This document shows, piece after piece, positions 1-44,447 of a stretch of 44,447 bases of DNA. Source of the stretch: a virus. The first letter of the stretch is position 1; each line of letters begins with the position of its first letter. The notes beneath the pieces are model-generated. The model ran no database searches. It was not told the origin of the DNA and saw only the letters and a program-made list of their open reading frames with translations. Location of the stretch: positions 1 to 44,447 of IMG/VR virus record IMGVR_UViG_3300043256_000246. One strand, written 5' to 3'. A program made the position numbers and the translations under genes.

Positions 1-127
1 ACTTGTATCCCGACGCCAGTAGCTGCGCGGCCGTGATTTCGATCTCGATGATCTGAGCCGATCCCGCGGCGGGCGAAACGCCTGCCGCAGCCGTGGCGAG
101 CGTGATAGCCCCAGGCTTGGTCCCGCT
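1..127. repeat. Left copy of the terminal direct repeat (circular overlap)
   Basis: These 127 bases are identical to 44321-44447. The length equals a commonly used maximum assembler k-mer, and an open reading frame runs through the repeat without interruption. The simplest reading is that the contig is a closed circle of 44320 bp. This does not by itself show physical terminal redundancy of the virion DNA. Confidence 0.95.
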
Positions 128-370
128 GAGCGTGATTCGGTAGTAGAACGGAATCGCGGACGTGTTGGACGGCGTGACGTTGTCGCACGCCTGCACCGTC
201 AACTTGACGACACCGGTGGTCCCAACCCCCCAATGGGTGATGAAGCGACACCTATTGTGCTGGCTCATGTTGACGATGTCACTGAATACGTCACCCGCCG
301 CGAAATCAGCGATGGCCGCGATCCCGATTACGAGATCGGACTGCTCCATCCTCAGAGCTGTCTTTGACAT
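1..370 (-). CDS. Capsid-associated structural protein, 5' part (gene crosses the circular junction)
   Basis: Reading leftward from the ATG at 370, the frame is open to base 1 and continues at 44320 down to the TAA at 44208-44210, giving a 160-residue protein. The start has a strong Shine-Dalgarno (GAGGAGG) about 9 nt upstream. The N-terminus is MSKTALRMEQSD, followed by a beta-rich small-residue sequence typical of virion proteins. It lies immediately downstream of the major capsid gene, so a head decoration or head-stabilising role (position comparable to lambda D/FI) is a reasonable inference. I do not recognise the family. No signal peptide or membrane segment is visible. Confidence 0.75.
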   Translation of the reverse strand, partial: MSKTALRMEQSDLVIGIAAIADFAAGDVFSDIVNMSQHNRCRFITHWGVGTTGVVKLTVQACDNVTPSNTSAIPFYYRITLSGTKPGAITLATAAAGVSPAAGSAQIIEIEITAAQLLASGYK

Positions 371-396
371 GGATCTGTCCTCCTCAGTTTCGACCG

Positions 397-423
397 GGAG
401 GCGCCCTCTCTTTGAGCGCCTCC
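397..423. other. Hairpin between capsid gene and junction gene
   Basis: An 8-bp perfect inverted repeat (GGAGGCGC, then GCGCCTCC) flanks an 11-nt loop. It lies between the major capsid stop (437) and the Shine-Dalgarno of the next leftward gene (start 370). On the transcribed strand no T-tract follows, so it is more likely an RNA-stability or processing hairpin than a terminator. Confidence 0.5.
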
Positions 424-436
424 GTGGCCGTCAGGT

Positions 437-2830
437 TTACGCGCGCGTCGCCAGAGTGACGAACGACGACAGGGTTTTGCCACTCGTGCCCTTGTAGGGC
501 GTGATGGGTGAGTTCTCCTTCGGAGCCCCGTTGATCCGGCTCACCCAGCGGAACGTCCGCTCGTTGTAGAGGAATCGCACGTGGATGGAGTCGGCCGCCT
601 CGATCCCGCCCTTGGTGATGAGCTTGTAGCGCGCGAGGTCGAGATAAGAAATGTCCCCGACCGTCCCGAGCGCGGACGCGTGCTCGATCTCGACCACCGG
701 CTTGCCATAGATCGACCCGTAGGGAGATCCCGACAGCCCACCGGGAGCCATATAGACCAGCGTTCCACTCACCCCGGTGCCGATTTGCATCTGCTGGAGC
801 TGGGGGCTGGTTTCCGTGTTGACGAACCACGCGCCCGCGGGCGAAGCCTTGGAGCGCGGCAACACACGGGCCCACATATTCATGATGTTCTCGGCAACGA
901 TCGTTGCCGCCGTCTGGGCGGGTCCGGTCTCTTTCGCCACCGAGACGGTCGCCGGCGCGTTGAGGACACCCATCATCTGACCAGCACCCGTGCCGCGGAA
1001 GATTTCATCGTCCACCACGAACGCGAACTCGTCCGTGAACGCCTCTGAAAAGACGGAGCCCATGGCGGGTGCATCCCGCATCAGCCGTTCGGTCATGTAG
1101 GCCACGCCCATCAAGTCCTCGAGGCGGGATTCCCACTTGCCGATCTTGGGCTTCGACTTGGCGGCCGTGTCCGCCTCGGCGACCCGGTAGACCCGCACAC
1201 CACCCCAGCGTGATCCGGTCGCGCGGGACGTCTCGTTGATCGTCACCACCTCGAGGCCGTCGGAGTTTGCCCCGATCTCGGTCTGGCTGCACCGACTCGC
1301 GAGCGCGCCGGACTCGAAGGCGTTCTTCATCAGGTCGACGGTGAAGTCCTTTTGGATCAACCACCCACCGTCACCCCCTACGGCCGTGGAGGCCCCACTG
1401 ACTGCGGCGCTAATGTGGGGCAGTCGCTTGTCGACCTGGCCACCACGGAACCCGCCGACGGAAACGCCAGGCGGCGCGTAACTAGCGGCAATCGCCGCCA
1501 GTTGCTCCCCGATGTGCGCGAACGGCTTTTCGGCCTCTCGGTCTTTGCCGACGCGGATCCCGGTGTCCGCGTTCGGCACGTCAAGAGTGTCGGGCTTGTT
1601 GTTGGCCTTCTTGAGGCCCAACAACTCGACGCCGATCGCGTCAATCGACAATTCGCCATCGGTGTATTCGACCGCCTTCTCCGGAAAACCGGCGGCGGCA
1701 CAGAGGTTACTGATCGACGCCAGTCGCTCTTTGAAGTTCGCGAGCTGGTCAGCCCCGGCGTCCGGGGCCACTGTCTTATGGTCGGACATGACAGGGTCCT
1801 CCTTTGGTTCGGCCTTCGGGGCCGGTGGTAAGGGCGCCGCAACGGGCGCCGGTATCGATGATGTAGCTGTGAGACGCGCACGCGCGGCATAGCGGATCCC
1901 GTGTTCGAGGCCAACCGCCTCGAGAATTTGGGCCAATAGCGTTGCGGTGTTCGCCGGTTCTACTGCGGCAGTCCGGAACGGGAGCACACCACCGCGAGAG
2001 GTGCGGGCAACGAGAGCAGCGTGTGTGGCTTCGAAGGTTGCCACGCGATCGGCGAGGCCAGCGGTCACGGCATCTGCGCCGACAAACGTCCCGCCCTTGC
2101 CAAACCCGTTGAGCACCGTCGCTTCGGCCATTCCGCGGTTGCGCGCCGCGTCCGCCAGAAACACCCCGGCGAGCTTGTCGACGATCGCTTGATGCTGTTC
2201 CCGGCCGGCCTTGCTCGTCGGGTCGAGATGCTTGTCCGGGCTTTGGCTCGAAACGAACTCGATCTCGCGGTCGCCAAACAGATCCGGCTCGTCGCCCGGC
2301 ACGGTCACGGACATACAGACGCCGAGACTCCCGAGAATTCCGGTGCTCGACGTCACCACGTCATCCGCCGCACTTGCAATCCAATACGCCGCCGAGGCCC
2401 CGAAGCCACTCACGTGTGCGACAATCGGCTTTGTGCCACGGGCGTTGAAGACCATGTCCGACAACTCGCTGGCACCGAAGACCTCACCGCCCGGACTATC
2501 CACGGCGAGCAGGATGGCCAGGACTGAGCGGTCGTCGAGCGCCACACGAAGATCGGTCGCAAGCGCCTCGTACGACGTAGCGCCAGAGACATCGGCGAAG
2601 ATGTTGGCGTACCGGAACATCGGACCGGACATCGGGATGGTCGCGATGCCCTCACGCACGGTTACCGTCCGCGTGTTGTTGAGCGGCTGCCCAAGCTCGG
2701 CCGCCACCGCTTCGGGTGTCAGGCCGTCCCGTCGGGCAATCGTCAGCATCTGCTTGGCCCACTCAGGGCGAATGGCCCACGGTATCGTGAGCAATATTTC
2801 GATCGAACGCCGGCCGGGCTTGTCGCTCAT
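437..2830 (-). CDS. Fused prohead protease (S49), scaffold and HK97-type major capsid protein
   Basis: The 797-residue product has three parts. Residues about 60-265 are an S49/SppA-family serine protease, as in lambda gpC: DSPGG at 111-115, the nucleophile Ser146 in GFGASAAYW, and Lys200 as a possible base. Residues 348-480 are a charged, scaffold-like stretch. Residues about 490-797 look like an HK97-fold capsid subunit, including the RGTGAGQMMGVLN segment. The usual phage arrangement is separate protease and capsid genes; here they share one frame. An internal ATG with a strong Shine-Dalgarno at 1789 would yield a separate 450-residue scaffold-capsid protein. The ATG at 2830 overlaps the portal stop (ATGA), so translation is coupled. 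Cleavage by the protease domain is inferred. Confidence 0.9.
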   Translation of the reverse strand: MSDKPGRRSIEILLTIPWAIRPEWAKQMLTIARRDGLTPEAVAAELGQPLNNTRTVTVREGIATIPMSGPMFRYANIFADVSGATSYEALATDLRVALDDRSVLAILLAVDSPGGEVFGASELSDMVFNARGTKPIVAHVSGFGASAAYWIASAADDVVTSSTGILGSLGVCMSVTVPGDEPDLFGDREIEFVSSQSPDKHLDPTSKAGREQHQAIVDKLAGVFLADAARNRGMAEATVLNGFGKGGTFVGADAVTAGLADRVATFEATHAALVARTSRGGVLPFRTAAVEPANTATLLAQILEAVGLEHGIRYAARARLTATSSIPAPVAAPLPPAPKAEPKEDPVMSDHKTVAPDAGADQLANFKERLASISNLCAAAGFPEKAVEYTDGELSIDAIGVELLGLKKANNKPDTLDVPNADTGIRVGKDREAEKPFAHIGEQLAAIAASYAPPGVSVGGFRGGQVDKRLPHISAAVSGASTAVGGDGGWLIQKDFTVDLMKNAFESGALASRCSQTEIGANSDGLEVVTINETSRATGSRWGGVRVYRVAEADTAAKSKPKIGKWESRLEDLMGVAYMTERLMRDAPAMGSVFSEAFTDEFAFVVDDEIFRGTGAGQMMGVLNAPATVSVAKETGPAQTAATIVAENIMNMWARVLPRSKASPAGAWFVNTETSPQLQQMQIGTGVSGTLVYMAPGGLSGSPYGSIYGKPVVEIEHASALGTVGDISYLDLARYKLITKGGIEAADSIHVRFLYNERTFRWVSRINGAPKENSPITPYKGTSGKTLSSFVTLATRA
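1787..1803 (-). promoter_or_regulatory. Internal ribosome binding site and start codon for scaffold-capsid
   Basis: On the minus strand AAAGGAGG (core AGGAGG at 1798-1803) lies 8 nt before an in-frame ATG at 1787-1789, which begins MSDHKTVAPDAG. This is residue 348 of the long ORF. The site is as good as the best start sites in this genome. It resembles lambda C/Nu3, where scaffold is made from an internal start in the protease gene, but here the product would also contain the major capsid protein. Confidence 0.75.
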
Positions 2831-4317
2831 ACCAGACCTCGAACACGGTTAGGGGTTCCGTTGCCGTTGTTGGGTTGCGGCTCTCCTGTGCCTTGCGAAT
2901 CCGGCGAGATGGTGAGTTCGCCCGTCTGTTCGGGAACGGCGTACAGCCCGCGCTCCTCGAGCATGGCCTTCTCTTTCGCGAGGTCGTCAATCACCTCTTC
3001 GAAGTCGAGACCGTGCCCGCCGAGAATGCGCTGGCGGGAGTTCAGTCCTTGCTGGATGCCCTTGATCGCGGCGTTGATATCCTTTTCGGGATCCACCCAC
3101 TGCCATCCGCGTGGTTGCCATTGAACCGCCCGGTAGCGCGCAAGAGGCACGCGGGAGTCGAGCCGGCCCGCGAGCATCGCCCACGGCAACCATTCCTTAT
3201 AGACGCGCTTGTGGAAGTGGTCGATCATCCATTCCTGGATCGTCCGATAGTAGTCGCGCTCGTCCAGCATGCCTGCCCGAATCGACGAGTAATTGACATG
3301 CTCGAGGTCGTTAGCAAGGATGTTGTAGCTGATGCCGAGACCAGTCGCGACGGAGCGCAGAATGGCTTTGACAAACGAGGGGAACGCCGCCGTCGGGTGG
3401 TCGGGGGTGAACGTTTCAACGCCCATACCGGCCGGCAGTTCGTGGAACGTGCCCGGCTCGGCATCCATCGCCAACGGTTCGTCATCACTCTCGTCTGGGT
3501 TGCCGCCAATATCTTCCGCATCGCGGGTGAAGAAACCGCCAGACGCGGCCGCGACCCGGGCGGCGACGAGCTCGGCCTCGAAGTAGCCGCGCAGCATGTT
3601 GAGATCCAGCATGACGGACGCGATCCAAGGCACGTAGCGGGTCTGTGCGGGTCGGTCGGGCTCGCCCAAGTGGATGATGTCGGCGGCCGGTACGCGCTTA
3701 CGTTCCCGGCGGCGATGAAGTTCCGAGGGATGTCCGTCCCACAGGTGATAGGCAGCCGGTCGCCCCCAGCGGTCGAGTTCGACGCCCATCCGAATCTCAT
3801 TGTCCGGGGAATCCGGCGCTCGGGGAATGTTGTACTTCTCGTCGAGCTGGTCCGGATCCAACACCTGTAGCGCAAACCCGAACGGATTGTCAAACCCCCG
3901 TACGATACGGATCAAGACCTCTCCGTCCGACGGGAGGTTCTTCATCACGAGATGTTGCAGTCCGCGCCACGAGAGCTTGCCATCGACAGTACAGACGCCA
4001 GGCTCGCCCCATGCATCCCACGCATCCTCGGTCCGCTGGTTTGCTTTGGCGAGCGGACGGCCAGCCGATTGCATCCGCGCTTGGAGCCGGATCCCCTTCG
4101 GCCCGATCACATTCTGCGCGAGCAGGCGGACATAGCGCCGCACCCATGACGTGTTGCGAACCAACTCCCGGGCCCGGTCGCGCAGTAGGATGAGCGATCC
4201 CTGGATCTCCTGGTCGGCACTCCGGTGCGCCATGATCCAGTCGAGCGTGAGCCGCCCGATCTGTGCGCCGGCGAAGTTGGCGCGTGGTCGGTGGACGAGG
4301 GACCGAACGAAGCCCAT
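2827..4317 (-). CDS. Portal protein (lambda gpB family)
   Basis: The 496-residue protein is taken from the ATG at 4317, which shares a base with the preceding stop (TGATG); a longer in-frame start exists at 4377 but would overlap the previous gene. It has the features of lambdoid portals: a basic N-terminus, a segment LAQNVIGPKGIRLQ near residue 70, DGEVLIRIV, and a C-terminal third rich in charged helices (VDPEKDINAAIKGIQQGL). The portal forms the dodecameric DNA-entry ring at the capsid vertex and docks the terminase. The gene lies between the connector-like gene and the protease/capsid gene, and its stop overlaps the next start (ATGA). The tail after residue 470 is Gly/Pro/Asn-rich and probably disordered. 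Confidence 0.93.
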   Translation of the reverse strand: MGFVRSLVHRPRANFAGAQIGRLTLDWIMAHRSADQEIQGSLILLRDRARELVRNTSWVRRYVRLLAQNVIGPKGIRLQARMQSAGRPLAKANQRTEDAWDAWGEPGVCTVDGKLSWRGLQHLVMKNLPSDGEVLIRIVRGFDNPFGFALQVLDPDQLDEKYNIPRAPDSPDNEIRMGVELDRWGRPAAYHLWDGHPSELHRRRERKRVPAADIIHLGEPDRPAQTRYVPWIASVMLDLNMLRGYFEAELVAARVAAASGGFFTRDAEDIGGNPDESDDEPLAMDAEPGTFHELPAGMGVETFTPDHPTAAFPSFVKAILRSVATGLGISYNILANDLEHVNYSSIRAGMLDERDYYRTIQEWMIDHFHKRVYKEWLPWAMLAGRLDSRVPLARYRAVQWQPRGWQWVDPEKDINAAIKGIQQGLNSRQRILGGHGLDFEEVIDDLAKEKAMLEERGLYAVPEQTGELTISPDSQGTGEPQPNNGNGTPNRVRGLV

Positions 4318-4502
4318 CAGCGCAGTCCCTTCCACGCGAACGCCAGCACGACCAGCCCGAACGCCATCAGAGCCCACCCGCGGCCGAACTCGAGCGCGAC
4401 CCCAGCCGTCAACGTGCCGATGCCCGTATAGGTCAGTGCATCGTGGCGGTCTCGGACGAGAAACCGGACCGCCGACCAGAGAGCGCGCAGCAGCTTACGC
4501 AT
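4317..4502 (-). CDS. Small membrane protein in the head gene cluster
   Basis: The 61-residue product has a basic N-terminus (MRKLLRALWSAVRFLVRDR) followed by two hydrophobic stretches at about 24-40 and 43-59, ending in WKGLR. It overlaps the connector gene by 8 nt and its stop overlaps the portal start, so it is translationally coupled on both sides. The family is not recognised. A membrane protein between connector and portal genes is not part of the standard lambda set. It could be a late-expressed inner-membrane peptide, but the role is unknown. Confidence 0.7.
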   Translation of the reverse strand: MRKLLRALWSAVRFLVRDRHDALTYTGIGTLTAGVALEFGRGWALMAFGLVVLAFAWKGLR

Positions 4503-5067
4503 GAGCCGGGAACCGGATTAGATGACGACGTGTGATGCGACCCGTGCGTTCTTGTCTCACGAGGCCGGCGTAGCGGCCGCGCATTTTCATGAGCGTCTCG
4601 ATGGGAATCTTGCTGACGGCACGGCCCGCGATCTGGTAAGACTCCAGGTCCGTTGTCAGGCGACCCTCGAGCGCTGCCTCGATAACGCGGAGCGTCCGTT
4701 CCGCATGGGTCTGGAATACCCCATCGGCTACGGAGCGAGGGTCGGCCCGAACGGACATCACAAGGCGAGCAATCGTTTCTTCGCGGCCCGCATACGTGCC
4801 GGAGCCAACGAAGCGCTTGACCAGTTCGTACCGGCCAGCGTCCAGGTTATCCGTGTCGGTCGTGGGAATGTTGATCAGCCAGTGATTCTCGTCGTCACCG
4901 CTGGTCTGGAAGGTGGGAGTAATGGCAAGCGTGTTGGCGCCGACAAGTTCGTACTTGAGCGACCACGACTCCGAGTTGGCGTAATCGGCATCGTCCGCAA
5001 TTCTCCAACGCACAGAATCGCCAGCGACGATCTCGGTGGGTTCGCCTGTCGGCGTAACTGGTGCCAT
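4495..5067 (-). CDS. Head-tail joining protein with gpW-like C-terminus
   Basis: The 190-residue protein starts at MAPVTPTGEPTE. Residues 1-105 are predicted beta-rich (SVRWRIADD, SLKYELVGAN). Residues about 120-185 (AALEGRLTTDLESYQIAGRA) follow the pattern of lambda gpW, the small two-helix protein that closes the portal and prepares it for tail attachment. The position between the terminase and portal genes is that of W in lambda. The N-terminal extension is longer than gpW, so this may be a two-domain variant. The gpW assignment is by motif and position, not by a search. Confidence 0.6.
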   Translation of the reverse strand: MAPVTPTGEPTEIVAGDSVRWRIADDADYANSESWSLKYELVGANTLAITPTFQTSGDDENHWLINIPTTDTDNLDAGRYELVKRFVGSGTYAGREETIARLVMSVRADPRSVADGVFQTHAERTLRVIEAALEGRLTTDLESYQIAGRAVSKIPIETLMKMRGRYAGLVRQERTGRITRRHLIRFPAHA

Positions 5068-5148
5068 GCTTGAACATCGGGAGAACTGGGCGGACTGTGC
5101 AGCCCTTTATGCAAGATCGGTATATATCGATCTTGCATACAAGCAGCC

Positions 5149-5451
5149 TCAACCGACAGCTTGTTGTTCGACGATTCGCTCGATCGCGTAGTGCGTGAGG
5201 TTCAGGCGGTAGGTGTTGCCCGTGCCGTTCCGCGGTCCTGGCACTATGTAGCCTTCGTCCACGAGGCGCCCGAGCGACCTACTCACGCGAGATTGCGACA
5301 CCCGTACCGCCTTGGCGACGCCTGCCTGGCAAATCGGTTGAAACGCGGTGCCGGCCAAGTCGGGAAGGATCTCGAATAGTACGCGGAGTTCGGTGTTCAG
5401 GATGGTGCCGTGCTCACGCGCCCATACACGATACGAGGCGAGATTCGTCAT
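5149..5451 (-). CDS. Winged-helix DNA-binding protein inside the packaging operon
   Basis: The 100-residue product begins MTNLASYRVWAREHG. The ATG at 5451 overlaps the terminase stop (ATGA). A helix-turn-helix is visible in VAKAVRVSQSRVSRSLGRLV (about residues 45-65), followed by a wing-like strand DEGYIVPGPRNGTGNTYRL. This resembles MarR-type or RepL-like winged helices. It sits between the large terminase and the gpW-like gene, where no regulator is expected in lambda. It could be a late-gene regulator or assist packaging. There is an 81-nt gap to the next gene (5067). Confidence 0.75.
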   Translation of the reverse strand: MTNLASYRVWAREHGTILNTELRVLFEILPDLAGTAFQPICQAGVAKAVRVSQSRVSRSLGRLVDEGYIVPGPRNGTGNTYRLNLTHYAIERIVEQQAVG

Positions 5452-7430
5452 GTCCGCCACCGGTTAACAAAGCCACGCCTGCGCTTGGGACGCTTACCGA
5501 GAATCTTCTCCTCGTCGGCCTTGGCTCCCGTCTCGTCGTCCTCATCAGCTGAGGTGTCAGCGCCGCGGAGTTTGGTAGCCTCTGATTCCAACCTTTGGAC
5601 CCATTTATCTAGCCGATCGTAAACGTTGGCGCCGAGCCAGTAGAGCGCAGCGAGATTGTACACGCCGAGGTCGATCGCCTCGTTGCGGGGGCGGACTTGT
5701 TTGTACTTCCGCACCCGCCGGCCGTGCTCGTACCGCCAGACGACGGCATCGCCGGCGAACTGCGCAAAATATTCATCGTCACCACCAGTATCTGTTGGTT
5801 GGCTGAAGTGAATGTATCCCGGGCCGGGGGTTTGGATCTTGAGGCGGGCTAAGAGAAGGTCTTTCCCGGTGTCCGTCCCGACCGGGATCAGCTTCACACC
5901 CTGGCGGTTGGGCTTCTTCGGTGGCGTCCCGATCAACGGTCTGCCCCGTTGTGAGAGCCCCCGAATAGGGAACACACCCTGGCGAAGTTTACCGCGGCAG
6001 AATTTGTACACTTCCGTCGAGAGATAGTTGGTGTCGATCCCGCAGGCCCGGATTCGGATCGTCGGGCCAAGCTCATGCTGATAGGGGCGCGTCAGGTATG
6101 CGTTCAGCCTTTCCCACACCTCCCCACCTTCCGGGTCGCCGTAAAGCCGATAGTGCGTCTTCCAACATTCTTGCCCTTTCCCCCATCCGTCGATCTCCAG
6201 TTCCAGCCGGTCTTTCTGTACATCGACGCCAGCGGTAAGGATGGCAACGCCCGCTGGCGCTTCGGCGATAAACGCCTCACGCCGACTTTTCAAACCTTCG
6301 GGATCTACCTTCTCCAAGCTTTCCTCCCACGAGTCGCCGATCGTTGCGTTGACGAACACCTGGAGCAACTCGGGGCTGCTCTTTGCTTCGATGAACTCCT
6401 GGCCGATATCGACCCACTCCTTCCAAGGCGAGTAGAAGATGTCGATCCGGAAGCCGACGTGGCGCGACCATTTCACCCCAGGCTCAAGATCGCCGTCGGG
6501 TGTCTCATGCCACCATTCCCCCTCGGCGGCCATCCTGTACTTCTCCGACTCGTCGATCAGAACGCCGCAGTGCTGGCAGAGGTACTTCGCCCACTCGACC
6601 CGCCCGGTGCGTTCGTCGCGCTCGAAGATGAGACAGTAGTCGCCCTCTTTGTTCTTCCAGGCCATGCGCTGCAGTTCACCGCAGGCAGGGCAGGGGACGA
6701 GGTAATAGTGACATACCGAATCGGCGAGCGACTTCTCGATCCGCGATGAGCCCTTGAGCTTCGGCGAGCTCCCGTGGGCGATCTTCCGGTTGTGGAAGGT
6801 GATGGTGCGTTTCTCAGCAATCCCGATCGGATCGCCCTCCGATCCCGCCGAGGCTTCGAACCGGTCCACCTCATCGAACAACAACCAGCGGATCGGCCGC
6901 GCAGCCAACCCCGCCGGGGCGTTGCTTCCGACAACGGCGATCTGACCTCCGGGAAATTCCTTCTCTTGGATCGTGTTGCCCGAATCCCGCGACCGGGGAT
7001 CCTTCACTTTGTCCTGGAGGCACGGGGTATCCCGGAGCATGTTCGCGAGCCGACGCTTGCTCCAGTCCTTGCCCAGCTCCACCGTCGGCTGCACCATGAG
7101 GATCGGCCCGGGGTCCTGGTCGATCACGAACCCAACCACGTTGTTGAGCACCTCGGTGTAGCCGACCTGCGAGGGCTTCTGGACTGAAATCCGCTCAACC
7201 TCCGGATGGCTGAACGCGTCCATGATCGCGCGGAGGTAGGGCACACGACTAGTCCGCCACCGGCCTGGCTCAGCCGAACTCTCCCGGCTGAGCATCCGAA
7301 ACCTGTCCGCCCACTCCGAGACCGTCAGTCTAGGAGGAGGGCGAAGCCTTGCGCGAACCTCTTCGCGCAGCGCGTTTCGCAGCCTTCTTCTTTGCTGGTC
7401 TTCTACGGTTGCGTTTTCCAGTGCCGTCAT
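5448..7430 (-). CDS. Terminase large subunit (lambda GpA family)
   Basis: The 660-residue motor-nuclease cuts concatemers and drives DNA into the prohead. The ATPase part shows a Walker A-like QKPSQVGYTE at 84-93 and a Walker B LLFDEVDRF at 183-191. Cysteine pairs CPACG and CQHCG (about 255-295) suggest a zinc site. The nuclease half includes GVDVQKDRLELEIDGWG and CGIDTNYL with conserved acidic residues. The length and motif order fit GpA rather than the TerL of T4 or P22, which suggests cos-type packaging. The start at 7430 overlaps the small subunit gene by 101 nt. The C-terminal 40 residues are acidic and then strongly basic. Confidence 0.95.
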   Translation of the reverse strand: MTALENATVEDQQRRRLRNALREEVRARLRPPPRLTVSEWADRFRMLSRESSAEPGRWRTSRVPYLRAIMDAFSHPEVERISVQKPSQVGYTEVLNNVVGFVIDQDPGPILMVQPTVELGKDWSKRRLANMLRDTPCLQDKVKDPRSRDSGNTIQEKEFPGGQIAVVGSNAPAGLAARPIRWLLFDEVDRFEASAGSEGDPIGIAEKRTITFHNRKIAHGSSPKLKGSSRIEKSLADSVCHYYLVPCPACGELQRMAWKNKEGDYCLIFERDERTGRVEWAKYLCQHCGVLIDESEKYRMAAEGEWWHETPDGDLEPGVKWSRHVGFRIDIFYSPWKEWVDIGQEFIEAKSSPELLQVFVNATIGDSWEESLEKVDPEGLKSRREAFIAEAPAGVAILTAGVDVQKDRLELEIDGWGKGQECWKTHYRLYGDPEGGEVWERLNAYLTRPYQHELGPTIRIRACGIDTNYLSTEVYKFCRGKLRQGVFPIRGLSQRGRPLIGTPPKKPNRQGVKLIPVGTDTGKDLLLARLKIQTPGPGYIHFSQPTDTGGDDEYFAQFAGDAVVWRYEHGRRVRKYKQVRPRNEAIDLGVYNLAALYWLGANVYDRLDKWVQRLESEATKLRGADTSADEDDETGAKADEEKILGKRPKRRRGFVNRWRT

Positions 7431-7875
7431 TGTCCTCGTCCGCAGTTTCCTGTAGCATCGCCAGGGCCTCCCGCATTCCCTCCGTGAGTTGCGCCGTCAT
7501 CTGCCGTAGCGTTTTGCAGCCCATTAGCCGCGGGGCAGCGGTCGCTGGCACGTTCAGGAGTCGAGCGCGCAATCGGTCGAGAATGCGTCCGAGTTCCTCG
7601 CGTGCCACGCGCGCCTTCACGCTTTCCGCCTGTAGTAGCTCGAGTTCGAGCTCCATCTTCTTGGCCCGCGCCGCTTCGAACCGCTCCTGAGATTCCTTGA
7701 GGTCTGGGCGGGTGGCCTTGTCGCGGTCGATGCGCCGTTGGTAATACCATACGACCGCCTTGATCCCATAGTCGTACGAGCGCCCCCGTTTGGTCCGAGG
7801 TATCCCATCGAGTACTAAGTTGTCGATCTGGCGGGGTTTCAGCCCGATTGTGTCGGCAAATTGCTTCTTGTTCAA
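7330..7875 (-). CDS. Terminase small subunit (Nu1-like)
   Basis: The 181-residue protein begins MNKKQFADTIGLKPRQIDNLV, a helix-turn-helix with the spacing of Nu1-type DNA recognition domains. Residues 50-100 are a long charged helix or coiled coil (KESQERFEAARAKKMELELELL), and the tail is very basic (KKKAAKRAARRGSRK). Such proteins bind the cos region and recruit the large subunit. Its 3' end overlaps the large terminase by 101 nt, and a 121-nt gap upstream could hold the cos site. The basic tail coincides with the overlapped region. Confidence 0.88.
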   Translation of the reverse strand: MNKKQFADTIGLKPRQIDNLVLDGIPRTKRGRSYDYGIKAVVWYYQRRIDRDKATRPDLKESQERFEAARAKKMELELELLQAESVKARVAREELGRILDRLRARLLNVPATAAPRLMGCKTLRQMTAQLTEGMREALAMLQETADEDNDGTGKRNRRRPAKKKAAKRAARRGSRKASPSS

Positions 7876-7996
7876 GGTGTATCTGCAACACTCTCACGAA
7901 GTTCTGTGGCTAATGAATAGTCGAGCTAGTGCGTCCCCCTCGAACGAGAGTGGCAGGAAGGACCCGCGACGGCTGTCGATGTGGCAGTACATCGTC
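7876..7996. other. Non-coding gap upstream of terminase; candidate cos region
   Basis: This 121-bp stretch has no supported gene. In lambda the cos site lies directly upstream of the small terminase gene, and the terminases here are of that family. A 7-bp inverted repeat (CACTCTC near 7891, GAGAGTG near 7946) and the palindrome CTCGAACGAG are present. No cut site can be read from the sequence, so the cos assignment is positional only. Confidence 0.3.
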
Positions 7997-8116
7997 TCAA
8001 CCCGTTAACGCAGCCCACGCTGCACGACAGCGTTGCCACGCTTGACGTAGATCGGCAACGAACGTACGCCATTCTTCGATCAGGTCCGCACGTGCGTCAT
8101 CGTAAGATCGACTCAT
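7997..8116 (-). CDS. Small hypothetical protein, 39 residues
   Basis: The ATG at 8116 overlaps the preceding stop (ATGA). The product MSRSYDDARADLIEEWRTFV and onward is a single amphipathic helix ending WAALTG. It is the last small gene before the terminase genes. The family is not recognised. The coupling and codon pattern support translation. Confidence 0.55.
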   Translation of the reverse strand: MSRSYDDARADLIEEWRTFVADLRQAWQRCRAAWAALTG

Positions 8117-8322
8117 CGCACCCCTCCATTCCCCGGGGAGCGCGGCACCAAGAACACGGGTGTCACAAGCGCCTTCTCCTGTTTGTGTACGCCCTGACCC
8201 AACACAACACCCCTTGCCTTCTCGAGCATCCACAGGACGACGGGCGGTTGGTTTGTCGTGGCCTGCACCTCGACTCTGCCGTCCGGGTGCATGGCGATGG
8301 TGACCTGTACGATCTTGCTCAC
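8113..8322 (-). CDS. Small hypothetical protein, 69 residues
   Basis: Translation starts at a GTG (8322) with a strong AGGAGG that lies within the last codons of the upstream gene. The product MSKIVQVTIAMHPDGRVEVQ is a short beta-rich domain followed by a helix (VVLWMLEKARGVVLGQG). No family is recognised. Its stop overlaps the next start (ATGA). Confidence 0.65.
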   Translation of the reverse strand: MSKIVQVTIAMHPDGRVEVQATTNQPPVVLWMLEKARGVVLGQGVHKQEKALVTPVFLVPRSPGNGGVR

Positions 8323-8325
8323 GGC

Positions 8326-9120
8326 TTAGCCTCCTCCTCTACCAACACCAGACACGTCCGCTCGCAAGATGCGTCGGGCTTGCCGGCTAATAGTCTTGGC
8401 CTTCGGGTCTGAGCGCCGTGCCGTGGCCAGCGCCTTCTTGAACGCCTGGTGGAAGTTCTTAGGGAACTCAGCGCGTACGGTCTTCTTCCCCGTGTCCACG
8501 AACTCGAGCCGGTCGTCGATCTTGGCCTGTGGGGTGAACCGGTACAGTGTGCGGATGCGGGTGTCGAATTGCTTCCGCGTCGAGATGGTGGAGGCCATCG
8601 CCCGTCCCCCGCGTTTCCGTCCTCGTGGTCCGGTGCGCTGGTAGATCCCGCCTCGTCCACCGGGCAGCTTGATCAGAAAGGTTCGCTGCTTCCCTCGCAG
8701 AGCCTTACCCACCCGCTGGAATTGGAATGAGCGCGGGCGCTTGGCCTTGGAGATGATCCCGGTCTTTGTGCGGCGTACCTCCTTCGGGACGGCGATACGG
8801 CTCCCCCGCGGACGCTTGATGCTCGGCGTCTCGAACTTGGCGAAGATGTCCGCTCGAGCCTGCCCACCTGGTGGGTCGATGCTCACCTTGGCCTCAAGCT
8901 TCTGTTTGGTGGCGAACGGTTTGATCTTCACCGCCCGCTTGGCGAAGGTGCGGCGCCGGATCGTGAACACCTTCATGATCTGACGGGTCTCCACCCTCTG
9001 GAAATCCTTGGCGGTGTCGTTGATTGCGACCTTCAGCGCAAACGGAAGTTGCCGCGCTGTGCCGTCCATCAGGGCCTTCAACTGATAGAGGTTCGACTCG
9101 ACGGTAACTCTGAGCGCCAT
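8326..9120 (-). CDS. Basic tail or neck protein, possibly minor tail protein Z-like
   Basis: The 264-residue protein is very rich in Arg and Lys. Its N-terminal part (LPFALKVAINDTAKDFQRVE, about 24-43) resembles the start of the minor tail protein Z family, which completes the tail terminator/neck in lambdoid phages. The middle (RGSRIAVPKEVRRTKTGIIS) and C-terminus are basic. It starts three bases after the previous stop. Neck genes normally sit between capsid and tail tube genes, so a position upstream of the terminase is unusual. The Z assignment is tentative; it may be another DNA- or neck-associated virion protein. Confidence 0.5.
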   Translation of the reverse strand: MALRVTVESNLYQLKALMDGTARQLPFALKVAINDTAKDFQRVETRQIMKVFTIRRRTFAKRAVKIKPFATKQKLEAKVSIDPPGGQARADIFAKFETPSIKRPRGSRIAVPKEVRRTKTGIISKAKRPRSFQFQRVGKALRGKQRTFLIKLPGGRGGIYQRTGPRGRKRGGRAMASTISTRKQFDTRIRTLYRFTPQAKIDDRLEFVDTGKKTVRAEFPKNFHQAFKKALATARRSDPKAKTISRQARRILRADVSGVGRGGG

Positions 9121-9450
9121 CTACTTCGGCTTGACCGTGTTGGTGACCGTCAGATAGCCCAACCCGTGGAGTTTCTGGCTTTGGCTCGTGGTGGCGATGC
9201 ACTTGATGAGGTACTTCACCCCGTTGACGCCATCGATGATGAGATTGCTGCAGACGGCTCCTGAGATCGTGGCCGATCCTGAGATGATGCCGCTCGGGGA
9301 CGCATCCGTGCCCTTGACCACCGTGGCGGAGAAGACGGCCGCGCTGATTGTTTCGCCGGTAGCGAGTTGGTCTGTGTACTTGAGGGACGCGACAATGTCC
9401 TCATCGACCTGCTTCTCAGGAAACGATTTGACTTCAATAGCTGCGCTCAT
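9121..9450 (-). CDS. Small beta-rich virion protein
   Basis: The 109-residue product begins MSAAIEVKSFPEKQVDEDIV. A Thr/Ser-rich segment SGIISGSATISGAVCSNLII precedes GVKYLIKCIATTSQSQ. The composition is that of a small beta-sandwich structural protein, a type often found near phage head or fibre genes. It follows the repeat fibre gene with a 4-nt overlap and abuts the next gene. No function is assigned beyond virion-associated. Confidence 0.6.
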   Translation of the reverse strand: MSAAIEVKSFPEKQVDEDIVASLKYTDQLATGETISAAVFSATVVKGTDASPSGIISGSATISGAVCSNLIIDGVNGVKYLIKCIATTSQSQKLHGLGYLTVTNTVKPK

Positions 9451-10793
9451 GGATCCACCACGATGGTATTGTCCCGCTCAGGGAGTGTGATTGACCAGAC
9501 ACGATCTACATCGATTGACCAGACACGATCTAGCTCGATTGTGAACTCGGGAACAGCGACAAGCAGCGCGCCCACAACAATCGTCGGCGCATACGCCGTC
9601 ATCGTCAGAGCGGCCACGCCAGGCGATACCAAGATGTGCCCGGTTAGCTGGACTGTTGGGGCGAACGCGGACAGGATCAAAGCCGCGGCACCGGGGGTGA
9701 TCGTGATATGGTCGGTGAGGGCAACTGTGGGTGCGTAGGCCGTCAACGAAAGGGCCGCAACGCCTGGAGCAACCGTTTGGTGATCTGAAACCGCGATTGT
9801 GGGTGCAAAAGCCGTGATCGTTAGAGTCGCAACTCCTGGCGATACCGTTTTGTGATCCGTGGCCTGAGCGGTCGGGGCGTAGGCTGTGAGAGTCAGGCTC
9901 GCGACTCCTGGGCTTACGGTGACATCTCCGGTGACCTGCACGGTTGGGGCAAAGGCCGTAATCGTGAGCGTCGAGACGCCGGGAGCCACTGCGATGTGCT
10001 CGGTGACTCCTATGGTCGGAGCGAAGGCTGTGAGGCTGAGTGTGGCGAGTCCTGGGGCAACAGTGATGAGATCGGTAACTTGAATCGTCGGTGCGAAGGT
10101 AGTCACCGTTAGGGTCGCAACACCGGGCGCGACCGTGATAAGATCGGTGACGCCTACGGTTGGGGCGAACGCGGTGATGGTGAGCGTGGCAACGCCAGGT
10201 GTGACGGTAATGTCTGCCGGAACTACCGTCCCACCACCGAAGTCGTCAATGACCCAATTATCGCGCCCAAACGCTACCCCAACATGCCCAGCGGCACCGT
10301 AGGTTGAGTCTGTACGTGACCCAATTTCACCCCAACCCGCTCCACCGTCATCGAAAAACGCTTTGATCGTCGAGCCGATACACTCGATACCGATTTTATC
10401 GCCGTTGGCATGGGTTTGGGTGATGGCCGCGCCGAGTTGCGTGCCGGATTCGTTGTCATCCCTGAAAAGCTTTACTTCATCTGCGTCACTCGCTTTGAAG
10501 GCAATGTGGTAGCCATCAAAACCACTGTCTTCATCCTTCAGACGAGCGAACACATAGCAATAGGGGGTAGTATCTCCTATCGTGGTGACGGTGAAGAATG
10601 CTTCGCAATCCGCACCGTAGGTTTGGTCAGAACGATAGCTCTCGCTGAAGTTCGCCGTGCGGACGCACGCACTCCCGTTAGCCTGACACGGACTATCGCC
10701 ACTCCAGATGGGACTACTCCACTTCCCACCGTCTGAGAGTGGGTTCTCCGTGCGACCGAAGGCGTCAAGAACGCCAGTGTCACCAAACGCCAT
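9447..10793 (-). CDS. Fibre-like protein: lectin-type N-terminus plus nine 24-residue repeats
   Basis: The 448-residue protein has an N-terminal domain (about 8-190) that looks like a concanavalin/laminin-G type beta-sandwich (DGYHIAFKASDADEVKLF, DKIGIECIGSTIKAFFDDGG). Residues 194-409 are nine tandem 24-residue repeats with consensus ITVAPGVATLTITAFAPTVQ. The C-terminus carries a doubled DRVWSI. The regular period and Thr/Val/Ala composition suggest a stacked beta-fibre or stalk, with the lectin-like domain possibly binding a surface glycan. The start overlaps the previous stop (TAATG). It lies far from the tail-tip gene. The role in adsorption or capsid decoration is inferred. Confidence 0.7.
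   Translation of the reverse strand: MAFGDTGVLDAFGRTENPLSDGGKWSSPIWSGDSPCQANGSACVRTANFSESYRSDQTYGADCEAFFTVTTIGDTTPYCYVFARLKDEDSGFDGYHIAFKASDADEVKLFRDDNESGTQLGAAITQTHANGDKIGIECIGSTIKAFFDDGGAGWGEIGSRTDSTYGAAGHVGVAFGRDNWVIDDFGGGTVVPADITVTPGVATLTITAFAPTVGVTDLITVAPGVATLTVTTFAPTIQVTDLITVAPGLATLSLTAFAPTIGVTEHIAVAPGVSTLTITAFAPTVQVTGDVTVSPGVASLTLTAYAPTAQATDHKTVSPGVATLTITAFAPTIAVSDHQTVAPGVAALSLTAYAPTVALTDHITITPGAAALILSAFAPTVQLTGHILVSPGVAALTMTAYAPTIVVGALLVAVPEFTIELDRVWSIDVDRVWSITLPERDNTIVVDP
9567..10214 (-). repeat. Nine tandem 72-bp repeats within the fibre gene
   Basis: Each unit encodes 24 residues with invariant Pro-Gly near the start and FAPT or YAPT near position 18. The nine units differ at a few positions, so they are diverged rather than recently amplified. 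Copy number changes by slippage or recombination would keep the reading frame, since the unit is a multiple of three. Confidence 0.85.
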
Positions 10794-11308
10794 TACTGCA
10801 CCTCATCGTCTACCGACAGCCCACCCGCAACCGGACCATCTACGGGACGCACAGGTTGAACGGGACCATCGAGCACGATGGTATCCGAGGGAGCATCGTA
10901 TCGGGGTTTAAGGCGACGGGTTGCCAAGAACCGTAAGACGTTTCTAAGGGTCACCGAACCAAGCCCACCGGGGAAGCGGGCATTGAATTGCGCGATCGTG
11001 TACCCAGCATCGAGAGCTTCATCGCGGAGTTTCTTTTTGATATTCTGTGGTAGATCCGCCAGTGAGTCGTCGAGGCGGTCTTTGGGTAATCGCCGAAACC
11101 CCGCAGTGCCCGCAATGGTCGTGAGGGTTGCCACGGACGCCCGCACTTTGACGATGGCGCGGTTCCCAAGAATTTCCGTTTCGGCCCACCGTCCGCCTTC
11201 GCCGTAAATCTGCGGGGTGAAATCGTCCATCGCACAGTACCGCCCCGGCCTGTCTTGGGGACCATCGTTAAGCCGTTTATACGGACAGAGAAACCACGCG
11301 ATGGCCAT
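10793..11308 (-). CDS. Conserved phage protein of unknown function
   Basis: The 171-residue protein begins MAIAWFLCPYKRLNDGPQ and includes RYCAMDDFTPQI and TLTTIAGTAGFRRLPKDRLD, a pattern I recall from uncharacterised proteins in other siphophage structural clusters. It ends with a Pro/Val-rich tail. No enzymatic motif is visible. The gene is coupled to the fibre gene (TAATG) and is probably virion-associated or an assembly factor. Confidence 0.65.
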   Translation of the reverse strand: MAIAWFLCPYKRLNDGPQDRPGRYCAMDDFTPQIYGEGGRWAETEILGNRAIVKVRASVATLTTIAGTAGFRRLPKDRLDDSLADLPQNIKKKLRDEALDAGYTIAQFNARFPGGLGSVTLRNVLRFLATRRLKPRYDAPSDTIVLDGPVQPVRPVDGPVAGGLSVDDEVQ

Positions 11309-11314
11309 CAGTTT

Positions 11315-11788
11315 TTACGTCTCCGCGCCGGACAGTCTCCAGATACCGGAGGCGTGGATCGTGTAATTCAGGTCGTTGGTATCCGTGACCGTGATGTCGG
11401 CCGGGCTGTTGTCCATGAGCACGAACCCAACGAGCGGATCGGCCGGGGAGGTCGGTGTGTCGTCCCACGTGACCATAAACCGCGCGACGATGCTCCCACC
11501 GGAGGCCGTGTCGTAGGGCGCGAAATCGGCATGGTCGAACATCCACGTCCCGGCGACCGGCTCCGTATACGTTGGCGAAGCGCACACTTGCCCGCCCTGT
11601 ACATAGCCATTCGCCGTCGCGTGCTCGTTGGTGAGGTCGGCTTTTAATCCAGTCCCGACACCTCGCGTGCCGCAGTTCGACGTGGACAAGTACAGGCTGT
11701 CATAGAAGACATCGCCGTCCATGTCGATCGTACCGTCGCCGAGGTAGTTCTTGAAATCGTCGTATACAACCATCGAGTCCGCAGCCAT
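11315..11788 (-). CDS. Beta-rich virion protein, hypothetical
   Basis: The ATG at 11788 overlaps the previous stop (TGATG); a longer frame upstream is not supported. The 157-residue product begins MAADSMVVYDDFKNYLGDG and is rich in Asp, Thr and Gly, with a Cys pair in the middle. The sequence (SIVARFMVTWDD, DLNYTIHASGIWRL) looks like an all-beta virion protein. No family is recognised. It sits six bases upstream of the next gene. Confidence 0.6.
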   Translation of the reverse strand: MAADSMVVYDDFKNYLGDGTIDMDGDVFYDSLYLSTSNCGTRGVGTGLKADLTNEHATANGYVQGGQVCASPTYTEPVAGTWMFDHADFAPYDTASGGSIVARFMVTWDDTPTSPADPLVGFVLMDNSPADITVTDTNDLNYTIHASGIWRLSGAET

Positions 11789-12087
11789 CAGACACCTTCC
11801 TTGATCAGCAGGCCGGTGTGATCGTGCCGTGCGATCCGTTCGTGAGCGGCTATGCGCTCCGCGTCCGGCGCCGCAATCCACGCCTCTTGGATCTGGGCCA
11901 GCCGCTTCTCGTACTCAGCAAGCCGGGCACGGTAGTCGTCGTGGCGCTCAGGTTTGACTCCATCGTCGATCTTCTTCTGGATTTTCCCGCGCGCCTGGGC
12001 GATCCGATTCGGCTCGAAGTGCATGTGCGTCAACATCTGCACTCTCTCGCCAAACGTCATATTCGGGAAATACGCTTTCTCTGCCAC
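11788..12087 (-). CDS. Helical hypothetical protein
   Basis: The 99-residue product (MAEKAYFPNMTFGERVQMLT) is mostly charged helix with a likely coiled-coil at 35-75 (KKIDDGVKPERHDDYRARLA). It is coupled to the next gene by a TGATG overlap. The sequence has no recognised domain. It could be an assembly chaperone for the beta-rich protein encoded next to it. Confidence 0.6.
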   Translation of the reverse strand: MAEKAYFPNMTFGERVQMLTHMHFEPNRIAQARGKIQKKIDDGVKPERHDDYRARLAEYEKRLAQIQEAWIAAPDAERIAAHERIARHDHTGLLIKEGV

Positions 12088-12127
12088 CGTTCAGCTCCTG
12101 TTCCAGTAAAACTTGTATCTCGGTCCC

Positions 12128-12418
12128 CTACTTCCCGGCAAACGGGTTCGGGAGCCGCGGGACGTCGGGCGGCACCGCGGCCACGAGCTTGTAGCGGAAT
12201 TTCGTTTGGAGATACCGCTTGCAGACGGAGCACTTGGTGTGCTCCTTTGTGCCCTTCATGCTGACCGACTCGCCATCCTTGCAGAGCACTTCGACTAGAG
12301 CGTGACCGGGACAGCCGTCGCGGTAGGCATCGTTGCACCACAACCGGTGTATCTCGACGTACCCACGCTTGAGCTGCCGCGTCTCTGCGATGCTGCCCTG
12401 TGCGACACTGGCTCCCAT
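12128..12418 (-). CDS. Small cysteine-rich (zinc-ribbon type) protein
   Basis: The chosen ATG at 12418 has a Shine-Dalgarno GGGGAGGAA. The 96-residue product has CNDAYRDGC and CSVC, a possible four-cysteine zinc site, followed by a basic segment (KRYLQTKFRYKL). A function in nucleic-acid binding is plausible. The two hairpins at 12442-12522 lie upstream of its start. The family is not recognised. Confidence 0.6.
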   Translation of the reverse strand: MGASVAQGSIAETRQLKRGYVEIHRLWCNDAYRDGCPGHALVEVLCKDGESVSMKGTKEHTKCSVCKRYLQTKFRYKLVAAVPPDVPRLPNPFAGK

Positions 12419-12441
12419 CGTTCCTCCCCTAAACGAGCAAA

Positions 12442-12522
12442 GGCCCACCCTCTAGCCGTTGGTTCGGCAGTAGGGTGGGCCCACTGGACCCCAAGTTGTC
12501 TTGTCGCCCTTAATTTAGGGCG
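12442..12522. terminator. Two consecutive hairpins, probable terminator or processing site
   Basis: Hairpin one pairs GGCCCACCCT (12442-12451) with AGGGTGGGCC (12472-12481), with an inner GCCG/CGGC stem in the loop. On the minus strand it is followed by TTTGCTCGTTT, so it may terminate leftward transcription. Hairpin two pairs CGCCCT (12505-12510) with AGGGCG (12517-12522). Together they fill the longest gap between the methyltransferase cluster and the virion genes, and could separate two transcription units. Confidence 0.55.
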
Positions 12523-12532
12523 ATTTGAGAAT

Positions 12533-12757
12533 CTACGCTACCGTCTCCAAGCGGATCGCGAGCATAGTTCCGCACCGTCGGCAATATTGAACCGCCTCAC
12601 CCGGTTTCGGTTTCAGGACTGAAATCCGCACATTGATCGCCGTCCGTGGTCCAGCAAGTAGATCGAGATCGCGTCCACACCGCTGCGATCCGTTGCCCCG
12701 GCTGATCCGGGCCGGGCACTTGGCGTGCTCGCCGGGATAGAACGTCACGCCAGCCAT
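12533..12757 (-). CDS. Small zinc-ribbon protein
   Basis: The product (74 residues from the ATG at 12757) begins MAGVTFYPGEHAKCPARISR and ends with QYCRRCGTMLAIRLETVA. The cysteines CPAR, RCGRD and CRRC form a plausible four-cysteine zinc site. An alternative start at 12826 lies inside the neighbouring gene. Function unknown; it belongs to a run of small zinc-finger genes upstream of the late genes. Confidence 0.6.
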   Translation of the reverse strand: MAGVTFYPGEHAKCPARISRGNGSQRCGRDLDLLAGPRTAINVRISVLKPKPGEAVQYCRRCGTMLAIRLETVA

Positions 12758-13011
12758 CCACAGCACCGAAACCAAAACGTCCCCATCCAGTGCATGACCC
12801 GTCCGGTTCTCTCGCACCGTTCGCACCAGCGGTCCCCGGTTGACTTGGCTTCCGGGAGTTCGGCGTTGATGGCGGTGTTGATTCCACCGTCTGGATGACT
12901 CCTGCCGTACACGCCGCGCATCGCTCCTCGTTGAGCTTCTGTGGCGCCGCGGCGTTGGAAGTCGCGACGGGTAATCGCTGCACGGCTCTCCTGTTGTGTT
13001 GCTGATGTCAC
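12745..13011 (-). CDS. Small hypothetical protein with C-terminal cysteine cluster
   Basis: A GTG at 13011 lies 7 nt after GGAAGGAG. The 88-residue frame ends with RWCERCERTGRVMHW and FRCCGWLA. Codon use in the first half is not convincing, and another frame contains KLNEERCAACTAG, so either the gene is weakly constrained or an ancestral frameshift is present. It overlaps the next gene by 13 nt. Treat as tentative. Confidence 0.4.
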   Translation of the reverse strand: MTSATQQESRAAITRRDFQRRGATEAQRGAMRGVYGRSHPDGGINTAINAELPEAKSTGDRWCERCERTGRVMHWMGTFWFRCCGWLA

Positions 13012-13015
13012 ACCG

Positions 13016-13402
13016 TCACTCCTTCCCACCTCTGGCGGGCACCACTCCTGTCCGCTTCTGGTGATTCTGGCGAGTTGTTGAATACGGCCTCATCCACTTC
13101 TCTAGTGAGCGGTGGTTGTAGAGGGTGTTGATCGGAATTCCAAGCATCCGACTGATAGCCACTTGAGCCATGCCCTGCTCATATAACAGCTTCGCATGGG
13201 GCCAATCGTGCGGGGTTCCACCTCGCCGTGGGCGCGCCTTTGATGCCCGGTGAACCAACCTTCCGAGCCGCGCCACCTCTCCAGCGACTTCCTCTAACGC
13301 TGCGAGCCGTGGTCGGCACACCGGACAGAAAAAATGCACCCCTCCATCACCATCGGTCTCGTCCTCCAGCTTGCCGTTGCAGATCCAACACGGGTCGATC
13401 AT
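13016..13402 (-). CDS. Zinc-finger and helix-turn-helix protein
   Basis: The 128-residue protein starts at 13402 after GGAGGTGG. Residues 4-30 contain CWIC and CPVC, a four-cysteine zinc knuckle. Residues about 75-100 (LLYEQGMAQVAISRMLGIPI) are a resolvase-type helix-turn-helix. The C-terminus is basic. A DNA-binding role is likely. Since it lies upstream of the late genes, a late activator is possible, but this is inference. It is followed by the C-terminal cysteine-cluster ORF at 5 nt. Confidence 0.65.
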   Translation of the reverse strand: MIDPCWICNGKLEDETDGDGGVHFFCPVCRPRLAALEEVAGEVARLGRLVHRASKARPRRGGTPHDWPHAKLLYEQGMAQVAISRMLGIPINTLYNHRSLEKWMRPYSTTRQNHQKRTGVVPARGGKE

Positions 13403-13424
13403 GCCGCCACCTCCAGCGCCCGCC

Positions 13425-14081
13425 TCACGCCTCAAGCTCCATGTTTATTTGAGCCCTCCGGAGTCGGTCAGCTGCCATCTCGCAATATTCTTCGCTGATC
13501 TCAATGCCGATCGCCTCGCGACGAAAGAGGTTCGCCACGGCGAGGAGTGTCGTTCCCGAACCCATGAACGGATCGAGCACGAGGTCGGTAGTCTCAGTCC
13601 ACCACCGCACGAGCCATTCGACGTGGCGCAGTTTCCGTGGACATGGGTGGTCCGTTTCCCGTCCCTTTGGGCTTGGATCTGTGCAGCGACCGGGGATGAT
13701 GTGCTGGCCTTTGCGTGACTTCGGGGGCGCGCCGAACAGGTATCCCACGTCGCCCGTCATGCCGAGACGGCCCTTGTAGCTCATGCGGACGACCTCGAGC
13801 CACGCAACGCGGAAGAAGGGCAGGCCGACAGGCACCGCGGCGAGGAAGCGTGGATCTGAGTCGCAGCCTAATTGAATCGCCGCCCGTTTCGGCAACCCTG
13901 GTAGTGCCTCCCACATCGCGCCGAACATCGCCAACGGATCCTTCTGCCCGAACATCGGCACCTTGGCGTTCGGCCACACAGGATCGGTAATCACCGCATC
14001 CGCAGGCTCCAGCTGCGGCAGGATCTCCCGGCAGTCCCCGTGATAGATCGTGGCCCGCTCATCCTCGTAGTAGGGCTTCAC
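13425..14081 (-). CDS. DNA methyltransferase, N4-cytosine or N6-adenine type
   Basis: The 218-residue enzyme starts at a GTG (14081) and begins MKPYYEDERATIYHGDCREIL. The catalytic motif IV reads DPVW (usual form DPPY/DPPW), and the SAM-binding motif DPFMGSGTT is near the C-terminus, followed by GIEISEEYCEMAADRL. This motif order is the beta class. It transfers methyl from S-adenosylmethionine to an exocyclic amino group in DNA. No endonuclease gene is adjacent, so it is an orphan methyltransferase, probably protecting phage DNA from host restriction or affecting gene expression. The target sequence cannot be told. Confidence 0.88.
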   Translation of the reverse strand: MKPYYEDERATIYHGDCREILPQLEPADAVITDPVWPNAKVPMFGQKDPLAMFGAMWEALPGLPKRAAIQLGCDSDPRFLAAVPVGLPFFRVAWLEVVRMSYKGRLGMTGDVGYLFGAPPKSRKGQHIIPGRCTDPSPKGRETDHPCPRKLRHVEWLVRWWTETTDLVLDPFMGSGTTLLAVANLFRREAIGIEISEEYCEMAADRLRRAQINMELEA

Positions 14082-14103
14082 GTCTGTTCCTCCAGCGCCC
14101 GCC

Positions 14104-14865
14104 TCACGGCCTCGCCTCCATCAGCTCGAGAGCCCGCTTCACAGCCTTAGCGATCGCGCGGCCCATTGGAAGCGGTACGCCATTGCCGATGACCTTCCGC
14201 TTTCCGTGGGCTGTGAATGGGGCTTCCTCGAGAAAGTGGCGGGGAAGTCCTTGGAGCTCGCACATGTCCGCAATGGTCTGTCGGGGTCGGTCAAATGGGG
14301 TGCCGTGTCCTGCCGTGACCGTTGGCGGCTTCCACGTCCCCTTGACTTTGCCGCCAGGTGCCATCTTGACGGGCACTGCCCGCTGGTCTGTCGTCACCGC
14401 TTGTGCAAATAGCGGGTTTTCAAGGGCCACGGTTTCTATTGGCAAGCAGCGAGTGCCGCGCAACGACCCGAACGAAAAGCGGCGCACGCGATGCTGCTCC
14501 TCGCCTAACCAGCGATTGTTGAGCAGCGTCTCGTTGACACCGTAACCATCAACACCCGGGGCCGGTGCGGCGGGCACGTTTTCCATGAGGAACCACGCCG
14601 GTCGAGCCTCAGCAACGACCCGCTCGAATTCAGGGATCAGGTTGCCCTGCTTGCCGCCAGCTTTCGGATTGAGGTGGCGGAACCGGCTGAACACCTGGCA
14701 CGGCGGCCCACCGATCACCCCATCGAACACACCCGCCGGCGGGTGGAACATCTTGATGTCGCCACCCCAAAGAAGGTCAGGACCGCGGACCACGCAAAAG
14801 CCTTCCTCTTCGAAGGCGCGATCGAGTAGGCCGATGCCGGGGAATAGAGAGAGGACGAGGCTCAC
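14104..14865 (-). CDS. DNA (cytosine-5) methyltransferase
   Basis: The 253-residue protein begins MSLVLSLFPGIGLLDRAFEE (motif I, with the FxGxG SAM site). Motif IV GGPPCQ contains the catalytic cysteine and motif VI is ENV. The final part (ITAKAVKRALEL region) has the motif X-like GNGVPLPMGRAIAKAV. The GTG at 14865 overlaps the stop of the upstream gene, which supports it over the TTG at 14877. The length is short for a C5 methyltransferase, so the recognition domain is compact. It is paired with the amino-methyltransferase 22 nt downstream, with no restriction enzyme. An anti-restriction role is likely. Confidence 0.9.
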   Translation of the reverse strand: MSLVLSLFPGIGLLDRAFEEEGFCVVRGPDLLWGGDIKMFHPPAGVFDGVIGGPPCQVFSRFRHLNPKAGGKQGNLIPEFERVVAEARPAWFLMENVPAAPAPGVDGYGVNETLLNNRWLGEEQHRVRRFSFGSLRGTRCLPIETVALENPLFAQAVTTDQRAVPVKMAPGGKVKGTWKPPTVTAGHGTPFDRPRQTIADMCELQGLPRHFLEEAPFTAHGKRKVIGNGVPLPMGRAIAKAVKRALELMEARP

Positions 14866-15083
14866 GGCCTCGCCCAACCAGTGTCACGCCGGATAGTCAC
14901 CACGTCGCCGTTCACCAGCCCTTCCAGAAACGCGATGCGAGCCGCCAGCTCCCGGACCTTGTCGGCAAGGTCGGCAACTTCCTCATCACGGCTTCGACGG
15001 GTGCATGTGCAGCGACTGTGACCGTACACGGCGCAACCGATGCAACCAGGGATGTGGACGCCATCCATCGTATAGCAGCCCAT
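14862..15083 (-). CDS. Small zinc-finger/coiled-coil protein
   Basis: The 73-residue product begins MGCYTMDGVHIPGCIGCAVY and has six cysteines in the first 30 residues (CIGC and CTC among them), then a leucine-rich helix (EVADLADKVRELAARIAFLE). It suggests a zinc-stabilised N-terminus and an oligomerising coiled-coil. Its stop overlaps the methyltransferase start (GTGA). It is the first gene after attP in the leftward direction. Function unknown. Confidence 0.6.
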   Translation of the reverse strand: MGCYTMDGVHIPGCIGCAVYGHSRCTCTRRSRDEEVADLADKVRELAARIAFLEGLVNGDVVTIRRDTGWARP

Positions 15084-15134
15084 TTTCTATTTCGCCCTCC
15101 GGCTTGCGTTACCGCCCGGGAGCGGGGGAGAAAA

Positions 15135-15153
15135 ACCAAGGTGGCAACCAAGG
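15135..15153 (+). repeat. Left arm-type direct repeat flanking attP
   Basis: The 19-bp sequence ACCAAGGTGGCAACCAAGG occurs here and again at 15339-15357 in the same orientation. Each copy contains ACCAAGG twice with a 12-bp period. The pair brackets the tRNA-like attP core. Such repeats are the expected form of integrase arm-binding sites. Confidence 0.65.
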
Positions 15154-15240
15154 TGACCCCATGCCGTTTCATGGAGTTTCGGGGTAGTGTTATGAATGTG
15201 AATGGAGGGGTATGAGCGGGCATCATAGCCCACCCGTCCT

Positions 15241-15285
15241 GGAATCATAATCCGCGTGTCGGGGGTTCGAGTCCCTCCTCCGCTA
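15241..15285 (+). other. attP core: 3' half of a CAT-anticodon tRNA (tRNA-Met-like)
   Basis: From the anticodon loop onward the sequence matches a tRNA: loop ATCATAA (anticodon CAT), a T-arm with GGTTCGAGT, and an acceptor strand CTCCGCTA. The 5' half is missing and the anticodon stem is incomplete on its 5' side, so it is not a functional tRNA. Phages that integrate into tRNA genes carry just such a 3' fragment to restore the host gene. It lies downstream of the integrase and between two 19-bp direct repeats. The host attB is therefore likely the 3' half of an elongator tRNA-Met or tRNA-Ile(CAT) gene. Confidence 0.85.
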
Positions 15286-15338
15286 TTTCTTACAGAGCAA
15301 CGACTTACAGACCTGCGCATTGGGTGCGTTTTCGGGGC

Positions 15339-15357
15339 ACCAAGGTGGCAACCAAGG
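15339..15357 (+). repeat. Right arm-type direct repeat flanking attP
   Basis: This is the second copy of ACCAAGGTGGCAACCAAGG, 204 bp from the first and about 85 bp to the right of the attP core centre. The interval 15286-15373 otherwise holds no supported gene. Confidence 0.65.
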
Positions 15358-15373
15358 GGACTCGTGGGCGCGC

Positions 15374-15814
15374 TCATCGTGATTCAACCTTGCCGGTTTC
15401 CAGGTCAAGCCAGGCTTCTTCGCCGTTAGCCCATTCCTCTGACATCCCTACATGGAAGCTCAGGTCCGTCGACAGGTATGTATCGGTGATCGACTTAAAG
15501 GTCTTGGTGACTACCTTGTCCTCCCACGAAAACTTCGTTGAGTGAAGTCCGCGAGTAGCATGTTCGACCTCTGAGTAGTGATTCTCACAGTCAATCGCTC
15601 GGGCGATCATGGGCTCAAGCGCCCCAACCTCGTGGAGTCTTTGGAACATGTCGGGAAGGCTACCCAACTCATAATCCCGCCGGCCCCAGACCGGATCGAT
15701 CAGGTGCCCGTTGTTCTCGTGTACATCAGCCCAAATCCGTTTGAGTGCGGCCTGTACAGGAACACCAAAATCGTTGTCGCCAAACCCTACTCGCAGGTAT
15801 CGACGGCCACTCAT
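15374..15814 (-). CDS. Hypothetical protein downstream of integrase
   Basis: The 146-residue product starts at 15814, where ATG overlaps the integrase stop (ATGA). It begins MSGRRYLRVGFGDNDFGVPV and contains HLIDPVWGRRDYELGSLPDM and a C-terminal acidic segment. No domain is recognised. Co-translation with the integrase and its position beside attP suggest a role linked to recombination or to prophage maintenance, but there is no motif to support a specific one. Confidence 0.6.
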   Translation of the reverse strand: MSGRRYLRVGFGDNDFGVPVQAALKRIWADVHENNGHLIDPVWGRRDYELGSLPDMFQRLHEVGALEPMIARAIDCENHYSEVEHATRGLHSTKFSWEDKVVTKTFKSITDTYLSTDLSFHVGMSEEWANGEEAWLDLETGKVESR

Positions 15815-16887
15815 CCCGTCTTCCTCCCCCGTCGCAGCATGTCGCTGATCCCCTTCGCCGCCTTCCGCGAGATGAGGCGCCTCGAGTACCGGTGAGACAT
15901 CTTCGGGTTGGTGTGGCGCAGGTGCACCGTGAGGTCTCGATCGCTCACGCCGGCGTCGCCCGCGAGCTGGGCGCCGAAGTGTCGAAGATCGTACATGCGG
16001 AAGTCCTTGAGCTTCGCCTTGTCCCGGGCCTTGTTGAAATAGACCCTTAACCAGCGGTCCTGGAGCTGGGAGGGCACGCCGGCGTCGATCCACGGCCACT
16101 CCTCCTCCTCCACGCCCACCCACTGGTCACGGACCACGTTCTTCGTGCCCCTGACATGCACCATGAAGTTGACGGGGTCGAGATCCTCTCGCGTGAGACT
16201 CAGGTACTCGGCCGGCCCCGTGAGGAGCAGCACCATCGTCACGAATGAAGCCTTGCACCGTTCATCGGCCCCGTCGATGAACTTCCAGAACCCCTTTGCG
16301 TCGAGTGTCGGCACACGCCCCTCTGGCTCCCTACGTGTCTTGTAGAGGCCCATGACCTCGAGCCGGAAGGAGTGGTGGACGTGCCCCAGATAGTGGGTCA
16401 GGAAGGCAGAGAGCGTTGCCCGGGTGCGGTTCCAGTCGGTGTCCGAGGCTCCCCAGTACCGGTGGAGCTTCTTGTAGTCGATCCGGGCCAGCTCCCCCAC
16501 AGGGGATGCCGAGGTGATCTTGGCGTGTTTCTGGAACCGCTCCCAGCCCACCTTGTACCGCCGCCGGCTCTGCGGCGCTGCGGCCGAGTTCGGGAGCCAC
16601 GCATCGATTGCGGCCTCCAGTGGCTTGTGGAGCTTCAGTCGATCCGCGACCCGCAGCACGCGGTCATGGCGGTCGGCGTCGACTAGATCCTGAATCGTGA
16701 GTTGTCCGGCTTTGAGGAGCCGCAGCGTCTCCAGGGAGCCCTGCTCGATCAGCTTCGTGAGGATGCCGTCCCGCCTGTGGTATTCTCTCAAACTCGCCGT
16801 GCCGGCGCTGCACCGGATCCTGCCCACACCCTTCACAACCCTGTCGAATTGGAAGTTCCTCGAGCCTCGCATCCGTTGTGGTGTCAT
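15811..16887 (-). CDS. int: Tyrosine-recombinase integrase, with box I arginine apparently missing
   Basis: The 358-residue protein starts at 16887 with an ATGA overlap. Residues 85-170 look like a SAM-like core-binding domain, and 195-358 is the catalytic domain. Box II is present as YDLRH (299-303, Arg302), the third motif is LRH (His325), and Tyr334 in HRYSR is the probable nucleophile. Box I, normally TGxRxxE, reads TGPAEYLSL at 223-231: two residues including the catalytic arginine are absent. The usual His of HxLR is Tyr. So it is clearly an integrase by sequence, but activity is uncertain. It would recombine attP (15241-15285) with a host tRNA gene. Confidence 0.85.
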   Translation of the reverse strand: MTPQRMRGSRNFQFDRVVKGVGRIRCSAGTASLREYHRRDGILTKLIEQGSLETLRLLKAGQLTIQDLVDADRHDRVLRVADRLKLHKPLEAAIDAWLPNSAAAPQSRRRYKVGWERFQKHAKITSASPVGELARIDYKKLHRYWGASDTDWNRTRATLSAFLTHYLGHVHHSFRLEVMGLYKTRREPEGRVPTLDAKGFWKFIDGADERCKASFVTMVLLLTGPAEYLSLTREDLDPVNFMVHVRGTKNVVRDQWVGVEEEEWPWIDAGVPSQLQDRWLRVYFNKARDKAKLKDFRMYDLRHFGAQLAGDAGVSDRDLTVHLRHTNPKMSHRYSRRLISRKAAKGISDMLRRGRKTG

Positions 16888-17093
16888 GTCGCCACCTGTC
16901 TTTCGAGCCATGCGCGGGCGGGATACTCCGCCCACACGACTGTCCGGTGTCCGAGTTTGGTACGACCCGCCTTGAGGTTGGCCTTCACCCACGCCGGGGT
17001 CACCTTCCCGTTGAAGATTTCCGTTGCTACCTCCCCCGCGTCAAGTAGCCGGCCGACATTCGGAGGGGGTTGGGGAATCTGAAGCTGTACCAT
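16884..17093 (-). CDS. Excisionase-like small DNA-binding protein
   Basis: The 69-residue product begins MVQLQIPQPPPNVGRLLDAG and contains VTPAWVKANLKAGRTKLGHR followed by TVVWAEYPARAWLERQ. This is the pattern of MerR-like winged helices used by excisionases and AlpA-type proteins. It lies directly upstream of the integrase (ATGA) and its start overlaps the previous stop (TAATG). Xis function, directing the integrase towards excision, is inferred from size, fold pattern and position. Confidence 0.6.
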   Translation of the reverse strand: MVQLQIPQPPPNVGRLLDAGEVATEIFNGKVTPAWVKANLKAGRTKLGHRTVVWAEYPARAWLERQVAT

Positions 17094-17392
17094 TAGCACT
17101 CCACCAGCGGCCCGCACTCACGACGCAGGGCCCGGATCATGGAGTCACGGCGGTACAGGTACAGGTATGAGGTCTGCAGCGCGACCGCGGCGACGATCGA
17201 ATCGTTGTGCTGAAGCATCATGATCCCGAGCATTGAGTCCGCAATCGAACGCCGCTCGGCCCGCTCCACCAGGGCGCCAACCTCCTGGTTCCAACCCCCG
17301 TAGTGATCCATCACCAGGACCGTGAGAGCGATTACCGTGGCGGTGTAGGCCCACATGAGGCCCCAAGCGGTGACGCGGAAGCGCTCAGCCAT
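17093..17392 (-). CDS. Small membrane protein
   Basis: The 99-residue protein has one clear transmembrane segment at about 9-28 (AWGLMWAYTATVIALTVLVM), then a soluble part with a helix (GALVERAERRSIADSMLGIM) and a basic C-terminus (YRRDSMIRALRREC). Not recognised. It is the only membrane protein close to the Xis/integrase pair, to which it is coupled. Confidence 0.65.
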   Translation of the reverse strand: MAERFRVTAWGLMWAYTATVIALTVLVMDHYGGWNQEVGALVERAERRSIADSMLGIMMLQHNDSIVAAVALQTSYLYLYRRDSMIRALRRECGPLVEC

Positions 17393-17600
17393 TAGTCTCC
17401 GTGGGTACGCTCATACCCGTAGTGGGTGCGGCCCGCGTTTTAACCGCAAAGTGTTCTATGGTTGTTTGAGATGGGTGACCGATGTAGCGATCCCACAAAT
17501 ATTCTACGTTGACGTGAATCATCTGTAATGACGATGACCCATCCAACGCTCGCATCGCCACGGTCAGTGCCTTCACGTCAGGATCTAGCGGCTTAGCCAT
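17385..17600 (-). CDS. Small hypothetical protein, 71 residues
   Basis: The product MAKPLDPDVKALTVAMRALD is predicted helical in its first half and ends with a Thr/Pro-rich tail. It overlaps both neighbours by 8 nt. No family or motif is recognised. Confidence 0.55.
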   Translation of the reverse strand: MAKPLDPDVKALTVAMRALDGSSSLQMIHVNVEYLWDRYIGHPSQTTIEHFAVKTRAAPTTGMSVPTETNG

Positions 17601-17766
17601 CGGTCCCTCCCTTGAGGCGGTCCCGCAACACTTCGTGGCTGTTGATGACTTGGATGAGTCGCCGGTCGGCCCAGGCGCCAGCCCAATTATGGTTCTTGCG
17701 CTCCATTGCCATGAACTTCCAGTGAGCCAATATCCCGGGCGAAAGAATCGTCGTCGGCTTGTTCAC
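17593..17766 (-). CDS. Small hypothetical protein, 57 residues
   Basis: A GTG start at 17766 overlaps the previous stop (GTGA). The product begins MNKPTTILSPGILAHWKFMA and ends LRDRLKGGTDG. The C-terminal RDRLKG and its DNA (20 bp at 17608-17627) are repeated in the upstream gene. The protein is rich in Trp and His. It is too short for most gene callers. Function unknown. Confidence 0.5.
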   Translation of the reverse strand: MNKPTTILSPGILAHWKFMAMERKNHNWAGAWADRRLIQVINSHEVLRDRLKGGTDG

Positions 17767-18167
17767 TTCTCGTCTCCCTTGAGGCGGTCCCGCACCTCAC
17801 GGTTGAGTGCGTCACGTTCACACGCTGGGCAAGTATTCTTCATACAGTCGAAGCCCTGGACACCGCAACGATGTTCTACCTTCGGTCCTCCTGGCGCGTC
17901 CTCGTTGTCAGGCCGAGGGTGGGCGTCAATACGATCCGCCATCTCGCACAGCGCGGCGGACAGATGCAATCGTTTGGTGTGACCGGCTGCATGAGTCGCC
18001 ATGAAATTGAGATCCCCGGCGGCTAGGCGCAGCAATGCGGCGTCCTTACTCGGCGCGGCGTCTGAGGGTGGGGGCGCTCCAACAAGACGCACAGTGCCGC
18101 GTGGAACTACGGGAGAAACGTGGTCGAACTCATCTTCTGGGGGCGCAGCGTCGGGACGTTCAGTCAT
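17763..18167 (-). CDS. Hypothetical protein with C-terminal cysteine motif
   Basis: The 134-residue product has a Pro/Asp-rich, probably disordered first third, a helical middle (ALLRLAAGDLNFMATHAAGH), and CGVQGFDCMKNTCPACERD, a possible zinc site. It ends in RDRLKGDEK, shared with the downstream 57-residue product. It starts at 18167, coupled to the upstream stop. No family is recognised. Confidence 0.55.
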   Translation of the reverse strand: MTERPDAAPPEDEFDHVSPVVPRGTVRLVGAPPPSDAAPSKDAALLRLAAGDLNFMATHAAGHTKRLHLSAALCEMADRIDAHPRPDNEDAPGGPKVEHRCGVQGFDCMKNTCPACERDALNREVRDRLKGDEK

Positions 18168-18397
18168 CGGTCTTTCTTCCGTTCGCGACGTTTTCGTAAC
18201 TCATTTGCCATCACCTCAATCTCGCGGTAAGAGAATCCGCCTCGTTCTGCGATGCGCTCTAGCGACTGGTCGCCGTGTCCAAGCGCCGCGTAGAGATGCG
18301 TCCAAATCGCTTCCGCTACAGGCCACGGCAATGGCGGTGCGTGGTAACCGTCGCGTGATAGGGTGTCGTCCAACATCGGGCAGAGTCGGTCGCTCAT
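18164..18397 (-). CDS. Small helical hypothetical protein
   Basis: The ATG at 18397 overlaps the previous stop; upstream in-frame sequence is Gly/Arg-rich shadow. The 77-residue product (MSDRLCPMLDDTLSRDGYHA) carries a possible helix-turn-helix at QSLERIAERGGFSYREIEVM and a very basic C-terminus (LRKRRERKKDR). It may bind DNA. Confidence 0.55.
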   Translation of the reverse strand: MSDRLCPMLDDTLSRDGYHAPPLPWPVAEAIWTHLYAALGHGDQSLERIAERGGFSYREIEVMANELRKRRERKKDR

Positions 18398-18861
18398 CGC
18401 CCCTCCTTCCGGGCCGTAAGGGCGGCGCGGAGTGCCTTCCGCGCTTTCGCTATCCGTACACCATTGTTGCAGTCTGGGCAGCGCCCAAAGGCCCGCGCCG
18501 CATCCTCGAACTCTTCCAGCACGGCCAAGTTCTCCTCTATTACCTCTAGGGGCGCGTCCCCCACACGAACCGTCTTGTGCGCTGCCGTCCAATCAGTGGT
18601 CTCTGGGAGCGCGTCTGCGGTGACTGGAGGGCGAGCCTCATGATTGGTGCTAGCCCCTCCATGAGTGCTCGATTCGACGCCCCGCTCGACTGTCCGGGCG
18701 TCCAGAACTCCCCCTCCATCTGCGGTGGCGCTGTCGGCAAGGGCGGCCTGTCTTTTTGAAGCAAGAGCAGCGGACCACAGGGGCATCAAATCGGTACGGT
18801 TGAATCTCTCGCGTCTCGACTGCTGTAGTTTTTCTGCTTCCTCCCGCAGTTTGTCACTCAT
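18394..18861 (-). CDS. Hypothetical protein with CPDC motif
   Basis: The 155-residue product starts at 18861 (ATGA). It begins with a charged helix (MSDKLREEAEKLQQSRRERF), has a low-complexity Ala/Thr/Gly middle, and ends with EEFEDAARAFGRCPDCNNGV and a basic helix. The single Cys pair suggests half a zinc knuckle or a redox pair. Unknown function. Confidence 0.55.
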   Translation of the reverse strand: MSDKLREEAEKLQQSRRERFNRTDLMPLWSAALASKRQAALADSATADGGGVLDARTVERGVESSTHGGASTNHEARPPVTADALPETTDWTAAHKTVRVGDAPLEVIEENLAVLEEFEDAARAFGRCPDCNNGVRIAKARKALRAALTARKEGR

Positions 18862-19091
18862 GATCCAGTACCTTTCTCCATCATCGCCGCTACTCCAGCG
18901 GTGACGCACTGGTCAAACACTTCTGGAGCGGGTTTCACAACCAACACGTCTGCCATTTCCCGTGCCGCCGCCCGTAAGGCCTTCTCGACGTGGGGTGCTA
19001 GAAAGAAAGCGTCGTCGTCGTAACCGTCAGAATCGTCAGCCCGTTGGGTTAGCAGCCCCTCCAACGCTTCTTCTACTTTTCTCTCAGTCAT
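18858..19091 (-). CDS. Small acidic hypothetical protein
   Basis: The 77-residue product (MTERKVEEALEGLLTQRADD) is acidic and helical, with an Asp-rich DDSDGYDDDAFF segment that could mimic nucleic acid or bind metal. It is coupled on both sides by ATGA overlaps. No family is recognised. Confidence 0.55.
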   Translation of the reverse strand: MTERKVEEALEGLLTQRADDSDGYDDDAFFLAPHVEKALRAAAREMADVLVVKPAPEVFDQCVTAGVAAMMEKGTGS

Positions 19092-19168
19092 GCCGCCTCC
19101 GGTTCGGTTGGGGAGTAGCGCGCGTCACCGTGGGGCGATGCCTCAAGTCCGTGGTCGAATCCGCTCAT
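19088..19168 (-). CDS. Micro-ORF, 26 residues, coupled at both ends
   Basis: The ATG (19166-19168) overlaps the stop of the upstream gene and the stop (19088-19090) overlaps the start of the next, both as ATGA. The peptide begins MSGFDHGLEASPHGDARYSP. It fills the only gap in this part of the operon exactly. It may be a real peptide or a device that carries ribosomes across. Confidence 0.45.
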   Translation of the reverse strand: MSGFDHGLEASPHGDARYSPTEPEAA

Positions 19169-19431
19169 GATTTATTGAACCGCATCACGAGTACCCTTGC
19201 GGCCGGCAGGCTTTTATCCATGTCGTGCAAGAGACAGCCCTCACGGTTTAGGTCGCTCACAATGGTCGTCTCTTGTTGATCAAGCTTTTGCAGGATCTCC
19301 CTTCCAAGTGTCTCACACAGTTCCTTGCTGGGTCGGATCGCGGCGAACCCGTTGATCCACATGTGGTTCTCTTTGGCGGATCTGAGCACATCCCTTTCGT
19401 ATGCGGCCTTCGCTTCGGCTGTGATGCTCAT
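19165..19431 (-). CDS. Small helical hypothetical protein
   Basis: The 88-residue product begins MSITAEAKAAYERDVLRSAK and is helical, with C-terminal LNREGCLLHDMDKSLPAARV. It starts at 19431 with an ATGA overlap; longer upstream frames are shadows. No motif is recognised. Confidence 0.55.
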   Translation of the reverse strand: MSITAEAKAAYERDVLRSAKENHMWINGFAAIRPSKELCETLGREILQKLDQQETTIVSDLNREGCLLHDMDKSLPAARVLVMRFNKS

Positions 19432-19610
19432 CGCTTCCTCCGATTCCGCCGCTGGCTCTGCTGCCGTTGTTTGCGGTTCACTTTCTTCTTGCTGTTCGCT
19501 TTCTTGCTCAACGCTCGGTGATAGAATTCCTCGCCCTTGTGGTTCAAGAGAATGTCGCCCGTCGCCATCAAGGCCGCGATCGCAAACGCTGCGCGGGCTC
19601 GTGAACTCAT
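19428..19610 (-). CDS. Small basic protein
   Basis: The 60-residue product (MSSRARAAFAIAALMATGDI) has a hydrophobic N-terminal helix and an extremely basic tail (KKANSKKKVNRKQRQQSQRR). It may bind nucleic acid or membrane. It is coupled to the holin-like gene by an ATGA overlap. Confidence 0.5.
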   Translation of the reverse strand: MSSRARAAFAIAALMATGDILLNHKGEEFYHRALSKKANSKKKVNRKQRQQSQRRNRRKR

Positions 19611-20113
19611 CCGACAATCGCTTTCAGCAACGGCGACATGGATCCGTTCCCCCCGTTCCGCGTCTTGGCGATCTTCTCCGCGCTCCGGCCAACAGCCCAG
19701 ACCCCGGTGACGGTGGTCCAGCCCGCGATCAGCGCGCCTGGGATGATCGTGCCCTCGGGCATCGGGTGACCGCGGAGCACCAGCCACGCACGAATACCGA
19801 ACTCAAGGAAAAACATGAGAAGCCCACTGTAGACCACACTCGGCCGAGCCCGCTTCGTATACGTATCCCCCTGGCTCATCTCCGCTTCGATGATCCGAGC
19901 GCGGCTTTCCAATTCAGACTGCAATGTCTCAGCCATCGCGTTGTCACGAGCGGCGTCACGTTCGAGAACGGCCTGGGCAATCGCTGGCTCGAGGTCCGTC
20001 ACCGAGACCTGACCACTGTCGCCGCCGCCGATGGCGTCGATCACCTTCTTTGCCAGCGCGGCCGGTGGAAAGACGTTGCCGACGACGCCAAGTAGTTTCT
20101 TGAAAATGCTCAT
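19607..20113 (-). CDS. Holin-like membrane protein (3TM/GTA-holin type)
   Basis: The 168-residue protein has an amphipathic N-terminus (MSIFKKLLGVVGNVFPPAAL), a coiled segment (VLERDAARDNAMAETLQSEL), then two clear membrane segments at about 91-113 and 121-143. The segment EAEMSQGDTYTKRARPSVVY just before the membrane part is characteristic of the three-TM holin family known from gene-transfer agents. It lies in the early operon, not in the lysis cluster at 30330-31380, so its role may be different from classical lysis. Confidence 0.65.
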   Translation of the reverse strand: MSIFKKLLGVVGNVFPPAALAKKVIDAIGGGDSGQVSVTDLEPAIAQAVLERDAARDNAMAETLQSELESRARIIEAEMSQGDTYTKRARPSVVYSGLLMFFLEFGIRAWLVLRGHPMPEGTIIPGALIAGWTTVTGVWAVGRSAEKIAKTRNGGNGSMSPLLKAIVG

Positions 20114-20175
20114 GGTGTTGCCTCCACAATCCGTAAGGCTTGTTCAAGTGTGAGATATTTCGGGAGCCGGATCAT
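20110..20175 (-). CDS. Micro-ORF, 21 residues, coupled at both ends
   Basis: The ATG at 20173-20175 overlaps the stop of the helicase-loader-like gene and the TGA at 20110-20112 overlaps the holin-like start. The peptide begins MIRLPKYLTLEQALRIVEA and would be an amphipathic helix. GTGGAGG in its last codons serves as Shine-Dalgarno for the next gene. Confidence 0.5.
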   Translation of the reverse strand: MIRLPKYLTLEQALRIVEATP

Positions 20176-20684
20176 GTGGTCCCAGCCGGCAAGAGTTTTG
20201 TAACAGAGACCGAACCCGTTGGGAGGAGGTGCTTCCGGGCATCCACCGGTCCCGTGCGCGGTCCCGCGTAGCCCACCCCAGCCTCGTAGTGCACTTGATG
20301 CTCGTGGAAGACCTGCGGACGATGCGCCTGGTTGGCGTGGTCCGTCTCAAGTCTCGCACCACACACCGGACAGGGCTCGTTGATTATGTCGCCGCTGCTC
20401 TGCCACCGAGCGTATTGCGCCCCCAACGGCAAGGTGTTGGTCGCTCGGGGGTTCTGGTGCCGCTGCCCGTCTATCGTTGCCCGAAGCTTGGACGGGGTCG
20501 GCCAGAACCGCTGACCGTTGGCCAGGTAGTCCTCGACGGCGTGACGGAACTCGAAGGGCTCGGCGTCTTCCAAGGCCCGCCGGTACACTCTCGCGAGGCG
20601 GTCGAGGTCGTCCCTTCCGTTCGGTGGCCGGAACACCACAGCCAAGTCCCGGAGCCCAGTTAGTATGTCGCTTTCAGTGAGCAT
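20172..20684 (-). CDS. Helicase-loader-like replication protein
   Basis: The 170-residue protein has an N-terminal helical region (RVYRRALEDAEPFEFRHAVE) followed by NGQRFWPTPSKLRATIDG, the pattern of phage helicase loaders/inhibitors in which a FPPTPAELR-like segment recurs. A CPVCGARLETDHANQAHRPQ segment looks like a zinc or HNH-like site. It follows the replication initiator with an 11-nt overlap, as loader genes follow initiator genes in many phages. The assignment is tentative; no ATPase motif is visible. Confidence 0.5.
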   Translation of the reverse strand: MLTESDILTGLRDLAVVFRPPNGRDDLDRLARVYRRALEDAEPFEFRHAVEDYLANGQRFWPTPSKLRATIDGQRHQNPRATNTLPLGAQYARWQSSGDIINEPCPVCGARLETDHANQAHRPQVFHEHQVHYEAGVGYAGPRTGPVDARKHLLPTGSVSVTKLLPAGTT

Positions 20685-21414
20685 TGGAACTCTCCCGTGT
20701 CTTGGCGTCCGCCATTACTTTGTCCCATGCGTTCCCACTGGCCTCCCGGGACGTACTGATGCCCTCGGTGAGCTGCCGCATGGCGTCGGCCGTGTAGGTC
20801 CGGACGGATCTGGCGGTGGGACGTTGGTTGTTGGTTCGGAGGTCGCAGAGGGCGAGACTCAAACCCTCCGGGGTGGGCTTCGGTTTGATCTGCCGCTCGC
20901 CGACGAGGATCATTGTGCACTCACCGACCAAGGCTTCCGGTTGGGTGTTGGCGCTGATCAACCCGTCAAGGGCTTCCTGGCCTTCTGGGGTGAGTTGTTC
21001 GCGAAGTCTCGCGCGCGCGGTAGTTGTAGTAGTAGTCGTATCGTTACGTAACGTAGAGACACTTTGTCCGCGGACGGTCCGCGCCCGTTCCGCGGACTTT
21101 CTTGTCCGCTCGGCCTCGGCTAGCGCCACAAGTTTCCCTTGGCGTTCGCGCCAACCGTCTAGCACGCCGTCAGTTACGAACACTATACGGAACCCCCGTG
21201 CGTATTCACCAGGCACCCCACGCCACACCGCCCAATCCTCGATTAGGCTGTCTTCCACGTCCGACAGGTCTCCGGTTGGTGCGTGGTCCGCGACTCCACC
21301 CCAAGTCTTGACCACAAGCGCCAACGTATTGTCCACGGACAGTCCGAGGACGGCCGCCAACTTGTGGACCATGGGATCGCTGCCGACGTTCGTTTCTACG
21401 CGTATCCAAGTCAC
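20674..21414 (-). CDS. Replication initiator / replisome organiser
   Basis: The 246-residue protein begins MTWIRVETNVGSDPMVHKLA, like the winged-helix N-terminus of replisome organisers. Residues about 95-125 are basic, then a run of seven Thr, and the C-terminal half is helical. In lambda-type phages such proteins bind iterons within their own gene. Here three 11-bp TCCGCG-type repeats and an AT-richer block lie in the middle of the gene (21018-21109). The context (winged-helix gene upstream, loader-like gene downstream) fits replication. Specific function is inferred. Confidence 0.6.
   Translation of the reverse strand: MTWIRVETNVGSDPMVHKLAAVLGLSVDNTLALVVKTWGGVADHAPTGDLSDVEDSLIEDWAVWRGVPGEYARGFRIVFVTDGVLDGWRERQGKLVALAEAERTRKSAERARTVRGQSVSTLRNDTTTTTTTARARLREQLTPEGQEALDGLISANTQPEALVGECTMILVGERQIKPKPTPEGLSLALCDLRTNNQRPTARSVRTYTADAMRQLTEGISTSREASGNAWDKVMADAKTRESSNAH
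21018..21112. other. Candidate replication origin (iteron-like repeats and AT-richer block)
   Basis: TCCGCG-type units start at 21067, 21078 and 21089, exactly 11 bp apart, with a fourth TCCGC at 21105. Next to them is a stretch (about 21020-21063) poorer in GC than its surroundings that holds the 12-bp palindrome CGTTACGTAACG (21042-21053). It lies inside the replication initiator gene, as the lambda origin lies inside O. Confidence 0.4.
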
Positions 21415-21707
21415 ATCGCCTCATAAACGCTCGCCGGGCTGCCTTTGCCCGTGAGCCGTGTTTCGCCAGTCAACCGCACGAAGCCGCCCTCAACGAGCTT
21501 GCTCATTCGCCGTGCGGAGGTGGGGTGGTCAAAACCACAGCGGATATCGATTTGCCAATACGTCATTGGGCCGTGGGCACGTAGCGCGTCGAGGATCTGT
21601 CGCCGTTGCGAGGGCGCGCGGTGTTCCGCTTCCCGGCCGGCAACCTGTGAAGTCTCAGGGTCGGTGGTTCGCGCCAAGGGCGTGAAGAGATCGAGTTCCG
21701 GGTTCAC
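21411..21707 (-). CDS. Winged-helix DNA-binding protein
   Basis: The 98-residue product starts MNPELDLFTPLARTTDPETS. RRQILDALRAHGPMTYWQID and TSARRMSKLVEGGFVRLTGE form a winged helix of the type seen in many phage early regions. It is coupled to the initiator gene (ATGA). Possibly a regulator or replication accessory. Confidence 0.65.
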   Translation of the reverse strand: MNPELDLFTPLARTTDPETSQVAGREAEHRAPSQRRQILDALRAHGPMTYWQIDIRCGFDHPTSARRMSKLVEGGFVRLTGETRLTGKGSPASVYEAM

Positions 21708-22408
21708 GCGGCCATCTCCGGGAACACGCGGTGACGTTCGCCGTCAAGCGTGGCTTCGTCGCCGCCTCTTTTGTTGCTGCTCGGGCCACCCCATTGCTTA
21801 AAGAAGAACGGCACCCTACACTCGGCGCACCGATCACGGATGGCCCGCACCCACCACGCCTCCATACGTCGCCGCTTCGGTCCGCTCTCACCGCCAACGA
21901 TGACCCAATGGATACCGTCGAGGTTTAGATCAACGGGGCCGAGCAGGGGTTCGAGGCTGAGAAACCGCACCGTCGCTGGCGTCTCGCGCAACAGATCGGC
22001 GCGGAATGCAAACCGTTGGTTCTCGATGCTCACGCCCAACCAGACATTGGCATACGGCCAGTCGATCGGGAGGCGCGTCCGCATGTCTGCTAGTCGCTTC
22101 GTCAGAATTTGATAGGTGAGATGCCGCGTTTCGCGGATGATCTCGTATGCCGCAGGGCGCCAGGGGTCCGCCGCCGGGTGGAAGAAATCACTGAACGAGC
22201 AGGTAAACACCTTCTGCGGTTCCTTTAGCCGCAACGGCATCCCGAAAGTCCGGTCTTTGGTCCGATGGACGTTCCCGAAAAACTCTTGCCCGTACCGCTC
22301 AACGATGTCGGCAGCATAGCAGTGTGCACACCCAGGCGAGACACGATCGCACCCGACCCAAGGATTCCAAGTAGCGTCCGTCCACTCGATCGCCGAGCGC
22401 TCACCCAC
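21704..22408 (-). CDS. DUF5131 (phage Gp37/Gp68) family protein
   Basis: The 234-residue protein is taken from a GTG at 22408 with AAGGAG upstream; it begins MGERSAIEWTDATWNPWVGC. The segment GCDRVSPGCAHCYA holds three cysteines spaced like a radical-SAM iron-sulfur cluster site, and the C-terminal VIVGGESGPKRRRMEAWWVR and PFFFKQWGG are characteristic of this family, which is common in phages and mobile elements. The biochemical role is not established to my knowledge. It overlaps the HNH-like gene by 8 nt. Confidence 0.8.
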   Translation of the reverse strand: MGERSAIEWTDATWNPWVGCDRVSPGCAHCYAADIVERYGQEFFGNVHRTKDRTFGMPLRLKEPQKVFTCSFSDFFHPAADPWRPAAYEIIRETRHLTYQILTKRLADMRTRLPIDWPYANVWLGVSIENQRFAFRADLLRETPATVRFLSLEPLLGPVDLNLDGIHWVIVGGESGPKRRRMEAWWVRAIRDRCAECRVPFFFKQWGGPSSNKRGGDEATLDGERHRVFPEMAA

Positions 22409-22796
22409 GACCCGTCTCCTTCCGCCACTGAGCGGTGCGTGCTCGTGCCTTGGCGTAAAGATCAACGTTGCGGAGGATGCAGAACCGGCCTGTGTTTTTC
22501 TCTTGCTCATCGTGGCACGCGGGAAGTAGGAGGGCGATGTTATCCAGTACCATGCCAGTTCGGCTACGCGGGATTAGATGCGCCCGTTGCCGGTAGCCCC
22601 ACCTACCACATTCGCAATCGCACGGGCCGCGCTCTTCGGTCATCGGCTTCATCCACTTCCACTGTGCCTTGTCGTCAGCCGTGAGCTTGAACATCGTGCC
22701 GCCACGGTTGCGGAGCCGCGTATGCCGAGCGATCGGCGTCCGCTTGAGCGGCTTCGTGGGAGCCGAGAGGGTGCTGTTGTGGGCGAGGTACTTCAC
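22401..22796 (-). CDS. HNH-endonuclease-like protein
   Basis: The 131-residue product has CDCECGRWGYRQRAHLIPRS followed by NIALLLPACHDEQEKNTGRF: a zinc-associated HNH-type core with AHLIPRS and PACHDE as the histidine-bearing motifs. The N-terminus is basic (LKRTPIARHTRLRNRGG). Proteins of this type in phage replication regions may resolve or nick DNA. It overlaps the next gene by 8 nt and its start by 4 nt. Confidence 0.65.
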   Translation of the reverse strand: MKYLAHNSTLSAPTKPLKRTPIARHTRLRNRGGTMFKLTADDKAQWKWMKPMTEERGPCDCECGRWGYRQRAHLIPRSRTGMVLDNIALLLPACHDEQEKNTGRFCILRNVDLYAKARARTAQWRKETGRG

Positions 22797-23104
22797 CCCT
22801 CTGGTCGCCCTTTGATGTTGTAGAGATCCGTCCGAAACGGCCCCTCTTCGCCGAAGAGTTCGTTTTGGTCTCGCTTCAGCGCTTCCTGCGAACCCGGCTC
22901 GGCGAATTCAAGCACCAGCGACTCGCAGTAGTTGTCACCGTCCCGCGCCGTTGACACGGAACCGGGGTCGTCCAGGTCACTGCCTAGCTTTCCCAGCTTC
23001 CCGTACTGCTTATGTATCGCAGCCAATCCTCTGCGAATCATCGAGCGTGCGCGCGGCGTCAGTTCGTGGGCTGTTACGCTTTGTTTTTTCTCGCTTGTAG
23101 TCAT
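22793..23104 (-). CDS. Hypothetical protein, 103 residues
   Basis: The ATG at 23104 follows AAGGAG. The product (MTTSEKKQSVTAHELTPRAR) has a basic helical first half (MIRRGLAAIHKQYGKLGKLG) and an acidic second half (CESLVLEFAEPGSQEALKRD). No family is recognised. The 153 bp upstream hold nothing I can identify. Confidence 0.6.
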   Translation of the reverse strand: MTTSEKKQSVTAHELTPRARSMIRRGLAAIHKQYGKLGKLGSDLDDPGSVSTARDGDNYCESLVLEFAEPGSQEALKRDQNELFGEEGPFRTDLYNIKGRPEG

Positions 23105-23257
23105 CAAAGTTTCGCTCCTTCGAAGTGGTGGCGACGGGCCGGCGGGCTTCACTTCCCTTGCGAACGGGAGGACGTTCCTCGATTCACCCTCTCCGCTACC
23201 GACCCGTCAACCGTTTTGCTGTCACAAGAACGGGGCACAACGCTGGCCCGACTTGAC
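23105..23257. other. Intergenic stretch without identified features
   Basis: Together with the doubtful gene at 23258-23476 and the 60 bp after it, this is the only large break in the early operon. I see no clear promoter, hairpin or repeat. It could hold a secondary leftward promoter. Confidence 0.4.
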
Positions 23258-23476
23258 TTAGAAATGGTACGGGCAGCACTGACTACTTTTGGCAACGTCG
23301 CACCCCGTCCTCTCTTGTTGTTCCATGCGGGCAGAGCAACCAGCTAACGTCATAGGGCGGTCACGATGAACTGCCGCGCTGATTGCCCAACCGCCGTGTT
23401 CTGCCCGCTTTTCTAAACGTCCTCTCGTTGTCAGTGCACGGCGGCCTAGGTTGGCAGGGTGACTCCATCTCGACAT
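23258..23476 (-). CDS. Doubtful small gene, 72 residues
   Basis: An ATG at 23476 is preceded by AGAGGA at a suitable distance. The product (MSRWSHPANLGRRALTTRGR) is basic with five cysteines in the C-terminal half. It is not coupled to its neighbours and no domain is visible. The Shine-Dalgarno is the main support. Confidence 0.35.
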   Translation of the reverse strand: MSRWSHPANLGRRALTTRGRLEKRAEHGGWAISAAVHRDRPMTLAGCSARMEQQERTGCDVAKSSQCCPYHF

Positions 23477-23536
23477 CACAAATTCCTCTTGCCTGCCTGC
23501 CCATTACCGGATGCCCCCGACCATGCCGCCGTGCAG

Positions 23537-24577
23537 TTATTCCTTCGCCAGTTCCTTGTCCTCGTCGAGAATCTCCTCGTCGGTCAATTCCCCATACGGA
23601 TCCGGGACGGACTCCACGCCCTCTACCGGGCCTTGCTTCTCGGCGCCGGGGTAGCCGCGCTCGGTGAGTTGCACCGATTCAATCGGAAGGCGGTCACCCA
23701 TCCTGTTGGTGATCCCCTGCGCCTCGAGGGCCTTCGTCCGCTCGCGTTCATCGGCAAGCCGTTGCTCGATCTCCTCCAGGCCGACGCCTTCCTCGGCGAA
23801 CGTCTCCGCAGCAAACGGGATGAAGTCTTTCGCGGCCTTCCGCCAAGCTCTCGTTGTGGCGGTTTTGACCGGCTCCTGGTCCCCGACCGGATCGTAGGCT
23901 CCACCTGGGCCGTGGCGGGATTGTCTCTTGCGTCCTCGAGAGCCGGCCATGTTCCAACCTTCGAACGTTCTCCCGTCGCGGAGATGCAGACGAATTAGGA
24001 CAGCGGCCGTCTTGTCGGGGTACTCGTTGATGTCGTCGGGCAAGCCATGTCTGACCTGTAGCTCGAGACGGGCGGTGTTGACGGACTGCTGCATCTCGCG
24101 GAGCGTTTTCGCGTTGTCGTCACCTACCATGTCGGGTTCAAACTTCCGGTGATCCAAGGGTGCCATGATGATCCGCTCGGCACGTTGAACCATGCCGGTC
24201 TCTGCACAGCGGTCGATGTAGTACTCGGCGTTGTCGTAGATACGGCCACCGAGGATCGTGATGTGGCGCTGCGGATCGACACGGTGGGCGAGACACCATC
24301 GGGCTACTTGGTGCCGGACATCTTGCGGGAGCTTCTCACCCCATGAAATAGTGGCGATGACCCCAGCAGCTTCAGCCGCAATCCGTGATCGTTGGACTTC
24401 GTTCGCCGCCTGGTACGCCTTCATTATGGAGCTGGGCTCCACGCGCTGGAGCATGATTTGCTCAATCGATTGCTTGGGAATGGTGGCGACGGCGGTGCTG
24501 GCCGCGGGTGGAGCGGGCGGCGGCGGCGGTTTCACGGCATCGTCCGGCGGCGGCGTCGGTTCCTTGCGGTCGTTCAT
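23537..24577 (-). CDS. Candidate DNA-annealing recombination protein (RecT-like)
   Basis: The 346-residue protein has a Pro-rich N-terminus (to about residue 30), then IEQIMLQRVEPSSIMKAYQA and a core with ITILGGRIYDNAEYYIDRCA. The segment DQEPVKTATTRAWRKAAKDF resembles the KTA-TRA motif recurring in phage single-strand annealing proteins. The C-terminus is acidic, as in proteins that bind an SSB partner. It lies in the replication part of the early operon. The RecT-like assignment is by motif only and could be wrong. Confidence 0.45.
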   Translation of the reverse strand: MNDRKEPTPPPDDAVKPPPPPAPPAASTAVATIPKQSIEQIMLQRVEPSSIMKAYQAANEVQRSRIAAEAAGVIATISWGEKLPQDVRHQVARWCLAHRVDPQRHITILGGRIYDNAEYYIDRCAETGMVQRAERIIMAPLDHRKFEPDMVGDDNAKTLREMQQSVNTARLELQVRHGLPDDINEYPDKTAAVLIRLHLRDGRTFEGWNMAGSRGRKRQSRHGPGGAYDPVGDQEPVKTATTRAWRKAAKDFIPFAAETFAEEGVGLEEIEQRLADERERTKALEAQGITNRMGDRLPIESVQLTERGYPGAEKQGPVEGVESVPDPYGELTDEEILDEDKELAKE

Positions 24578-24810
24578 CGGGCAATTTCCTCCGTGGTGAT
24601 GGTGTCCAAGCGGACGTGATCTTTGAATTGCGCGGCGACGCTTTTCCTCGCGGTGAGTATCAGGTCATCGAGCAGTTGGTCGTACTCACGCCGCCCTGGT
24701 GTCGCCAAGGCTTCGTAGCCACACAACAGGGCATCAAGCCGCTGCCGCAGGGTCACTGACACGTCGACGCCCTCGTGACTGGCGGGGCTTTGGCCTGTGG
24801 GGTCAGCCAT
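24574..24810 (-). CDS. Small helical hypothetical protein
   Basis: The 78-residue product starts at 24810 (MADPTGQSPASHEGVDVSVT), overlapping the previous gene by 8 nt. It is helical (LRQRLDALLCGYEALATPGR) with no recognised domain. Its stop overlaps the candidate annealing-protein start (ATGA). Confidence 0.55.
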   Translation of the reverse strand: MADPTGQSPASHEGVDVSVTLRQRLDALLCGYEALATPGRREYDQLLDDLILTARKSVAAQFKDHVRLDTITTEEIAR

Positions 24811-25084
24811 CGCAGCCGTCGGGGCGCACGGCAACCATGATCGGCTCCAGCATTTGCCCGCCGCTGTCAATCAAGCGGATGAGTTGGTTGACCCACGTCT
24901 TGCGCTCAACGCGTTGGTAGCGGTTGTCTACTTTCAGGTCGCTGAGTTGGCTATACGGAATTGTGACGAGTCGACCGTATTCAACCTCATCGGCTGAGAT
25001 CATCAGGTGTGGCGGAAAACCGTTGCGTTTGCGCAAACGCTTGACGCGGCGCTGGGAGTTACTAAGCCGCTTCTTCTTGCTCAT
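24803..25084 (-). CDS. Short ParB-N-like protein, apparently truncated domain
   Basis: The 93-residue product has a basic N-terminus (MSKKKRLSNSQRRVKRLRKR) and a segment VDNRYQRVERKTWVNQLIRL and PIMVAVRPDG that matches the first half of a ParB/sulfiredoxin-type domain. In full proteins this is followed by a DGQHR-type nucleotide-binding motif; here translation stops right after RPDG. It may be a shortened DNA-binding adaptor. It overlaps the upstream gene by 23 nt. Confidence 0.5.
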   Translation of the reverse strand: MSKKKRLSNSQRRVKRLRKRNGFPPHLMISADEVEYGRLVTIPYSQLSDLKVDNRYQRVERKTWVNQLIRLIDSGGQMLEPIMVAVRPDGCDG

Positions 25085-25652
25085 CGCCTTCGACTCTCTT
25101 TAGAAGTTTGCGAATTGAATTCAGGATCACCCGCAGCTCGCTATACTCGAACCCCGAGGAGACCTTGCGGGCGGCGCGGATAGAACGGCAGGCATCCCGA
25201 AGGTGTTTTATGCGAGGGTCTTTCGATTTCCTGGTGTGCACTTCGGTAGTTGGGGGATGGTCGGAGAGTTCAGCAACAGCCTGCTCCACGATTGCCGCAG
25301 TGACTTTGCCGTCACCCGCCTTCTCGATAGCAAGTTCCCACGCTACGGATTGATCTTCGCGGTCTAGTCTCGTGAGTGGTCGGGCCTGGCTCTCAGTGGT
25401 GGGGAGTACCGTGCCAATTGGCACGCTCCGAAGATTCTCGGTAACCTCGGCACCGGCCATTAGCCGACGCGCGTAATTTGGCTCAAACCCCCATCTGTCC
25501 CGGCAGTACTTCTCAAAGGTGTCGTGCTCCACCGTGTAGAGCCCTTCGTCCCGGATCTCCCGGAGCGCGTTACCGACATTCACGAAAGTCTGGAGCCCGC
25601 GCTCGATCGTGCGTTCAAGTTCGTCCAATCGTTTCCGTGCGAGCTGTGTCAT
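25062..25652 (-). CDS. Phage/plasmid regulatory-type protein, unknown function
   Basis: The 196-residue protein begins MTQLARKRLDELERTIERGL. The segment FVNVGNALREIRDEGLYTVE and FEKYCRDRWGFEPNYARRLM is a pattern common in phage and integrative-element proteins, often beside ParB-like genes. ATVLP-like SQARPLTRLDREDQ and TAAIVEQAV follow. The C-terminus is helical. A DNA-binding or partition-related function is plausible but unproven. ATGA overlap with the gene upstream. Confidence 0.6.
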   Translation of the reverse strand: MTQLARKRLDELERTIERGLQTFVNVGNALREIRDEGLYTVEHDTFEKYCRDRWGFEPNYARRLMAGAEVTENLRSVPIGTVLPTTESQARPLTRLDREDQSVAWELAIEKAGDGKVTAAIVEQAVAELSDHPPTTEVHTRKSKDPRIKHLRDACRSIRAARKVSSGFEYSELRVILNSIRKLLKRVEGDEQEEAA

Positions 25653-26077
25653 CCGCAGTACTCCCTATCTCCCGCAGCGATGAAGTCTTGCTCCATCGCA
25701 ATGTGTGAGAGCTTCGCCCGCCGGAGCGGCAGCCACGTGCTGCGGGATTTGTTCAGCCGAAACACTTCCTCGAGCGCGTCCTCGGCGATGTCGGCTTGTT
25801 GGGTTTCGGAAATGAGAGCCGGTGTGAGGAAGGGGCTGCCTTTGGAGACTTCCCGCAGTTGAGAGTGGAATTGCTCCACCATGTCCAGCCGGCTAGCGTT
25901 CGCCGCCACGGCCGCCATCGTCAACACATCGGCCAGTGGCCCGCAACGTCCCGAGTAGTAGTCCTCGGCCGTTCGAGGGGAGATCCTCTTTATCGTGGCG
26001 TACCGCTCATAGACCAAACGGCTAGTGGCGCGTTTCCCGTTGGACGGTCCCCAACGCCGCTTCACATTGGGCAGCAT
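25649..26077 (-). CDS. Hypothetical protein, 142 residues
   Basis: The product begins MLPNVKRRWGPSNGKRATSR, with a basic N-terminus and a helical body (DVLTMAAVAANASRLDMVEQ). The segment YATIKRISPRTAEDYYSGRC could be a helix-turn-helix. It starts one base after the previous stop and overlaps the next start (ATGA). No family is recognised. Confidence 0.6.
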   Translation of the reverse strand: MLPNVKRRWGPSNGKRATSRLVYERYATIKRISPRTAEDYYSGRCGPLADVLTMAAVAANASRLDMVEQFHSQLREVSKGSPFLTPALISETQQADIAEDALEEVFRLNKSRSTWLPLRRAKLSHIAMEQDFIAAGDREYCG

Positions 26078-26078
26078 G

Positions 26079-26234
26079 TCAGAACCCCAACGCTTGACCG
26101 AGCCGAACTAGGAGATCACGGCGCCAATGCCGGAACCGACACGAGATACAAACTGCCGAGACTACCAGTCGTCGAGAGGGGACGTGGCGGCGAGAGACAC
26201 CGCAGTCGGCACAGAAGTGCTTGGGCTCAGACAT
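26079..26234 (-). CDS. Small zinc-ribbon protein, 51 residues
   Basis: The product from the ATG at 26234 begins MSEPKHFCADCGVSRRHVPS and contains a second pair CISC, forming a four-cysteine zinc ribbon; the C-terminus is basic. Overlaps the previous gene by 8 nt. Probably nucleic-acid binding. Confidence 0.55.
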   Translation of the reverse strand: MSEPKHFCADCGVSRRHVPSRRLVVSAVCISCRFRHWRRDLLVRLGQALGF

Positions 26235-26463
26235 GGGCGTGCCGCTGATAGTGCCAGCGAGATTTGCAGAGAGGCTTACAGAACAGCTTGTCCTTGCGGC
26301 CCTCGAGTCGGTGGCCGCAGTAACGGCAGAAGCGACCAAGCGCCTCTGAGGGCTTGGCTCGCCGCCAATGGAGAATGCCCTGCAGGTGACGGCTTATACG
26401 GATTTGACGGCGAGTTACACGGACTTCCCGCGATCCTGGAGACACTGCGGCCACGGCAATCAT
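26227..26463 (-). CDS. Small zinc-ribbon protein, 78 residues
   Basis: The C-terminal half contains CRYCGHRLEGRKDKLFCKPL and CKSRWHYQ, a zinc ribbon of a type seen in short phage DNA-binding proteins. The N-terminal half is basic (SREVRVTRRQIRISRHLQGI). The exact start is uncertain; the ATG at 26463 follows the previous stop by three bases. Confidence 0.5.
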   Translation of the reverse strand: MIAVAAVSPGSREVRVTRRQIRISRHLQGILHWRRAKPSEALGRFCRYCGHRLEGRKDKLFCKPLCKSRWHYQRHAHV

Positions 26464-26466
26464 GGG

Positions 26467-26661
26467 TCAGGAAGCGGCGGCGGCTTGTTGCTGGGTGAGG
26501 ATGCCGTCGATGGCCTTCATCGCCAGTTCACGGAGGAGCCGGCTCGGCTCGATCTTCTCGTCGCGCCGCTCGGACTCGATGCCCGCCGCCTTATGGAGCT
26601 TCTCCAGTTGGCGAACACTCATTCTGACCGTGAGGGTGGCGTTCTTGTTGAGGGGGTCCAT
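26467..26661 (-). CDS. Small ribbon-helix-helix-like protein, first gene of the early operon
   Basis: The 64-residue product begins MDPLNKNATLTVRMSVRQLE. A short strand (TLTVRMS) followed by two helices (LEKLHKAAGIE, PSRLLRELAMKAIDGI) is the ribbon-helix-helix pattern of Arc-type repressors. It is the first gene after the leftward promoter, opposite the repressor, the place of Cro-like or early regulators. A regulatory role is inferred. Confidence 0.6.
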   Translation of the reverse strand: MDPLNKNATLTVRMSVRQLEKLHKAAGIESERRDEKIEPSRLLRELAMKAIDGILTQQQAAAAS

Positions 26662-26720
26662 CTACCGTACCTTGCTGAGTTCACGTACCACGCAAGCAGC
26701 ACTATAGCGTGACACACGAC

Positions 26721-26749
26721 ATATTGTAGCCTAGGCGACGTTTTGTCAA
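26721..26749 (-). promoter_or_regulatory. Leftward early promoter
   Basis: On the minus strand a perfect -35 TTGACA (26744-26749) is followed by TACAATAT (26721-26728). Read as TACAAT the spacer is 15 bp, as CAATAT it is 17 bp. The start site would lie near 26713, about 50 nt before the first early gene. The GGTTACATC half-site lies immediately upstream of the -35. Confidence 0.7.
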
Positions 26750-26756
26750 GTACCCA

Positions 26757-26765
26757 GGTTACATC
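26757..26765 (+). promoter_or_regulatory. Operator half-site in the divergent region
   Basis: GGTTACATC matches nine bases of the arm TTGGTTACATCT of the palindromes at 27214-27308. It lies 8 bp upstream of the -35 of the leftward promoter and 17 bp before the repressor start. A matching second half is not present. Confidence 0.45.
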
Positions 26766-26781
26766 AGCAGATAGGTTGTTG

Positions 26782-27207
26782 ATGGACAACGATTTACGCC
26801 GTCGTCAGATTGCTGGGTGGATTCGGGTGGGGCGAGCAGAAAAAAACTGGACGGTTGACGAGCTTGCCCAGGCGGCGGAGATGTCTCGACCTGGACTCTC
26901 CGACATTGCCAACGAGAACACGGACGCCAAGCCCGAGAGTCTGAAGAAAATCTCAGACGCCTTGGGAAAACCCATACCAGAGATAGGAGAGGGGGACGGA
27001 ATGGACCCGGTTCGTGAAGTCAGGGCGACGCGGGCAGCGGAGATCTTAGCAGGGGCCGCGAAGGGCGCCCATCGGCTGTTAGACGCCGCCGAGTTGGACG
27101 CCGCCGAACAGACTTTGTGGCGGGGTATGCAGGCAGCTGAGAAGGAACTGCTGGATGAAGGCCCTGGATTCAAAGAGGACGAGGCTGCTGGCGGCACCTC
27201 TGCTTGA
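26782..27207 (+). CDS. XRE-family (cI-like) repressor
   Basis: The 141-residue protein is taken from the ATG at 26782 (MDNDLRRRQIAGWIRVGRAE); an earlier start at 26743 would overlap the leftward promoter. Residues 10-65 form an XRE-type helix-turn-helix (TVDELAQAAEMSRPGLSDIA) followed by PESLKKISDALGKPIPEI. The C-terminal part is helical (RATRAAEILAGAAKGAHRLL) and lacks the S24 protease domain of lambda cI, so RecA-stimulated self-cleavage is not expected. It is divergent from the early operon. It probably holds lysogeny and may act on the palindromes downstream, though this has not been shown. Confidence 0.8.
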   Translation: MDNDLRRRQIAGWIRVGRAEKNWTVDELAQAAEMSRPGLSDIANENTDAKPESLKKISDALGKPIPEIGEGDGMDPVREVRATRAAEILAGAAKGAHRLLDAAELDAAEQTLWRGMQAAEKELLDEGPGFKEDEAAGGTSA

Positions 27208-27213
27208 TTCACT

Positions 27214-27244
27214 AGATGCAGCCAATAGGTAGTTGGTTACAAAA
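27214..27244. promoter_or_regulatory. Palindromic operator-like site 1
   Basis: Left arm AGATGCAGCCAA (27214-27225), 7-bp spacer, right arm TTGGTTACAAAA (27233-27244). Compared with site 2, the left arm has two mismatches and the right arm three. It lies seven bases after the repressor stop. Confidence 0.55.
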
Positions 27245-27277
27245 ATGAAGGAGATTTCAAGAGAGTTTCATAAAGTC

Positions 27278-27308
27278 AGATGTAACCAATCGCTCGTTGG
27301 TTACATCT
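27278..27308. promoter_or_regulatory. Palindromic operator-like site 2 (perfect)
   Basis: AGATGTAACCAA (27278-27289) and TTGGTTACATCT (27297-27308) form a perfect 12-bp inverted repeat around a 7-bp spacer. Its centre is 64 bp from that of site 1, close to six helical turns. It lies 56 bp before the next plus-strand gene. It could act as a repressor operator or as an RNA hairpin; there is no T-tract after it. Confidence 0.65.
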
Positions 27309-27363
27309 AGATAAGGGGTTTGTGTGGGGGCCGGAGGGCCTAATCAAACGAAGGAGGTGGAAG

Positions 27364-27567
27364 ATGAAGACACGTATCCGCAGGATTTTCAGGGTCTTGA
27401 TCGTCACCATCCCGCTTTCTCTTGCCGTCGGCGCCCCGAGTGGCTGCGGCTCAAACACTAGCGGTGTCTGTTGTAAGACGTGCACGACCGGGAAGGCATG
27501 TGGGGATAGCTGTATCTCCCGCGACAAGACGTGTCAGGTCGGGGCGGGATGTGCCTGTAATGGATAG
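27364..27567 (+). CDS. Small exported cysteine-rich protein
   Basis: The ATG at 27364 follows AAGGAGG. The 67-residue product has a basic start (MKTRIRRIFRVL), a hydrophobic stretch and a signal-like end LAVGAPSGC; the lipobox is imperfect, so either lipidation or ordinary Sec cleavage is possible. The mature part contains nine cysteines, including CCKTCTTGKACGDSCIS, a motif I know from small secreted or membrane-anchored proteins of unknown function in several bacterial groups. In a prophage, a secreted protein next to the repressor suggests lysogenic conversion. Confidence 0.7.
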   Translation: MKTRIRRIFRVLIVTIPLSLAVGAPSGCGSNTSGVCCKTCTTGKACGDSCISRDKTCQVGAGCACNG

Positions 27568-27937
27568 GCGCCGGTTTCTGCCCACGCTCACTATTATTGC
27601 TCTCATAGCGGCCTGCGGAACCGAAGAACTATCGGGACCAGGCGATGGTTTCGACGAGGGCGGCGAGACGCCATTCGATGTCACGGTCACGGTCACGGCA
27701 TCTTTAGCGCCGACCAGCGGATGTCGCGTTACTTGGAAGGCAAGGGCCAACGACCGACTGGTCGAGGTTTCCTATCGCTTACGGATAGACGACAGTCAAA
27801 ACGCAGCATTTACTGGAACCTTCCGAGATTCAACGTTGGTTGTTTGGGATCAGGCAATCCAGAGATCCCTGACTGTCGGTTGGATTGTTTCGGCTGGCAC
27901 TTGGGCTAAAGAGGGAAGTGCCGGCCTCAGCTGCTAG
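27560..27937 (+). CDS. Putative lipoprotein
   Basis: The 125-residue protein begins MDRRRFLPTLTIIALIAACG: a basic start, a hydrophobic core and a good lipobox LIAAC (Cys19). The mature part starts GTEELSGPGDGFDEGG and continues with a beta-rich stretch (FDVTVTVTASLAPTSGCRVT) that may be an immunoglobulin-like fold. It overlaps the preceding gene by 8 nt, so the two are co-expressed. Phage lipoproteins encoded beside the repressor often block superinfection; that is only a possibility here. Confidence 0.75.
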   Translation: MDRRRFLPTLTIIALIAACGTEELSGPGDGFDEGGETPFDVTVTVTASLAPTSGCRVTWKARANDRLVEVSYRLRIDDSQNAAFTGTFRDSTLVVWDQAIQRSLTVGWIVSAGTWAKEGSAGLSC

Positions 27938-27947
27938 CCTCCTTCTT

Positions 27948-27965
27948 GAGCACCACCTAGGAGAA
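27948..27965 (+). repeat. Intergenic repeat GAGCACCACCTAGGAGAA, copy 1
   Basis: This 18-bp sequence is identical to copy 2, and 15 bp of it recur in copy 3. It lies 10 bp after the stop of the lipoprotein gene and about 70 bp before the next start. It includes the palindrome CCTAGG and the Shine-Dalgarno-like TAGGAGA. A possible 22-codon ORF (ATG at 27977) follows. Confidence 0.7.
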
Positions 27966-28034
27966 ACAGGAACGAAATGATCACGTTGCAGCTGATGGGC
28001 AGAGCAGTTAGGCAGCCCCAAAGGAGTACCGCTG

Positions 28035-28376
28035 ATGGCCGGTGAGCAGCTCCGCCAACAGACCTTAGAACAGGTTCTCGACCAGGTGCAGGCCCTGGCT
28101 TCAGTGGCGAGCAAACCCCAAGTCCAATCCGTCATGGCGGTTCTAGTCCGCTGCACTATGGAACTCAGCGAAAGCCTCGCCGCAGCCGCCGGTGAGATCA
28201 AATCGGCCACCAGCGAACTTGGACGGACTCGGGCAGAGATTTGCGCCTTCAACAAGTCCACGACTGAGCTCACGAATCGTGTGATTCGCTTGAACCGGAT
28301 CCTCACGTGGGCTACGGTCGTGATCGCCATCGGCACGGTCGTTGTGGCGTTTACCGCGATTTTCGGACCAGGTTAG
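28035..28376 (+). CDS. Coiled-coil protein with C-terminal membrane anchor
   Basis: The ATG at 28035 follows AAAGGAG. The 113-residue product is helical throughout (TLEQVLDQVQALASVASKPQ, ELSESLAAAAGEIKSATSEL) and ends in one membrane segment (ILTWATVVIAIGTVVVAFTA) at about 90-109. The arrangement is that of a tail-anchored inner-membrane protein with a cytoplasmic coiled-coil. The family is not recognised. It belongs to the lysogeny-side plus-strand block. Confidence 0.65.
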   Translation: MAGEQLRQQTLEQVLDQVQALASVASKPQVQSVMAVLVRCTMELSESLAAAAGEIKSATSELGRTRAEICAFNKSTTELTNRVIRLNRILTWATVVIAIGTVVVAFTAIFGPG

Positions 28377-28427
28377 GAGTTGGAGTTCGCAGCGCCGTCT
28401 AAACCAGCTCATGTACCTGAGGACGCC

Positions 28428-28445
28428 GAGCACCACCTAGGAGAA
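28428..28445 (+). repeat. Intergenic repeat GAGCACCACCTAGGAGAA, copy 2
   Basis: Identical to copy 1, 51 bp after the stop of the coiled-coil gene and 88 bp before the start of the zinc-ribbon gene. Confidence 0.7.
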
Positions 28446-28533
28446 CCCGGAACCCGCCGCAGAAGAGTGCAACATTCGGATGCCGTCCGGGCATCGATTA
28501 TTGAGGCTTACCGGAGCCAGAGAGGGTCTGACA

Positions 28534-28734
28534 ATGCTGAGAATCAAGGGTGAGGTCCGAGGCGATTATTTCCACCTCGAATGTGAGAAGTGCCGTAAGT
28601 GGGTCCAACTGGAGAATCTTCGGTGGGTGGGCGGCGTCCCTCAGGTGGAGTTCGTCTGCCCGAAATGCGAAGAACGTGAGGACCTCAAACTCCATCCCCC
28701 AACCTGGATGAGTGTCTTTCCCCCACCTGAATAA
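28534..28734 (+). CDS. Small zinc-ribbon protein
   Basis: The 66-residue product (MLRIKGEVRGDYFHLECEKC) has CEKC and CPKC separated by about 30 residues, with beta strands between, a classic zinc ribbon. AGAGGG precedes the ATG at 28534; an in-frame start at 28480 is possible. It may bind nucleic acid or act as an adaptor. No closer family is recognised. Confidence 0.6.
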   Translation: MLRIKGEVRGDYFHLECEKCRKWVQLENLRWVGGVPQVEFVCPKCEEREDLKLHPPTWMSVFPPPE

Positions 28735-28769
28735 CGACGCAAACCAAATTAGGACATCACCCGGCGGGG

Positions 28770-28784
28770 CACCACCTAGGAGAT
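28770..28784 (+). repeat. Intergenic repeat, copy 3 (15 bp GCACCACCTAGGAGA)
   Basis: The 15-bp core of copies 1 and 2 recurs 36 bp after the zinc-ribbon stop and 93 bp before the ParB-like start. It is followed by ATGGAGGGGTAG, a three-codon ORF. Confidence 0.65.
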
Positions 28785-28877
28785 TGGCCGCAATGGAGGG
28801 GTAGCGGATCAGGCGTGGAAGGTCGAAGATTTGGTAGATATGCTGGACCCCACGATTCCAATTCGGGAGAAGAGATA

Positions 28878-29657
28878 ATGGCCACGTACGCCCTGCACTC
28901 GTTAGCTAAGATCGTCCCGCCAATGACAGCCGAGGAATACGCTGAACTCAAAGCCGACATCAAGGCGTACGGGTTGCGGGAGCCTATCACTCTGTACCAA
29001 GGCAAGATTCTCGATGGTGTACATCGCTATCGCGCCTGCCGCGAACTCAGAGTGAAGATCAAGACACGGGTATGGAAGCGGGACGGCGGCCAACCTATTC
29101 ACTACATCATCTCAGAGAACGTCAAACGCCGCCACCTCACGACTGGTCAGCGCGCAGCGTTGGCAGTTGAACTGCGGCCGATCGTCGAGCGTGAACTGGC
29201 TGAGAAGGAACCCCCCCGGAAATCCGGGGGGGCAAAGCCTCATAGAGCACCGGCGCTGAAGGTTGCCGCCGAGTACGTAAAAGTGCATCCGTCAGCCGTC
29301 GAGACATATTCCAGAGTGGCTAAAGAAGCGCCCGACTTGGCCAAGAAGGTCCGCGCCGGCATACTGCCCCTCTACGCCGCACACGAGCAGTACCGGGCAC
29401 GTCAGCCACAACCGAAACGGAAGCCCCCAACCGTCAAGCAATTGAGTGAGCGAGCGCATACAGCGGCGACGACCTTCGCCAAGTCGGTGGCGGCACTCAC
29501 CAAGGCGCGGGGGGACCTGACATTCATGGAACTCTGGGCCATCTGGGCAGCGATTTTCGAGGTACAGGGCTATCTGGAACAGATTGCCCGTAAGCATCAG
29601 TTGCCCGTTCCTGAGACACCGGGCGAATTGAAGCGACTGAAACAGAAGGCCCGATGA
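28878..29657 (+). CDS. ParB-like DNA-binding protein
   Basis: The 259-residue protein begins MATYALHSLAKIVPPMTAEE. Residues 15-70 match the ParB N-terminal nucleotide-binding fold (KADIKAYGLREPITLYQGKI, then LDGVHRYRACREL). A HTH-like region follows (NVKRRHLTTGQRAALAVELR and VAAEYVKVHPSAVETYSRVA). The C-terminal third is helical (TFAKSVAALTKARGDLTFME). Such proteins act as sequence-specific transcription regulators or partition factors. No ParA gene is present, so a partition role is less likely. It is coupled to the next gene (ATGA). Confidence 0.8.
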   Translation: MATYALHSLAKIVPPMTAEEYAELKADIKAYGLREPITLYQGKILDGVHRYRACRELRVKIKTRVWKRDGGQPIHYIISENVKRRHLTTGQRAALAVELRPIVERELAEKEPPRKSGGAKPHRAPALKVAAEYVKVHPSAVETYSRVAKEAPDLAKKVRAGILPLYAAHEQYRARQPQPKRKPPTVKQLSERAHTAATTFAKSVAALTKARGDLTFMELWAIWAAIFEVQGYLEQIARKHQLPVPETPGELKRLKQKAR

Positions 29658-30223
29658 GTCCGAAGCAGCGCCGTCGACACGTTTGGCAGAGGCAGATCGT
29701 GCCGATGCTCAACTGGATCAAGTATGAGTGTGCCCCCAGGGCGACCGCACCGGGGCCGTGGTGGGAACCGGACATACATGCCCTTCACCTATCCTACGAG
29801 GAACTAGCGGAACACAGCGACGGTCTCGATTTTACCACGGACGGGCAAGCAAGCCAGCGAGGGGTGCTCTATAACCGCCGCAAGGACATTCAATCCCAAT
29901 TCGGGCTGTACTTCGACGACTCTCCGGGCGGTCTCAGGTTCACGATGCTACCGAAATTGGGGATGCTGTGGCGTTACGAAGAAGAACAGAAACGGACACA
30001 GAGTGCGTTGGCCAAGACCGCCGACATGACGCGAGAAGCCATTGAGGCGAGCGGTACGCAAATCGAAGCTCAATTGTTCAAGGCGGTGGAGAACCAGTAC
30101 CGCGAAGTCGAAAAACGGGCCGGTCGGCTGCGGGAGATGACCCAGGTCTTGCTGGCGCGTCCCGATACATCGGAACCCCCAAAAGAGCTTCCACCGCGAC
30201 GCCGTAAGAAGAAGCGACCCTAA
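29654..30223 (+). CDS. Basic protein of unknown function, partner of the ParB-like gene
   Basis: The 189-residue protein begins MSPKQRRRHVWQRQIVPMLN. A central part (LHLSYEELAEHSDGLDFTTD, NRRKDIQSQFGLYFDD) may be a winged helix, and the C-terminal half is a long charged coiled-coil ending in RRRKKKRP. It overlaps the ParB-like gene by 4 nt, so the two likely act together. No homologous family comes to mind. Confidence 0.6.
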   Translation: MSPKQRRRHVWQRQIVPMLNWIKYECAPRATAPGPWWEPDIHALHLSYEELAEHSDGLDFTTDGQASQRGVLYNRRKDIQSQFGLYFDDSPGGLRFTMLPKLGMLWRYEEEQKRTQSALAKTADMTREAIEASGTQIEAQLFKAVENQYREVEKRAGRLREMTQVLLARPDTSEPPKELPPRRRKKKRP

Positions 30224-30238
30224 AAAAACCAGCGGGTT
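30221..30238 (-). terminator. Leftward terminator after the lysis genes
   Basis: On the minus strand AACC CGCT GGTT forms a short hairpin directly followed by seven T. It lies about 90 bp after the endolysin stop, in the convergent gap. The stem is only 4 bp, so efficiency may be low. Confidence 0.5.
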
Positions 30239-30265
30239 GACATACCGTTGATCCGCCAAGCCTAT

Positions 30266-30298
30266 GCTCCTTGGGGAACCCCTCGGGAGCTTTGTCTT
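30266..30298 (+). terminator. Rightward terminator after the plus-strand block
   Basis: GCTCC (30266-30270) pairs with GGAGC (30286-30290), with an inner GGG/CCC stem, followed by TTTGTCTT. It lies 43 bp after the last plus-strand gene and would stop that transcript before it runs into the endolysin gene from the other side. Confidence 0.55.
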
Positions 30299-30329
30299 AT
30301 GGGTATGCAGTGGATCTACAGCGATTGGC

Positions 30330-30863
30330 TCACGCCACCCGATCGAACCAGTACTCCAGACGGTCCCAGGAGAAAGCAGGACCCGGATCATACTTTCGGT
30401 CAGGATCAATGGCCTCGTGGCCCTGAACGGCCGCCCATGGTAGTCCCAACGTCCTGGCCCACCGGCCGTAAAGAAAACCGCCCGAGCGATACTGGGCCTC
30501 CGTGTAGGGAGGGTTCGTAACGTCCCGCATCCGCTCAAGAAGGTCGTGATAGGATTGCGGGCCGGCGATCAGGAACTCGGCGCCGGCTGCGATGTTGTTG
30601 ACGCCCTTGGCGTGGAAGGCTACGAAGTGCTTGGGGTCGAGCGTCTGGATGATCCGGCCATCGGGCAGGATAAAGGCGTGGACGGAAAGCCGGAGCCGAT
30701 CGAGCCAGTCGGTGGCGTGGTGGAAGTGCCCCTCGTCGTCAATGATCCATTCACCCATTGCGTGCACCACAAGCGTGGTGACTACTTGCTCCCTTGTCCG
30801 GCTGTGTGTGGACGGGAGTCGGATCATCTCAGGTGCGGTAGACCGCTTGCGCCAACCGATCAC
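30330..30863 (-). CDS. Endolysin, N-acetylmuramoyl-L-alanine amidase (Amidase_2)
   Basis: The 177-residue enzyme cleaves the amide bond between muramic acid and L-alanine in peptidoglycan. Zinc ligands are visible as VVHAMGEW (His34), GHEAIDPDRKYDPGP with His and Asp, and the segment LPDGRIIQTLDPKHFVAFHA typical of the T7-lysozyme/PGRP fold. There is no signal peptide, so access to the wall would depend on the membrane proteins encoded directly upstream. The start at 30863 overlaps the stop of the holin-like gene (ATGA). Confidence 0.88.
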   Translation of the reverse strand: MIGWRKRSTAPEMIRLPSTHSRTREQVVTTLVVHAMGEWIIDDEGHFHHATDWLDRLRLSVHAFILPDGRIIQTLDPKHFVAFHAKGVNNIAAGAEFLIAGPQSYHDLLERMRDVTNPPYTEAQYRSGGFLYGRWARTLGLPWAAVQGHEAIDPDRKYDPGPAFSWDRLEYWFDRVA

Positions 30864-31135
30864 TTCTTGCCGTTCCCTTTGATCGCCTCGAGCACATCAC
30901 GGATCGCCGCCGGGATGAAGCCCAGGTAGTTCGTCACGTACTCTTTCGATGCGATGAAGAAACCGAACCCGACGACGCCCATCGCAAACCAGAGTGGGAA
31001 CTCTGGCACGACCTTCGGCAGAGCAAACCCGGCAATGACCACGAGCGCGCCGGTCAAGGTCTGCCATGCCTTCTTCGATTGCTTGGCCGCGGGGATCGCC
31101 TGGATCTTCTGGCTCTGCGCTTCGACGTGTCTCAT
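30860..31135 (-). CDS. Holin-like protein with two membrane segments
   Basis: The 91-residue product has a basic, Gln-rich N-terminus and two hydrophobic segments at about 25-42 (LTGALVVIAGFALPKVV) and 47-65 (PLWFAMGVVGFGFFIASKEY), then an amphipathic C-terminus (DVLEAIKGNGKK). Small size, two membrane segments and direct coupling to the amidase gene argue for the holin, which forms the membrane lesions that release endolysin. Confidence 0.75.
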   Translation of the reverse strand: MRHVEAQSQKIQAIPAAKQSKKAWQTLTGALVVIAGFALPKVVPEFPLWFAMGVVGFGFFIASKEYVTNYLGFIPAAIRDVLEAIKGNGKK

Positions 31136-31380
31136 CGTTCCTCCAAGATCGTGTTGAGTCGCACCACAGCCTCGCCGAGCTTACGCACCGTGACGTCGAG
31201 ACGATCAACCGTGCCCTTCAACTCCTGGACGTACTGCCGGTCCTCGCTTCGGTGCTGCGTCAACTCGTTTCTCGTGATCTTGTCCTGCCCGAACGTGAGC
31301 CAAGCCGTGATCCCCGTGACCACAATCCCAGCCATCACGTAGGTGGCGATTCTGTAAAAGCCGTTAGTCGGTGTCGGCAT
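31132..31380 (-). CDS. Lysis-cassette membrane protein with coiled-coil
   Basis: The 82-residue product has one N-terminal membrane segment (TYVMAGIVVTGITAWLTFGQ) and a soluble coiled-coil (ELKGTVDRLDVTVRKLGEAV). This layout is like holin-associated XhlA-type proteins or an i-spanin. There is no lipoprotein partner gene nested in it that I can see. Translationally coupled to the holin (ATGA). Confidence 0.65.
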   Translation of the reverse strand: MPTPTNGFYRIATYVMAGIVVTGITAWLTFGQDKITRNELTQHRSEDRQYVQELKGTVDRLDVTVRKLGEAVVRLNTILEER

Positions 31381-31870
31381 TGGCCTCTGCCTCCTGCGGC
31401 TTCTCCGCGTTCGGGTCGATCACGGTTATGCCGCACTGATCGTCTGCCTTCTCGGGGTCGAGGAACTCCAGCATCCAGGCGATGTCCTCAGCCGAATCGG
31501 CCCCGAGCCCCTGGCGAACGCTTTTCCAGTTCGCCTTGATGACCTCGAAGGCCGCATGACTCACGGTGTACTCACCCCCTTCGACACGGAGCGCCGTTCG
31601 GGTTTCCGGATCGCGGAGACGCTTGATCAGCCGCGTCAGTTCGAGCCCGGTCTCCAGGTCTCCGTCGTCCCCCATGTTTTTCGCCCCGTCGGTGGGCTGG
31701 AGGTGAAAACACTGGAGCAAGCAGACGAACACGCGGGCACTCTTGGGGGCTTCCTTGCCCGGTCGGAGGCCGGGCCAGCCGTTGAATCGCATTTTGTAGA
31801 GCATCTTCTTCTCTCGCTTTCGGTTGGCACGCTGGCGCGCGCGTCTCAGTTGTCGGTCGGCGCGGCCCAT
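31364..31870 (-). CDS. Hypothetical protein upstream of lysis genes
   Basis: The frame starts at 31870 (TAATG overlap, 168 residues) or at 31804 (MLYKMRFNGWPGLRPGKEAP, 146 residues, with GAGAGAAG upstream). The body has LTRLIKRLRDPETRTALRVE and KANWKSVRQGLGADSAEDIA and an acidic C-terminus. It overlaps the next gene by 17 nt. The family is not recognised; possibly a regulator of lysis or a tail-fibre chaperone. Confidence 0.6.
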   Translation of the reverse strand: MGRADRQLRRARQRANRKREKKMLYKMRFNGWPGLRPGKEAPKSARVFVCLLQCFHLQPTDGAKNMGDDGDLETGLELTRLIKRLRDPETRTALRVEGGEYTVSHAAFEVIKANWKSVRQGLGADSAEDIAWMLEFLDPEKADDQCGITVIDPNAEKPQEAEANADTD

Positions 31871-32106
31871 TAGTCGATAGGCGTGATGGTGTCTCTGTGC
31901 GCCTTCATCCCGTTCCACGCACTCTGTAGATCCGCTCTGACTTGCGCCGGAAGGTCCGCGATCAGGTACGTCTCGGAACGGCTGCGGTCCCATACCTCCC
32001 CTCCGTCATCCATCTCCTCCCGCCACTCAACGACGAACGACGTCCAGTTGTCGTCTGCCCGGGTGAAGCTGACGGTGAGAAATTTGTCCGGTCGTGTAAC
32101 TGCCAT
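31870..32106 (-). CDS. Small hypothetical protein, 78 residues
   Basis: The product MAVTRPDKFLTVSFTRADDN is a small beta-alpha protein with NWTSFVVEWREEMDDGGEVW. It starts ten bases after the preceding stop. It lies between tail-fibre-related and lysis genes. Unknown function. Confidence 0.6.
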   Translation of the reverse strand: MAVTRPDKFLTVSFTRADDNWTSFVVEWREEMDDGGEVWDRSRSETYLIADLPAQVRADLQSAWNGMKAHRDTITPID

Positions 32107-32116
32107 GCTCCCCTCC

Positions 32117-32527
32117 TTATCCAGCGCAACTATTTGCGGTCTTATCTATCTGGCTCGACTCCATCCAACTACCGCACGGTGATTCGTCAGCGGCCACAAT
32201 TCGAGCCCTCGCTTTGAACCACCTCTCCGTAGGATCACCTGCACCACCCGAGCCAAAAAACCCACCACCCTGGCTGTCGTCTTCTGTGAGGTTCTGACTC
32301 GTTATCCAAGCCTGCCAGCTTGTGCCTGCTGAATCCGTCGCCTTCTCGCGCTCAAACTTGAAGGAGCCGAGTGAGCCCGAGATCGTGATAGTCGATCTCG
32401 TTGTCCACGGTACATTGCCAGCGCATACCGGATCTGTAATCGAGGACGCGACGTGCGTAGAAATCGTCGCAGCCAACCCTGCGCACGGGTTGCGGAATGG
32501 TCGGGACAGCGCAGCGGGAACGGTCAT
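32117..32527 (-). CDS. Small beta-rich protein after the tail-tip gene
   Basis: The 136-residue product begins MTVPAALSRPFRNPCAGLAA and contains WTTRSTITISGSLGSFKFER and a Gly-rich loop (DSQGGGFFGSGGAGD). The composition is that of a virion accessory protein, and its start overlaps the tail-tip stop (ATGA). It may cap or assist the fibre. Not recognised. Confidence 0.55.
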   Translation of the reverse strand: MTVPAALSRPFRNPCAGLAATISTHVASSITDPVCAGNVPWTTRSTITISGSLGSFKFEREKATDSAGTSWQAWITSQNLTEDDSQGGGFFGSGGAGDPTERWFKARARIVAADESPCGSWMESSQIDKTANSCAG

Positions 32528-35500
32528 GTCGGGTTCGTGTGGCCGAGCGAAGCGCTGGCCAACGTGACGTTGTTGTATTTCATAACGACGATCCAGTCGG
32601 CCTTTGCCGAAGCCTCACTATACGAAGGGACACCCGCGTCACCCCAATCCGCGCCACCGATCGAGAATCCGGTGTAAGTTCCGCCCCACTCAATTAAGAG
32701 TTGAAGCGGGGCACCAGCGTTCAGATTGGTGATCGTCAGGGTGAGGCTGTTCGCTCCAATCGTGACCCTTTGCACGTTGCCGTTGTTGGCGTCGATGTTG
32801 AAATTCGCCGACTTGGAGCCGTTGTCGTAGATGCTGTGCGTGCCCTGCCCGTAGGCGGTTACGGTCTTGAGGTGTGCGTCCCACCGCTTCGAGGCTGTGC
32901 CGAGGTCGCGGCCGTCAACGCTTGGAATGAAGTCGTCGGTGATCTCCCCTGTGATGCCCAGGTCGTTGGGAAAGACAAAGTTTCCAGATGCAAAAGTGCC
33001 CGCCTGTACCTTCGATGCAGCCAGCGAAACCCACGTTATCGTTGATCCAACAGTTTGCAGGAACGTGCTGCTAGCACCAGCCGTATACTCTGCTAGCGGG
33101 ACAAGACCCGAGTGCACGTCGTAGGCGTGCGACGCTGGGGAGTGCGCACGAACCGAAGCCAGCGATTCTCCTTCGAGCTGGCTGGAATTGGTGGCTGTCG
33201 CGCTGATTCCTAAATAGGTCGCATCGTGGTTATGACCAACAAGGGCGATTCCCGCTTCAACGAGAGTGTTGTTGATCCAGGCCGACCCGCTCCACTTGAG
33301 AAGCTCACCGGCAGCGATTGCCGAAATCGTGACGTTGGCGATGTCGGCCAGCACGGAGCCGGACTTACTTACGTCCCCCCAGGAGTGCGAGTGAGAGGGA
33401 AGGTCGCCGGCTACAATCGATCCCCAGGTGTTCGCACTCGACCTTGCGATGAGAAACGTATCGTCCGGGCCGAGTGCAATGTTTGCAATCGCAAGAGTCT
33501 GAGTCGCATTACTCAAGTCCTGATACCAGGAACCTTCCTGTCCGTCGAGTGTGTCGGCGTTCCCAACGTCCGAAGCCCAGGACAAGGTCCGATCGACTGA
33601 GCGAAGGAAACGGGTTCCGCTCGCTGGGCCCTGTAGTTGTGCCCAGGTAGAACCGTCGATATTCCACGCAACCGAGCCGATCGCGCCCGCACCTGTGTCT
33701 GTAAGGGTGGTTGTGCCGCTCGCGTAGACCAGCGATCCCGCGTTCCAGCTACTCTTGCCGGTCCCTCCCTTGGCAACCGCAATCAGAGTGCCTTCCCACA
33801 CGCCGGATGCGATAGTGCCGAGGCCGGTGATACCGGAGTAGGCGCCGGACAAGCGATCTGAGTGGACGGTTCCGGTGAGGTCCGCCGCCGCCACACCACT
33901 GCTACGCACCCACGCGGAGCCGCTGGAGCGTGCGTAACCTCCGGCTGCCCCGGGGGCGAGCTCGGTCATGGCGCTGGCGCCCGCACCGAGTATGAGGTTG
34001 CCGCTCGTGGGGTCTGAGATGCCGATTCCGCCGCGGGCCACCAAAAGCTCACCGCTCACAACCTGCGCGGCGTCAATTTCCCCGGTGCTCACGGGGGTGG
34101 TCTTCGTGTACTGCACTCCCGGGGTCGCGTGGGCTTCGCCATGCAGCGTTACGATGGCTCGCTCTCCAGGATCAGGGCTGAAGTCGTAGGTGATATCAAA
34201 CTTCAGGTCCCAATTCGTATCAACCGCACCGAAGAACCCCGCTACTTCGTCGGTCACGTTGTCGCCGTTATCGTACGGCTTGCTGAGCGCGATCGCCCAG
34301 CTCGTCGTCGTTGGGCCGTTTAAGGGTTTCCGGAGCCGAACGGTGACGGTCTTCCCGGCCGGCAACGCCGATGCGTCCACGTCGTAGTAGGCCTGGTACA
34401 AGGCGGCGATGTCGTTGGCGTCTTCCAGGTTACAGTAGGCGGCGTCTCCTTCGTCTTGCAGCACCACGTCGCCGGTCTCCGGAGCTCCGGCGTCCTGGCT
34501 CGCGCTCCAACCGTCGGTGATATCCTCTGTGGTTGGCTCGACGTCCACGTTCTGGTGGATGATCTTTGCCTTGCCCATGGTCGTTGACTCGGAGCCATTG
34601 CCACCGGTCAACTCATAGGCCAGCACCGTGATGAAGAGCTGCTCCCCTACTCCAACCGTGGCGAGCGTATCACTACTGTAGACACCATCGCTGTCCACGT
34701 CTTGCGCTGTTTCCCCTTGGGTGGTGGCAAGACTGGGGTAGTCGATCGTCGAGACCGACACCCTCACACTCACTGCCGCCTTGGTCATGACAACCGCCGT
34801 CACTTCGCGTGCGACGTTCATGGTCGGCAGCACTTCGATCACTTCGGGGACCCCAAACTCTTCGCGGGTCACCGTGGAGAGCGAGGATTTGATGTCGGCG
34901 TAACTCCGGATCCAGATCGTGAAGTCATGCCCCAAGGGATCGCGGATCTCCTGCACGACTCCGATGGCCCACTGCGCACCGCGAATAACGCGGGAGACGT
35001 GGGGATCAAGCGCGACGAAACGATCCGTCTGGATGGCGATCAGGTCGCCGAGTTCGAGCTCGGGGTAGGGGTAGATGTTTCGGAACGACCAGAGCAAGAG
35101 GCCCGCACCCATCGTATCAACCACCCGTTCCGCCACCTCGCCAGCCAACGTTTGGTTGTTTCCAATCCACCGAGCGGCTTCGCTGTCCAGCTCCACCGGT
35201 GGATCGATCCGCGCTCGGCCGAGTTTCGTGAGCGCCGGACCGTGGCTGCGTTGGATCTCCTTGTCGAACCGCTGCTCATCAGGAAGCCAGTCGTACCGCA
35301 CGTTGAATTCAGGAATGCGGCTTCGGTAGCCCGGCGACACCCCGGCCACTTGGATCTCGTCGGATGGGAAGATGACGACCGGCGATCCGTCTCTGTGCAT
35401 GTCAACGACCGTGATGCGGCCCTGGGAGGACGTAATGGCTTCGCCACCCATACGTGCCGCAGCATCCAGCTCTCTCTTCCCGTCCGACTGCCGGTCACGC

Positions 35501-37089
35501 TCGCCGATCGTTTTGGTCAGCAGCGTCGAGGTGTCCTCCACGCCAGGACCGATGTAGCGATCGACCACTCCCATCTGGCCGCTGAGGATGTCGTCATACA
35601 CGGCCTTCCGGGTCTGGTTGAAGTAGGATAGCGGTGTGCGCTTGCCCGTTCCCGTGTCGAATTTCGGGAGGACTCCGCGCGCAAGAACCAGGGGAGAGAC
35701 GCACTCAAAGACGAGCGGCACGCCCGTCTGGTCAACGTCGTCGATCAGAAAATCGTCGATATGGAGCCAGAGGGATCGATCGAGGTCGGGGTGGCCGACC
35801 CAGAGCCGGAACGTGATGTCCCCAATGTCGTTGGCCGCCAGGATGTCCGTCATGGGATCGCGATAATCCAGCGCGCCGTCGCGAATCACGCTAATCCTCG
35901 CCTGTGGGATACCTCCCCGTAGCTCAACGGGGTCGATCCCGTACCCCGAGATGCTGACGACGGACGCCAGCTCGTTCAAATCAACCGTGGTGATTTCGCG
36001 GACACCGAGTGCCACGAGATAGGGCGTCTCGTTGCCGCCGGCGTTCGGTGTCAGCTTGGCCCGGACCAGATACTCCTGCTGTTTCGTGACACCACTCAGG
36101 TCCTTCCCACCCTTCGCGGTGTTGTCCACTCCGACGAGATCGCCGTCGGCGAATTCCGTCCACGGCGCCACACCCGTGAGGTCGTCGTTGATCTCGTAGG
36201 TAATCGACGCACCGAAGGGAACGCCCGCTTGCCCGACACACTCGACATCTGTCGTGGGGGCGGCGCCGAGGTCTAGACGATTCCCGGCACCCGTGAACGC
36301 AATCGTCGCTTCTGTATAGGATCCTTCCTCGAGGCTGATGTACGGCACGCTACTCTGGTCTTGCGCTGTGTACCGGCCACTATCGAGCAGGGTGAGTCTC
36401 GTCTGGGTCAAGGTGTGGCTGTTCTCGACATGCTCTGCCAATGCCCCGTCGTCGCGCCACCCAACGTTCGTGGCCGGGCTCCCGTCGGATTGGATGGCCC
36501 AGATGAACACAAACGTGGTGGGTTGCGGGTAGATGGTCCCACCACCGATGGGTCGGTCGGATCGAGGTTTGGGCGGGTTGTCGGAGAAACTAAAGGTGAC
36601 CTCTCCCGCGCTTGGCCCTGCACTCACCTCTACAGGACTGCTGGCAACCGTGATGTCGAATTCGTCTGCTGTCGTGGGGCTCCCGTACTTCTGGAAGATG
36701 CGGAAGACCTGGCAGACCCACTTGTCGACATTCTTCCCACCACCGGTGTTTGGATCGAGCCAGGCTTTGATCCGATGGAGCTCCCAATCCTTCGACGCAT
36801 TCCCGTCCCACAGGATCTGCGCCACGAGAAACGGTGAGCTCCGATCGAGGTCTGTGATGTTGCTCCCCGCGCCAACCGTATGTCCAATGGCTTCGACGAG
36901 GACCGGCTCCATCCGCACACGACCGTCAGGTAATACCTCGAGACCTGTGAGGCTATCGGCGAGATCCCACTGGTCCTTCCGTTTCCGCACGTCGTCCGCA
37001 ACCTCCACCACGGCGTGGACCATCACCTTGGCCTTGGGGTCCGCTCGACGGAGCCATTTCTCCAGTGTGGGGTTCCAACCAGCCCTCAT
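32524..37089 (-). CDS. Tail-tip / fibre protein, 1521 residues
   Basis: The largest gene. Residues 1-760 are mixed alpha-beta and resemble a tail hub (segments RIKAWLDPNTGG, GYGIDPVELRGGIPQARISV, GELELGDLIAIQTDRFVALD-like). Residues about 760-870 look like a fibronectin-type-III repeat. From about 1000 the sequence is Gly/Ser/Ala/Thr-rich (SGAYSGITGLGTIASGVWEG, KGGTGKSSWNAGSLVYASGT), like the shaft of tail fibres, ending in a beta-rich tip. It probably forms the tail tip that contacts the host. Position after the distal-tail gene fits. Host range cannot be read from it. Confidence 0.75.
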   Translation of the reverse strand: MRAGWNPTLEKWLRRADPKAKVMVHAVVEVADDVRKRKDQWDLADSLTGLEVLPDGRVRMEPVLVEAIGHTVGAGSNITDLDRSSPFLVAQILWDGNASKDWELHRIKAWLDPNTGGGKNVDKWVCQVFRIFQKYGSPTTADEFDITVASSPVEVSAGPSAGEVTFSFSDNPPKPRSDRPIGGGTIYPQPTTFVFIWAIQSDGSPATNVGWRDDGALAEHVENSHTLTQTRLTLLDSGRYTAQDQSSVPYISLEEGSYTEATIAFTGAGNRLDLGAAPTTDVECVGQAGVPFGASITYEINDDLTGVAPWTEFADGDLVGVDNTAKGGKDLSGVTKQQEYLVRAKLTPNAGGNETPYLVALGVREITTVDLNELASVVSISGYGIDPVELRGGIPQARISVIRDGALDYRDPMTDILAANDIGDITFRLWVGHPDLDRSLWLHIDDFLIDDVDQTGVPLVFECVSPLVLARGVLPKFDTGTGKRTPLSYFNQTRKAVYDDILSGQMGVVDRYIGPGVEDTSTLLTKTIGERDRQSDGKRELDAAARMGGEAITSSQGRITVVDMHRDGSPVVIFPSDEIQVAGVSPGYRSRIPEFNVRYDWLPDEQRFDKEIQRSHGPALTKLGRARIDPPVELDSEAARWIGNNQTLAGEVAERVVDTMGAGLLLWSFRNIYPYPELELGDLIAIQTDRFVALDPHVSRVIRGAQWAIGVVQEIRDPLGHDFTIWIRSYADIKSSLSTVTREEFGVPEVIEVLPTMNVAREVTAVVMTKAAVSVRVSVSTIDYPSLATTQGETAQDVDSDGVYSSDTLATVGVGEQLFITVLAYELTGGNGSESTTMGKAKIIHQNVDVEPTTEDITDGWSASQDAGAPETGDVVLQDEGDAAYCNLEDANDIAALYQAYYDVDASALPAGKTVTVRLRKPLNGPTTTSWAIALSKPYDNGDNVTDEVAGFFGAVDTNWDLKFDITYDFSPDPGERAIVTLHGEAHATPGVQYTKTTPVSTGEIDAAQVVSGELLVARGGIGISDPTSGNLILGAGASAMTELAPGAAGGYARSSGSAWVRSSGVAAADLTGTVHSDRLSGAYSGITGLGTIASGVWEGTLIAVAKGGTGKSSWNAGSLVYASGTTTLTDTGAGAIGSVAWNIDGSTWAQLQGPASGTRFLRSVDRTLSWASDVGNADTLDGQEGSWYQDLSNATQTLAIANIALGPDDTFLIARSSANTWGSIVAGDLPSHSHSWGDVSKSGSVLADIANVTISAIAAGELLKWSGSAWINNTLVEAGIALVGHNHDATYLGISATATNSSQLEGESLASVRAHSPASHAYDVHSGLVPLAEYTAGASSTFLQTVGSTITWVSLAASKVQAGTFASGNFVFPNDLGITGEITDDFIPSVDGRDLGTASKRWDAHLKTVTAYGQGTHSIYDNGSKSANFNIDANNGNVQRVTIGANSLTLTITNLNAGAPLQLLIEWGGTYTGFSIGGADWGDAGVPSYSEASAKADWIVVMKYNNVTLASASLGHTNPT

Positions 37090-37090
37090 A

Positions 37091-37921
37091 TCAGGTCACC
37101 TTGGGCTGGTGCTCGACCCAGGGGATCCGGCCTTGCCGCGGGAACCACCCGGGTTCGAAGCCGAAGCCTGCTCGTCCATCCGGACGACGGGCCAGCACGG
37201 CACGCTCGGCCCGATCGGCGTCTTCCAGTATCCACATCGGCCGGAGAAGGTCGAATTGCTCAATGGCCGCCAAGGCACCCGCTTGGGCAGCGTCATCGAG
37301 CTGCAGGAACAACTCGCCAGCCCGTTGCCGCACTGCTTTCGTGTTGCCTTCCCAGCCCACGTCGCTTTGCGCTCGCCGTGTGATCACCTGCGCATGCTCG
37401 TCCAGCGCTGGCATCGTGAGCTTGCCGGGCTCCCACGTGTTGCCTAGCCACACCCCGACGATGTCGGGTTTGAGATCGGCGCCCATTGCAGGAATACGCA
37501 GGCGCCAATAGCGATCGGAAACAGAACTGAACCGTTTCACCCAAGCTCCCTCATCGGTCGTGATCCCGTTCGCGTCGTCGAAGTCCCCATCGGTTGCGGC
37601 CGTGGCAGGGATTGTCACACTGAAGACTTGCGTCCAATCGCTGTCGTTGGCTGAGCGCTCTAGAACGACGGTCTCACCCGCCAGGTTGTGGCCGCGATCG
37701 AGGATGCAAGCGGTGGCCGATTTGCTTGTCGCAAGATCGACTTTGATCCACGCCTCGGCGTTCAAGGACGTCGGACTCCAACGATCGAGGCTCGAGCGGC
37801 GCCCCGTAGCCACCCGGAATGCGTCCGTCCCTGCGCCTTCTTCGTTGGCGGAGATGACGTGCGTGGAGAATTGAATATCCGAGAAGTAGTTCTCGATCAA
37901 AAACGCTGGGTCGTCTGCCAT
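37091..37921 (-). CDS. Distal tail / minor tail protein with galactose-binding-like domain
   Basis: The 276-residue product has an N-terminal discoidin-like beta-sandwich (AWIKVDLATSKSATACILDR, SVSDRYWRLRIPAMG) and a C-terminal tail-structural part (PGKLTMPALDEHAQVITRRA). It lies between the tape measure and the tail-tip gene, where distal tail proteins are found. Start at 37921 overlaps the tape-measure stop by one base. Confidence 0.65.
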   Translation of the reverse strand: MADDPAFLIENYFSDIQFSTHVISANEEGAGTDAFRVATGRRSSLDRWSPTSLNAEAWIKVDLATSKSATACILDRGHNLAGETVVLERSANDSDWTQVFSVTIPATAATDGDFDDANGITTDEGAWVKRFSSVSDRYWRLRIPAMGADLKPDIVGVWLGNTWEPGKLTMPALDEHAQVITRRAQSDVGWEGNTKAVRQRAGELFLQLDDAAQAGALAAIEQFDLLRPMWILEDADRAERAVLARRPDGRAGFGFEPGWFPRQGRIPWVEHQPKVT

Positions 37922-39714
37922 CAGGGGAACCTCAGTCTGTTCGGTATGCGAACGTACTGGTCGGTGTTCTGCCGGCGCCGGAGCTCGTATTCGATTTCCT
38001 CGATCGTGACACCGTCTTGGATGAGTTGCATAACGATCTTGCTGGGGCCTGTCTGAAGGTCTTGCACGGCGCTGGGCTCCACTTTTGCAATACTGACAGG
38101 AATAGGACGTGGCGTTTCTTTCCGACCGCCGCCGAGAATCTTGCCGAGCAGGAACCCACCAAAGCCGCCGAGTAGCCCGCCAAGCAACCCACCACCACCA
38201 ACGCTTTGCAAGATCCGCTGGAATGCCGATGTGACGGCTTGTTCCATCTGTGCGCTGCCCGAGACTGCTGCGATTGCCATATTGCCGAAGCTATCCTCGA
38301 CCGTCTCGGCCAGCGTCTCGACTTCACTGCTTGCGTCACGTGCCCTATTCTCGAGGACTCTTAGCCTGTTCGCCTCCTGCAATCCCTTGAGGCGCATCGC
38401 TTCGAAACCCTTGGCCGATCCGAGCCGGATGCCTCCCACGGTAGTACGACCGGCTCCTCCGGTGGTATCGACTACGCCCCGCGCCACGTCAACCGGTCCT
38501 GGACCGCCACGCAGGGCGTTTACGACCCTCTCAACGCTGTCGGCCGTGCCTTCAGATGTATCTTTGAGCCGGGAGATCCGCGTTTCGAGGAAGCCGAGGC
38601 CGATCTGGAGGTTGTCAATTTCGGCCGGAAGTGTCCGCGCCTCCTCGGCGAGCCCCCGCAGGAACTCGGCGCGACGATTAAAAGCCTCCGTTCTGGCACG
38701 AAATCGGAGTTCAGGATCTATTGTTGGCGGGTTGGCTCGTATCTCTGCAATCTCCGCTACGCGTGCCCGTTTCCCCGCAATCTCCGTCCGAAGCCGATCG
38801 GCGCGCGATTGGAGTTCCCCCTCAGGTAGTTTGGCAAAGCCTGCCAACTCTTTCCGGAGCGTTGCGTTCGTCAGGCCCGCCAAATCAAAGAGCGTGGTGA
38901 TGAACCCTGCCACCCGCGCCGTCGCCGCTTCGGCTTTGCCCGCTAGTTCCTCGAAGAGCGGTAACAGCTGCTCAAGAACGGGAATCAGATCAGTCGAGAG
39001 CTGGTTGAACTGATCCCCGAACGCCGCTTTGACCCGCTTGGCGGTGTTCTCGGCAGAGTTCTGTGTCCGGTTTAGGTCCCCAACGGCCTTCCCGGCCCGC
39101 TCCGTAATCAGTTGGAGCGACGCCGTGGCCTTCTCCTGGTTGGTGAGAGCCGCTGCGGAGGTCTTGCCGCTCAGTGCCAGGGCCCGCGTCTTGACGTCCA
39201 CATCTAGGAGTACAATGCCGAGTCGCTTGAGCATTTCCCGCTCACCGGTCAACGCCGCTTGGATTGCCCGGGCGGTTTCAGCAGTGGGAATGTTGTTGAA
39301 CGATCCGAGATCCCCAGCCAGCCGGAGAACGGCCTCAGAGAATTCCGCACTGGCCTCTGTGCTGAACCCCAATCCCTGAACGATCGAGCCGGTGGTGGCA
39401 AGCAAGGCTTGGCCAGTAGTCTCGGTGAGGCCGGCCGTCCGGGCGAATTCCTTGTTGAAGGCCTCCATCCGTTCGGCGGATTCACCGAACACGGTGTTGA
39501 ACTTCGACTGCGTCTCGAGTACGCCGGCACCAGCGTCGAATATCTTCTTGAAGACGAACACGAGCCCGCCGGCGCTCGCGATGACGGTCAAGAAGGCCCT
39601 CCGGAGCCCTGCTGCGGAAATACCTACACGCTTGAGCCCGCCTGCGACGCGGGAAAAGACCCGTGAGGCGAAATCCTTCGCCCGGATGATGATCGAGACT
39701 TGTTCAGCCGGCAT
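37921..39714 (-). CDS. Tape measure protein
   Basis: The 597-residue protein begins MPAEQVSIIIRAKDFASRVF, then a hydrophobic stretch (LTVIASAGGLVFVFKKIFDA), then long helices with LLATTGSIVQGLGFSTEASA and AIQAALTGEREMLKRLGIVL, all features of tape measures. At about 1.5 angstrom per residue a tail near 90 nm is expected. The C-terminal part contains a Gly-rich hydrophobic segment (GGGGLLGGLLGGFGGFLLGK-like). It follows the tail-chaperone gene with an 11-nt overlap. Confidence 0.88.
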   Translation of the reverse strand: MPAEQVSIIIRAKDFASRVFSRVAGGLKRVGISAAGLRRAFLTVIASAGGLVFVFKKIFDAGAGVLETQSKFNTVFGESAERMEAFNKEFARTAGLTETTGQALLATTGSIVQGLGFSTEASAEFSEAVLRLAGDLGSFNNIPTAETARAIQAALTGEREMLKRLGIVLLDVDVKTRALALSGKTSAAALTNQEKATASLQLITERAGKAVGDLNRTQNSAENTAKRVKAAFGDQFNQLSTDLIPVLEQLLPLFEELAGKAEAATARVAGFITTLFDLAGLTNATLRKELAGFAKLPEGELQSRADRLRTEIAGKRARVAEIAEIRANPPTIDPELRFRARTEAFNRRAEFLRGLAEEARTLPAEIDNLQIGLGFLETRISRLKDTSEGTADSVERVVNALRGGPGPVDVARGVVDTTGGAGRTTVGGIRLGSAKGFEAMRLKGLQEANRLRVLENRARDASSEVETLAETVEDSFGNMAIAAVSGSAQMEQAVTSAFQRILQSVGGGGLLGGLLGGFGGFLLGKILGGGRKETPRPIPVSIAKVEPSAVQDLQTGPSKIVMQLIQDGVTIEEIEYELRRRQNTDQYVRIPNRLRFP

Positions 39715-40387
39715 CGGGCTTCTTCCGATCTGATTGTTTCAACGCGAACTGCACGGGCGCCTTTTCTCCCGGATAGGCCATCTGCGCCATGTCGTGCTTG
39801 TGTTTCGTGACTTCCGGTGTCTCCTTGCTCAACCCAGAGCCCCAGCTCGTGGCCGTCGTGTTGTGGAGTAGTGCGCGCGCCTCGAACCGAGCGCGCCGAC
39901 CGACGATCGCGACGAAAAGAGGGTAGGGGAATTCAGGGTCCGGCGGTCCACCGCACATCACCGCGTACTCCGCGACCTGGTCGTCTATCGTGGGCGGTGT
40001 GCGTTTCTGGCTCTGTTGCTTCCCCTCCTCCGTCGGCTTGACCAACTGCGGCGGATCGGGGAAGAAAAGATCGAGCACCCTGAGCACCTCGTGCCCGCGG
40101 AGACGCGCGAGAAACTGCCGCGTCTTTCGATCGCGCCAACGACGCGGGGCGATCGCTCGAGGCAGTTGGGCGAAGACCTGCCAGGTGGCGTACGCGTCAC
40201 CTGACTTGCCTTGCTCCATATACCGGAGAAAGCGCATTGCCCACCGCATCGTGAGCGCACGACAACGAATCACCGGCCGATTCGGCAGCCGGATCTCCAC
40301 GGCATCGTACGAGTCGTAGCAGGCGGTGTCAGACACGCCAAAGCCTCCCACAGATTGCGATTCGGAGATGTTGGGCGACCCTGCCAC
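39704..40387 (-). CDS. Tail assembly chaperone, apparently without frameshift
   Basis: The 227-residue product lies between the tail tube and tape-measure genes, the place of the G/GT chaperone pair. The first part (EIRLPNRPVIRCRALTMRWA, RGHEVLRVLDLFFPDP) and the second (TIDDQVAEYAVMCGGPPDPE, FEARALLHNTTATSWGSGLS) are in one frame, so the long form is made directly. I see no obvious slippery heptamer. Function is inferred from position. Confidence 0.6.
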   Translation of the reverse strand: MAGSPNISESQSVGGFGVSDTACYDSYDAVEIRLPNRPVIRCRALTMRWAMRFLRYMEQGKSGDAYATWQVFAQLPRAIAPRRWRDRKTRQFLARLRGHEVLRVLDLFFPDPPQLVKPTEEGKQQSQKRTPPTIDDQVAEYAVMCGGPPDPEFPYPLFVAIVGRRARFEARALLHNTTATSWGSGLSKETPEVTKHKHDMAQMAYPGEKAPVQFALKQSDRKKPDAG

Positions 40388-40462
40388 TCAAGGGGCAGGG
40401 CTGGTAGGCTCTGTCTTTGCCCTCGGTCCACCACCAGCGGGAGGCTCATGGCGGACCGAGGG
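40379..40462. other. Two inverted repeats between tail tube and chaperone genes
   Basis: CCCTGCC (40379-40385) pairs with GGCAGGG (40394-40400), and CCCTCGGTCC (40420-40429) pairs with GGACCGAGGG (40453-40462). They fill the 92-bp gap after the major tail gene. They may attenuate transcription or protect the tail-tube mRNA. No T-tract follows on the minus strand. Confidence 0.55.
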
Positions 40463-40479
40463 TCCTGCGAGGTTACCGT

Positions 40480-41439
40480 TCAGTCATAGACAATTTGGAA
40501 GTCGATCGGCCGGTACTCCAATCCCCATGCGAAGAAATCGTCAAGGTTTTCGTGGGTCGGTTCGCTGACCAGGAACGCACTGGCGATCGCGAGGTCCGCC
40601 CGGTTGTACTGCGACCCGCCAACGGTCCAATCGATGGCCCGTGTGGTGGCGGCTTTCACGTCCGCGTAGGGGTCGTACGTTGCCAACGGAACAGTGGGAG
40701 CCGAGAGCGTCACCCGGGGATCGAAGTGCGAGAACTGGACTTCCGAGAATCCCGTCGCGTGGTTCCCGCTCGGCTTGATCACCAGATTCCCTCCGGTGGT
40801 GAACTCGCCCGTGACGATGTCCGGGTCATCCCATGCTCCGATCACGAGCGACATCCCGACGGCCGACTGCGGCACCTGGGCCGCAAACGTCTGGGAGGGC
40901 AGCGCGGCCACGGCCGGCGCGGTGTCCAGGAAGCCGATGAACTCGAACCGTAAGAAGTTGAGCTCGCCGGCGACGATGGGCCAAACCATCACACTCCGAC
41001 ACCCATTGATCTTGTAGACGTTCCCGGCGCCGTAGACCCAGAGGGTGTAGCTCTCGAAGCCACTGTTCTCTTGGGCATAGGTCCACGTCTCAGAGCCGGG
41101 CGTGGCGTCCACTGTCGCACTGCAACCCGAGCCGCGAATCAGCGGGTCGGCTTCAGGCTTGTCGCTGGCCGAGTAAGCCGCGCCAAAGCCGCGCATCTCG
41201 AGGTTCAACGTGCCGCGGACGATGCGACCCTGCGGGATGCCGGGCGCAACGGGCATCATCGTCCCACTCCGGACGTTCTCCCGGAGATTGGGCGCCTGGT
41301 TCTCGATCGTCATCGTCGAGAAGAACTCGTCGGTCAGGACGATCGAATCGTCGGCCGCCGCTGGCGTGGGATCGGTGCGATAGACCGACTCTATCTTCGC
41401 AAGGAAGCCCTCGATCCGAATAGGAGTGTCAACGGCCAT
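40480..41439 (-). CDS. Major tail tube protein
   Basis: The 319-residue product begins MAVDTPIRIEGFLAKIESVY. The segments RGTLNLEMRGFGAAYSASDK and SVMVWPIVAGELNFLRFEFI, and the beta-rich composition, are typical of phage tail tube subunits. It is followed by hairpins, then the chaperone and the tape measure. The start overlaps the preceding small gene by 11 nt. Confidence 0.8.
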   Translation of the reverse strand: MAVDTPIRIEGFLAKIESVYRTDPTPAAADDSIVLTDEFFSTMTIENQAPNLRENVRSGTMMPVAPGIPQGRIVRGTLNLEMRGFGAAYSASDKPEADPLIRGSGCSATVDATPGSETWTYAQENSGFESYTLWVYGAGNVYKINGCRSVMVWPIVAGELNFLRFEFIGFLDTAPAVAALPSQTFAAQVPQSAVGMSLVIGAWDDPDIVTGEFTTGGNLVIKPSGNHATGFSEVQFSHFDPRVTLSAPTVPLATYDPYADVKAATTRAIDWTVGGSQYNRADLAIASAFLVSEPTHENLDDFFAWGLEYRPIDFQIVYD

Positions 41440-41629
41440 CGTCTGTCTCCTTTGTGGCTGCTATCGGCGCAGCCCTTCGCGCCGCCCGTTCCGCAACGCG
41501 TTTGGGGTCGGCTCTCGTGACGGCCTCTTCAGTCCCCGCCACGCGCTCGCCGTTGACGTACACGCCACCACCGCGGGACCGCTTGGCTGGCCTCCGGGTT
41601 CTCTTGGTCTGCTTGGCATCCTTCGTCAT
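41429..41629 (-). CDS. Small basic protein in the neck region
   Basis: The 66-residue product (MTKDAKQTKRTRRPAKRSRG) is strongly basic, with GVYVNGERVAGTEEAVTRAD. It may bind DNA or be an assembly factor. Overlaps both neighbours by 4-11 nt. Not recognised. Confidence 0.55.
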   Translation of the reverse strand: MTKDAKQTKRTRRPAKRSRGGGVYVNGERVAGTEEAVTRADPKRVAERAARRAAPIAATKETDDGR

Positions 41630-42165
41630 GTCGGCCTCGTGTCGTGCACTTGGAACCGGATGATCAGCGCCAAGGTCAGGGTCGCATCCCCGATCTGGTC
41701 GTCCATCGGGGCGAGATCGATGTTGCGCAGGTTCACTAATTGAATCCCCGCCCGGGTGCGTGTGGCTTCATTGCCAACAAACAGGTTGTTGATCGAGCGA
41801 TACACCGCATCCATCGTGTAAAACGCATCTTCTTTCCCCGCTGCAGGATCCGAGTTGCGGACAGCGTACGCGATCGCAATCGGTCCCGATGTCGCTTTGA
41901 TCTTTCCCTGGCCCAGTCCAATCGGGATCGCAACCGCCTCCGATTGGAAAATCAACAGCGCCGGCAACGTCATGTCTTGCGGCGCCAGCTTCAATGCCGC
42001 GTTCCCATCCCGCGACTCATCGATGATCGTCGCCACGTCGGGCGGCACCGTGTCGCTGGTGTCCAGATCATCGGCGGTCATCGCGGCCAGCTCGGCGTTC
42101 ACACCATTCGACCCATCGTCGAGCCAGTCTTTTATGATCCGCATCGGGATCATGGCGAGCCGCAT
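41626..42165 (-). CDS. Tail terminator / neck protein candidate
   Basis: The 179-residue product begins MRLAMIPMRIIKDWLDDGSN. Beta-rich second half (LTLALIIRFQVHD) with SGPIAIAYAVRN resembles proteins at the head-proximal end of the tail (gpU-like). Position between the FII-like and tail tube genes fits. The assignment is by position and size. Confidence 0.5.
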   Translation of the reverse strand: MRLAMIPMRIIKDWLDDGSNGVNAELAAMTADDLDTSDTVPPDVATIIDESRDGNAALKLAPQDMTLPALLIFQSEAVAIPIGLGQGKIKATSGPIAIAYAVRNSDPAAGKEDAFYTMDAVYRSINNLFVGNEATRTRAGIQLVNLRNIDLAPMDDQIGDATLTLALIIRFQVHDTRPT

Positions 42166-42473
42166 CAGGTCTCCACGTAGACGATCTGCGTCATCCTGTC
42201 ATCCTCACCCTCAGGTTCGAAGTCGTGGACATACCCCGCGTTCCCTCCCACTGTTATCGCCACCTTCGTGGCGAGTCCGCTCAGACCGTCCTTCTTGATC
42301 AGCACGGTCTTTAGGGACCGCTTGATGCGCATGCCGTTCCCAGCAACCTCTTCCTGTTCGAGAACCGCCTTGATACCATCGACCGTTTCGTTCCCGATGG
42401 TGACGGCGACGGTCTCGCCCATCGCCTTGAGATCGGCCAGGACCGCCGTCACGTCATCGTCGAAGACACCCAT
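42165..42473 (-). CDS. Head-tail attachment protein (FII-like)
   Basis: The 102-residue product begins MGVFDDDVTAVLADLKAMGE and continues DGIKAVLEQEEVAGNGMRIK, KKDGLSGLATKVAITVGG, the pattern of the FII-like head-tail joining family. It would form the interface between connector and tail. It shares one base with the next gene. Confidence 0.6.
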   Translation of the reverse strand: MGVFDDDVTAVLADLKAMGETVAVTIGNETVDGIKAVLEQEEVAGNGMRIKRSLKTVLIKKDGLSGLATKVAITVGGNAGYVHDFEPEGEDDRMTQIVYVET

Positions 42474-42476
42474 CGA

Positions 42477-43202
42477 TTATCGCTGCCAGAAGCCGATCTC
42501 GACCTCGTACGATGCCGCACCCGATTGCGAAGCTCTCCACAGAACCAAGTGGTACGAGTCGCCGGGCCCCAGCACGATGGGCGGGCAGTGGATGATTCTG
42601 TCGAGTTCGGTTGTGCCCGCCATCACTGCACCCGAAGGGACCGGATCGCCCCCGAAGTTGAAGAGCAGAATATCACCGACCACCGGAATGACGGTGCGCG
42701 CGCGCTGGTGTGCTACGATGCGGGCTTCGGCACTGTTTGATTCCCCGGGCACGACCGGCCCAGCGAGTGCCAAGCTCAGCACTGTCGAGCGCGTCGATTG
42801 CGGATTCACGTTCACTACGGTCAAGGCCACCCCACCCGAACCCGGAGTGCGGTTCTTGTCCACCGTGTGGGTGGCGTAGTTCAACGTGCCACTCGAGCCC
42901 GCTGCCGTCACCAGCAGCTTGAGGTAGTCGAGATACACCCTCATGCCGCCGGCCTCTGCCCCGTTCTTCAACATCACGAACGGCTTCGCCGTGTCATGGG
43001 TGGTTGGTGCAGCGTGTCCGGCTTGCCCGGTGCCCGGCGTTGCATTGCGGGCCACGAAGTACCCACCCTCATCGGCCGCAACCCGCACCGAGAAGGGGAT
43101 CACGTACTCTTCACCGTATCCCGACCGACGAAGCGACTCGGTGTCGAGGCTTCCGTCCGCCAGTCGGATTCCGGGGAGAGCCCTTGAAACTTTACCTGAC
43201 AT
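42477..43202 (-). CDS. Virion structural protein, beta-rich
   Basis: The start at 43202 follows AAGGGGG. The 241-residue product has a first part with IRLADGSLDTESLRRSGYGE, then a beta-rich body (RVYLDYLKLLVTAAGSSGTL, ARTVIPVVGDILLFNFGGDP). The sequence resembles a capsid-surface or neck-whisker protein. Not recognised. The upstream 61 bp hold no feature. Confidence 0.55.
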   Translation of the reverse strand: MSGKVSRALPGIRLADGSLDTESLRRSGYGEEYVIPFSVRVAADEGGYFVARNATPGTGQAGHAAPTTHDTAKPFVMLKNGAEAGGMRVYLDYLKLLVTAAGSSGTLNYATHTVDKNRTPGSGGVALTVVNVNPQSTRSTVLSLALAGPVVPGESNSAEARIVAHQRARTVIPVVGDILLFNFGGDPVPSGAVMAGTTELDRIIHCPPIVLGPGDSYHLVLWRASQSGAASYEVEIGFWQR

Positions 43203-43263
43203 CTTGTCCCCCTTCAGTTTAAAGCTGCGGTTGTCCAAACCCGCACATCGTCTGCCTACCTGG

Positions 43264-44019
43264 TTACGCTACAGTCTTCCACCACGCCTTCACGTAATCG
43301 ATCTGCATCGTCCCGACCCCTCCACCGGTCGCCTTATCGAGCGAGAAGTACGGCTGCATCACCGCTTCGGCGTCCGTCAGGTTCGACATGTCGAACGTGG
43401 TGGCCAAGGCCACGGCCACGCCGTCGATCCAGAACCGCACGTCTGCGAGTGTGGTGAAGTCGATCCGGTAGATCTTCCACTGCGCGTTCGTGACGGTGAC
43501 GCCCGTGGATTTGTCGTTGTTGTCGTTCGTGGTGTCGTCGGTCTCGGCCAGGATCGCCGCACTCGCTTGGGCCCGGAACCACGCGTGTTCCGTGATTGCG
43601 TCTTTATCGAGGTTGTGGTCGCCGGCCAAGCCGAACACAGCCGCCACCCCCGACGTCGGCAGGACCGAGAACTTCACCCTCATCTCGATCTGTGCCGCCG
43701 CTTTGACGTTGATGCTGCGTTGGTCACTGTGGTAAATCATGGCATCCTGCGCCTGGCTGGTGCTCTCCATTGCCAGCTCCATCACGCCATTCGCGCCATC
43801 CGCAGTAACACCGATGGTCGGCGGGCCGTTCCCGACGATCAGTTTTGTCCAGGCGACCCCGTTTTCTTCGGAGCTAACGTTGGGGAGGGTGGCGAGCCCG
43901 CCAGCGCCCCAAAGAAAATGATCGATGTAAGAGACCTCTGCGCCCCAAGGAACAGTTTCGAACGTGGCCGTATTGTGTGCTTCGGCCATGTTGTTCCTAA
44001 ATCTAGATTTCTGCGACAT
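43264..44019 (-). CDS. Lectin-fold (concanavalin-like) virion protein
   Basis: The 251-residue product has a LamG/concanavalin-like sandwich: AAQIEMRVKFSVLPTSGVAA, VTNAQWKIYRIDFTTLADVR, RFWIDGVAVALATTFDMSNL. Such domains are used as capsid decorations or fibre heads that bind surface sugars. It is the gene nearest the tRNA and lies in the capsid-to-neck interval. Function is inferred from fold. Confidence 0.6.
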   Translation of the reverse strand: MSQKSRFRNNMAEAHNTATFETVPWGAEVSYIDHFLWGAGGLATLPNVSSEENGVAWTKLIVGNGPPTIGVTADGANGVMELAMESTSQAQDAMIYHSDQRSINVKAAAQIEMRVKFSVLPTSGVAAVFGLAGDHNLDKDAITEHAWFRAQASAAILAETDDTTNDNNDKSTGVTVTNAQWKIYRIDFTTLADVRFWIDGVAVALATTFDMSNLTDAEAVMQPYFSLDKATGGGVGTMQIDYVKAWWKTVA

Positions 44020-44090
44020 GATGCGACTCTTTCGATTTGGAAGCCCGTCGCCAGGTCAGTCGCCCGGCGAACTTCGTCGCTTCACCTGAA

Positions 44091-44162
44091 TAGCAGGGAC
44101 AGGATTCGAACCTGCGATCTCCGGGTTATGAGCCCAGCGAGATACCACTTCTCCACCCTGCG
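44091..44162 (-). tRNA. Initiator-type tRNA-fMet (CAT)
   Basis: The 72-nt minus-strand sequence folds as a tRNA: acceptor CGCAGGG/CCCTGCT, D-stem GAGA/TCTC, anticodon loop CTCATAA (anticodon at 44128-44130), T-arm with GGTTCGAAT. The anticodon stem carries three consecutive G-C pairs (GGG/CCC), the first acceptor pair is mismatched (C1 against U72) and position 11:24 is A-U, all hallmarks of bacterial initiator tRNA. CCA is not encoded. It is separated from attP by 15 kb and is unrelated to it. Confidence 0.88.
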
Positions 44163-44207
44163 CCGCACCCGGGGGCCGAGACCCCCGGGTGATTACCAAC
44201 TACCGAC

Positions 44208-44447
44208 TTAGACGGTCGCGATCGCCGGCAATCCGTCCGCGTGCCGCGGCTCGGACCGCTCGATCAACACTCCACCCAGTAGCGGGTCGTCCGTCGTCTC
44301 GTCCACGCTCAGGCGAACGCACTTGTATCCCGACGCCAGTAGCTGCGCGGCCGTGATTTCGATCTCGATGATCTGAGCCGATCCCGCGGCGGGCGAAACG
44401 CCTGCCGCAGCCGTGGCGAGCGTGATAGCCCCAGGCTTGGTCCCGCT
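44208..44447 (-). CDS. Capsid-associated structural protein, 3' part (same gene as 1-370)
   Basis: This is the C-terminal portion of the 160-residue protein that starts at 370. Bases 44321-44447 duplicate 1-127. The C-terminus reads VRLSVDETTDDPLLGGVLIE and ends with TAA at 44208-44210, 46 bp before the tRNA. The gene is intact once the circle is closed. Confidence 0.75.
   Translation of the reverse strand, partial: SGTKPGAITLATAAAGVSPAAGSAQIIEIEITAAQLLASGYKCVRLSVDETTDDPLLGGVLIERSEPRHADGLPAIATV
44321..44447. repeat. Right copy of the terminal direct repeat
   Basis: Identical to bases 1-127; see the left copy. It marks the circular overlap of the contig. Confidence 0.95.

What the first reader, a model, noticed from the sequence alone, without database searches (positions are those of the whole stretch)
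26782..30223. Plus-strand lysogeny-side block with unknown exported, membrane and ParB-like proteins
Seven genes on the plus strand are the only ones opposing the rest of the genome. Beside the repressor are two likely exported proteins (one with lipobox LIAAC, one with nine cysteines and the CCKTCTTGKACGDSCIS motif), a tail-anchored coiled-coil protein, a zinc ribbon, and a ParB-like protein coupled to a basic coiled-coil protein. Together with its own operators and terminator this looks like a lysogenic-conversion or superinfection-exclusion locus, possibly with a DNA-binding pair as a regulator or effector. No member matches a defence system I can name.
Basis: partly seen in the sequence, partly recalled or inferred. 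Interest (0 to 1): 0.65.

Follow-up and report, generated by a model that had tools for sequence, protein, structure and literature searches.

The report
Repressor-linked accessory operon with cysteine-rich lipoprotein
Next to its dormancy switch this bacterial virus carries a small set of extra genes, one of which makes a short exported cysteine-rich protein of an unnamed family that turns up beside the same kind of switch in unrelated viruses, so it probably alters the surface of the infected host cell.

Summary
Seven plus-strand genes (26782-30223) oppose an otherwise minus-strand temperate siphophage that has a tyrosine integrase. They are an HTH repressor, a 9-Cys exported protein (g2), an overlapping lipoprotein (g3), a tail-anchored coiled coil, a zinc ribbon, a ParB-like protein and an overlapping partner (g7) modelled at modest confidence as winged helix plus coiled coil. 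No Pfam, NCBIfam, PHROG, PADLOC or PDB entry names g2; g3 and g7 matched none searched. Its 30-residue, 8-Cys domain has at least 95 distinct sequences, mostly on alphaproteobacterial chromosomes, also on plasmids and on 29 IMG/VR contigs. In 9 of those (6 unrelated groups) it lies 0.1-1.9 kb downstream of a CI-like repressor on the same strand, once 5 nt away; in others it sits opposite the tape-measure gene. It is also linked to SNase-like nuclease genes. I read the block as a repressor-linked accessory (moron) operon whose g2-g3 pair modifies the host envelope. Caveats: the only strong operator-like palindromes lie between repressor and g2, so g2-g7 may be repressed in the lysogen; ParB relatives elsewhere are ordinary early genes; exclusion is untested.

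The parts
26662..26781 (.). Divergent regulatory gap: leftward sigma70-type promoter TTGACA-15-TACAAT (26749 to 26723, minus strand) and an operator half-site CAGGTTACATC at 26755-26765
   Evidence: Only 11/12 promoter match in the whole window; half-site 9/11
26782..27207 (+). g1, Cro/CI-type HTH repressor, 141 aa, no peptidase domain
   Evidence: PF01381 HTH_3 E 3e-9; PHROG transcriptional repressor E 3e-8
27215..27307 (.). Two operator-like palindromes (27215-27243 imperfect, 27279-27307 perfect), 64 bp apart, between repressor and g2
27364..27567 (+). g2, exported or lipidated 67-aa protein with C-terminal 8-Cys domain CCxxC-x5-CGDSC-x6-C-x5-CxC
   Evidence: 131 relatives in GTDB genomes, 29 in IMG/VR; eight Cys conserved in 93 equal-length distinct sequences bar one residue; no family model
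27560..27937 (+). g3, lipoprotein (LIAAC lipobox), 125 aa, 8-nt overlap with g2
   Evidence: Sequence; no significant family hit
27948..27965 (+). Direct repeat copy 1, about 70 nt before g4
   Evidence: 0 of 100 shuffles had three copies
28035..28376 (+). g4, coiled coil with C-terminal membrane anchor, 113 aa
   Evidence: KD19 2.34 at residue 93; only coiled-coil type hits
28428..28445 (+). Direct repeat copy 2, about 89 nt before g5
28534..28734 (+). g5, small zinc ribbon (CxxC...CxxC), 66 aa
   Evidence: Sub-threshold zinc-ribbon hits only
28767..28784 (+). Direct repeat copy 3 (2 mismatches), about 94 nt before g6
28878..29657 (+). g6, ParB-like DNA-binding protein, 259 aa
   Evidence: phrog_4715 ParB-like E 3e-10, phrog_21315 E 7e-18; 23 phage relatives
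29654..30223 (+). g7, probable winged-helix plus helical-hairpin protein with basic tail, 189 aa, ATGA overlap with g6
   Evidence: Single-sequence AF2 pLDDT 69.7; many Foldseek hits are winged-helix regulators but none has E below 0.001; no sequence relatives
30266..30291 (+). Terminator-like hairpin with short T-run, between g7 and the convergent amidase gene

Best explanation
The block is the immunity region of a temperate siphophage carrying an accessory (moron) operon. g1 is the repressor. g2 and g3 are overlapping, probably translationally coupled genes for exported (lipo)proteins that act in or on the host envelope, most likely as lysogenic-conversion or superinfection-exclusion factors. 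g4 is a membrane-anchored helper of unknown role. g6-g7 are a DNA-binding pair of the ParB-like kind that phages use in early regulation or replication, with g5 as a small zinc-binding protein. g1 probably binds the two palindromes before g2 and the half-site before itself, so that it tunes its own level and g2-g7. Shown: the genes, their coding signal, the family of g2, its recurrence beside repressors, the palindromes and a terminator-like hairpin. Inferred: export and lipidation, operator function, timing of expression, envelope effect.
For: Integrase and HTH repressor. The g2 8-Cys domain lies on the same strand 0.1-1.9 kb downstream of repressors in L156, L157, L159, L161, L162, L163-165 and L166 (PHROG-confirmed for all but the L163-165 copies of the L161 type): 9 of 29 viral contigs, or 6 of about 21 groups, against 3 of 80 genomic loci (Fisher p 0.002 by group). 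In L162 it starts 5 nt after the repressor stop, so it is very probably in the repressor transcript. L159 reads repressor - lipoprotein - 8-Cys protein, and in L157 a lipoprotein-like sequence follows the repressor and appears to run into the 8-Cys domain. Tape-measure moron sites on the opposite strand in L002, L153/L154 and L169. Several of these records carry integrase or portal genes. [quoted passage not shown]
Against: The strong operator-like sites lie between repressor and g2, so the operon may be off in a lysogen. g6-type genes elsewhere are early lytic genes. No exclusion phenotype is known for any 8-Cys protein, and most copies are chromosomal. Many of the 29 contigs show no repressor nearby. 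The HTH model used for the comparison was built partly from the viral hits, which favours them. Export of g2 and g3 is judged by eye only.
Confidence: 0.5

Rival explanations
1. The block downstream of g1 is a lambda-PL-like early operon: g1 represses it through the two palindromes, and after infection or induction g2-g7 act briefly in host takeover or early gene regulation, with g6-g7 as the working DNA-binding pair.
For: The only two strong palindromes are in the g1-g2 gap. ParB-like relatives lie in early operons before helicase, primase or methylase genes in LE1, AP1 and MseS-P1.
Against: g2-like genes recur inside or beside the repressor transcript in other phages, in L162 with no room for an operator. 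No clear sigma70 promoter before g2 was found.
Confidence: 0.25
2. A heterogeneous pile of unrelated morons without any common role, each with its own control, collected at a permissive site.
For: g2, g3 and g5 fit the phage's codon usage poorly. Most genes are separated by 97-157 nt gaps. g3, g4, g5 and g7 have no recognised relatives.
Against: Coupled pairs g2-g3 and g6-g7, one terminator-like hairpin at the end, and shared repeats before g4, g5 and g6.
Confidence: 0.18
3. g6-g7 with the three direct repeats form a partition-like or centromere-like unit that maintains a plasmid-prophage state or regulates the block, the repeats being the binding sites of g6.
For: ParB-like protein, a possible winged-helix partner, and three repeats confined to this block.
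Against: No ParA was seen among the early genes scanned. The phage has an integrase. The repeats are asymmetric and lie 70-94 nt before genes, and no relative carries more than one copy.
Confidence: 0.07

Closest known systems
Ltp superinfection-exclusion lipoprotein of S. thermophilus phage TP-J34 (PMC3952083)
   Same: Phage lipoprotein gene in the lysogeny module near the CI-like repressor
   Different: No relation seen in family searches (no direct sequence comparison made); Ltp acts in a Gram-positive host and its exclusion is demonstrated, here it is not
Fc02 exclusion gene in the repressor transcript (PMC9936078)
   Same: Small protein gene in the lysogen-expressed repressor transcript
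   Different: It lies upstream of the repressor and is overlapped by another ORF; no sequence comparison was made
Lambda immunity region with the PL operon (own knowledge)
   Same: Repressor gene followed by operators and an accessory or early operon reading the same way
   Different: Different proteins and operators; here the palindromes lie directly after the repressor gene
Phage ParB-like early proteins (Leptospira LE1, Acidovorax AP1, Mesorhizobium P1)
   Same: ParB N-terminal domain protein overlapping its downstream gene
   Different: Others precede helicase or methylase genes in early operons; here the partner is g7, on the repressor strand
Pseudoalteromonas phage C5a gp23 (SH3 domain protein)
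   Same: Exported phage protein with part of the same motif (CRKGQPCGNSCIS), on the opposite strand to its neighbours, between a regulator and the portal gene
   Different: Motif is partial (weak hit, E 0.06) and fused to an SH3 domain
Cluster K start-associated sequences (PMC3203893)
   Same: Short asymmetric repeat containing AGGAG, copies before several genes
   Different: SAS sit immediately before start codons; here the repeats are 70-94 nt away

Membership tests
Lysogeny-module accessory gene (moron) | Lies in a temperate phage genome, transcribed against the late genes | tested here: met
   Integrase; plus-strand block in a minus-strand genome
Lysogeny-module accessory gene (moron) | Found at varying sites in unrelated phages | tested here: met
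   For g2 only: g2-like genes beside repressors, tape-measure genes and an integrase in unrelated contigs
Lysogeny-module accessory gene (moron) | Expressed in the lysogen | not testable with these tools
   Needs RNA-seq; the operator position leaves it open
Superinfection-exclusion lipoprotein (Ltp-like) | Sequence similarity to known Sie families | tested here: inconclusive
   No significant hit for g2 or g3 in Pfam, PHROGs, NCBIfam or PADLOC; absence of a model is not proof
Superinfection-exclusion lipoprotein (Ltp-like) | Blocks DNA entry of infecting phages | not testable with these tools
   Bench assay needed
ParABS partition system | ParB-like DNA-binding protein | tested here: met
   g6, PHROG ParB-like families
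ParABS partition system | ParA ATPase | tested here: inconclusive
   None seen among scanned genes, but not every ORF was scanned
Start-associated sequences (SAS) | Copies immediately upstream of start codons | tested here: not met
   Repeats end 70-94 nt before g4, g5 and g6
Known anti-phage defence system | Match to a PADLOC system | tested here: not met
   Only generic HTH hits for g1 and weak hits for g4 and g5

The most novel reading that the evidence does not exclude
The 8-Cys exported proteins are a widespread, undescribed family of envelope factors working with extracytoplasmic nucleases. Prophages express them from the repressor side so that incoming DNA of competitors is intercepted at the envelope; in this phage the lipoprotein g3 would be the partner. 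Basis: SNase-like thermonuclease genes lie within 1.5 kb in 16 loci and further away in one (12 of 13 after removing the seed loci, p about 8e-7), and one member is fused to a protein that looks like an endonuclease/exonuclease/phosphatase (L006, judged by motif).
Probability: 0.12. Interest if true: 0.75.

Novelty: new member of a known kind. Interest (0 to 1): 0.5.

Why it matters
It brings out a compact, strictly conserved exported 8-Cys domain without any family model that phages carry again and again beside their repressors. That is a short list of candidate exclusion or lysogenic-conversion genes that can be cloned and tested directly.

Tried and rejected
Single-sequence scans of IMG/VR for g1, g6 and g7 found no relatives, and g2 alone gave one; only the deep alignment of g2 opened up the family. 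The repeat 15-mer gave 17 single-copy viral contigs, about what chance could give, and no multi-copy relative. AF2 of g2 is unusable (pLDDT 51). VIA-align matches of g7 to small terminases cover only its helical hairpin (Z about 9) and are not trusted, since helical hairpins reach such values commonly. A link of g5 to the zinc ribbon of GpA terminases (L119) did not hold against the window's own terminase. The host could not be settled: Gemmatimonadota were tried because L004 and L008 have g2-like lipoproteins, but TerL identity is at most about 50% over most of its length, g7 gave nothing, g3 gave two weak hits to the N-terminal signal region, and tetranucleotide usage is undecided. No literature on the motif or on thermonuclease-linked exclusion was found. 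Virus relatives with 91-94% identical head genes (L101) are fragments that do not reach the block. No conserved operon neighbour other than SNase was found for the chromosomal g2 relatives.

Full report
What is there. The window is a whole IMG/VR virus record of 44,447 bases. It has GpA-type TerL, portal, a fused protease/major head protein, a tape measure and a tyrosine integrase at 15811-16992, so it is a temperate tailed phage. Nearly all genes read leftwards. The plus-strand block 26782-30223 is the one exception with real coding signal. The minus-strand lysis genes converge on its right end, with a terminator-like hairpin between. The leftward early genes diverge on its left; their gap holds the only near-consensus sigma70 promoter in the window, TTGACA-15-TACAAT on the minus strand.

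Control elements. Two palindromes of the form GATGTAACCAA-N7-TTGGTTACATC lie in the 156-bp gap between repressor and g2, one perfect and one 18/22, with a half-site before the repressor. The natural reading is that g1 binds them, which is inference. If so, g2-g7 are under repressor control, as in the lambda PL operon, and lysogenic expression cannot be assumed. A separate direct repeat, G[AG]GCACCACCTAGGAGA, stands before g4, g5 and g6 and nowhere else in the window. It is not a start-associated sequence as in cluster K phages (PMC3203893), since it is 70-94 nt from the start codons. Its role is unexplained.

g2 is the informative gene. No library names it. A two-sequence alignment found 131 relatives in GTDB genomes, the best 80 kept, mostly Alphaproteobacteria with some Gammaproteobacteria, Gemmatimonadota, Bacteroidota and others. 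Nearly all have an N-terminal hydrophobic stretch and carry the same domain, usually at the C-terminus. Among 93 distinct domain sequences of equal length all eight cysteines are invariant except one residue in one sequence; the search seeded on part of the motif, so that stretch is biased, the other cysteines less so. It also occurs on plasmids.

Recurrence in phages. A scan of IMG/VR with a 41-sequence alignment found 29 contigs. Neighbour inspection and PHROG scans show CI-like repressors upstream on the same strand in L156, L157, L159, L161, L162, L163-165 and L166. A repressor converges on it in L167, it lies opposite the tape-measure gene in L002, L153/L154 and L169, and next to an integrase in L151/L152. 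With an HTH model, 9 of 29 viral contigs have a repressor within 2 kb upstream on the same strand, against 3 of 80 genomic loci (Fisher 0.002 with contigs collapsed by hand to about 21 groups). The model was trained partly on the viral hits, so the contrast is somewhat inflated. L162 has 5 nt between repressor and g2-like gene. L159 runs repressor, lipoprotein, 8-Cys protein, with a further lipoprotein-like ORF after it. In L157 a lipoprotein-like sequence follows the repressor and appears to continue into the 8-Cys domain. The theme of a lipoprotein plus an 8-Cys protein beside the repressor is therefore shared, though the partner lipoproteins were not shown to be homologous to g3.

Nuclease linkage. 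SNase-like thermonuclease genes lie within 1.5 kb of the 8-Cys gene in 16 loci and further away in only one, although the far regions hold about three times as much sequence. One member is fused to an apparent endonuclease/exonuclease/phosphatase protein. This window has no SNase gene by the same model. The link suggests an extracytoplasmic DNA-related role, which would fit DNA-entry exclusion, but nothing tests it.

The rest of the block. g6 is ParB-like. In named phages its relatives sit in early operons before helicase, primase or methylase genes, so it is ordinary in kind and probably regulatory or replicative. g7 has no sequence relatives. A single-sequence model of moderate confidence suggests a winged helix followed by a helical hairpin, and Foldseek's weak hits include many winged-helix regulators. 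g4, a coiled coil with a membrane anchor, and g5, a zinc ribbon, remain unassigned.

Verdict. Superinfection exclusion is a reasonable but untested specific role. The set as a whole is an accessory operon of a known kind, holding at least one undescribed protein family.

Noticed in passing
27948, 28428, 28767 (+): Three copies of G[AG]GCACCACCTAGGAGA before g4, g5 and g6. Copies 1 and 3 are in the reading frame of the downstream gene (a stop codon intervenes after copy 1; copy 3 is open into g6). Function unknown.
   Followed up: partly
L003-L082 and L143-L170: SNase-like thermonuclease genes are clustered within 1.5 kb of the 8-Cys genes in chromosomes and viral contigs; one also lies about 2 kb from it on a plasmid (L172).
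   Followed up: partly
24803-25084 (-): A second, short ParB-like protein in the leftward early region (phrog_1033, E 2e-4).
   Followed up: no
13425-14877 (-): Partial matches to an N6/N4 DNA methylase (C-terminal part only) and a C5 methylase in adjacent ORFs, possibly broken or split genes.
   Followed up: no
26723-26749 (-): Near-consensus leftward promoter with a short 15-bp spacer and a GCCTAGGC palindrome inside it, next to an operator half-site.
   Followed up: partly
44091-44162 (-): tRNA-Met gene at the window end; 42 bases match Pseudomonas phage pf16 tRNA-Met at 97.6%.
   Followed up: no
21704-22510 (-): DUF5131 (PF07505, E 2e-77) protein in the early region.
   Followed up: no
L101: A 6.3-kb IMG/VR fragment with head genes 91-94% identical to this phage (portal, protease/head protein, TerL); the block itself is not covered.
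   Followed up: no
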